DNA of 64,000 nt from positions 11,747,516 to 11,811,515 of the forward strand of contig WARS01000011.1 of assembly GCA_008933995.1 (NCBI GenBank), given 5' to 3'. Of this stretch, positions 1 to 64,000 are shown piece by piece. The translations under genes were made by a program, and so were the position numbers. The notes beneath the pieces were generated by a model. That model searched no databases. It was given only the letters and a program-made list of their open reading frames with translations, and had not been told where the DNA came from. The stretch's first letter is position 1. Every line of letters starts with the position of its first letter. The DNA comes from Datnioides undecimradiatus (taxonomy: Eukaryota; Chordata; Actinopteri; Lobotiformes; Datnioididae).

Positions 1-68
1 ACACATAAGCTTTAAATATATCATAGTGGCTTGTATTATGGTCTGATAGCGTCTCCTTTCAACCTCAG

Positions 69-965
69 GTGTTTGCGAGGCTACATGAACAGTAGCCTGT
101 CTGTATTTGAAATGAAGGAGGCGAACAGCAGCCAGACCAGATACTGCAGGTACAGAGACTACAGGGCACCGCCTTGGAGCTCAGTGCCGTACGAATTCAC
201 CCTGCAGTTTTGGCACGTCTTGGCTGCCAGACTGGCCTTCATCATCGTCTTTGAGGTCTGTCAGCACTCCCCGTTGATTTTTTTGTTTGTTTACCAGCGA
301 ATCAAGCAGCTAAAACTAAATCTTCTTATTTCTTCTCAAGTCTGTGAAATTACATAGCTTTTTTTTCTATAGTTTTATAATTTTTGGTGATTTTATTAAT
401 TTATGTGCTGTCGTTGTTAAACGAAAACCTCACAAGCTCAATTTGGGTAAAACTTGCCGCTACAGTAGTTTGGAAAGTTTCACTCAAAAGCCGCAGAATA
501 AATCCCAAATTACATGGTGGTCCAACTAAAAAAAGTCACCATGTTTCTTCTTCTTTCCTTTAAATTTTTTCCTTTGACACTGCTGCCTTGTGCATTGATT
601 TGTGCAGTGAGAAAACTGGCATAATATACACCTATAAAACATTACAGACCTTATGAAGTTCTTTATTGTGGTGCACACAGTGTTAACCTTTGCATGCTTA
701 TTGCACTATGCAGCAAATACTAGCAACTAAAGTGTGTGAGTTCTGTTGAAGGTAACTCATAAATGATAAATGCTTCCCTCAGCACCTGGTGTTTGGGATC
801 AAGTCCTTCATAGCATACCTCATACCGGACATGCCGAAGGATCTCTGCGATCGTATGAGGAGGGAAAAGTACCTGATGCAGGAGATGATGTACGAAGCAG
901 AGCTGGAGCACCTGCAGAAGGAGAGGAAGAAGAACGGACGGCGTTATCACCACGAGTGGCCTTAG
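69..965 (+). CDS. ano3: Anoctamin-3, last two exons (5' part outside window)
   Basis: Two exons are visible: 69-255 (acceptor AG at 67-68, donor GT at 256-257) and 783-965, joined in phase 0 and ending in TAG. The first exon encodes the conserved stretch [12 protein letters not shown] and the start of the last transmembrane helix ([16 protein letters not shown]). The second continues the helix ([16 protein letters not shown]) and ends with a basic cytoplasmic tail closing in HHEWP. Anoctamins (TMEM16) are ten-pass membrane proteins acting as ion channels or lipid scramblases. The HHEWP ending and the [11 protein letters not shown] tail point to the ANO3/ANO4 pair. ANO3 is preferred because fibin, its neighbour on human 11p14, follows on the same strand. 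The remaining exons, including the calcium-binding core, must lie left of the window. ano4 is the main alternative. Confidence 0.85.
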
Positions 966-3900
966 CTTCACCCCCAGTCTCTGCTACACGCCTACTACTA
1001 CTCACAGGCACAACATCCCATGCCTGCTTGTTTATGTATTTTAGCTTTGAGAGTCTAGCTTCACTTGGCTGATTCTGTACACCAAAGACACCCTGTTCAG
1101 TGACTAGATCCTCCCTCAAACCTGTCTGGCTCCGGGCTCTGATCCTGGACACTCCCTCGCCATCTGTTCCACATCCAAGGTTTGGCACTGCTCTTGGTTT
1201 CCCTTTCCACCCCACCTTACCCTGTTCCCTTACCTGGCTTCATCCAGCAGGTTGCCCTTGTCTGTTCCGTGTCATGGCTTCACTGGAAAACCCTGTGCAA
1301 TTGTAATGTCTACTATGCAGATCAAGGGCTGCAGATCACCACTGTTCACTTTTGGCACCCATCCTGCACTCTCTCTCTCTGTGTGGCAGCTAGCACCCCC
1401 GCTTTGACTCTGCAGTTTGGTGCAGCTCGCAGCATGGCCATCGTTCTGCTGGTTATGTGACAGAGCTACTGTGGCACTTAGCGTTTCTTGTTGCAAAAGT
1501 GATTCTGGTGATGTGGCTACCAAATACAATGGACACCTTTCTTGCAAAGCAACTGTATATTGCCCTCAAAGCATGCTGATCAATATCTGCGGCCATTTTG
1601 TGAACTACAAAGAAAAAAAAAAACAACAAAAAACAAAAACAACAGCACTCATCGTGGAGGATGCTAACAGCTATTCAGAACATTTGACAAAGAATTCTCT
1701 ATGAAGTCCTATAAAGTGCATGGTAATATTGTTTTTGTACATTTGATAGACAGAGTCTCCGTCTTGATGCCTGGTTCACGTGTGTCTGTACTCAGTGTGA
1801 ACCGTTTGTTAATGTCCGTCCGTGCTACCGCTGAGCTTGACTGTCTTGAGTTGAGGATATGTGAACTTAGTGCGATTTGATTGTGCCTACAGTTGTGCTC
1901 ACCACAATTGTGTCACCAACATCACGTGTGCCTGTTTGTGCTGCACGTGCTTTCTTCAAGTGCAAGAAATATTCTCTCTCCTCACCGTCTGATCTTCTGT
2001 AAACTCTCTGAACTCTCCTGTCAGGATTTGTTTTGGATGTGAGTCACACCACAGTACCTACTCGGGTCTCGGCTAATGGCTCAGAAACACTCCAACGGTA
2101 TACGTTGTAATGTGACTCCCATCATGAACAATGTATACACTCGCATGCAGGAGCCACAAATCTGCTCCTCTGTTCTGCGCTCGCAGCCTGTTTTTCATTT
2201 TCTGTTGGAAACCCTGAAGCGTGGTTGAAAGTTGGATCACTGAGACATACCTGTGGCTTGGATGTTCAGTTAGCAAAGAACATCCGTCCGCTGTTAATGC
2301 TTCAGTACTTGTTCCTTGAAGCACACGGTCAAATGCGGTTTCAGCTACTTTCTGACCTTTACTGATGTGAAACTGATGAACTGAGTTTTGTTAAATGCAG
2401 AGTCATGACATTGCCATGTGTTGTGGTCATTTCTGATGTCATGGATTAGAGACCTCAGGAAAACAGGCAGCATGGGTGACACATCCATCCCTGTGGCTGA
2501 GTCAGAATCATAATCATTTCCTGTTTCATTCATGCTGAAATGGAGAGTTTTGGAGTGTGTGGAGTCTAACTGTATAAATGAGGGAGGGGGTTGTAATTGT
2601 AGTTAATGAGAACTTAAATGTTGGCCTGAGGTCTTCAGTTCGGGTCGTGTTGATCACATGATGGTGAATAAGAGTTAACCACATTATGCACAGTAAACAT
2701 GAAGGCTACACCGGTCTAACAACTGAAGATAAAGATTTGCATTACCCTGAATGCATTGCATAACACTGGAAAACATATTTACCATTTAAAAGAGATCTAC
2801 ATTAGTTGAATTTGTGTTTCAATTTATCTATTTTTTGTATATACATGTAATGATGTACGTAATGTTTTTTCTACTTTTTATTTTGTGCTATCAGTATGAG
2901 TTCACCTGTTTTCACCGTCAGGCAAAGTAACGTCCACATTTCTCAGGTGTCCTCTGAATGTTCGCAGATGATCAACTTTTTATCATATTTTCTAAGACGC
3001 AGTCGAAGGTATCCTGCTTTTTTAGATATATATTTTTGCACTGCAATGCATTTGCATGACCACAATGCACATTCACAGTTAAAAGCATGTTTGTTTGGGG
3101 TTTTTTTGCATAATCACAGTGGATATATTAGATCATGAAATACAATCACACACTCCGTTGTGGAAACATTTGATGCAGGTTGTAGGTTAAGAGTTAGTGA
3201 TGCTTTCAGGTCATAGCTTTCAGTCCAATGATCATTTGATTCACAAGAGAGAGATATTTGTTTTTAAATCTTGTTCCAATAAACTAGTCCAGGTTTTCAG
3301 AGTATCTTCCCTGCTATGTGAACATTGAAAATCTATGCATGTTGTAATCCTTGAGTGCTACATTTATTTCAAACCGATGCAGATGTAAATGTACTAGTAC
3401 ATTTGTACTATAGAGTATGCATGACCTAACACCTGCTTTGAGCAGAGCTAACGTCTGTAAAGTTGTTAACAGCGTCTTAAACATATCACCTCCCTTTTTT
3501 CAGCGTTGATCATATTTGGAGGTCCCTTCAGGACATTATGTCCTTTGATGTGGCAGAATTTTATACTTTAGGGATATTTTCTAAAAAATAACTTGGACTC
3601 CAGACTGATTTGTATAATCTGGCCTGGACTGTCTGATAAAACTAAAGACTTGCTCTGTTTAAACACTAGACTGGTAGTTAGATTACCACCAAACAGCTGA
3701 AGTGTTTAACCTACAGGGATGGGGGAAACTTTATGAATGAAAAACTACATGACCTTGGATGTTTTGATGTGCCCAGCTACTCATCATTTCCGGATGGACC
3801 TTTTCCTGCTATCTTCTCCTCCCTAAGAGCATTGGTTCACCTTCTCACTAATAAAAATGCTGCACAGTGGTGGAAAGGTGTCTCTCATGCCTTCTACTGT

Positions 3901-4250
3901 TGGCAATAGCACAATATGGGTATTGTATAATAAGTAATAATGGCATGACCTTGCACATCTCTGAAAACATAGCAGTCTAGAGGGGGATTAAGCTTTCTGT
4001 TCTATGCTACGCCTCCTAATAGGATTGTGCTTTAGCAAGTGATGTACTTGACGTGGAAGCACAGTGACATTAGACCATAGATTTAACTGTACAACAGGAT
4101 GGTAAAAGTTGTGACATGAAGTGTATCAATGACATTGTTTACTTCGTTCCTGTTTACATGTAAAAACATATTGAAATGTATAAAAATGATGTAACATAAA
4201 ATTATTTGGATATCACTCTTTTCTGTAATAAACCATGGATTGTATCTTTT
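966..4250 (+). other. Probable long 3' UTR of ano3
   Basis: AT-rich DNA after the ano3 stop with no further coding exon that I can recognise. Candidate polyadenylation signals AATAAA occur at 3850-3855 and 4227-4232; the latter would give a 3' UTR of about 3.3 kb. Contains A-rich runs near 1611-1640. The transcript end is inferred, not seen. Confidence 0.35.
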
Positions 4251-6189
4251 AAATCAAATCTGCTCTCTTTGTTTTTGTCGCTGTTATAATATAAAACAAC
4301 AGAGAAACAGCCTCCAGCCGATGACTATCCAAGTTTAAATGAATCTGCTTATGGAACAAACGAGAGCGTAAAGAGGAGCGAAGAGATTGTTTTCTTTTTT
4401 TATCCCCAATATTATCACAAACCACAAATCTTCTTGCCAAAGCGCGATCATATAACATATTGTTGAAAAGATTGGGTTTCAATCACAAACCCACTATTTG
4501 AGTAGGATTTTCCCACAACGTCATGACGTTATGACTGCCACTGCTGCTCAGCCCTCACTTCTAACTGCTTTTCCATTCACGCCATGTTGGTTAAAACTGG
4601 ACGACATTATTTTACAGCGAAGTCTAAACACTCCAGAAGAAACTCGCAAAGGTTTGAGCCCTGATGGCAGATGTTTTAATACTTTTATTATTTCCTGTGG
4701 TCTGTCTCACTGTTGGATGCCAACAAGATATTTCCTTTCACCTCTTTGACCAACGGACGTCACACACTGGCATAAAAAGCTGTGGTTTCAGGAATGGATT
4801 TATGCATATAGGGGCTCAGTAGATCAGTACTCAGCACTCAAAGACTGAGCAAAAAGAATGGAAGTATCCACAAAAATAAGAAATGAAGGCAACAAAAACC
4901 CAACAAGACACCACTGAAAAATGCAACCGAAGTATTAACAGCTCAAGTGTCGAAAGAAAAGTACTTGCAATTACTGTTTTTATGGCAGAGTGGATCATTT
5001 CACCTCCATGTGAGAAATTTAGAGGAAGTCAGTCTTTCACAATCGAATCACAAGCCAGAAAGTTTCTTAAATCTTTCACAAATTATTGTATTTTATAACT
5101 TACAAACTGAATGTACTACTCTCCAATTACTCCACACCTACTGAACCATTGTCTCAAGTTACCGTAAGATGAAGTACAAAACTAAAACTAAATCTGTAGA
5201 CACTGTGGAGGTTTCTGTTAACATTCAGTGTCAGTCAACAAAACCTTCTGCCTGCATAAGCTCCAACAAATTTCTCATAAAACATTTGATGAGCAGAACC
5301 TCCATTTTTTACATTTGAGTTTTGCAAACAGTCCTTTTTATTCCTGCTTTTACTGGCATATTGCTGTGTTTCTTGCTGTACATGAGTGGAATAGTGTGAA
5401 ACTATTGGCAGGAATGTGTATCAGGCCACACATGCACACAGAAACAAACAAAAACACCTTACAGGAACCTAAAAACAGAGCTTCATAGAGCTGCAAGTGG
5501 CATAGGGTGCCTTTAATATTTGAACACAACAAGCTGTTAATGTTAGAATTCGCAAACTGTACTGCCTAAAAAAGAAAGATGCTCCAGTTAAAACAAAATT
5601 TATTCTACAGCTCAGCTGCACATAACTCCAGCAGTCGGGGGCTTTCTGGAGGGCACCAAAGTCAAACCTGCAGCCTGTCTGCGAATAAAACAAGCAGCGT
5701 TTTTCACATTTTGAGCGGTTTTCCAGAGCGGACGTTACTCCAACCACAGCATCATATAGCAGTTATGTTAACCACTCTCCCCTGACACAGACTGCAGACA
5801 TTAGCTTCTGGCTTCTACGGGCACCTCCGGGTGACTGATGTTATTCATACAGCACAGATTTACAGTGCAGGTTAGGAAGGTAATCAGTGGGTCTACAGGG
5901 ACTGTGCTCATAAATCCAACAGCACTGAGGTGTAAACAGGACAGGGAGCCAAGGATGACCAGCAGGGGACAAAGGAGTCACAACACTGACACCCACAAAT
6001 CATCACAGCATTCAGCTCGCTGGGCGAAAAAGACAGTTTCCAACATTACAGCAGGAGGCTTTTACTGCTCCAGAGGCTGAACTAAACTGGATCTGTTAGA
6101 GGGATGCAGAAAATCTGTTTTATCAAAGGCACATTATAGAGAATATATAATGCAAAACTTTAATTAGATAGTTAATTTCTATCAGTGGC

Positions 6190-6620
6190 TCAGGGGCTGG
6201 CCATGGCTCCAGTCTTTGTTGGTGCACCATTTTTTGCAGATTGAAGTATCTCAGAGGCAGTGGATTGATATTTTGTTCAGACATTCAGAGACCACACCAT
6301 CACAATCTTGGTTGATCCCCTTTAGCGCCACCATGAGGTGGTTATGAAATTTTGTGGACATTCACAGTCTATAACAAGAATGAATTGTTATAGCTTAAGT
6401 GATCTTCTAATTTTCCGTCTGGCAGCACCTTCAGATAAAAATTTTAGGTTGTCCAATACTTTGTTTTATCACCAAATATTTGCAAGCATAATGGCATTCC
6501 CATTAGCCTCAGCTGCACTTTAAGTTAAGTGACTATATATTACACCTGCTTAACATCAGCATGTTAGCATTAATCTCTAAGCGCTGCTGTGCCAAAGTAA
6601 AGCCCCACAGAGACACTGCA
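6190..6620 (+). repeat. Decayed interspersed repeat of a kind common in percomorph fishes
   Basis: The text around TAGCGCCACCATGAGGT, TTGTCCAATACTTTG and CCCATTAGCCTCAGCTG (about 6325-6525), followed by CATCAGCATGTTAGCAT, matches from memory a non-coding repeat seen many times in percomorph genomes. Ends are blurred and no target-site duplication could be placed. Class uncertain, probably a non-autonomous DNA transposon. Confidence 0.5.
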
Positions 6621-7829
6621 TGGCTATAAACCTCTGTCAAGTCCTGTTAAGTTATTATACTTTCAAAAATGCGTTTCTGCTCACAGACTGTCAGCGTATT
6701 TCTTATCGGCTCAGTGAATCTGAGTCTTTACTGACTCCTCTTACTAAGTGCTGAGGGCCATCCAAGATGAGTTTAAATATCTGAACTGACAGCACAGCTG
6801 GAAAGCCTTGTTTCATACCATAAACTGCAATGACAGTATTCAATTTAGATTTTTTTTTTTTTTTTAAATGCCATATTTTGCACGGCAGCTGGTGAAGATA
6901 ACAGTACAGCAGGCACAGTGGTAAAATCCCTAGCTGGGTGAAAGAGGGGTAAGATTCAGAAATGAGGTGCGAGTAACAGCAGCGACAGATGAGTTGACCT
7001 GAGTAAAGCCTCCTGCACTGGGAGGCGGCAGCCATGAATTACTTTGCAGAGCTGGATGGATGAACTGACACCTGTGCAGAGGGTCAAGGCAGAAACCCGC
7101 TATCAAACCTCCTGCAGCACCAGAAAATAACCAAGCAGATCCACTCTACACAAACTAGTCATGATTCATTAATACAACTCGAATTATCATCACCATCGTG
7201 CTATTCTTAGTATTAATGGTGTAATGAATAACATATGTTTGCTGTCGTAGAACTTATATTTTAAGACAGATTACGCAATTATGCAACATATGCATAATTC
7301 ATGTACATCTGTGCCTTTGTAAACCATAATGATGATAATTTTTTTCTGTGAGCATGTAGGTCGCAATCAGTCACTGAAGTGCGGGCTCCAGAATAAACAC
7401 CTGTGAGTTGATCCACCATCTTGTCCTCATATGTATGAATGTGATATGTTGCATCTGCTTGGTGTCTTACTGGTTTATGTTCGTGCATATTCTGCAGTGG
7501 ACATTCATCTGCAAATAGCATTAAGCAGGTTTTGTGTTTACACAAATGGCATGTTAGTCCAGATGCTGACAGTATTGGAGAAAATGACACACCACAATGT
7601 CCTGGCGGGTCACTATTGTAAGGACATGCAAACAGCCAAAGTGCTGAGTTGCTTGGTCAATAACATCCTCTGTTTAAATATACAAATCATGTAGAAATCC
7701 GCTGAAAACTACAAACACTCCTGAAAACCTGGAAACTTCCCCATGGTGACAAGATACAGCTGGCAAGACAGGGATCTTGAAATCATTCAGTAAACAGCAA
7801 CAGACTGCTTAACGGTGCAGATTTAGGAG

Positions 7830-8215
7830 CCGAATTCAAACACAGATCAGGAGACAATGAGCAATTGAAAGTGTTTTATTACAACCAGAATTGTTAATAA
7901 GTCAGATACCTTAGTTGAAATGTGATGGAGGTGGATATGGCAGTGGTGGCAGCAATCGAGACAGGGTAACAACAGGCTGTAGGTGCAGGTGTTGTGAACC
8001 TGAGGCACATGTAGTGAGTCGAGATTTAAGAAAATACACAATAAACAAACAGGCAAAAACCAGTGTACCACAGTGATGACTGAACAAGACTGAGGACAAA
8101 TAAGAAACACAAGGAAAGGAAAGCAACAGATAAACACGGGGGAAAAGGTGAGGCGAAGCTGATACATAACATAACATACTGTCATGGCAACAAATATGGA
8201 GGCTTAGAAACATAA
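7830..8215 (-). mobile_element. Possible solo-LTR remnant (Ty3/Gypsy-like fossil)
   Basis: Read on the minus strand, this pyrimidine-rich, non-coding stretch has the texture of a fish LTR: a C/T-rich body, then an AATAAAA-type signal near 7875, then a short tail toward TGTGTTTGAATTCGG. It is old and decayed, no internal coding region is present, and clear terminal repeats or target duplication were not found. A generic AT-rich repeat is the alternative. Confidence 0.3.
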
Positions 8216-9684
8216 TCCTGAAAGAGATCCTCTTCAGCTACAAACAAACAAAGTGTGTTTTTATGTTTCTGACTTCATTTTAGGATGATATGCGGTTCTG
8301 CACATGTTTCATGCTTTTCATGTTTCCTGCTTCTTGCCAGTGGCAGAGGAGGATTATGGGCTGATTGAAGCCACTCTGCAGACCCGCTTCCATGCGTCGT
8401 CTCAGTTGCTGTCAAAGTTGAGAGCGGAGGTTTAATTCTCATCAGCGTTGTCCCATTTAATAACACCACCAGGGGCACGATGAAAAGACCCACTCTCATG
8501 TACATTTCTAACCTCCACTGGGTTCATTTCCAGTGGATCCATTGTTAGCGCTCCCACTCTCTGGGAGGTTTGTGACCTTATTGCTTTTAAACGGTGGTGA
8601 GTGAGTGTGTGGGCCTGTGAAAGTGTCATCATTCAGCTGCGGTTTATAGCGATGAGTAGGAAGAGAGAGACAAAAAAATACTGTGACAGTGATTATAATA
8701 CTATAGTAGGTGTAAGGTAGCACAAAATGATATGTGTTTAGGCTCTATTGTATTATGGTCTATTGAGATTTCTGACCATGGAGAATTTACTTCCTCTGCT
8801 TTGATGCATGTGATTGTTCAACACTGGTGCAGAATAGAGATCTTATAAAGGGCTTTTTTCTTTGAAAGTGACCTGTCCGTAGTCAACAAGAACAATATAA
8901 TATGCTGCTTAGGATCTTATTCACCCACAAACCTAAAATAATTACACAATTTTTGCTGTCAGTCGAGATTGACAACAGATCTTAATGCTTTATCTCTTTT
9001 CTCCTGAGCCATAACCCCCAAAAAACAATTTCTTTTGTTCCTTGAAGTTATTTATGTATAAACATGTAACTTTATTTTTTATTTTTTATTTTTTTTACCC
9101 TTTCTAGGAATTTTATCTATCTTCACTCGGCTTAGCCAAAGCATCCTGCAGTCCTCCACATCCTTGCATTTTGTTTATAACTACACCAACATGTTGCATC
9201 TAAACAGTTATTATGGGTCATTAGTAAGGCTCAATACAAACAGACAGAATTTCCAACAAATATTCTGCAAAATAAATAAATAAAAACATGGTAAATTATC
9301 CAAATGAAAAGAGAATGGGAGGATGGTGCAGGCATTTGTGCTGTCTGGATGCTTTTTAAATTTTTAGTGTTGATTATTAAGAAGTAGCTTCTTTAAGAGC
9401 TTGTTTTAGGCTGCACTGACTGCTGCCTCACTGCTGATAACTGACTGCAAACTCCAAATTTAAATGAATTATCAAATCTAAACAGTTCTTTTTTTGACAT
9501 TGCAATGAGTACGAGGTCATTAAGATTCACTGTGAGACTGTGAGTCATCTGTTGTCTCTGCAGCCTCCCACACAGCCTGCAGGCCCTCGACCCTGCAGGC
9601 TGCACTGAGAGGAAACCCGTCACTACCATCTGAAAGGCATCTGTCCAAACTGTAGCCTTCAGTACTCTGATACACAAAGACACA

Positions 9685-9720
<36 letters not shown>
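9685..9720 (+). repeat. CA dinucleotide microsatellite
   Basis: About 18 uninterrupted CA units, preceded by imperfect ones from 9673. The minus-strand open frames rich in Cys-Val across it are artefacts of the repeat. Confidence 0.97.
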
Positions 9721-9722
<2 letters not shown>

Positions 9723-11339
9723 ATAAAGAAGAGGATCAACGTCCCTCCCAACTCCACTAAATTATATTTGTTGTTACATCTGTTGCTACATCTGCTTTCA
9801 GGCAGCTTTGCCCTGCAGTACCCTTCTCAGCTTTGGTGCGCTGGTCAGTTTACTCTATCAGTGTTTATGTTGAGTGATGCTGTATTTATTCAGGTGTTTG
9901 ACTTCAGAAGAAACAGAGAAAGCCTGCATGCTGGGAAGCCTCAAGCTGTCCTTCCATTGTATCCTTCATTTAACAGTGTGTTCAGCAGCACAACAGTGGT
10001 TTTGTCAAACAAACAACTTTTTTTTTTTTTCTAACAGCACCACTCTGGGGACCCAATGTTGAATTTGATGAGAAACACAAAACATGTGCATTTACAAGGT
10101 TTCCCACACACTTGTTCTTAAGTACAATTGCAAAAACATTTCAACAACTTCTGACTTAATGTTTTGACTGCAGTGTTGTGGTGCTGCAACAGCAGTGACA
10201 CAACTTGTGCTACTGTGGGGTCATGACACAAGCTTTAACAATAAATGAAATAGAAGGTGGAAACTGTGTCTGTGTCAAATATGGAGTCCTGAACATTTCA
10301 GTGAGTCAGCAGAAAGATCAGCTTCAGTTCAAGTCCCCAGTATGAACATTCAGTCCAATTTACAGCATAGTGTGGCAGACAATACAGATACAACTCCTTA
10401 TAAAACTGCAATAATCAATATTCTATATTAACAACAGATCAAATGCTGTGTAATGTGGAAATGACTCTTTAAAGTGAATTTGTCTCTTGACTCTGCAGTT
10501 CCTCTTCAGATCTGCAGAGCATTTTAACATTGTTTTAGTTTTCTGGCCCTTAACATTTCTGTTTGGTGCAGCCTTGCTGCTCTAATCAGTATCATTTCCA
10601 GCCACAGCAGGCAGCCGTTTCAGTGAAAAAGCTCTAAAAAACATGACTGTACACTATCAGCTCAGCATGACAGATGAAGATACCAAATACTAATATGTAC
10701 CTCAGGAGATGATGGAGACAAAAGACAGAGCTAAAAGCAGAGTAAATGTCATCAAACAAATGCTAATGTCACTCTGCATCTGCTGGTTGTGTGACCAGCA
10801 TGAGGTCAGAGTTTTATTTACATTTTTTTTTCCCTCAAGTGGCTCAAAAAATCACATCTTACCGATCTTACTGCTTTAAATACAGCGCAGAGTGCTCAAA
10901 GGACTCCAGTGGTGTTCATAAAGGCCCGGTTAATTGAAATATTTTATGTAATTCTGAAGAGCCAAACAAGAGCCCCATTACAATAGTGACTGAGAAATTC
11001 CACATCAAAACAGTGGAAAATTATTGAGTGAACATCGACAAAAGCAGCTGAACCTTGCTGATCTGCATCTGATTGATCTCCTTGTTTACCTCCGGGCACT
11101 GAACATTCGTGTCAGTCAGAAATCTGACATATAAACAAAAGGTCTTTCCCCTGGCAGATCATTTGACACATTGTAATTGATAATATCAATCAGGGCTGCA
11201 CTCCATTTATCTTTTGCTGGTGTCAGGGCCGTGCCACTGTGCCCCGCCTCTCACCGATGTTGTTTACTGATTGATTGAGCATCATGAACAGAACTGATTA
11301 TACCAAAAAAGGCCTGTTTCCTCTTTATCTAGCAGGTAC

Positions 11340-11680
11340 TGAGTCACACTCTGGCTGACCAGCTGCTCCCAGTTCACCCATCAGGTCCCAGTATATATAA
11401 TCTACTGTCAGACTGTCTATTGTGCTTTAGAGTCGTGGTGTTCCAACTTTGTTATCTTACATTTGTCCCCATGATTTTCCTGTCTTTGATCCCAGCAACT
11501 TTTTGGACCGTTGTCCTCCTGCATGTTCCTTTGGTCTTTGCTGACTGCTGACTGCCAACCTGTTTCCTGACGACTGACAAAGTAAATCCGGCTTTTGTCC
11601 GATTGCTGCTGGCGGTGGAGTCTGCTTGAGGCTCTTAGTCTAGAGTTGTTTTAGGGAAGAAACACAGAAACTCCTACATG
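11340..11680 (+). mobile_element. Possible LTR remnant (Ty3/Gypsy-like fossil)
   Basis: A TATA-like stretch (GTATATATAATC near 11392) is followed by about 250 bp of C/T-rich non-coding DNA with GACTGCTGACTGCCAACCTG, a pattern I associate with fish Gypsy LTRs. It is an old, partial fossil with no internal region and no visible partner LTR. Confidence 0.3.
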
Positions 11681-12730
11681 AGGAATATTGAACACTAGCC
11701 AGTGGAAATATGATCAATCAAGCTTGAATTTCCATCTTTTCATACTATTCCCCAAACCAAATGTGTTTTTTGTTTCTTCTATGTTGTGTAGAAACAAAAA
11801 CATATCCCCCCCACTGATTCAAATACTGTATGAAAGGATGGATCATACAGAGGACAAAAACAACTGTGTGTTTACAGCTTGCCATATGTTTCCAGTTTGT
11901 GTGAGTTTTGCTGACATGCTAAGAGCCGTATCGAAGACCACCCTGTGATGATGTAATTATCCGAAACAGGATGTGCAGTAGAGGGGATCGTAGCCCAGGG
12001 GACTGTGCAGTAATATAATCACCTGACTGAAGTCATCAGAGCGAGCTCTAACTGCACTCTCACAGTCTGAGATTTCAATAGAAATGGGCCAACTAACAGC
12101 TTCTGACAATGTCGAATTGGCACTGTAACGTATCTAAATGCATAAAATAAGTAAATTTATTTCATTAATTTATGTAGTTGGTTATTATATTACACTCAGA
12201 GCTATACAATTGAATCAGTTATGTAAGGACTGCTGTGTGCAGGGCTTGAATATTTAATGGCAATGGAAAGAAACTTGGTTCTGTTATTCCAAACGTATAT
12301 TTATATAACTTTTAAGAAAAACACTGACACGAAAATGTTGAAATGCCTTTTCAGCATTCATGACTTTTATTTATAAGAGGCACTCTATGTGTCTCAGGTA
12401 TATGGAGAGGCAGATATCTGACCTTTTTGTTTACACTGACTAAAAGAAGCTCAGATAAGCTTCTGCTTATATAAACTGCTGTAGAAATACATACAATGCC
12501 AGTGATGATGATGCTGATAGAGCACATAGCTAAAACATATATAATTTCTAAAATGGTCCATAAGGCAACAATTAAGTAACAACTACACAAGTCAGTAAGT
12601 AATCAAGGTTCCCCAATGCTGTCAAATGCACCACACTCATAAAATGTGATTTAAGAAGAAAAACAAAACACAGATTTTGCACTTATGAATGGAATAGGTA
12701 CTTTAAATATTGGGTACTTATGCAGTTATG

Positions 12731-12738
12731 TATAAATA
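12731..12738 (+). promoter_or_regulatory. Candidate TATA box for fibin
   Basis: TATAAATA, about 330 bp upstream of the likely start codon of the intronless fibin gene. It would put transcription start near 12760 and a 5' leader of about 300 nt. The leader contains an out-of-frame ATG at 12986. Confidence 0.4.
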
Positions 12739-13064
12739 TATATTATGAATTCTGCTTCAGAATTATTTTCCTAAAACGTACATAATTTCCAGTTAAACAC
12801 AAGTAACTCGGGGAAAACAGAAACAGTGTGACGCTGAAAAATAAGTGTTTCGTGTGACTTTTGTTGGAAAGCAGCCCCGTGGCTGCGCGCTGACACTGTG
12901 CGGTTGGAGTAAGCAGGGGCCACCAGGGGCCCTCCTGACTTCAACAGGCAGTCTGTGCCTTTTAGGTGACGGGGAACTGTGTAACATGAGCCGGGATGAA
13001 AACTGTGCGCTGGATCAGGCTGCCAGTGCAGATGCTGTTCGCCAAAGAGAGAGAGAGGAGGCGC

Positions 13065-13694
13065 ATGATGGATCCCGTCCCACTGCTGCTCATCATAGTC
13101 ACATCTCTGCCACTCTGCTCGGCGGTCTACACCGGGCCCCTCCAACCGGAGATCTCCAATGGCACTTTCCATCACTTCTTCGTTCCGGACGGGGATTACG
13201 ACGAGACTGAGGACCCGGAGGAGTGCCAAATGTTGTTTAAATTCTCGGATGTGTATCCGTGTGGGGCCTCTGAAGAGAGGGACTCCGTGGTGCGGGACGA
13301 CTTCATCATCACCAAGCTGCAGGCGGAGGACGCGGCGCGTCTTCTGGAGGGCATCGGCCGGACTGTGGCGCACGACCTGGACGGAGAGGACAGCTACGGC
13401 AAGTTCCTCCAGCGGGAGATCTCCCAGATCGGCGAAGCCTTTTCAAGCGTGGACAAGTCTCTGCAGGAGCTGGAGGTGAAGTTTAAACAAAGTCAGGAAA
13501 CTGAGCTGAGAGAGGAGCAGCAGCTGAACGGCTACGTGATGAAGCAAGTGAGCGACATCAGGGACGCTCTGAGGGCAACCACGGACATCTCTGCGGGACT
13601 TAAAGATAAACACGAGCTGCTGTCTCTCATCATTCGCAGCCATGGTACCAGACTGAGCCGCCTGAAGACAGAGTATCTTAATGTTGGCTCATAG
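13065..13694 (+). CDS. fibin: Fin bud initiation factor homolog (fibin)
   Basis: A single-exon gene for a small secreted protein of 209 residues, close to the 211 of human FIBIN. Zebrafish fibin is linked to pectoral fin bud formation. The start at 13065 gives MMDPVPLLLIIVTSLPLCSA, a clean signal peptide likely cut before VYTGP. An in-frame ATG at 13068 has the better context (A at -3, G at +4). The upstream in-frame ATG at 12996 would add 23 basic residues ahead of the signal peptide and is less likely. Family landmarks are visible: an SNGTFHHFFVPDGDYDE segment (sequon NGT), a conserved DLDGEDSYGKFLQRE block, a helical Glu/Lys-rich middle, and IRSHGTRLSRLKTEYL at the end. It lies downstream of ano3 in the same orientation, as on human 11p14. 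Confidence 0.95.
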   Translation: MMDPVPLLLIIVTSLPLCSAVYTGPLQPEISNGTFHHFFVPDGDYDETEDPEECQMLFKFSDVYPCGASEERDSVVRDDFIITKLQAEDAARLLEGIGRTVAHDLDGEDSYGKFLQREISQIGEAFSSVDKSLQELEVKFKQSQETELREEQQLNGYVMKQVSDIRDALRATTDISAGLKDKHELLSLIIRSHGTRLSRLKTEYLNVGS

Positions 13695-13761
13695 TGGGGT
13701 TGCTTTAAGTGCGTGTGTGTTTTGTGTGAGCCAGTAAGTGTGAGTGGGGACCCTCCAGTTC

Positions 13762-13767
13762 AATAAA
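13762..13767 (+). promoter_or_regulatory. Polyadenylation signal for fibin (candidate)
   Basis: AATAAA 68 nt after the fibin stop codon. Another lies farther on near 14106, so the 3' end could be longer. Confidence 0.45.
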
Positions 13768-16700
13768 CAAACTGGAAAGTTCACTGTGGCTTATGAATAT
13801 CCCTCCTAAAGTATCATGAATATCTCTGACCTTTGGTTATCTCCATTCCTTGGACATGTGTCATTAAATGGAGCTGGAGCAAAAACATCCACACATTCCT
13901 CTGAGTCAGGAGGGAAAAAGGAAATGTGGACATAAATTATGTCTGCATGGAGCCCTCTGTGCCACCTCAGAGGAAGAGTTTTTATTCAAGAGACTGTGAA
14001 AAAATAAAAGCCTTCTAAGTGGATTTATCTGCCTCTTAATCAATAATATATCTGCATTTTGTCTGTATGGTTTAAATTATGTTATTATTAGGTTATTACT
14101 GATCAAATAAATGCTTAATATTCATCTTATATCTATTTTTTCTTTTTCTTTTTTTTACAACAAAGGCAACACGTGCTTCGATGTCTTAATTAAATCAGGA
14201 ATTTAGTTTCCTTGTCATATTCATCCATTTTCTGCATACATACGTTTCTCATTTGTCTGGAGACATACAATGCCATTCACTGCTGTTTTGTAAAAGCCAT
14301 CTCCATCCTTTGAAGCCCTGGGTCACTATAAACAGTGAAAAACCTCTGAAATCTGAACATTTGATTGCCTGTGTCTTTACGTCACCATGTTTGTTGCTGG
14401 CACTACAAGTGGCAGGCTCGACCGTCCCGTCAAGTGGCCGTGGTTAATTGGCGTCTGAAGTCTGTCACTTCCTCCCACTGCCATCTGGAAGCCATCTACT
14501 CAAATATGAAATATGTTTGTCCGGAGGCAGCCACTCTCGTCATTATCTACTCTTTTGTCTGTCACGATCTATAAAATCTGTGGCTGATATGGAAATATTT
14601 TGTGTTGAATTTCTGAGTTGTTTTGGGTGATGCAATTTTACTAAAAATAGGCTTCTAAATGGCTCACAGCTTGTTTCAATTTCCATACAAAACTACTCTT
14701 TTGCTTTTCTGCTATGTTGGCAAGCAACATTTTATTTAGTTTAAGGCAGAAAAGTTGTTTTGAATTCCTCAAAGACATTAACTCTACAAACTAATCTACT
14801 GTTTTAATTTGCAGCTCTAATATTTTGAATGCCTTTGGTAGCAGCCCAATGTCTTTTCTATCTTTAACTACCATTTAAAAACTCTCTTTTTCCAGCCAAT
14901 GTCTGCAACAACCACAAAGTAACTGCCATAAGCATGCCCTCTTTTTACAGAGATAATGTCTCTGCAGATGTGAGGGAGCCAGATGGGCTGCCATGGGCGC
15001 AACTGGGTGTGATTTCCTCTGTCTGGTTTTCCTCACAGTCCAGCCTCCCCTGAGGGACCCCTTTTTAAAAACAGCGCTCTGTAGCTCGGCACAGTGCGAG
15101 CCAACCCCGTCAAAAACCCGGAGCTGCAGGAGCTCCATGTGCAGGGAAACCCTATATGTCTGTATGGCTCTTAATTTTCAGGGGCACTGCACAGGGCTCA
15201 CAGGATCTGATTAAAAGATTTGGTTAAAATTTCCACTGTGTAAGGAAAGGTAGATCAGCTCACAAAACCTCTCATAAGCCACTCTCCCACCTAACTTTAT
15301 ACATTGCTTAATTTATTGGGTCATCATTGCTGCCTATGGAATAATGTTTTGGTTTTTTTTGCTGTAGATCAGTTTCAGGTCCCTGAAGCCTAGAAGAAGG
15401 AGGCCTTAGCTCACTGACAAACAAGGACAAACAAAGAAAGGTCAGGAATGCAGACCAGAGATGACCTGAGAACACACTGATCCCTCTCTGTGCAGAGCAC
15501 AAAGCCCCCAAACCCCCATGCCTCTGTAGTGTTATTATTAGAAAGATGTGAGCTGTTTGAAATCTACAACTGCTGCTAGTCCTACCATTATTATCACTGC
15601 AGTGAAAACTACTGTATATGACAGTTACCACTAATCCTAGTAATATCATCTATCAGCTGCATCTGTCCCAAAATGTTGTCCTGTAAGAGGAAAAGACACA
15701 AGCTGGTCACTGATAAGACAGAAAATATTTTAATTTAAGGTCAGCTTATTGGTTAGTTTGTTTCTTTGTTCTTTAACTGCATCTAATGGTCTTCATCAGC
15801 ATGGCCAGCACAAGACTACTGAGTTGATTTCAGAGATGTTCTCAGATCTTTTACTAAAGTAAAAGTTAGTGCAGAAATACTCTGTAAACATTACTTAAGT
15901 GCATAAGTATTAACACCAAATTACCTAATAATTGTAAAATACTTGAGTAAATGTACTTAGTGTAGTTACTTTCTATCACTGTTCAGACCACAGTTATCTG
16001 CTGCAGCTGTGGTTAAACATCACTTTTTCAGATTTTAAATGCAACACACTAACTGAGCTCAGCGGTGACTGTATGACTTTAAAGGATGCAGGAGGATATG
16101 CAGTAATTAGACCACCTACAATATTAAATGAATTTTTAATGCTGTGGTGACATACAGGACATGTAGGATTTTCCCCTCACTAAACACGTTGCAGGTGTTT
16201 TGTATCATTGTTGCCATGAGAGATTTCAGAGCAAACGCAAACAATGAAACACAGCAACAGCGTTGCCCTTTACAGTGAGTTTTTCTATGTTAATACATTT
16301 TACTGCAAAAACATACTCCTTTTTAAAAACTTACATTTGAATATAAAATCAAAGTTCACAGTTATACTTTACTTTCAGCAGTTTGCACAGTCTGCTGCTT
16401 CACTGTGCTGAAACAAGAATGTTTCATTTACTTTAATCTTTCAGCTCACCAGAAAGTGCAGATAATGTTATTGTAGATACTTTTTTTGGCATTTATAATA
16501 TAAAGCAAATCATTTATCATTTCACAAACTTATAATTACTTATAAAAACCCAGTCTCCAGTGGCCAATATGGTTTTAACCCACAATGTGGATTTCTTTCA
16601 TGGCTGCAGCTGCACATATTAAGTCTATAAAGATAATAAGTATAATATGAGCAATACAATAGTCCAGAGGAGATGCAGAGGATCAGGGAAACTTCAGGAA

Positions 16701-17330
16701 ATGAGTGAAGCCATCAGCTGAATTGGATGTCAGAAAGATTTAATTTCTCATAAAAGTTGTGGTAAAGTAATTACAGCTCACAGTGGCTGGTATGCATGTT
16801 GTCAATGGAATAAAATCTTTAAACAGTCATCAATCACAATACAAGTGTAAATTTGTCTTTTCGTCAGACTAAAGAATGTGATCGGATTTGTTGCACTTAT
16901 CTGGATCTTGTTTCTTTTTTATGGACCTCTGATGTTTATTGAAGGAGGTTTTATTTCACTGTAATAGCCGGCAGACAGTTACTTCACTTTTTCTGTTCTG
17001 TTTTACTTGGATTGTTATTTCATTTTATTTTATTTTTGTCAGTCCCTTTTTGGTCACTGACTCAAGCTTTGGTCACTGACATTTTCACAGTTAAGTGTTC
17101 AGAAGTGGTTGAATAAAACAGACTCCCTGTGAGCACGGACAGGAATATAAACAGCTGCTGTTTAAAAGCAATGCTATAAAAGTTTGGACTCCATTAGCAG
17201 ACCTCTCTGCCTGCTGACATACCAGTGAGCTCATGTCATAATGAGAGAAAAGACGACCACAGGGAGGTTTACGTCATGGCCACTTCAGTGTGTTACACAG
17301 GCAAAGTAATAATAATATAGTTTTGCATGG
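13768..17330. other. Intergenic region between fibin and tmem178b
   Basis: About 3.5 kb of AT-rich DNA between the ends of two convergent genes. Apart from the repeat fragment at 15838-15985 I see no exon, RNA gene or clear mobile element. Confidence 0.5.
15838..15985 (+). repeat. Fragment of the AAGTAAAAGT-type percomorph repeat
   Basis: ACTAAAGTAAAAGTTAGTGC near 15853 and TACTTGAGTAAATGTACTTA near 15941, ending in TAGTTACTTTCTATCACTG, match from memory the abundant fish repeat built on 'acttgagtaaatgtacttagttactttcc'. Short and degenerate. Confidence 0.6.
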
Positions 17331-17334
17331 CTGT

Positions 17335-17340
17335 TTTATT
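17335..17340 (-). promoter_or_regulatory. Candidate polyadenylation signal of tmem178b
   Basis: TTTATT on the plus strand, AATAAA on the transcript strand, about 590 nt past the stop at 17932. No other feature is seen between them. Confidence 0.4.
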
Positions 17341-17931
17341 TTTCAAAAATATCTTGATGGGGTAAGACCTCAAGAACAACAAAACATTTTCCTCAAACAC
17401 AGTTTGGTCTTAATGCTCATTTTTTCCTTGAATAAACACAAATGCATCTGCATACATACAATTCAAAAAGTACATGTACATATTTTGTTTTGAACGGGTA
17501 CATAATGATACACAGTTGCCCTTTTGAAATGTGACCGTACACATCCATAGTTTGATCTTCAATACAGATTTCAAAGTTGTGCTATTGATCGTCTGCCAGT
17601 GTTTCTGTTTTTCTCTTTTTTTTCTTCTCACACTAGCAGATTTTACAGGAAGAAAATTGGTATAACTATTCTCCTCTTGAGGAGCAGGCAAATAACACTG
17701 AACAGTTCATTCGTAAAGAGGGACAGAAAAAAGCACCAGAGGAACTGAAATCGTCTTCAGTCAAACGTCACCTCTTTGTCGTGTGAGCGAGAGCCAGTGT
17801 CCTGTGCTTTCTCTGTGCCAAGCTGTGTGAAGGCTCCCTCTGCTCTGAGTCCCTGGGTGAAACTGTCTCTGGAACAGGGCTCATCACCGTTTCAGGATGA
17901 GACAGGTGTCTGTTAGATGTGCGGCGGCCTG

Positions 17932-19526
<1,595 letters not shown>

Positions 19527-21086
19527 GTTCCATGCGTATCTTGCCTCTGTGCCGTGATGATTCCACGGGACAGCAGGACTCCGCTCCCGGCTGCTGCTGT
19601 CAGTATCTGAGGTGGGGAGGATATTCAGCAATACGTGGAAATCTGAAATGCAGATAAATCCCTAAAGCCCTCATTTCTTTGATTTATCAACCACTGATGA
19701 AAAGAGCCAAAAAATACATTTGGGCCTCGATGAGCTATTTTGGTTGTCTCCTCTATGCCTCTGAACTCAGTCTAGCCTAGATACTGGTCAGTCCAGCGAT
19801 TTCTTTCCAGTAGATGGAGACAGAGCAAATATTTGAAAGCACAACAAGCCCCAGGGCCGCTCTTATGCCTTGTCTGCACGAAAAGCTGGCCAAAGTTTGA
19901 TACTAGAGGAAGTGTCGTCCCTCACATTTCTACATGTATCAGCTGAGCAGCTGTTGTCTTCAGTGTTCAGTTAAGAAAGACGGACCATAATAAACCCCCA
20001 CAGTGGCGCCTCATTTTCTCTATCTGCGCACAGAAAACTGTTTCATCACGTCCAGCATACTGTTTCTGGTAACTTTCCACCCCCAAACTGTTAATGGAGT
20101 GTTGTTTGGTTCATTAGACATGTTTTGAGAGAAGTCATAAAATGACTGACTGCTGCTAAAAAAGCTAAAAACGTGATTTTCTTTAGCCACAAAGAACATC
20201 ACAGATGATTCAAGTTTTAATTCTTAGCTAATAATATCTAATGTCATATCTATGGTCATGACAGGTGTATCGTGGGTTTTGTTATGCACCTTTTGGGAGG
20301 TAAAAATGTTAAAACACAAACAAGTTAAAGGGACAAAGTAGCTCCAGACATTTCAGTCATGTTTTCACTGGTTTTCCTTGGTCAATACTTCCTCAATTTA
20401 AACCATAAATGCCAAACTAAAAGAGGAACAAGCCCGATTCCAAACTTCACTTTTGGTTTCAGCTCCTGTGTTCAGTAAAAAATCCTACACAAATACATCT
20501 TAGTGGGGTGAAAACGAGTAGATGTTATATTCCTGCACATTAAATACAATAAAGTCAGATTTCTCAACATAACTATGAGGATTTAAATTACAAACCAGCT
20601 TCATGTTATTTGTCTTGTGCTAAGAATGAGTGCACATGACGGTAGCACATAAACTGTGTGAGGGGAACTTGAAGAATACAAGGGCACACCACTGAGTGTG
20701 TGATAATTAATGGATATTTTAACAGTGTGGCTTTTCGCACAAGATTTAATTATTAGATTTAATATACCTGCCTATCCATCACACAAAATGAAAACTAATT
20801 TTTAAAAAACATATTTTTAAAAAAACGCCTCTTACTTTTTTAAAAAAAAGATTTCTCTGGACCATGATAAAAACATTTTAAATAATAACAGTGTAATTGC
20901 TTCTACCCCTAAAAAGATGAATAGCTATGAATTACTGTACAATCTTGCCTCTTGAATATGCAGAAGAGGGACATAAATATGATTACTGTAAATTACACTC
21001 AGCCATCAGGAACTAGCTGGTCACTTGAATTTGACAATTGGATGATTATGAGTGTAGAGGGTTATAGGGTCCAGCTTATTTCTCAC
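19527..21086. other. Intergenic region between tmem178b and spi1
   Basis: The two genes diverge from this 1.7-kb spacer, so it should hold both promoters. I see no further exon. Only the ETS-IRF composite site near 21090 stands out. Confidence 0.45.
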
Positions 21087-21096
21087 TTTCAGTTCC
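21087..21096 (-). promoter_or_regulatory. ETS-IRF composite element upstream of the PU.1 gene
   Basis: The minus strand reads GGAACTGAAAGTGAGA. Its first ten bases match GGAANNGAAA exactly, the EICE consensus bound by PU.1 with IRF4/IRF8. It lies about 120 bp before the first ATG of spi1. Autoregulation of PU.1 genes is known in mammals; use of this site here is inferred. Confidence 0.45.
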
Positions 21097-21214
21097 TATT
21101 TGTCTGGTGAAGTCAGTGCCTAGCGACGCTGCATGTTTGACTGTGAAGCAATAAGAAAAAGGTGACATTCATCACAAGCTTCAAGAACACAGATTCTCAT
21201 GCTGCCTTGTTTAT

Positions 21215-23326
21215 ATGATGGACGGATATGTCATATCATCTGTAAGTGTTGCTGCGTTATTGTCTTATCTTTGATCTTTTACCAAGCAGATGAGAGGACT
21301 AGTCTTTGATAATACTTTGTCTGTATGTTCTATGTTTTTTCTGTATGTTTCTGAAAAGAATAGGAAGACTACATTCTCAAGTTTTGTTAGCATGTTACAA
21401 GCATTAAAATGTTCGGTAAAAGAAGCCAGTTCTTGTGTTTTAACTAAAGGTCATATGTAACTTAATTTCGGTAGGACAAAGAGAAGCAAGTGTCTGCTTT
21501 CTCTATGACAAGATATAACTTTTCCCCTCCTAAGGCCTCAGCAGAAATCCTTCCAAATGAAACTGAGGATTACCGGGCACCTGCAGAGCTGTACCCCTAC
21601 CTCTCTAATGTGGGGGAGCTTTATGAAGGTGAGAGGAGTGGATTTAACTGCTGAAACAGTCCAGAAACACCACACGACTGAGAGCCTTATTCCTTCTGTC
21701 GCTTTTCAGACCGTAGATGGAACTTCCACTCTGAGCGTGTCCAGCCAACAGACTTTGATAATTCCCCAGTGAATCATCTCACGGAGCTTCAGTCTGTGCC
21801 TCCTCAACAGCTGATACAACCCTACCGCTACAGCAGTGAGTCTATGCCCCTCCACCTGGACCCACCACTTGTTCCCCTCTCTGTGTCACCACAGGTAAGC
21901 TCCTGCTCAGAAACGAATGATGGCACCAGTGTGAAAAGACACAATCTCTTAATATGTGGTGTGATTTTTTTATTATATTATATATGATTTTTTTTATTAT
22001 ATTACTAAAATCTACCATCCTAAAGCAGAAAAACTTCCCTAAATTTAATACAGAGTTAGTTTGGAATGTAATCTTATTATTAGTATGCAGCAGTAATGTT
22101 TAGCAGGGATATTACTCATTATAATTTCCCCTGATAGCAGCAGTGGAGATAAAGTAAGATAATCACAAAACCTTGTTAAGTGAAAATGATTGGCAAATTA
22201 TATTGTCAACTGGGGCTTCGACTAATGATTGTTCACTAGTCAGTATTGATTCATCTGTTGATTATTTTTCTGATTAAAACAATAAAAGTCATTGTTGATT
22301 AAAATTGTTCTGATTATTTTAGCACTTTCGTTAATAAACATAACTGTGTGGGTGTACATGCTTAAATTAAAGGTCAAACACTAAAGTCTCTTTGGACCCA
22401 ATCTATTGCTGACACCATAATAACAACACAATAGACTTGGAGGAATTACTGTGAAGAAAATAACATAGATTTATATAATATAAAATCTAAAAACAACTGT
22501 CAGGTTCTGCCCAATCTCTACAAACATGCATGATGTGGACAGTCAGGGATATTTTCACTGAAATGTCATCCACACCACGTGGTCTTGCTCAGCATTGAAT
22601 TCTATTTTGGCAGAAGTACTTCCTCTTTTCATATAATGACAGTGTTTAAATGGTAATGTTGGACAGTGAGTAACTGCAAAACAAAAACTCTACAGCTCTT
22701 TACGTAAAGTTCAACTATGACACACTGTAAATTTCTCCTAAAGATCCCATATTACACCCCATCCCTGTGCTACCAGTACCAACCCACTGCCTCGCCTGGT
22801 CATTACTACTCAGAAGAGGAACAAAGAGGACTGAGTCCTCCACTCGAGGTATCAGATGGGGAGGATGACTTTGAAAACCACAACCACTCTGTTTTCAGGA
22901 AAGACACTAGTAAGTATTGCCAATGCATTTTTTACTGACATCAAATGTCCTGAAAGTTGATTTTAAACTGATAACTAAAAACCACCTAAGGGGATTCTCA
23001 TATTTTTCAATCCAGACAACAAGAAGAAAATCCGCTTGTACCAGTTCCTCCTGGACTTGTTAAGAAATGGGGACATGAGTGACAGTATCTGGTGGGTGGA
23101 CCAGGACAAGGGTATCTTTCAGTTCTCCACCAAACACAAAGAAGTTCTGGCCAGCCACTGGGGCACACAGAAAGGAAACCGCAAAAAAATGACCTACCAA
23201 AAGATGGCTCGAGCTCTGAGAAACTATGGTAAAACTGGAGAGGTTAAAAAAGTGAAGAAGAAGCTGACATACCAGTTCAGTGAGGCGGTGCTGAGGAACC
23301 TGTACTTAAATCATTATTCTCACTGA
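21215..23326 (+). CDS. spi1: PU.1-type ETS transcription factor (Spi1 paralogue)
   Basis: Five exons give a 260-residue protein: 21215-21241, 21535-21628, 21710-21894, 22744-22909 and 23016-23326 (phases 0, 1, 0, 1). Exon 1 encodes only nine residues starting [12 protein letters not shown] 21218 is an equal start candidate. The N-terminal half is an acidic/Gln-containing activation region with LYPYLS and NHLTELQSV blocks also found in PU.1, then a PEST-like segment [16 protein letters not shown]. The ETS domain (about residues 163-247) runs from [18 protein letters not shown] through the recognition helix [15 protein letters not shown] to KKKLTYQF, all nearly identical to SPI1. PU.1 drives myeloid and B-cell genes by binding GGAA sites. 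The C-terminus ([14 protein letters not shown]) differs from mammalian SPI1. Teleosts keep two copies; the cyp19a1b/prc1 neighbourhood suggests the spi1a copy, but the a/b assignment is uncertain. Confidence 0.88.
22206..22325 (+). repeat. Repeat fragment in spi1 intron 3 (gggctgcaactaacgatt type)
   Basis: GGGGCTTCGACTAATGATT followed by CATCTGTTGATTATTTTTC resembles one end of the common fish repeat also found at 62505-63140. Heavily decayed. The rest of this intron (21895-22743) shows nothing else. Confidence 0.45.
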
Positions 23327-24277
23327 TGAGGGAGCAAAGGCTTTTGTCTTTCATTATGCTCTTTTCACTAAATCTACCAAGATTGTGCCTGCAACTTCAC
23401 TTGTTTTTTCTGAATTTCCATACCTATTTATTTGTGATGTATATCTTCTATGATGTTTGCTACCCTATAAACTGCTTCATTTTAGACCCAAATTAAATTC
23501 ATGTGTCTGTGCCTGTGTACAAGGATTATAGGGCCATTAGACAAAAAACAAACAAACAAACAAACAAAAAAACAGTAATTTAAACATGTTTGCATGTTTG
23601 GTCATGAATATGTGTGGACGGATATTAAATTCCTTTTGTGAAATAGCTCAGATGAATTGTATCCACCTTTAAACAAACATAAAACTCAAAGTGTATGTAT
23701 GAACATTTCAGAACATGGTTAGCCGATTTCTGATTCAATACATGGCAGCAACATGACCACAATTTAAGATTTCTCATTGTTTTTAAGTCTGTTTTTAACA
23801 GAGAGCAACAGAGAGGACTGACAAGTATGCAATAATGTCATATGGACAGAAAACACAGTACAGTGCGGTAGTAAATACCACTAATTTAAAGATAGGAAGA
23901 ATTACAGCATACATCCAAGCTGAACATGGTAGCAGAGACACATATACCAGATAAACAGAGTTAAGGAATTTTGACATCCAGACAAGAACTTCAAAATACC
24001 ACAACAAAATTAAACCAAATACTTCCTGAACAAATGAAATATATTTTTCCAATGCAACTACAAGCAGATAAATAATACTAAAGATGTGTAGAGTGAGTGT
24101 TTATCTATGAAGAGACGTGTGCCTGCATGACCACAAAACTCGCTGTTTCATGCAGGCCTGGATGGAGGATAGACTACGGATGCACAAAAGGTAAATTCAC
24201 ACAGCCAAAGATAAATCACGCCATATATATAGACTTACACTACACCTCATACAAAAACAGACAGGAACAAACACTGC

Positions 24278-24309
<32 letters not shown>

Positions 24310-24600
24310 GCTCTTATGTATTTGTTATGACTTTTTATTTAAATAGCATTTACAAATGGATGTACCTATTGTTATCTCATTGGCCTCATAGCTACTTCCT
24401 TATGCTTTGGCGCTATGTGAGAATGATACTTAAAGCACTTTGCAATATTATTGGCAAAATTGGTGTACTTACTTTAATAGAATACTTCAATTAAATGTAA
24501 GCGTTAAAATATTAATTATAATGCTATTTGTTTCAGTGTTTGTGACCAGGAGTTTTGTCAGCAGTAACGTCCCTGCGTTTAAGTACCGCCCCAATAACCG
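23327..24600. other. spi1 3' UTR and spacer before prc1
   Basis: An ATTAAA at 23492-23497 could end the spi1 transcript. Short AAAC repeats lie at about 23548-23571. No gene is seen in the rest. Confidence 0.4.
24281..24309 (+). repeat. GATA tetranucleotide microsatellite
   Basis: About seven GATA units. Confidence 0.95.
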
Positions 24601-24624
24601 CTTTCGATAACGTCACTTGGATCA

Positions 24625-24665
24625 GCCAATCACAGCCCAGATATTGTTTCGGTGCAAATTTCAAA
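24625..24665 (+). promoter_or_regulatory. CCAAT box plus CHR element of the prc1 promoter
   Basis: GCCAAT at 24625-24630 and TTCAAA at 24660-24665 (TTTGAA on the other strand, the canonical CHR) are about 30 bp apart, 126-166 bp before the start codon. CCAAT boxes (NF-Y) with a CHR (DREAM/MuvB complexes) mark G2/M genes, and human PRC1 is such a gene. Sites seen directly; function inferred. Confidence 0.55.
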
Positions 24666-24790
24666 CTCCGTCGAATCCACAAACGAACGGACAGCCCGAC
24701 ATCCGTAGCCACACCGATATTAACTAGTTTAATCCTGTCCCTGTTTTAAGGAAGATTTTTAAATAAAACTTAACTGTCTGCGGTGGCAAC

Positions 24791-27700
24791 ATGAGAGTAA
24801 GGTTAGTAACGTATTACTTTTATTAATTGCAGCCCGAATTGTTTACAATAACAATGTTTTTTCAGTTAGCAAAAGTGCTTCCTGATTGGCCTGTTGATTT
24901 TAGATAAAGCTAGCTTTACTGTGAGCAGACACCCAGCGTGTATCACGGTTGGACGGCTTACCCTCCTGTGTGTGTGTATGTAGCGATGGGTAATTTTGAA
25001 CGGTAATCATGGTTTCTGTTCATTTTATATCACTTGTGCTACCAGTCAGCTAATATTATTTAACGTTACAACTAATGCTGTAATATAGGGTCGGGAAACC
25101 TGCTAATGTTAGCTTGCCCTGTTGATTGTGGCAACTAGCGTTAGCTCGCTGCTACTCCCAGTCTACTACCCGATTTAAAGTTACTCACTTGCGCTAACGT
25201 TAATACCGGATCGGTTTAGACTGGTAGCAGGTGTTTCGAGATGTAGATGTTTGACCCACTTAAATCATTGCTTTTCCTCCAGTGAAGTCCACGCAGCAGA
25301 GTCTGTTGCCTACCTCAACAGAGCGCTGGTCAGGTTGCAGGATATTTGGGAGGAAATCGGGATTCCAGAGGAGCAGCGCACGCAGAGGACCGATGATGTT
25401 CACAAGCACATTAAAGTGAGTCCCACATTGGTTTGTACGAACTGAAAGTCTTATTGTTGATCTTACAGAGTGACCAAACTCATTTTTTCTCTCTTTCTCT
25501 TGTCCTGCAGGGTTTGCTAGATCTAATGATTGCTGAGGAAGAGGAGCTCAAGAAGAGGTTACTGAAAAACATAGAGTCCTTTCTTAAGGAACTTAAAAAT
25601 TTGTGCAATGAACTTCAGCTGCCCCCCTTTGAGGTACAGTCTCATAAGAATATCTGGTAGTTTTCTTAAACCTTAATGTAAAAATTGCTAGGTTTTTTGG
25701 ACTAACTCCATGGATTTCTGTGAAGGAGGAGGAGGGCTGTACCATTTTGCAGATGGAGAAGAACAGTCGCACACGTCTAGAGGTGCTCAGGGAGCACAAG
25801 AAACAAAGAATGGAGGAGCTTAAGGGCCTAATTGCCAAAGATCGCGAGCTGTGTGGAATTATGTGCACTACCCCATTTAGCATTGACCAGGACTCCATCC
25901 CATCACTACAGGAACTGGAGACATATCGCGCCTACCTAGATGATCTGACCAAAGAGAAGGTGCTACTGACTTTCAACTTCCCTTAATTACTGTCTTTCTT
26001 TTTTCTATTAGAGTTAAAGTTTATCTTGTTTTTCAGGAGCGCCGTCATGATGAATTTGTGAGTGTTAAAAAGGAGATCATTGTATGTATGGATGATCTGG
26101 AACAGCACCCAGAGACCAGTTTTGAGGTGGATGTGATGTATGAGGATGAGGATGCATTTTGTCTGTCGGATGACAACATTGCTGCTCTTAAACTGCTCCT
26201 CAGTCAGGTGATTTTTCTTTTTTATATTTATGTCTAGACAAATGCTAATATGACTGGTTAAGCAGCCTACAATGTTGTGTATTCTGTCTTTATAATGGAT
26301 GCAGGAGTTTATATTTTTATGCCTCCTTTCAGTTACAAGAACGCAAGGCTGAGAATGAGCTCTGCTGTTCAGCTTTCCGCACTAAGATCCAGGCACTGTG
26401 GGAAAGACTCCAGATTCCCCAGGAGGAGAGGGAAGCCCTCTCTGAGCATATGGTCAAGTCAAAGAAGAGAAACATTGAGGCAGTAAGAAATCCACCTCAT
26501 GTAGTTATTTACATAAATGTTTTAACACAATGCGATGTGTTGTTTCACCAAGCACATCTAACACATCTATGACAAGTTTTAATAAGGTGCATTTGGTCTT
26601 TCCAGCTCCAGACTGAGCTCCAGCGTCTAGAGGTGCTAAAAATACAGAGCATGAAAAGTGTCATTGAGGCCATCAGAGCTGAGATTGCCCTTTTCTGGGA
26701 GAGGTGCTTCTACAGCAAAGAGCAGCAGCAAGCTTTTGTTCCATACCATGATGGTGAATAACTTATAACAGCAAGACCTTTGTACTGAATATATGTAGTA
26801 TCACCACAAAAACAGTGTGGGTCTCAGTGCATGTCTTCTTTCCACAGATGATTTCACTGAAGAGCTTCTCAACCTGCATGAGGCTGAGGTCGGGACCCTG
26901 AAAAAGTATTATGAGGACCACAGAGAGCTCTTTGAGGGAGTCACCAAATGGCAGGAGAACTGGATCTTGTACCTGGAACTTGATGTAAGTAGTATCTTTA
27001 TGAATGAAGTGGAGAAGTATTTAAAATAAATGTAAATCATAGTGTGTTTTCAGTAGTGGGTGTATGTGCTCTCTCTCTCAGAAAAAGGCTAATGACCCCG
27101 CAAGGTTCAACAACAGAGGTGGAAACCTTCTGAAAGAAGAGAAACAGAGAACTGACCTGCAGAAAAGTTTACCCAGGGTGAGGAAATGCTTATGTGCATG
27201 TGCTGTTTGTTGGGTAAATGCAAAGCTAAAAATGTTATTGAGGTAGTTTTTTTTTGTTTGTTTGTTTTTGTTTGTTTTTTTTACTTGTATAAAAAGCTGT
27301 GGGTTCAAATTGGATCAATTGGCATTATAAAACACCAGAGCTCATAAGAACCAACAGCTGGAGGTTGATGTCTTACCAGTTTTGTCCAACAGATGGGGAT
27401 ATTGAACATTAATTATTACTGTGTATTTTCTATGCAAGCAATTGAGCTGGAGCACATATTCTTTTATGTGACGTAGTCTGTCAGTCAGCTGTCGTTACTG
27501 TATATGATGGTAACAAGGTAAACTTATTTAATTTATTGCAGCTGGAAAAGAGTCTGAAGGCCCAAATTGATCTTTGGGAGCAGGAGCATGGAAAGGAATT
27601 CCTGGTTCATGGACAGAAATTTCTTGAGTTCGTGCAGCAGCAATGGGATCACCATCACACTGAAAAGGAGAAGGAGAAGCTGGAAAGGGTAATTGATTTT

Positions 27701-30025
27701 TATGAAAAACACTTATCCCTGTCTCAGAGGTGTTGAAGTTTCAGAAGCGTGACTACAGTCTTTTTATTTGTTTAAAATAGCAAATGAAAAAGACAAAACA
27801 GACACAGGAGGACATGTTATATGGAACAGCAATGAGAACACCATCCAAAAGGCGGATAGCAGGGACTCCCACACCTGGAAAAGTAAGAAAGGTAAGCTGG
27901 AGCAGCATCTTTATTAGATTTATTATATGTGCAACGACCCTACTGACTGCATATGGCTGAGCACAATATCCAGAAGATGATCCACATCTTCTCTCTGTCT
28001 TTGTCTACTTAGCTGAACGGCACCACGACCATCTCCACTCCAACCAGCTTCCTTAGTTCAGGCCTCAGTGGAACCATGTGCCAGTCTTCCATTGGGAAAC
28101 CCCCTCTGTCTGCCAGCAAGGTATGCTCATTTTCTTTGTCATGCTTCATCTCACTGACTCATCACATAATGTTTTGACAGCCTGTCAGACCTTAAGGTTA
28201 GTTTGAGTAGCTCTGTGTCTGGCTGTCCTGTTTGTTGCCTGTTCTTCATGATATTATTGGTAAATGTGGATATGGATGGCTTGTCAAGGCAGTAAATATA
28301 TAAACTGAGAATACTGTATGTGTCAGATATGGTGCAGACATGGCCATGATGTATCTGTGAGGAGAAAATAAGCCATGGACTTAAACATCTACATCAAAAG
28401 GAGATTAATATACAATATGTCCATAAAAAATGTATAGGTTCAATGTTATGATGATGCCTTTTGATGACTCATTATAATCCAAGATTGTATGAGATATTTA
28501 AAGCTTTGGTGTGAGACTTTTACACATGAATTAACATCCAACAGGTTGACTCATTGCTGATTCAGTCCATCATTTCCACACTGACTGATAGATTTGTGTT
28601 GTACATCAAACAGCAATCACCATGCTGAAGGGCGGAGCAAGCAAAGCAATGGGTTAGGATACAGCAACTGGGAGCATGGCAGAACCTATGGTGTAATGAT
28701 GAGGCACATTGTTTATGTAATTACACTGATTGCCAGAGGGGGGGAGACAAAAGTCCCAAACTGTAGCTTTTACCACCTGAAACGAAGCATTGGACAATTG
28801 TACAAAAAGCTGCTCTTGTTTAGTTGGGGCAGCTTTGAAGGAGTATACTGAGAATGAGTGACATTATAGATGCTGTCATTAGAATGTAAAAGTGTGTGTT
28901 TTTTATCCTGTAGTCTGAAATTAAGTAAAATGGAAAGAGTTGCCCAAAAAGCACATTATCATTCTAGTTGGTCTTGTTGTAGGGTCTTGGCCTGCGAACT
29001 CCTGGACATGGAAAGACTCCCCGCGCACTAGACCGAAACAAGGAAAACATCTCCCATCTTAATAGAAATACACCGAGTGGCACACTAAGGTCTCAGGATA
29101 CTCAAGATCACATCTTTAACTCGTTTGCTGGCTCCTATTCGGAATTTGCGGTAAATGCCGTTTTCACATATATTTAGTCCCCAACTACAGAGAATCCAGA
29201 GGTACACAAAAAGACAGTTGAGGAAAATTGTAATTTTTATATAGCACTACCAGGAAGGTACACTAAGAAGAATAATCAATTTGTAAGGCTGTGGGATGAA
29301 AACAGAATTTCAATTAACACTTGTGATTTAATTTTTGAAGGGTTTTAAGATAAGATGATAGATTAACCAGTAAAATGACTTTGGGATTGCTTGCATGTGC
29401 ACAGAACATCATTGTAAAATGTTTTTAAGACATGTTTTGGTTGTTTTTGTTGGCTGTACAGTAATAGTAACTGTCAAACTCAGGATCTGAAAAGCAACCA
29501 TGCAGACCTCTGCCAGGACCGCCTAAACTGAATTAATGTTGAATTAAAAATGCATGTTTTGATAGTGATGAGCGGCACCAAAAATCATAGTAGTAGATGG
29601 CACAAACACAATCATTACTCATAACAGAATCTTTTTATTCATGTTAGTGCAGTCAGATATAAGAAAAGGGTGAAATAGTTTTAATATTCTGTAAATCCTG
29701 ACATTGATTAGACTCAGTGACTTGTGACCTGGCTCACATTTGAACTTGCCAATATATTGTTGTCAAATCTAGACATCAGGACGAAAACCTTTTCCATGTG
29801 TGTATATACATTAGCATTTTACATCACCATGTCCCATCCTGACGCTGTGTGAATGCGCAGACTGAACTGTATCTTCAGTCACTTGCCTCTAAACATTTTC
29901 AGCTGGTTAAATGTGAACAAAGATGCTGATGGGTATTTTTTTTTTTTCTGTCACAGAGAGACCTCTCCAAGGCTTCTAAATCGAATGTGAAGTCAGGACT
30001 GCTGAACTCCACCGTCAATCATTAG
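24791..30025 (+). CDS. prc1: Protein regulator of cytokinesis 1
   Basis: Fourteen exons join cleanly into 601 residues: 24791-24801, 25283-25415, 25511-25633, 25726-25959, 26037-26207, 26333-26482, 26606-26753, 26848-26984, 27082-27177, 27542-27688, 27781-27891, 28013-28120, 28983-29150 and 29957-30025. PRC1 bundles antiparallel microtubules in the central spindle and recruits kinesins for cytokinesis. The N-terminus (MRVSEVHAAESVAYLNRAL) matches the dimerisation and kinesin-binding rod. Long helical coiled coil follows, then the spectrin-like microtubule-binding region with RFNNRGGNLLKEEKQR and LWEQEHGKEFLVHGQKF. The basic tail keeps the CDK1-type site RTPSKRR (Thr about 470) and a KEN box (RNKEN, about 543-545) fitting APC/C control. 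It ends GLLNSTVNH, like the human ILNST tail. Exon 1 is only 11 nt. Teleosts can have prc1a and prc1b; which copy this is cannot be settled here. Confidence 0.95.
28121..28982 (+). other. prc1 intron 12
   Basis: An 862-bp intron. The one open frame in it (28594-28851) has no recognisable domain or splice context. Intron 13 (29151-29956) is likewise empty apart from T-rich runs before the acceptor. Confidence 0.5.
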
Positions 30026-30302
30026 TGATGAGTCAAAGCAGCTGCTCTGCCACCAGAAGTCATCCAGCTCTGTTGCAGTTTTCATACAGGGGGCAAGAGG
30101 GATCTTTGATGTAAACTTCTTGTAAAAAAATGTAAATATTTTGTCTGTCTCTTCATCAAACCTGCTTTCCTAAGACTTTATTTCAGCGTTCCTGCTGGAC
30201 CAGTTTTCTCTGCTGTATGTGACAAGTTCATGACATTTGTACCAAGGCTGCTGTGGCTTTTTATTGGATGCTTTTCTTTTTGGTTTACAGCTTTTATTTT
30301 TT

Positions 30303-30333
<31 letters not shown>

Positions 30334-30481
30334 AAGTTAAATGTTAAGAATATGTAGACCACTACATTGTTTTAATGCTGTAGCAGGTAGCCAGTGCACC
30401 TTGATTTTCTTCCTCCAGCTGGAATGACAGCTAAATTTTCTCTTCAGAATCTAAGTAGTGCGTTTTTAAAATCAAGCTATG

Positions 30482-30487
30482 AATAAA
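30482..30487 (+). promoter_or_regulatory. Polyadenylation signal of prc1
   Basis: AATAAA, 457 nt after the stop, following a T-rich tract (about 30297-30333). The opposing ubap1l gene has its own candidate AATAAA on the minus strand at 30568-30573, so the two transcripts end within about 100 bp of each other. Confidence 0.6.
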
Positions 30488-30567
30488 CGTTTTAAAAAAA
30501 AGTTCATCCTAAGTGTCACCTGTTTATTATTATTTTTACTATTATTATTAATTCTACCCTGATTGTT

Positions 30568-30573
30568 TTTATT
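30568..30573 (-). promoter_or_regulatory. Candidate polyadenylation signal of ubap1l
   Basis: AATAAA on the minus strand, about 330 nt past the ubap1l stop at 30904. Confidence 0.45.
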
Positions 30574-30903
30574 CTAGTCCCTTAAGTTACACAGGTTTTA
30601 TGTTAACTCTTGAGCCAGCCAAAAGGCATTATCTGCTGAATATTCAATTCTGGAAGAGTGAAGTGTAGCACATGCAAAAATATTCAGGTGCAGGACAAAA
30701 TGAAGATAAAGCACCCTAAGGAGAATGGTCTGAAAACTGTTGGGCTCCAAATAAATGGTTTCAATCTCTTTCAAGGCAAACCTGAGAGAGACCATTTGTA
30801 GATCAAAACACTGCCTTGAAAAGTATTTTATGTCGTTATCAGTTTTGTGTATGTGAAAATAATCCTTTCTCTGTGCAGACTGGAAATGTGAAGATGTTCA
30901 GTT

Positions 30904-33027
<2,124 letters not shown>

Positions 33028-33031
33028 TTTC

Positions 33032-33260
33032 ACTGAAATACACCAACAGGTAACCTGCATCACAAGAATCACACGGATTCCCTTCGTTTCCATTTACAGA
33101 ATAAATCCCTTATTGAAATTGTATCAGCACTTACCTGTCAGGTGTTCTCTCCGAAGTCCACAGCTCTCTGCAGCATCGACAGGTATGTGAATGACTAACA
33201 CACAGACGTTGTCGTGCGTGATAAACCGCTTCATCACTAAGCCTCTGACATCATTTGAGA
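33032..33260 (-). other. 5' untranslated exons of ubap1l
   Basis: A GTAAGT donor ends a leader exon at 33135, and an acceptor (TATTTCAG) at 33033-33034 opens the start-codon exon, leaving a 102-bp intron. The start at 33027 lies five bases into the second exon. The 5' limit is a guess. Confidence 0.5.
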
Positions 33261-33800
33261 AGTTGTTTACCAATAATACCCCAGACACCTGTTGTAATCC
33301 TACTCACAAGAGTAATCAAATAATAGAGTAATTTAATATATGTACCTTTAAAAATATGAATAATACTGAAATTAATAAAACAAATAGCACCAATACTGGA
33401 TGTAGCTCTAATCCTTTCATGTTTTACACTCAATATATTAATAAGCTAAGATATAATTATAGATATATATTTTAGTTGACTATTATATATTCATGTATCT
33501 ATTATAATATAGCCACAGTTTCAACTATGTGACTTTCAATGTGGTCATGAAGGGGGATCAGGGAAATGCTGAGGTATTTGGAAACAAAGAACTGCATGAT
33601 ACGTTCCAGAGATTAGCAGATTACATAAAGGTGACAGCGTAGCAGTGTGCGGCAACATTGTGATGTCTATTGCAGTGATTCACTGATTTGTTATATGTTG
33701 AGGAGAAAGGCTTCATCATCAGCAACCAAATGAATCTGAATCAGTGCATTCTGGTCTGCAAGCTTAGAAGTAAGGAACACTTATATTTCTGTACAGAGAT
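33261..33800. other. Spacer between ubap1l and the clpx 3' end
   Basis: AT-rich; no exon, repeat or RNA gene recognised. Confidence 0.4.
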
Positions 33801-33806
33801 ATACAT

Positions 33807-35203
33807 TTTATTTATATATTTTAAACAATCACATCAACAAATATAAGATTCACAAACTTGGGGGAGTTTACAGGTTCTGTAACAGACCTCATGGATGGAA
33901 AAAAAACCCAGAACCTTTGATTCTTTCAGTTTTACTGAAAGAAAATGAAACTTGAAGCAAAAGGAGAACACATCTAAGTTTAATCTTTTTTAATTTTATA
34001 GCACAAACAGCATTTGGAAGAGTACAGCAGCGTGGTTCAGTTCAGTCAGAGAGCATTTCAGGTGGAGGCTTGATTACAAATGTGTATTGGAGGTACCATT
34101 TAGTAACAGGATATTACATCACTAAAGGTGTGGTGAGTTTTCCAACATTGGGTTACACACAAAAAAACTAAAAATGCCTGTGCTGGTCTGGGGAGCGTCT
34201 GACAGAGCAGGGTTAGAGCAGCATCCAGCTAACTGTGACAGAGGGGGTCTGTCTGAAGATGGTTTGAATCTTGACAATGAAATTTGAACTTAGGAATATG
34301 ATTCAGTCGTGTTTTAAAGAGGACAGCTTCTCCAAAACAAAACGCTGCCTGGCTAACCTGCTTTGCTCGACAGCCCTCTGATCCAGCCCAGCACCATGGA
34401 GGTCTGCAAGTAAACACATATACATTCTCTAAACAGTGGGCTCGAAGAGGAAGCAAAACACTGAAAAATAACCATTCTGGCTTTTTGAAAAGGTCACCAT
34501 TATTTTTCACCTGCTCCTTTTAGTGTGCTGGTGCTTTTACATGTTGCAATGTGTTCTCCTAATCAGAGTTCATGTTATACAAACAGCATACAAACGCTAC
34601 CAAAGCAGTGTAGCTCAACATTTACAGCCCAATTTTACTGTGAGCACCATTATTACAATGGTGGTAAAAGAAGAAAACATCAAAATATTGATGTGCTCAT
34701 GGAATATCATGCCCTTATGATATAAGGCATTACTTGACATGGTAACATCACATCTACACTTTCTCAGCGCCCCACATTTTCAAGTGTATAGTATGATCCC
34801 ATTATTTCCATTTGCTTCCCTTGCCTTGACAGCCCATCACCACAAAAAGAGAAAACAAATTAACTAGCTACAAGTCCTTTCATGAATAAAATTGCATTAT
34901 CTTTATATAGATAAAATGTTAACAATCCCCAGAGATTGAAATATTTCCTAAAGGTCCACCCTGTGAGTGCACCGCTAGTGAATTAACATCTGATGCACAG
35001 GACCAAAAGGTTGTTACACTCTCTGAACTTGTTCTTGACGAAAACACTCCTCAGTGAGAACCAGCAGCCTTCATTACTTCTAATACAATGTCCATAGCTT
35101 GTTTATCAGGGGCTATCATAAAAACCCAGAGTTGGTATCCAAAGATTCATAGTAATCTAAAGATTTCAGACACTGTCTTTAGGTGAAATGAGCGACACGT
35201 GTT
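33807..35203 (-). other. Probable 3' UTR of clpx
   Basis: About 1.4 kb after the clpx stop, with AATAAA on the minus strand at 33807-33812. No other coding sequence is recognised; the short open frames at 34229-34725 look random. Confidence 0.4.
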
Positions 35204-42536
<7,333 letters not shown>

Positions 42537-42560
42537 AACTCGTCTTTTGGGTCAAATTCC

Positions 42561-43300
42561 TGCAAATAAACATGAGGTTAACACGATGTACTGATGGGAA
42601 AGGGGGTGGCTACATTAGCTGTCGGCTAGCAGCGGTGGAAAACAGGGGAGGCCGGTTAGCGTAACACATTTCATAACTTCAACGTCACAGTTAGCATTAG
42701 CAGCTCACAGCAGGTCATTTACTGATGAAGGTGGCCACCGGTGTAAAAAAAATCGATCTTTTGATATTTTTTTACCACCTGAAATGTATTGATTGATTGG
42801 ATTATGATGGCTAACTACCTCGTGCTATTTAACGCTAGTAACCAATGGCAAAATAAACAATCTAGCTAACTGGGTTAAATAAACAGGTAACTGTTAGCTA
42901 CTTAAGCTAGGCCCAAGCCAGAGCTACCTAGCGTTTCTGTCAGTGGAAATGACAAACAGCCAATGTTGCACAGTTGTTAAGCTGAGTGGCTTTAGCCTGT
43001 GGTGTGGACACAAATAAGTAGCTAACAGACAGCAAGCTAATATGTAGCTTAAGTAATTAAATGTTTAGCTTAATTATAATATTAACGTTAAAAAGAGGAC
43101 AGCCTGTAACAAATTTGCTAGTTTTACTCACAGGGCACGGTGAAACCAGTCGCGTCTTGACAGCCCCTCCGAAAATACAAAATGTGCTAAGTCACAGCAG
43201 CTTTTGCTCTGTTGTTGCAGTTTGTCAGGTTAGTGTGTCATACTAATGTCACAGGGTCTACCGTAAGAAGCTCTAGCTCCTTTATGCCGCTGTTTACCAG
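42561..43300 (-). other. clpx promoter region with a probable non-coding first exon
   Basis: The start-codon exon is preceded by a good acceptor (TTATTTGCAG, AG at 42560-42561). Upstream, a CCCT/GTGAGT donor at 43131 could end a non-coding first exon running from roughly 43250 to 43132. A tiny upstream frame (ATG ACA CAC TAA) occurs in it. The region is rich in GCTAGC/GTTAGC-like words. Confidence 0.4.
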
Positions 43301-43769
43301 GTGGGACACCCAAAGTGATGTAACGTTTGCTATTATGAACTAGGTCGCTTACCCGCTAGCTAACTAGCCTTCCCTCTGGCTGCAGTAGCTAGTGGGAGTG
43401 ATTTAATCGATGCAAACGGTGTAAATAATATGGCGGCTGAGTTCATGTCTATGTAGTTCAACACATCCACATTTTCTGAGATCTACTAATCCACAGGAGG
43501 CGTTACCACTAATGACCGCTGATGCGTTCAATGGTCGTCGTAATGTACAGAATTAGCACAAGTATGGTGGAAATATGTTGTATTTGCGGATCCTCGTAAA
43601 TGTAAACACTTTGATGAACCCAAAGGCCATTGCATGTTGAGGTTGCAAACAATCATGACACAATAACACTGTGTACTGATTCATGAGGTGTATTTATTGC
43701 CTGAGCTGCTCATGCTATCACATGATGGTTTGTGATTAACTCCTAGCTATAGATACAATCCCAGTAGAC

Positions 43770-43925
43770 AGTAATCTGATTTAGCTTTATTTGTTGTACC
43801 AAAGTCTAGGTTGGGGATTGCTGGTTTCCAGGTCTTTGCCACCAAAGCCCCCAAACTCTGGAACATAATAATGTACTCAATACACCTATGGTGCTGACCA
43901 AATCCTGCCCTATTGTCTTGTGTCT
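43770..43925 (+). mobile_element. Decayed 3' fragment of a non-LTR retrotransposon (LINE)
   Basis: The plus strand can be read as VVPKSRLGIAGFQVFATKAP followed by KLWN, matching the conserved end of the reverse-transcriptase protein of L2/Rex/Jockey-type LINEs (pattern VPrSRL...gdrAFavaAPkLWNsLP). It is a short remnant that soon degenerates, between gldn and clpx. Confidence 0.6.
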
Positions 43926-44054
43926 TGTCCACACAAACCATGCACAGATTGCAGGGGCATACCACATCTTTCTATTATACCTTTCCTCCTGTGTGAAAAC
44001 CAGGTCACTGTTTTAGGAAAGTCGCATAGACATTTTGACATTTTAAAAAAATCT

Positions 44055-44060
44055 TTTATT
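44055..44060 (-). promoter_or_regulatory. Polyadenylation signal of gldn
   Basis: AATAAA on the minus strand only 28 nt after the gldn stop codon, implying a very short 3' UTR if it is used. Confidence 0.5.
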
Positions 44061-44088
44061 CCATTTTACAAGGTTTGTGATGTCACTT

Positions 44089-45100
44089 TTAGGTCAGTCT
44101 CAGTTTAACTTTGCAGGTTCTCACACTGCGGTTGTCCCACACATACAGAAGTTTTTTGTTGGGATAATATGACAACATAGCCAAGATACCATTTGTGGAT
44201 CTTAAATCAAAGCTTGCATCCTGAGGACTCTCTTTCTTTAAATCAAAGGCATATGTTACTTTTCTGTCTCTGTCATCTGTAAAATACAGCATCCCACATA
44301 CAATGAAAGCATTTCCTGCTTTAGTTGTAGGGTAGTGAGTGTTAATAATTGACTCCAGAGAAAATGTGTCAGGGTTAAGCTTCGCAACCATTGTCTCATA
44401 GTGTGTATCTGATGCAAAAATGACCCACAGCCCATTTTCATCCACAGCAAACTTGAAATATGTCTTGGAGTTGTGGAAAAGATAGGTCAAGTTGTGATAT
44501 CTGCTGTTTGCCATGATCAGAGAGTTTGTTCTCCTGGTGTTCAGGTCAAATCTGTAAAATATTGATCATGAGTAAGTTAAGAAGCTGATTACAAAAGTCA
44601 AAGCTCACACATGACTGAGATCAATAATCAGTCAGTATATAAGCATATATGAGTAAATAAGGCAAGAGCAAAGGCACACACTTACTTTATAAGTCTGTTT
44701 GTTCCTCCATTGTGAAAGTACAGTGACTTCTTGTAAACAACATGACCACAGCCCTGGTAGAACTTGTGGAGGTCTAGAACTTTGTTGCTTTTATTCTGAA
44801 ATGTTGAAATGTCCCTGTGCTCCACCAGAATTCGACCTGGGGAGGAAATGTTTCTGCATAAAATGAACAATAACTCATAAGACACACTCTGTGATGTTTG
44901 GTAGACATCAACATAAAAAGTACCTGAAAAATGCTGAGCCAGCCAGTAACGACCGTCATCCAGCTGTGATGCATCTGACATCCAGGCTCCAAATGTGCTT
45001 TGCATTCTCGTGGCTTTCTCAGAACATTTAATAGCTTTCATAGTGCACTCTGAAGGAATGAAGATGTTAGATGTGCAGACAGACAGACAGACAGACAGAC

Positions 45101-45163
<63 letters not shown>

Positions 45164-48100
45164 CAATTGTTTATACCAGTTCTGGTCCATTTCTCACTGG
45201 TTGTCACATTGATCTTGTTGTTGGTCTGAAGTGGAGGTGAGTCTAAAGAAAATGGAAGAAAAACAAAAGAAAAGGGATTATCACAGTGTTAAAGAATATA
45301 GTGGATGTTTCTTGTCTTTGTAGCCAAAAACTGGTGATCAATGAACTAGTGAATACCAAAACCTAAATATGGTGCACAAGAATGTTTCTTACCACTTTTC
45401 ATGGGTTTATCCATAATATTTGTAGTGTTAATGAGGATGTCTCTCTTATCAGCTTGGTCTACAGAAAGTGAAGCTGTAAAATTTAAAGAGACATATATGA
45501 ACATATATGAGCCCTGTATTTACATATAAACAAAGGCTATGGGATTAAAAAGGTACTGAAACAGTTTCTCACCAGTTTCCTGATCTGTGTCTTGACGTTT
45601 TTCAGAGTCAGTAACTTTATAAACATCTTTGGCTTCATGACCTGTATGTTGTGTTAATAACACTGTGGAAAGAGAGAGATTAGGGAAATTATAATATAAT
45701 AGAATATATTATAATAAGAAATTATGAAGTTAAGATCAAATCTGTGTGTACAAACATTTTAGAGCGCTCCAGTCATTTAGCGCGTCCACATGAAAATATA
45801 CCAACTCTGGAAAATGTTTATTTTACACATCACACACTCGGTACAATTAAATTCTTTTCCAATATAAACAGACAGATAAAAAAGACAGATAAAAAGACTA
45901 TGGGATTAAAAAGGTCCTGAAACAGTTTCTCACCAGTTTCCTGATCTGTGTCTTGATGTTCTTCAGAGCCGGTAACATTTAAAACATCTCTGGCTTCATG
46001 ACCTGGATGTTGTGTTGATAACACCGTGGAAAGGAAGAGATTAAAGACATTTATAATTCAACTGACTTAATGAATTAATACTGGTGATATTTGTACATCA
46101 GCATAATCATAATGATTAAGGATGAGGGCAGGGTTACAAGTTTCTTACCAGTGTCACTGAGCGCATCAATAATGATTCCACTGTTATTGAAGGCATCATT
46201 GCTCTGGTCTGTGGAAAGTGGGTCTGGAAATAGACATAATCCATTACACTGGGGAACAATTTGAAAAAAATTTTCTGTTGAGTTAGATTTTTATGCTGAT
46301 TAAAACTAAAATTGGCATGCTGATTCCAAAATTGCAGTCAGTTTTTTTCTAGCACGTCAAGTTTTTTCTCCACAGCTTACCCTCCAGATAAGCAAAATTC
46401 CACTGATTAGCTGTAGTAGTAGTAGTAGTAGTGTACATATGATGGCTGACTATTGTTGGAGCATCAAACGCGATAGTCCTCAAGTTGAACACTCCAGAAA
46501 GAGCTATAAACGTAAATTTTTACCTTAACTACTTGCACACAATTATAATTACAGTAGCCATATCCTTTGTAAAAACATAATACTGTTAAATAAACATTGC
46601 AGTCATGCCTGTTTCTTTCGTATTTCATTGTATGTCAATATTTGAAAAATTTTATAAAACAAGCACATATCTGTTAAGTACAGTATTTTTCATATGTTTT
46701 AAGAAAACAGGGATCCTATAGTTCAAAAACTTGACGTGATAGAGAAAAACTGAGATCAGTTTTGGATTCCGCACCTAAAAATTAGTTAAAAACAGCTGTC
46801 AGACCTAACTCAACAAAAATTGTGTTCCCCAGTGTTATATAAACTGTTTCAAAGTAACAGCCTCTCACTTTACTCATTATTTAAAACAGAGTGTCTCCTA
46901 CCTGTTGACAGATGTATTGGTAGCTCTGTAACACCCTCTGTGCTCCAGTCATTTAGAGTGTCCACATGCAATGATACCAACTCTGGAAAATGTTTATTTT
47001 ACACATCACACACTCAGCACAATTACATTCTTTTCTATTATAAACAAAGACTATGGGATTAAAAAGGTCCTGAAACAGTTTCTCACCAGTTTCCTGATCT
47101 GTGTCTTGACGTTCTTCAGAGCTGGTAACATTTAAAACATCTCTGGCTTCATGACCTGGATGTTGTGTTGATAACACTGTGGAAAGGAAGAGATTAAAGA
47201 CATTTATTAAGAAATTACAAACTTAAGATCAAATCCGCGTGTACCAACATTTTAGAGAATGAGTCCCAGAGTCTTCTACCTGTTAATAAATCAACTGAGG
47301 CCTCCGTCACAACCTCTGCGCTGGTTTCAATCCACGTGCCAGGTTTGTAGTCTGGACGAGGTGACACCAACTCTGACACAGAATTTAGATGACCTTATAT
47401 TTTATAACTGATCCTGCCACTTTGTGGTCTCACAAACTCATCAAAACTATTTTTTAATCAATACAAACCATTAATATTTTTACCAATTAAGTCTTCCTGC
47501 CACTCAAAATGTTTGGTCAGTTGCTGATTTTGTGTTTTGTTTTACCACTTTTCATGGGAGTATCAGTGATGTTTCCATTGTCCTTGAACGTATCACTGTC
47601 TTGTACTTGAACCTGGTCTGGAGGACGTAGGGCTGAAGAGTGAAAAAAAGACATGATGTAACATTAACAAACATTCATGGTGTTGTCTGGCAGCACCTTT
47701 AATTAGAAAAGGAGAGCACCTAACATATAATTCAAAACACAGTTAATACCTGTTAATAATACGATTGGTGCCTCTGTAACATTCTCCGTGTTGGTATCAT
47801 TCAAGCTGTCGAGGCTGAACACTGGATGAACTGATGCTAGAAAGTCAGAAACAATAATAAAGCTAAACATGTTTTTTGAAAAAACTAGGTACAATCTGCC
47901 AATGGCTTTTTTGTCTGCTCAGAAGAGTCAGTTACCTGTTCCCACAGTTGTGTGTCTTTAGGTGTTTAAGTCAGTAACATGATACATCTCTGCTATCATC
48001 AGTTGGATGTGGTGCTGGTGAGTCTGTGCAAATAAGGTGAGTTTCAATTTGAAATTATATACAGATGTTGAATATTATCAAAACTTTAAGTCTAAATTCA

Positions 48101-51100
48101 GCAGAAGCTCATTATAAAGATCATTCATCCAGACAATTCATTGCTATCTAACTAATTTAAATCCTAAACTCTCAAAGTTTACTGACCAGTTTTTGCCCAG
48201 TTGTAATATATTTCCTTTAACCCTTAGAATTATTAAATCTTCGATCAGCATAATGATTAAGGATGAGGGCAGGATTACCAAGTTTCTTACCAGTGTCACT
48301 GAAGCATCAATAATAATTCCACTGTTATTGAAGCATCATTATCTGGTCTGTGGAAAGTGGGTCTGAAATAGACATAATCCATTATATAAACTGTTTTCAA
48401 AGTAACAGCCTCTCACTTTACTCATTATTTAAAACAGAATGTCCTACCTGTTGACAGATGTATTGAGTAGCTCTGTAACTTTCCCTCTATTATCAGTCAT
48501 TTAGAGTGTCCCACATGCAATGATACCAACTCTGAAAATGTTTATTTACACATCACACACTCACTTTAATTACATTCTTTTCTAGTATAAACAAAGACTA
48601 TGGGATTAAAAAGGTCCTGAAACAGTTTCTCACCAGTTTCTTGATCTGTGTCTTGACGTTCTTCAGAGCTGGTAACATTTAAAACATCTCTGGCTTCATG
48701 ACCTGGATGTTGTGTTGATAACACTGTGGAAAGGAAGGAATTAAAGACATTTGTTAGAAATTACGAACTTAGATCAAATCGATGGCGCAACATTTTTGAG
48801 AATGAGTCCCAGAACCTTCTACTGTTAATAAATCAGCAGGGCCTCCGTCTAACCTCCGTGCTGGTTTCAATCCGTGCCAGGTTGTAGTCTGGACGAGGTG
48901 ACACCAACTCTGACACAGAATTTAGATGACCTTATTTTATAATGATCCTGCCACTTTGTGGTCTCTAAACTCATCAAAACTATTTTTTAATCCAATACAA
49001 ACCATTCATATTTTTTACCAATTAATTTCCTGCCACTCAAAATGTTTGGTCAGTTGCTTTGATTTTTGTGTTTTGTTTTACCACTTTTCATGGGAGTATC
49101 AGTGATGTTTCCATTGTCCTTGAGCGATATCACTATCTTGTACTTGAACCTGGTCTGGGCGTAGGGCTGAAAAAGAGTGAAAAAAAGACATGATGTAACA
49201 TTAACAAACATTCATGGTGTTGTCTGGCAGCCTTTTATTGAATTAGAAAAAGGAGAGCACCTAACATATAATTCAAAACACAGTTAATACCTGTTAATAA
49301 TACGATTGGTGCCTCTGTAACATTCTCCGTGTTGGTATCATTCAAGCTGTCGAGGCTGAACACTGGATGAACTGATGCTAGAAAGTCAGTAGAAAAGTGA
49401 GTACAGACTTAAATTTTTAATTAGGAATGACAATAATGTCTTCCTTCCACTCAAAACAGTCGCTTACCTGATTCAACATTTGGGTCTTTAGGTGTTTCAG
49501 ACTCAAAGACTTTTCTGCTATCATCAGCTTGATGTGGTATTGTTGAGTCTGTGGAAATAAAGGTGAGTTTTACACAGAGGCACCGGTGCCTATAATCTTA
49601 GCCATTAACTCTTATAATTGTTGTAAAATGTTAACTTTCTTCCTACCAGTCTGATTAATTGTGGAGCTGCTGACGTTTCCTGGCTCAGTTTCATTGACAT
49701 GCTCCAAGGTCAGAACAGGAGCTGAATCTAAAAATAAAGAGCAAAATAAAAGTAGAAACTACAGACTTTAATGAGAGACTCTCAAATGCACATGAAAACC
49801 TTACTTTGACTTATCCTAATCAAATATTAAAGTTAATGCACAACATTTCACGCTGAAAGATTTTCCCCATGTAGAACTGAAAAGGTGCCAGTGCTTTGTG
49901 CTTTTGAGACATATGCGATCATTTTATGAGCTGATTTCAGTATTTTTAGACTCAATTAATTTAAGTTAGACTATGACGTCAATAAATAAATAAACATTCC
50001 CTAACCATAGCTGTCAAGTGTCGGCGAAAAAGCATTTTGACCCTATTGTCGGGAAGTATCATTTAGAAACAATACAATTACATGGTCAACTGAGGTAAGG
50101 TTCTCACCTGTCAACATGTTGGTTTGGTGGATTTGTTGTCTGACTGTCTTCTTTCTCACTTTATTAAAATTCCTAGTCAAACAGGGTGGACCAGGTGGAC
50201 CAGGGGGACCTGGTGGACCCCTTGGACCAGGAGGACCTTCAAATATACACATAAAGTAACAAGAAGTCAGATGTGTAAAAGTCACATTGGAAACAACACA
50301 GTTGGTGAATGACATAGTCTGTCAACAACAACAACAACAATAAAAGAACAACAGAAAAACACTACAGTGGATTACTTCATTTCTCCTGATATGGCATTAT
50401 TCATATGTGACTTTAGAGAGAAACTTTGACCGTAATCACTGTTTCCAACTTCAACTTTAACACTTTTTAGCACAAATAAGAAGATGTATGCAGAAGTTTT
50501 TGCTCAGTTGAATAAAATCAGAGTAAAACAACATAGTGGTCATCTTATTATTCCTGGAAGATCAACTGTATGAAAATATATAAGAATCTCAGAAAATGAA
50601 ATGCACATTTTGTAAAACAGCTTCCCCAATGAAATGTGTAATGTAACTATTGTACAAAGTGATGTTTCCTCTGTTAGTTACATTATTCATAAAGGTGTTT
50701 TCATCTCTCACCCTCAGTGAGAACGTCACTGTCAGTTTTGTTTTTCAGGTGGACAGGCCCAGGGTCTCCTTTAGGTCCTGGTTCTCCTCTTTCACCGGGG
50801 GGTCCTAGTCATTGAAAGGTCATTACTTTAAACCACCGAGCTGAAATGGAAACTTAAAACAGGATGATCATGTGACTATTATTGTGGGACTTTGGTGATT
50901 CTGAGCTAGACAGAAGTCACACAACACAAACTGATTGACTGAGGCAGCAAAGGACCAAAAACTGCTGTTCTGTGGGGTTAAATGACTGTTTTTGTCAAAC
51001 AAGTCTGGTAGATTTCAAGAGAACAACATAAAGACTTCAGCTTCCTGTAAGTGAGCGAAGTGAAGCTTTCACTTTGTTTTATAAACAGTATACACTTTAA

Positions 51101-53232
51101 CTGATATTGGATTTTTATTAGGTGGGCCTGTTTTTTAGGTGGCTACAATAATCCTGCCGCATCTCCAAACTGGGGGCGTGTCGACTGCCATCTACTGTAG
51201 TTATTACACTGATTCTGGGTAAAAAACAAAAACGTATATAATCCAACTTATAAAAACAAAATATCCCTTTAGATATAATCAAGCTGGTCTGTGATGCTGT
51301 CAAGAGTGAAACGTCCCAACCAACAAGTGAAAGATTAAAACTTTTACTCTTAAACTCTTTATTCTTTACATTATGGCTCAAACAACAACAACAAACCAGC
51401 ATGACTCAGGTGTCCAGTAAATATTTTCCAGCTTAATCAAACATGTTTCTAACGTCGCAGCTTTGGACAAAGTCTTTTGTAGACAGCCAGTGGGAACCTC
51501 GTGTTGTGTAACTGGGGCTGAACAATGATAGACTGTTTGAAACTTGTTACTGGCTACAGTTTATGGTTGATCTTGTGCCCACAACATAGACAGTTAGTCT
51601 CCAGGCAGAAGTTAGCAGATCTCTAAAACAAAACAGATCTCTCACCTCTTCTTCCTCGTTTCCCCTCCGGCCCGGGCACACCCTGTGGTCCTGGTGAACC
51701 AGCTCTACCAGGCAAACCTAACAGGCAAACATATTGTGACTGTAGCAACAGATTCAGCTTAGTTTAAGTAATTCATGCAGATAATTAAAGTATTTTACCT
51801 GGTGGTCCAGGTGGGCCTGGGTAAAAAAAAATAAAAACACAGAACATTTAGCACAAATCAAACACAGAAGAACCATAAACTTTAAAAGTCGAGCTGCTGG
51901 CATTGAAAATATTTAGGAAGTGCACCTGATAAACAAACTCCTCTGGAGCTGTTACACAGCTCTATGAAAGCTTTGACCTGAAATAAAGAACAACAGAGAG
52001 AAAAAGCAGCTGAGGTCAGTGCGACACCTGCAATATCTGTGAGCTTTCTGATGTTGAACATTTAGCTTTTTAATGTAAAGCACCTTTTCAAATGTAACTG
52101 TCATTTTGTCTCAATTTGACATTTTCCTAGTTTTAGAGCTAAAAAGATTAGCTGACTTACCGATCTGCCAGTGGGCACATTATTAACGGGTAACAATGCT
52201 GATAAACGGGAAATCATTTGTGGTTTTTTAAGACAAACATTCATATCTTCTGCCTCTTAAATGTAATTCTTTGTTAATTTTATGAATATATTTGTTTTTG
52301 AGATTGTTGGTCAGACAAAACAAGTAGTTTGTAGACATAATCTTGTGCTTTGGGAACTGGAGTTTTTCTAAGATTTCAGAGCTTAAACAACGAATCCAGG
52401 AAATAATAATCAGGAGATTAATTGGTGATGAAAATAAGCCTTAATTTATTGTTTGTAATTGCTAATAAATTAGGTAAATAATGGGCTAAAACTGCACTTT
52501 TTTTGTAAAAGACCTATGTGTCGCTGATAAATGTGCTGCCCTCAGTTACAGTATGTGACAGTAGCACCCTCTGAAAAAATCACATTTCCCAGCAGATAGA
52601 GTTGTGGGAGGAGCAGCCAGCAGTCACGCTGCTCAAGTGTTTACCTAGGAAACCTTCAGTGGAAAACCAGACCTTATATTGATCTTTAAAACAGACTGTG
52701 GGATTCTTTGCATTACACAGGCATGCTTGTAATCCCAAAAGGGAAAAGAGAGGAAATGTTTCTATTAAAGATGATGACAAATACTTGTTGATTGCTCTCC
52801 TGGTTCTCTCTCATAAGAACATAATGAAAATGTCATAAATGTCTGTTTTCAGATATTTGTCAAACACAAAAGAAGTAAAGTGTCTAAAATATTCTCAGAC
52901 AGAGCTTTTCAGTGTCTTACAGGAACCATGGAGTATGTCATCAGCATCAGCATATCCTTCTCGTCTTTGCTTTGTGTTGGTTCTCCCTCCTGGTTTCTTC
53001 TGCTGCGATGAAACTTCTTCAGCTCTCCTGCCTCTCGGAGCTCCACTGGCAGCCTGCAGCTCTGCGACAGCACCTGCATCTGTGCGTCCAACCTGAGCAG
53101 CTCCTCCGTCAGCTCTCTCTGTCGAACCAGCAGGAGCACCAAACCTGTCGATATCAGCAGCAGCAGCACGCACATCCCCACCAGCAGCACTTTCCACACC
53201 AGGAGAACTCCACTCTTCTCCTTCATGTTCAT
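44089..53232 (-). CDS. gldn: Gliomedin with expanded stalk
   Basis: Gliomedin is a type II membrane and shed matrix protein that gathers axonal neurofascin/NrCAM at nodes of Ranvier. Exon 1 (53232-52921) encodes a short cytosolic tail, a membrane helix (about 8-36), a furin-type site RSRR (76-79) and DMLMLMTYSMVP, all as in human GLDN. Collagen-like Gly-X-Y exons follow: 51977-51926, 51816-51799 (18 nt), 51717-51646, 50804-50712 and 50236-50108. Then comes a stalk array (49727-45177, separate entry) and the olfactomedin domain in 45049-44924, 44836-44686 and 44551-44089 (GCGHVVYKKSLYFHNGG, TYFKFAVDENGLWVIFAS, YPTTKAGNAFIVCGMLYFTD). Using only intact exons the product would be about 800-835 residues against 551 in human. 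ATGs at 53226 and 53310 are alternative starts. Next to cyp19a1 and ap4e1, as on human 15q21. Confidence 0.9.
45076..45163 (+). repeat. Compound GACA/GATA microsatellite in a gldn intron
   Basis: GACA units to about 45101, then about 15 GATA units, between the last stalk exon and the first olfactomedin exon. Confidence 0.95.
45934..46023 (-). pseudogene. Stalk exon copy with a lost splice acceptor
   Basis: This 90-nt copy of the 'e' exon family is open and keeps its GTGAGA donor, but the acceptor reads CACGG where sister copies have CACAG. It would be skipped unless a non-standard site is used. A fused relic of the 'f' exon lies beside it at about 45768-45831, lacking a donor. Confidence 0.6.
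46110..47846 (-). repeat. Tandem duplication within gldn, copy A
   Basis: From CATCAGCATAAT...ATGATTAAGGATGAGGG at the left to GATGCTAGAAAGTCAG at the right, this block repeats in the same order and orientation at 48243-49387. It carries six intact stalk exons and a transposon (46247-46834) absent from copy B. Without the transposon its length is about 1.15 kb, equal to copy B. Confidence 0.85.
46247..46834. mobile_element. 588-bp DNA transposon with terminal inverted repeats, CACTA/EnSpm-like (non-autonomous)
   Basis: Ends are CACTGGGGAACA and TGTTCCCCAGTG, with wider imperfect inversion of about 150 bp (GTTGAGTTAG and CACGTCAAGTTTTT occur in both arms). It is flanked by TTA on both sides (46244-46246, 46835-46837). 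Copy B of the surrounding duplication reads CCATTATATAAAC without the insert, giving a direct empty site and confirming a TTA duplication. A three-base target and CACTG ends fit CACTA/EnSpm; PIF-Harbinger, which also uses TTA, is the alternative. No transposase. Confidence 0.8.
48243..49387 (-). pseudogene. Tandem duplication within gldn, copy B (indel-rich)
   Basis: Second copy of block 46110-47846. Only exons 48723-48634 ('e') and 49377-49291 ('b') stay open. The copies of exons g (about 48297-48370), f (about 48450-48535), d (about 48825-48916) and c (49166-49082, 85 nt instead of 87) carry one- or two-base indels that break frame. Indels are as frequent in the introns as in the exons while substitutions are few. 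Upstream of it another exon copy (48023-47936, 88 nt) is also out of frame. Confidence 0.7.
50237..52920 (-). other. Introns between the gldn collagen exons
   Basis: Introns of 475, 841, 81, 109 and 943 bp separate the collagen-type exons. Nothing recognisable lies in the longer ones (50237-50711, 50805-51645, 51978-52920); an open frame at 51118-51402 (-) has no homology I recognise. Confidence 0.45.
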
Positions 53233-54161
53233 GCTCTGTCTCTTGCTCCTCCAACGCAGAGTGATCTGGGCTCTGAAATTCACAAGCACATACAGCACAG
53301 ATTTGAACACCTGCCAGTGGACAAGACGTCAGAGGGGAACTACGCTGTAAGCTGTTAGCGAGGAACAAACATGTCAAAATCTGTCTGTAAGTTCAGGGAG
53401 AACCACATGATGCATTGCGCAACATCAAGCATCTGGGAAACAGTTAAAATCTAATCGGTCTGACTTGATTTAGTTGCAGCTAATGGAGATATTTCCAGAA
53501 TGACATATGCTGCAGACAGTGTAGTGCTTCTCATCACCCTGCTGCTTTTGCTCCCAACATTGTCACCAGCCTGTCCTACACAAAATTACATGGAAGTGGA
53601 ATAAATAAGTTGTGAACAAGGGGAACATTCTTCAGATCTACAAAAGAGCTTTCAGAGTGCTTCCAGTAAACGACTGTGAATGTGTGGATGTGTGTGTGTT
53701 GAAATTTCCCATTTAATAAAAGGTTTTTTTCTTCTGTATTGTATTATGCATTTCCAAATATAGAAAAATAGATATTATACTTTGTCTCCGCTTGTGTTGG
53801 TGGGGTTAACATTGGTAACAGTCTCCTTTTTCCAAAAAGTCTAATTATCCAGTTAAGACTCTACGACAATGAGGAAAAGTTTTTTTCAGCCAGCTTGGGA
53901 TAAAGCCTCCATGCAACCTCCTACATGCGAGGCCAACATCTTGATCAACAGCATACCAGCTATTCATTATAAGCACAAAACCTCTGTATGAACACTGATT
54001 TCCATTTTTAATTTCGCATCCCTGATCATTTCAAATGAACATTTCTTCACTCATGGAGCATTTCAAATGGACATTTTTAAGACTTTTAATTAAAAATCTT
54101 ACATTTTTATCCTCTCTTTCCTTCTTTGAACTGCTGCTAAATCCCTGCTCCCTTTGACACA

Positions 54162-54174
54162 GGTCAGTCTGACC
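54162..54174. promoter_or_regulatory. Perfect oestrogen response element of brain aromatase
   Basis: GGTCAGTCTGACC matches GGTCAnnnTGACC with no mismatch, 294 bp upstream of the TATA box. Brain-type aromatase genes of other teleosts have an ERE about 300 bp upstream that makes them strongly oestrogen-inducible in radial glia. The gldn start is 930 bp away on the other side. Confidence 0.8.
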
Positions 54175-54467
54175 CAGCTGATTAATTTCCCCTTGAAAAG
54201 CCTCCACGGTTGATGAATTGGACAGTGGGGTTCCTTTCTATTGAACAAAGCTAAATGTGAAGTAAGCCCATCTAAAAAAAACTGGTGCAGAGTACAACGG
54301 ATGAAAGACCTGCAGGTTTTGCATTCTTATGAATAAAAAAGGACACTTTTTCTGTCCTTTTGGGATTAGACGTGTACTGTTATCTGGGCTGCCATGTGAA
54401 GGTACTTGTAACGCCAAAGTGGCAGTGTCTCTAAGCAACCAGAGAAGTGATGGCTTAGCCGAGGATT

Positions 54468-54473
54468 TATAAA
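54468..54473 (+). promoter_or_regulatory. TATA box of cyp19a1b
   Basis: TATAAA in GATTTATAAACAC, about 120 bp before the donor of the presumed non-coding first exon. Confidence 0.65.
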
Positions 54474-54497
54474 CACTTGAATCACTGCGATTTATTA

Positions 54498-54592
54498 GGT
54501 AGAAGAATGCTGATCTTTAAAACCAGTGGAGGAAGCACTGCATCTCCTCAAACTGTGCTCTAACTTGACAGGAGCAGGAAAGAACAAGACAC
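54498..54592 (+). other. Non-coding first exon of cyp19a1b
   Basis: A GTAAGT donor at 54593 closes a leader exon that would begin about 25-30 bp after the TATA box. It would splice to an acceptor (TTTTGTTCAG) at 55218-55219, so exon 2 runs 55220-55427. Brain aromatase genes of fishes typically have such a leader exon. The intron shows nothing else. Confidence 0.55.
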
Positions 54593-55282
54593 GTAAGTAT
54601 TATTAATTCTTCATAATTTGTTTATCAAGAGATTTTAAAATAAATAAAAGTACTTTGAGATGTAGCTCAATTGTTTTAAAGATGTAAAAACGTATAAGTT
54701 TAGCTGAAGTAGTTAAAAGTAATAATAGTGATAGATTCTTGTAATAAGTGGCTGCGTGAGGTGAAAGTCAATATCTCATATCTGGGACAGAATTAAAATT
54801 AGTCTGTCAATATGAATGTTATTGAATAAACTTCAGAACGCATGCACCCATGAAGTGTAGCTCACATTCACTGAATTCGAATTCAGCATGCTGATTTGAT
54901 TTATGCATGGTGTAAAAATAATTTTGTAATCAACCAAAGGGGGAAAATAGCTTTTGCATCCCACTCTACATGATATCTAATGTCGCGAGCACCACAAACC
55001 TAGTATACCATAACAAAATACGAATATAATCCGTCCCCTGCAGTGAGACATTAGGCACCTTTGTGATACAAACAGTTCATTATAAAGCTTTTTGGGGGTG
55101 TATTTTGGGTTTTAACGTGTGCCAGTGCTGAGTTATCTTCCAGAGCTGAAGGACAAGAGAATTACAAGGGATTTCAAACGAAGGCTGTCCACATATTCAG
55201 GTTCCTCTGTTTTGTTCAGCAGTCTGTTTTGGTAAAACAGGTACAGAAGCTTCAGATAAAAGCCTGCTCAGGTGTTGGGGTT

Positions 55283-57611
55283 ATGAATGGGATGCTGCCG
55301 CTGGAGACGCTCACTGTCAGCCCCATGGTGGCTGACACAGTGTGTGAAGTCACCACCGTTCTCCTTCTCCTGCTGCTGCTGCTGCTCCTCACTGCCTGGA
55401 GCCGAACAAACCACTCACCTATACCAGGTAAGAGACGTCACAGCTGCTGCTCTATCACATAACTTATAAGTGTTTTGTGCTGTGAATCATCAACATCACA
55501 TTAGTGACGAAAGTTTATAAATTTCTGTTTTCACTTGTCCCTCAGCACACATTAAAGCAACCTGGGATCTATCATGTCTTAAATCATCACTTGTCCTTTC
55601 TTTCAGGCCCTTCCTTCTGGGCAGGACTCGGTCCAGTCCTCACCTACAGCAGATTCATCTGGACTGGGATAGGAACAGCAAGCAACTACTACAACAAGAA
55701 GTACGGCAGCATTGTGCGTGTCTGGATTAACAGCGAGGAGACCATCATTCTGAGCGGGTGGGTCCTCTGATATAAAACTCTTTACAGTTTGCAGCGCTAA
55801 GGTAAAGCCTGGATTATCTTGCAGGTCTTCAGCAGTGTATCATGTTCTGAGGAGCGCCAACTACACAGCTAGATTCGGGAGCAAAACCGGGTTGGAGTGT
55901 ATTGGGATGGAAGGGAGGGGGATCATTTTCAACAGCGACGTTGTGCTCTGGAAAAAAGTGAGGACGTATTTTTCTAAAGGTGAGCATTCATCAAATGCGG
56001 AGCAGTGAGTTAGAGCATGTGGTGCATTATTTCACCTCTTTGTCAACACATTTCCACATATCTAACAAGCTAAGAAAACTGGTCCCACCCCTGCTGAAAC
56101 AATGGCTGATGGTTGTTGTTCAGCTCTGTCAGGCCCCAGCCTACAGAGGACAGTGGGAGTCTGTGTGAGCGCCACAGCCAAACACCTGGACCGCCTGCAG
56201 GAAATGACCGACTCCTCCGGACATGTAGACTCTCTCAATCTGCTCAGAGCCATAGTGGTGGATATCTCGAACAGGCTTTTCCTCAGGGTGCCGCTCAATG
56301 GTTAGCCACATTCACTATCAGTATATAATGTTTTCCAGCTGTTGCAGTGATGCCTGCAGCCACTGACTCCTGTTTTTCGCTCCTGTGCAACTCAGAAAAG
56401 GAACTGCTGATGAAAATCCAAAGCTACTTTGAGACCTGGCAAACGGTTCTAATAAAGCCTGAAATATTCTTCAAGATTGGATGGCTGTACAACAAGCACA
56501 GGAGAGCAGCGTAAGATCCTCACACATGGCAATGATTCAACATCTCGCTTGCAATTTCTTTAGCCTAACCACTGTGCTGCTTTTTGTGCCAACAGGCAGG
56601 AGCTGCAGGATGTGATGGAGAACCTTCTTGAAATCAAAAGAAAGATTATAAATGAGTCTGAGAAGTTGGACAATGATTTTGACTTTGCCACAGAGCTCAT
56701 CTTTGCTCAGGTTTGTGTCCTCTGATGAATCTACAGAGGTGGTGTCATATGTTTGCCGCATACCTGACATTTTCTTTTGAACAGAACCACGGAGAGCTTT
56801 CAGCCAATAACGTCAGGCAGTGTGTGCTGGAGATGGTGATTGCTGCTCCTGACACACTTTCCATCAGCCTCTTCTTCATGCTGATGCTGCTGAAACAAAA
56901 CCCAGACGTAGAGCTGAGGATAGTGGAAGAGATGAATACTGTCTTGAGTAAGTGCATTTGTGTAGATTTACACTTTCACTCTACGACAGCTAGAAATGAA
57001 ACTATCCCAGCACACAATGAATGCTGCAATTTCATTTCTAGGTGAGAAAGGTGCTGAAAACATTGATTATCAGAGTTTGAAAGTGCTGGAGAGTTTCATC
57101 AATGAGTCTCTGAGGTTTCATCCTGTGGTTGATTTCACGATGCGAAAAGCTCTGGAAGACGATACAATTGAAGGCATTAAAATTGCAAAAGGAACCAACA
57201 TCATTCTCAACATTGGACTCATGCATAAGTCTGAGTTCTTCCCAAAACCCAAAGAGTTCAGCCTGACCAACTTTGACAAAACAGTAAGTTGTTGCAACAA
57301 CATGAGGCTCCTAAAAAGAAACAAAAACCAACAGTTGAGTCTTTACCTCCTCTGTCTGGCAGGTGCCCAATCGTTTCTTCCAGCCATTCGGCTGTGGGCC
57401 TCGCTCCTGCGTGGGCAAACACATCGCCATGGTGATGATGAAGGCCATCCTGGTCACGCTGTTGTCTCGTTATACTGTGTGTCCTCGCCAAGGCTGCACC
57501 CTCAACAGCATCAGGCAGACCAACAACCTGTCGCAGCAGCCCGTGGAGGATGAGCACAGCCTGGCCATGCGCTTTATTCCTCGAATACAACCTCAACAGA
57601 GTCCGCACTGA
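55283..57611 (+). CDS. cyp19a1b: Aromatase, brain type (cytochrome P450 19A1b)
   Basis: Nine coding exons join into 503 residues, the same length as human CYP19A1: 55283-55427, 55607-55757, 55825-55979, 56124-56300, 56396-56510, 56596-56710, 56785-56947, 57042-57283 and 57363-57611. Aromatase converts androgens to oestrogens in the ER membrane. Visible parts are a Leu-rich membrane anchor after the start, I-helix AAPDT (306-310), the ExxR pair Glu362/Arg365, and haem loop [10 protein letters not shown] with ligand Cys437, at human numbering. Stretches such as [20 protein letters not shown] and [19 protein letters not shown] resemble fish brain aromatase more than the ovarian form, and the ERE, leader exon and spi1/prc1 neighbourhood agree. 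ATG 55292 is a second start candidate. The residue at the exon 2/3 join is Gly (ILSGSSA), where I recall Arg or Lys in relatives. No breaks seen. Confidence 0.95.
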
Positions 57612-60319
57612 GACACCGTCGTTATGGTTTGGTGGAAAAACCCTGAAACTCTGGTAGTCTGGGCTGATGTTGTTCTATATTTCACAGTTTGCTTCAAAGA
57701 GCAAACACAAAGCATCTTCGCAGCAAGATTTTCTCCTGTGAGTGGCAGTATGGAAAACCAGGACCCATAAATTATGTTTTGTTGTCTTAAAAAAAACACA
57801 TAATTATTAATATGGTTCTAAACTATTTAAAGAAATTGTCCCATTGTGGCGCCAACTTCTTTAAGACCTGGACTGAGACAAACAGCAACAGTGACATGTT
57901 CAATCCTGTTGATGAAGATGCTCTTATCATGTCCAATGTACAGTTTATATATAACTTTTACATAAAGAATGTTTTTCCCATTAGCACTGTAGGGATTATT
58001 GTATAAAACATTATAAAAAATGGTAAAACATGGTAAAGACAGTAATTATAGATACAAGTGCTATATAAAATATTAGGTGTATGTACATTAGTATGTGGTA
58101 AAACATATAACTGATACTGTTACGATCTCACACTTCTTTCTCATGTAAAATCTCTGAGACAGATGCTTTCATTTCACGGCCTCAGTAATCAGAAATGTGG
58201 ACTGTTTAAAAGGAAGCACAGGCTTTAGTTTTGTGATTAAAGTAAACGATTCTCATTCAATAAATAAAGATGTGAATTTGTTTTCATGCTGAGAACAGCC
58301 ACGCTCAGTTATTTAGTTCAAATCCTATTATCTCATGATCACAAGTTAATTATTTCATTATCTCGGGATAACAAAGCAACTTTTCCGCTGACAGGAGGTT
58401 AATGCTGGAAACATTTCTGGAGATAATTCATCACAAGGAAACAACTTCAGTCAACTCATTAGAGCGGACAATGACACACACACACACTAACATTGCTGAT
58501 ATAATTAAGTATGTATATAAATAAGTAACATCAAGGTACAGTCTCATGCACTGATCAGTAATGAGTACTCTCTGATCTGAGCTTTTGAGTTTAAATCAGT
58601 TGCCATGGTTGTCACAATGTCATCCAAGCATGTTGGCTCTCCTGGTCTCTGAGCAAACTACCTTTTGATCCTCCCAATAATATAGAGCAAATGATCTTGT
58701 TATCTTGAGGTAACTAAACAAACTGCTTATGATTTCAAGATAATTACTTTAAAAAAGACTTCAGACCTCAGCTTTCGTACTTTGCTGAGATTCAAGTTTC
58801 ATGGCTTTTACAGCATCTGTTTCATGAATAAAAAATAAAAATCATTCAGTCAAAATAAAGTGAATTTACAGGTGTTGAATTTATTCATAAGTTAGCAGAA
58901 TGTAGTGACAGGCACTCTTAAGAAACAACAATTTTCTGTGTACCACAGGCACAAATCAAACACGCCACCTTGGCATTAGAGCATAAGGCGTTGGGTTAAA
59001 GTTGAGATTCAGACATGTTGACTTCACGCTGTATTTCAGATCAGAACAGAGACAAGAGAAGAAACAAAGGTAAACTTTCCCTTCAGGTTGAATTAAATAA
59101 AACAGGCTGAGCCTAGTCAGCACAGCACAAACAGTACATGAAGCACTGAGATTTTTTTTCCTTTCAAAGAAATTAATATAAAATACTTTTTTGTAAGAAT
59201 ATAAATCCAATAAATATGTTTTCAATACTGCCTTGATACAAAAATATAATAGTCAAAGACCACTAAAATCCACCTCTGACTGAAACTGACAAACCAGAAA
59301 CATGAGTGCATAGACAATCATATCGCAGAGAAGGCAGCTTATGCAAAACATGAAAACTGAAATGCTCTGAATCATAATGAGAAAAGGACAACACGGGCGT
59401 CGCAGACAGAGGTCTTCTTCACTGCTACATTTAAGACAACATGCTGTCATCTTAGATGTAAGAAATACGTGTGGCTTATGCAGACGGTGGTGATGGTCAG
59501 CATTATGTTGTCCTTTAGACAAACAGTGATGTAAAACATCTTTTTACTCCAGCAGCAAAGAGGATCAGGTTTATCATTGAGAAGCAGCTTTCTGTAAATA
59601 ATCCTTTTATAGTTTAGAGTATTTTAAATTCCCCTATACAGGTTTGTTCGTATCCACAACAGTAACGAATGAATAATGTAATGTAATGAACAATTCATGT
59701 GGTAGTCCATTCTTTGCATTTCAAGTAGTATTGCTTCAGTCAGTATTAATGAAAATGCTTTAAGGCATTAAATGAGAAATTGAGAGGAACCTTTCTGTCT
59801 TTTCCTGATTTAAATCAAAATTAACTGTCTTGATCGCTCCAAAAATAAAAAAATAATCTCACAAATTAGATGGCAGGATAAAAACTCATCTTCTTGATTA
59901 GCACGCAGTCCTGGGCGTGTGAAAATATAACTGTGGAGACTAATTTTCTTTTTATACCGGGACAATCACACTCAGTATTCATTTCACTCACAAATAACAT
60001 TTCAGCCTTTTAGGTTTTCAACCCCTAACGGAGCCCTGTCATCATTTTAAGACTCGAGTGTTTTTCTGAAACATCACACAGAAGGTCAAAATCATAATCT
60101 CTTGGCCCTGAGGTTGATACCAGCCATGACTTTCAAACAATTGGGATCAAACAAAAAACAAAACAAAACACTGTGTAACTTATAGTGGAAAAGATAAACA
60201 AATGGTAAACTCCATGATATAAAGATGCACTACTGCTCTGTGTACCTTCCTCTTCAGCGGGTGAGGGTCAGGTTGTCATGTTGCTCAGTGGTGTCTGTGG
60301 AGGTGTTGCAGTGGGGGAC
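57612..60319. other. cyp19a1b 3' UTR and ap4e1 3' UTR, convergent
   Basis: AATAAA at 58259-58264, about 650 nt past the aromatase stop, is the likely transcript end. Around 58320-58390 and 58690-58750 are words of the type TTATCTCGGGATAAC and TTATCTTGAGGTAAC, traces of a decayed repeat. No counterpart of human TNFAIP8L3, which lies here on 15q21, is visible. The open frames at 58956-59522 (-) look random. Confidence 0.45.
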
Positions 60320-63300
60320 TCAGTGCTCCTGTAAAGCTCTCTGACAGTAGTAGATCAAGCAGTCGGGCAGGTCGGGGACTGGAGAGCGCAGCCATGCAGC
60401 CAGCGTTCCCGCATGCACACGACAGTGCATCAGACAAGGCTGATCCTGGAGCAGCCTGCAAGCCACAATACCTTCCATACCTGTTAAAAAAAAGTAGAAA
60501 GATAAATCATCAATAGTGTGAAACATGTAAGAATTACATTAGAAACATTGCATTAAAAAATTATATTTTTTTATTCAATACCACAAAAAACATTCTTGTG
60601 GTAATATCGGTGTCACTGCTGGATGTGTAGTCTGTGTAAGTCTTTGTTATTCTCCAAAAATGTCACATTGGTTGGTCTCTAATCTGTAATATACCCTTAA
60701 TATATGTACAAATATATACTAAATATAGTGTATAGTATTACTAAATACTAAATACAGTAATAAATCCATAAGGCATGCTTAATTCATGCATAATTCAGAA
60801 GTAATACACAATAAACTATTAAGATCAGTTTTTGAGTTGTCGTGCAGTTTATGTCCTCCAGCATAACTTGTTTTTTTGGGTTCACGGATTATTTCTTATC
60901 TGTAAAGCACAAATAACCACAATTTATTAACATTAATAATACCATTAATTACAGCTTATATGCCTTAGTGGAGTTGAGTCATATCTGTTTTTGATACCCT
61001 TGATTGCATCTCTTTGTCTTCATAAACTGGTTAAAAACACTGGGAAAAGACAGGAAGTCGACTCTGAGTCGAGGATTATTTTGCTGCTACAGCAGCTTCA
61101 AATAAAACCAGCCTGATAACAAGTGCACATTATAAAGTATACATTATTGGTGTAAAGTATACATTATGTGTACATGTGTAAATACACATGAGGATGTACG
61201 TGGAGGCATGAATGAATGATTATATGTTCACCGCCTGTTTTGTGTGTCTTTCATGATTTTTCATTTTACAGATCAACATCTCACCTATGATTTCCACAAT
61301 ATGAAGCTGAAGTTTCTTCTTCAGCACATTCAGAGTGGCCGCGAGCGATTCCTGACCGTCACTTATCAGCGTCAGGTTCTGCTTTGTATCGTGAGAGAAG
61401 GCCAGCCACATTGTCCCATACTCCTCCGTGGACACGGTCAGAGGTCTGAAGAACACAGGTTACAGTAAACAACTCATCGACTATGCGCAAACACACATGG
61501 GGAGAAAAAGGAAAACATTTCACCTGATGAAGCTGGTTAGAGGAAGTTTGTACGAGAACTGCACTAATTGAGACGTCTCAACAGGCAGCTGGTAAGACAC
61601 CTTCCCAGTCACTTCAATGTGGACTGAGGGACTCATCACAGTCAGGAAATACTGACACACTGCTACACTGTGGCTTTCCACCTGCTGCACTGGGTCATCA
61701 CAAACACAGGATACCTGAAATAAACAAAAAAATGAAATGAAATAGGAGAGTACACAATGTCACAAATAAGTTTCTGCTCAGGCATCTCTGTACCTCCAGT
61801 TCATCGGAGTTGAGCTGTAGTCTTAACTGCTGAATGTCAGAGTCAGACAAGTTGTAAATGAAAACAACCAGCACTAAAGAGTCTTCTTTCTGCACATGAC
61901 AGGCTGAGAGATCCAGGATTTGGTTGGAGCACAGAGGTGTGATCTCAGAGTGGGGGAGTCCAGAAAGCTCTGCAGGAAGATGAGAACTGAGACACAAGCC
62001 TGTAGGTCTGTCAGGGTCCTCGCGTGGAGCAGCTACAGCAACATCATTATCCCTAATGAGAGAGGGGCTACTCCCCTTTATTTCTCTGTCGGTTAAGTCC
62101 ACATCGCAGGTGCCATTTGCAGTTGTCGGGACTTGAGAGAGTTGGGCTTTCTGTGTGGGTGCAGAGGTGGCCTCCTCTGAGGTGACGTTGGATTCCAGCA
62201 GATTGTCGCACAGCAAGTTGTCCACTGCGCTCCGAGAAGAAACAAGGGAGTTAGATGTTTGCTCACTGGCACCTGAGGACGAGCCCGGACCTTTGGCTTT
62301 TCTTCTGAATCGCTGGGGTGTCGCCTCAGATTTTCCCATCTGTATAAAGGAAAAGTTTTAAGTTGTGACACATGCATTTGCAGGAATCCATATTATACGT
62401 CTTTTTATCATTGTTATAAGGTGAACTTATTTATGATAAACATTGCTAAAGGCAGCAATACACCTTTTTAAGTTCCAAGATTAACAACCAGCAGACCCTG
62501 TGAAGAGCTGAAATGATTATATTGATGACTGATTAGTTGTTTAAGTACTTTTCAACCAAAATCCAAACTATTTCATTTTTGCAACTTCTTAATTGTGACA
62601 ATTGTTTACCAATTTTTTATATTTTTTTTGCATTGTGTTGCAATAACTTAAAGCTTCAACTCCTAAGCTACTAGTGCCTTAAAGTTCCTACTAAAGTATC
62701 TATATATCTATCTAAATGTTCAATATACTACATATATAAAAAACAACAATTCTCATATAGCTGTTTGCTATCCATATTTTATGTTATGTATGTCTGTTAT
62801 ATATAAAATGTATATGATATCATGGAGTCCTGAGCAGAGAATGGTGCCACTCTCCCTCTGTGTGTGTGTTGTAATCTGAATTTGTTTGTTCTTTGTTTTG
62901 ACAGCCAATCAACTGCTTCTGTATATTGATTAATTTTTTCATATTACAAACCAACGGTCCCCTAAAATATGTTTCAGAAAACTTATGAGGTGAGATTTAG
63001 TGACGGACTCTAAATGTGGCAGTGAATGTTGAGAAGATTTTTACAATTAATTGTCATTTTATCGTCAAACCAATTAATTAAATTAACTGAAAAACTCATC
63101 AGCAGATCAATAATGAAAATAACAGTAGTTGCAGCTTTAATCCTGCAGCTGTAGCTTAAGCAAAAAGATAAATCCAAAAAGCTCACCAGACACACAGAGC
63201 TCTGGGAGCTCAGGCCGACAAACAGCGATGAGGCCAGCTGCTGTTTCTCTTGTTCAGGCTCAGGTGTCGGTATGGGAGTAGGAGTCTGGCTGTGTGAGCT

Positions 63301-63878
63301 GTCAGCAGCTCCCTGCTGACTGGGTGACCGGAGGGGGCTGGGAACCTCCACCTGCGCAGCCTCCTCCACAGGTTCCCTCTGTGCCAGGTATCCCTCCTTC
63401 CCCCACACCCTCTTCACACCATCCAGTTTCAAAGTTGTAGAGCTTAAATAAGAAAAAACGTGTGTAAACCAGCCATGTATTTTTTGTGTAAACTTCTGTA
63501 ATTCAGACAGCATGAAGTATACACGTTGAGCCTTACATACCCTCCTTTGTGTGAGAGGTCGGTGCTGTCCCCTGACAGGCCAGAGCTCATGGACAACAGT
63601 GTAGGAGACTGTCTGTCAGTGATGCTACAGGAAGACATGCTAATGGGCAGGGACAGGCCGTATGGCTCCAGGCTCAACGCTGAGGCAGACAACACAGCCA
63701 AGAACAAATCAAATCAAAGCCGGGCTACCAAACTTGCTGCAGTCTTAGTATTTGAATGACTCTTACCTTTTGCCTGAGCTAGTTCCTCCTGCCGTTGATG
63801 GGGAGGCTTGTATGGAGCGGCGCCAGCAGCCAACGCCTCTGACACAAACCCATCCAGGAATGACAGAGAGGAATCCAC
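60320..63878 (-). CDS. ap4e1: AP-4 complex subunit epsilon-1, 3' part (5' part outside window)
   Basis: Seven exons join in frame into the last 521 residues: 63878-63767, 63679-63541, 63442-63187, 62339-61794, 61714-61524, 61445-61285 and 60480-60320. AP-4 is a heterotetrameric adaptor at the trans-Golgi network that sorts cargo such as ATG9A; epsilon is one of its large chains. The part seen is the disordered hinge (Ser/Pro-rich, with KLDGVKRVWGKEGYL) and the C-terminal ear: SLVLVVFIYNLSDSDIQQLR, VQFSYKLPLTSFIRPLTVST, EEYGTMWLAFSHDTKQN, LQLHIVEIIG and QPCLMHCRVHAGTLAAWLRS, all close to human AP4E1. The N-terminal adaptin trunk must lie beyond the right edge. Neighbouring cyp19a1 and gldn match human 15q21. 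Confidence 0.93.
62505..63140. repeat. Interspersed repeat with inverted ends in an ap4e1 intron
   Basis: The left end (AGCTGAAATGATTATATTG near 62506) and the right end (AGTAGTTGCAGCTTT near 63124) are inverted versions of the 'gggctgcaactaacgatta' type common in fishes. The middle (about 62640-62990) does not match that repeat and may be a nested insertion. It fills most of intron 62340-63186. Confidence 0.5.
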
Positions 63879-64000
63879 CTGGAAACCAACAGCAAGAGCA
63901 AGTTAATCTTCTCCTTTAAAGGGGCATGGAAAAACATTTTGGAAAAGTTCAACTCTTTAATTAATGCTTAACTGCAGCGTGCAATTGTAAACAATCAATC

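Follow-up and report, generated by a model that had tools for sequence, protein, structure and literature searches.

A tandem array of small phase 1-1 exons, apparently grown by block duplication, between the collagen and olfactomedin exons of gliomedin in the fish Datnioides undecimradiatus

The shuffling of symmetric 1-1 exons is known from extracellular proteins, and gliomedin, a protein that helps to build nodes of Ranvier, carries a collagen stretch and a C-terminal olfactomedin domain. In human gliomedin the spacer between these two parts is very roughly 50–60 residues, and GLDN is paired with CYP19A1. Furin and BMP-1 processing of gliomedin is described in the excerpt of a review (PMC3810605), and the human olfactomedin domain is placed at aa 300–550 in the excerpt of PMC9267849. 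Two kinds of exon multiplication are also relevant: tandem exon duplication, in which related exons follow one another within a single gene (excerpt of PMC9013439), and the Dscam-type mutually exclusive arrays (PMC1397879). Among the titles and abstract openings listed for gliomedin/gldn and for tandem exons, none described an array such as the one reported here.

The window, a 64,000 nt stretch of the D. undecimradiatus genome, contains a tandem series of homologous exons within one gene, and judged on its sequence the array belongs to the known phenomenon of tandem exon duplication. It differs from the cases in the excerpt of PMC9013439 in that what is repeated is a multi-exon block, made up of dissimilar exons together with their introns, and in that it encodes an extracellular spacer, with 20 slots whose intact members are all frame-neutral. 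As in symmetric exon shuffling, the intact exons are phase 1-1 and the protein is an extracellular mosaic; unlike the folded domains moved in that process, the modules here are 22–31 residues each, probably unstructured and without a Pfam match. A large array and, in principle, many isoforms are shared with the Dscam-type arrays (PMC1397879), from which this one departs by differing exon families and lengths and by showing no sign of exclusivity.

The gene had been called gldn in the earlier note, and this name is upheld. Against solved chains, the olfactomedin domain matched gliomedin with E values of 3e-62 to 1e-60 (chains 4xav, 5yby and 4d77 being its best solved relatives), while the next family reached 4e-30. 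Pfam matched Collagen at 121–168 and OLF at 594–830 of an 834 aa model, the domain order of gliomedin. A hydrophobic stretch was seen by eye near the N end of the model (compare the type II membrane anchor of gliomedin), and an RSRR motif is a candidate furin site. A nearby gene with a p450 Pfam match is presumably aromatase. When the genome was searched with the last olfactomedin exon (28 of 28 candidates scored), the gene's own locus was returned at 4e-101 and the best of 22 others at 8e-20 (37% identity). No second gliomedin was found in several genome searches that included this one, and no relatives of the exon were found in viral contigs; other loci in the gliomedin search reached at most 31% over the full length, 35% piecewise and 64% over 25 residues. 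Here the olfactomedin domain begins at residue 594 of 834, versus aa 300 in human gliomedin (PMC9267849, excerpt).

On the minus strand from 49727 to 45177 there are 20 exon slots, bounded by the last collagen exon (50236–50108) and the first olfactomedin exon (45049–44924). The gene model comprises 6 upstream exons, 13 array exons and 3 olfactomedin exons. Features are listed below in transcript order; the names given to the parts of E1 are our presumption, and the evidence for the flanking exons is in brackets.

52921..53232, minus: E1, presumed membrane anchor region and furin-like RSRR site, by eye (gene model)
51926..51977, minus: E2, phase 0-1 (gene model)
51799..51816, minus: E3, collagen, 18 nt, phase 1-1 (gene model)
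51646..51717, minus: E4, collagen, phase 1-1 (gene model, Pfam)
50712..50804, minus: E5, collagen, phase 1-1 (gene model, Pfam)
50108..50236, minus: E6, last collagen exon, phase 1-1 (gene model)
49647..49727, minus: array exon x1, 81 nt, intact, three sequons
49468..49548, minus: array exon f1 (superfamily D), 81 nt, intact
49291..49377, minus: array exon a1 (superfamily A), 87 nt, intact, two sequons, same sequence as a2
49082..49166, minus: array exon b1, 85 nt, broken by 1–2 nt indels
48821..48909, minus: array exon c1, broken by a 1 nt loss at the donor and further indels
48634..48723, minus: array exon d1 (superfamily D), 90 nt, intact, one sequon
48444..48531, minus: array exon e1, broken by indels
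48291..48362, minus: array exon g1, broken, in-frame stops despite a length divisible by 3
47936..48023, minus: array exon f2, 88 nt, broken, 74% identity to f1
47750..47836, minus: array exon a2, 87 nt, intact, two sequons
47546..47632, minus: array exon b2 (superfamily B), 87 nt, intact, one sequon
47280..47372, minus: array exon c2 (superfamily A), 93 nt, intact
47087..47176, minus: array exon d2, 90 nt, intact, one sequon
46902..46982, minus: array exon e2 (superfamily A), 81 nt, intact
46246..46835, no strand assigned: transposon-like insert, 590 bp, inverted ends, TA target, in block B only, with an empty site in block A
46149..46223, minus: array exon g2 (superfamily B), 75 nt, intact, one sequon
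45934..46023, minus: array exon d3, open, acceptor AG changed to GG
45740..45806, minus: array exon e3, truncated and joined to a c–d type intron (recombination scar)
45573..45662, minus: array exon d4, 90 nt, intact, without a sequon
45393..45473, minus: array exon h (superfamily B), 81 nt, intact, one sequon
45177..45242, minus: array exon i, 66 nt, intact, one sequon
44924..45049, minus: O1, first olfactomedin exon, phase 1 start (gene model, domain match)
44686..44836, minus: O2, olfactomedin (gene model, domain match)
44089..44551, minus: O3, olfactomedin, with the stop codon (gene model, domain match)

Thirteen of the slots are intact (81, 81, 87, 90, 87, 87, 93, 90, 81, 75, 90, 81 and 66 nt, in order); each of these is bordered by AG and GT, is in phase 1 on either side and lacks an in-frame stop. 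The other seven are broken: indels or stops disrupt b1, c1, e1, g1 and f2, the acceptor of d3 is changed, and e3 is truncated. With all 13 intact exons included, the model is one open frame of 834 aa, to which they contribute 363 codons, so that up to 363 residues more than in known gliomedin are predicted for the collagen–olfactomedin interval; with all of them skipped, the frame stays open at 471 aa. Every intact exon ends in G, and all 196 of the 196 junction codons possible among the phase 1-1 exons are free of stops. Because of this final G and the 1-1 phase, the reading frame survives the gain, loss or skipping of any combination of them, and stalk length could therefore drift, or vary by splicing, without harm. 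The array as such is thus confirmed, including the earlier claims of at least 13 intact exons of 66–93 nt with about seven relics, and of an interchangeable phase 1-1 set.

Splice-site strength was assessed with approximate weight matrices (from general knowledge), counting acceptor–donor pairs 60–100 nt apart, and 18 equal-length chunks of window positions 1–43800 served as controls on both strands. At thresholds of 4/3.5, all seven sense pairs were open in phase 1 (they represent 6 of the 13 exons, one having a second acceptor), as against none of one antisense pair and none of seven in the controls. Open pairs numbered 10 of 12 (sense), 0 of 4 (antisense) and 0 of 34 (controls) at 2/2.5, and 16 of 26, 0 of 10 and 14 of 159 (no more than 3 in any chunk) at 0.5/0.6. 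The last setting recovers 11 of the 13 intact exons, missing e2 and i; at 6/5, the highest tried, there were no sense-strand pairs. An array of spliceable open exons would be very unlikely to arise by chance. Low-scoring donors occur in the a, b, c and i exons, and likewise in some conserved exons of the same gene.

The encoded spacer has no cysteine, its D+E content is 18.5% versus 6.4% for K+R, and by charge and hydropathy it falls on the disordered side; it is probably disordered. The 13 intact exons hold 13 sequons, compared with 5.0 in shuffled sequences, a count that is not fully independent because duplicated exons are included. At least one is carried by 9 of the 13 (six with one, two with two and one with three), in keeping with the suggestion that many exons encode an N-glycosylation sequon, and 4 have none. 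Between d2 and d4 there are 9 nonsynonymous changes and 1 synonymous, and divergence is 10 in 90 exon sites versus 9 in 78 sites of flanking intron. Since these exons change at the pace of the intron, coding constraint is not visible, and the exact residues of the stalk appear to matter little. The proposal that array growth tunes spacer length stands in its first half, growth by duplication, while tuning finds no counterpart in residue constraint between the d copies.

This lack of visible constraint, together with the open all-skip form and several weak donors, is also what would be expected if the small exons were unused or rarely used, as a decaying remnant or low-level noise, and the working protein were the 471 aa form. 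Frame, borders and openness are nevertheless jointly kept in 13 of 20 slots, the splice pairs at thresholds of 4/3.5 are open in phase 1 in the array and not in the 18 control chunks (7/7 versus 0/7), and sequons are enriched, so we regard disuse as rather unlikely.

At the nucleotide level the array exons form three superfamilies, A (a1, c2, e2), B (b2, g2, h) and D (f1, d1), in agreement with the few sequence families reported before; d-type copies are d1, d2, d3 and d4. The array appears to have grown by duplication of multi-exon blocks, traces of which are the recombination scar in e3 and one block pair that looks recently homogenised. The D-A-B order is cyclic along the array, and 3 of 20,000 shuffles reach the same order when the two c exons, x1 and i are excluded (283 of 20,000 with c counted as A). 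Within one block the cyclic order is not significant (0.17), and a three-exon D-A-B cassette as the founding unit is for this reason only a suggestion. These ordered blocks of exons unlike in length and family also speak against a mutually exclusive cluster, in which each transcript would include a single array exon: such a large tandem array recalls one, but the intact exons are all symmetric and nothing seen in the DNA forbids their joint inclusion, and we consider it highly improbable.

No further array exons were recognised in the rest of the window, where 28 matches beyond the 20 slots had E values no higher than 1. The best under lenient scoring were e1 in the last olfactomedin exon (2e-4) and g1 at 7141–7190 (4e-4), the e3 scar sequence is also matched at 47257–47233, and the others were judged to be chance. 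A genome search with 45177–45400 returned that segment only. With 46700–48100 there were 42 matches (5 at this locus and 37 to the transposon end) among the 40 of 806 candidates scored, and the search was therefore repeated with block B without the transposon (46840–48044), giving 4 matches, all within the array (3 of 3 candidates scored).

Four of the broken slots (b1, c1, e1 and g1) belong to block copy A. Alignment of this copy with its twin B shows 37 substitutions and 40 gap events, of which 36 span only 1–2 nt. The pooled pairs B/C, B/D and C/D, which share copies and so are not independent, have 43 substitutions to 9 gaps (Fisher p 8e-5 versus A/B), and B/C alone has 13 to 1 (p 0.002). 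In A/B, gaps are about as dense in introns (25 in 660 columns) as in exons (15 in 523). Polarised by a third copy, 6 substitutions and 2 gaps fall on A and 1 substitution on B, setting aside end overhangs (one more gap column in A and 4 in B). The indels of block A look more like unpolished long-read consensus than decay, and intact exons may therefore be undercounted. The seven relics of the earlier note are matched by seven broken slots, but four of them suggest assembly error rather than decay.

It is possible, though doubtful, that the array is real and all seven broken copies are true relics of constant exon birth and death. Three copies are relic-like, namely f2 (74% identity to f1), d3 with its altered acceptor and e3 with its deletion scar, and exon d changes about as fast as its flanking intron, so that decay is expected; only 20 of the 40 A/B gap events are of homopolymer type, and the patchiness of A/B identity is not significant (longest identical run 138, largest among 2000 shuffles 148). 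This account has to contend with the gap excess over the other block pairs, the equally gap-dense introns and the polarised changes falling mostly on A. That A and B represent a single block whose two alleles were falsely placed in tandem seems quite unlikely; a1 and a2 are identical, identical runs extend to 138 bases, and the transposon is in one copy only, as alleles might have it. This candidate was rejected because alleles would share flanks, and those of A and B differ (f1/f2 74%, f–a introns 59%, and 48% at 45–110 nt past exon g, random pairs giving 47%).

We favor, with a probability of about 0.68, the joint reading that this is a genuine, block-grown phase 1-1 array encoding a flexible, glycosylated spacer, and that part of the apparent decay in block A is probably sequence error introduced in assembly. 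As the array grew, blocks of several exons would have been duplicated in tandem, deleted and homogenised; the homologies and scar are visible in the DNA, the type of exchange is presumed. Exons that are spliced in, as we suppose they are, would add up to 363 residues of the acidic, cysteine-free, sequon-rich composition observed. This chain, presumably disordered and glycosylated, would connect the triple-helical collagen part with the olfactomedin propeller, most likely setting the distance of the olfactomedin head from the collagen stem. A bolder extension, which we think unlikely, is a length dial: copy number would vary among individuals and fish lineages, splicing would give stalks of zero to more than 360 residues, and exon dosage, not sequence, would set the reach and glycan load of nodal or gonadal gliomedin.

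The locus carries a caution, in that seeming exon decay in young duplicated blocks can stem from assembly error. If the array is transcribed, a nerve adhesion protein would have gained a long, disordered, glycosylated spacer through block-wise exon multiplication, one that retains its frame, its symmetry and many of its sequons while its residues drift freely, and what linkers must conserve would become directly testable in one gene across fishes.

The gliomedin gene (gldn) is coded by the minus strand, with six upstream exons that supply collagen sequence and, presumably, a membrane anchor, and three downstream exons for the olfactomedin domain. Between these two parts, 20 small exon slots are found within 4.55 kb, in the order x1, f1, a1, b1, c1, d1, e1, g1, f2, a2, b2, c2, d2, e2, g2, d3, e3, d4, h, i (our names: a letter for type, with a copy number).

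53232-44089, minus strand: gldn
49397-48250, minus strand: block A, first tandem copy, as compared
47856-46108, minus strand: block B, second tandem copy, as compared
46246-46835: transposon-like insert in block B
45740-45806, minus strand: truncated exon e3

The count and phase claimed in the earlier note were both borne out: 13 of the 20 slots are intact and seven broken, and all intact exons are 66-93 nt long, a multiple of three, and in phase 1 at both ends. The gene model including the array is open over 834 aa (363 codons of array origin), and remains open (471 aa) when the array is skipped. None of the 196 upstream-downstream exon junctions creates a stop, because every upstream exon ends in G. 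A microsatellite, (AGAT)n with some 22 repeats of the unit (45077-45163), lies in the intron preceding the first olfactomedin exon, its end near that exon's acceptor. As an observation the array is confirmed, a case of tandem exon duplication in a known gene, and its earlier interpretation is supported in part; no description of such an array was found by title or abstract start in the part of the open-licence literature covered.

The olfactomedin domain matched gliomedin structures with E values of 3e-62 to 1e-60, against 4e-30 for latrophilin-3. Pfam placed Collagen at 121-168 and OLF at 594-830 of the 834-aa model, and no domain within the array-coded part at E up to 0.01. Gliomedin is single in this assembly, since the last olfactomedin exon gave 4e-101 at its own locus and at best 8e-20 (37% identity) elsewhere (28 of 28 candidates scored). 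A p450 exon (Pfam) lies beside gldn on the opposite strand (56683-57553); we take it to be aromatase, which fits the CYP19A1-GLDN neighbourhood. At 12990-13694 a frame resembling fibin is intact and open for 234 codons, counted from stop to stop, which gives a hint that unique sequence in the window is accurate.

As a control against chance, acceptors and donors were scored with approximate matrices from general knowledge, and pairs 60-100 nt apart and open in phase 1 were counted in the array and in 18 chunks of array size (window 1-43800, both strands). At thresholds of 4/3.5, open pairs were 7/7 on the sense strand (from 6 exons, of which one has a second acceptor), 0/1 antisense and 0/7 in controls; at 2/2.5 they were 10/12, 0/4 and 0/34, and at 0.5/0.6 they were 16/26 (11 of the 13 intact exons), 0/10 and 14/159. 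At 5/4.5 the sense strand gave 5/5 and the controls none, while at 6/5 no pair was found on the sense strand of the array. Duplicate exons are not independent in these counts, yet several families contribute.

Nucleotide similarity, measured against mononucleotide shuffles, sorted the exons into three superfamilies, D (d, f), A (a, c, e) and B (b, g, h), in agreement with the few families proposed earlier. Links between unlike members within superfamilies have z of 5.0 to 9.5 (d2-d4 and f1-f2 are higher), and weaker links, at z of 4.1 or less, connect x1 to both i and a, and a to both b and d. The grouping of superfamily B rests on DNA, because at the protein level its members score weakly (b2-g2, z 2.1).

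The array contains two seven-exon blocks in tandem, f1-a1-b1-c1-d1-e1-g1 and f2-a2-b2-c2-d2-e2-g2, followed by d3-e3, d4-h and i. The blocks are closely similar over a stretch that opens shortly before exon a and closes about 40 nt past exon g; outside it, f1/f2 are 74% and the f-a introns 59% identical (random pairs 47%), and farther past exon g identity is at random level. This confinement suggests an older block duplication, later homogenised across a-g, perhaps by gene conversion or unequal exchange. Exon e3 passes straight into c-d type intron sequence, a junction that, as read from the DNA, is the scar of recombination between blocks, inside an exon. The 590-bp insert sits at a TA site, its inverted ends are some 100 bp long and share 75% identity, and block A has the empty site. 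The insert's family looks young, because its end occurs at 94-99% identity in at least 37 other genome places; block B minus the insert matches only this array.

Whether the broken exons of block A reflect decay or consensus error was weighed by comparing the blocks, insert excluded. They differ by 37 substitutions and 40 gap events, of which 36 are 1-2 nt, 20 are of homopolymer type, 26 are bases missing in A and 14 extra in A. Substitutions to gaps were 13 to 1, 14 to 4 and 16 to 4 for B/C, B/D and C/D (C and D being further copies; Fisher p 8e-5 for A/B against these pooled, with copies common to several pairs). A/C (18 to 5) and A/D (17 to 2) resemble the other pairs, but cover the d region only, where A is cleaner; a1 and d1 carry 1 change in total. 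Gaps occur in intron and exon alike (25 in 660 columns against 15 in 523), and where a third copy exists, 6 substitutions and 2 gaps fall to A against a single substitution to B (end overhangs excluded). The gap excess, its spread and its A-side polarity favour consensus errors over decay as the likelier cause in b1, c1, e1 and g1, which the earlier note had taken as relics; breakage of f2, d3 and e3 looks real. A point against consensus error is that patchiness of A/B identity alone is not significant, because the longest identical run, 138, is surpassed among 2000 shuffles (maximum 148).

The 363 array-coded residues include no cysteine, 23% S+T, 18.5% D+E and 6.4% K+R, and their charge-hydropathy falls on the disordered side. 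N-glycosylation sequons, said earlier to be carried by many of the exons, are present in 9 of the 13 and number 13 against 5.0 in shuffles (13 reached in 2 of 5000, copies not being independent). Nonsynonymous and synonymous changes are 9 and 1 for d2/d4 (10/90 sites, against 9/78 in flanking intron), 0 and 1 for d1/d2, 2 and 0 for d2/d3, 9 and 1 for d3/d4, and 9 and 2 for d1/d4, small counts in which no residue constraint among d copies is seen. They fit a spacer in which frame and general character would matter more than letters, and fit as well a segment of little importance.

In mammals, cleavage by furin and BMP-1 yields secreted gliomedin, which forms trimers through its collagen part and at nodes attaches to neurofascin-186 and NrCAM (PMC3810605, PMC4488277). 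The array would sit between the collagen part and this binding head, with putative expression, glycosylation and reach. In bluefin tuna, gldn is reported to increase in female gonads during differentiation (PMC10449831), and for this reason shared gonadal regulation with the p450 neighbour could be asked, and a nerve-only view of fish gldn may be too narrow.
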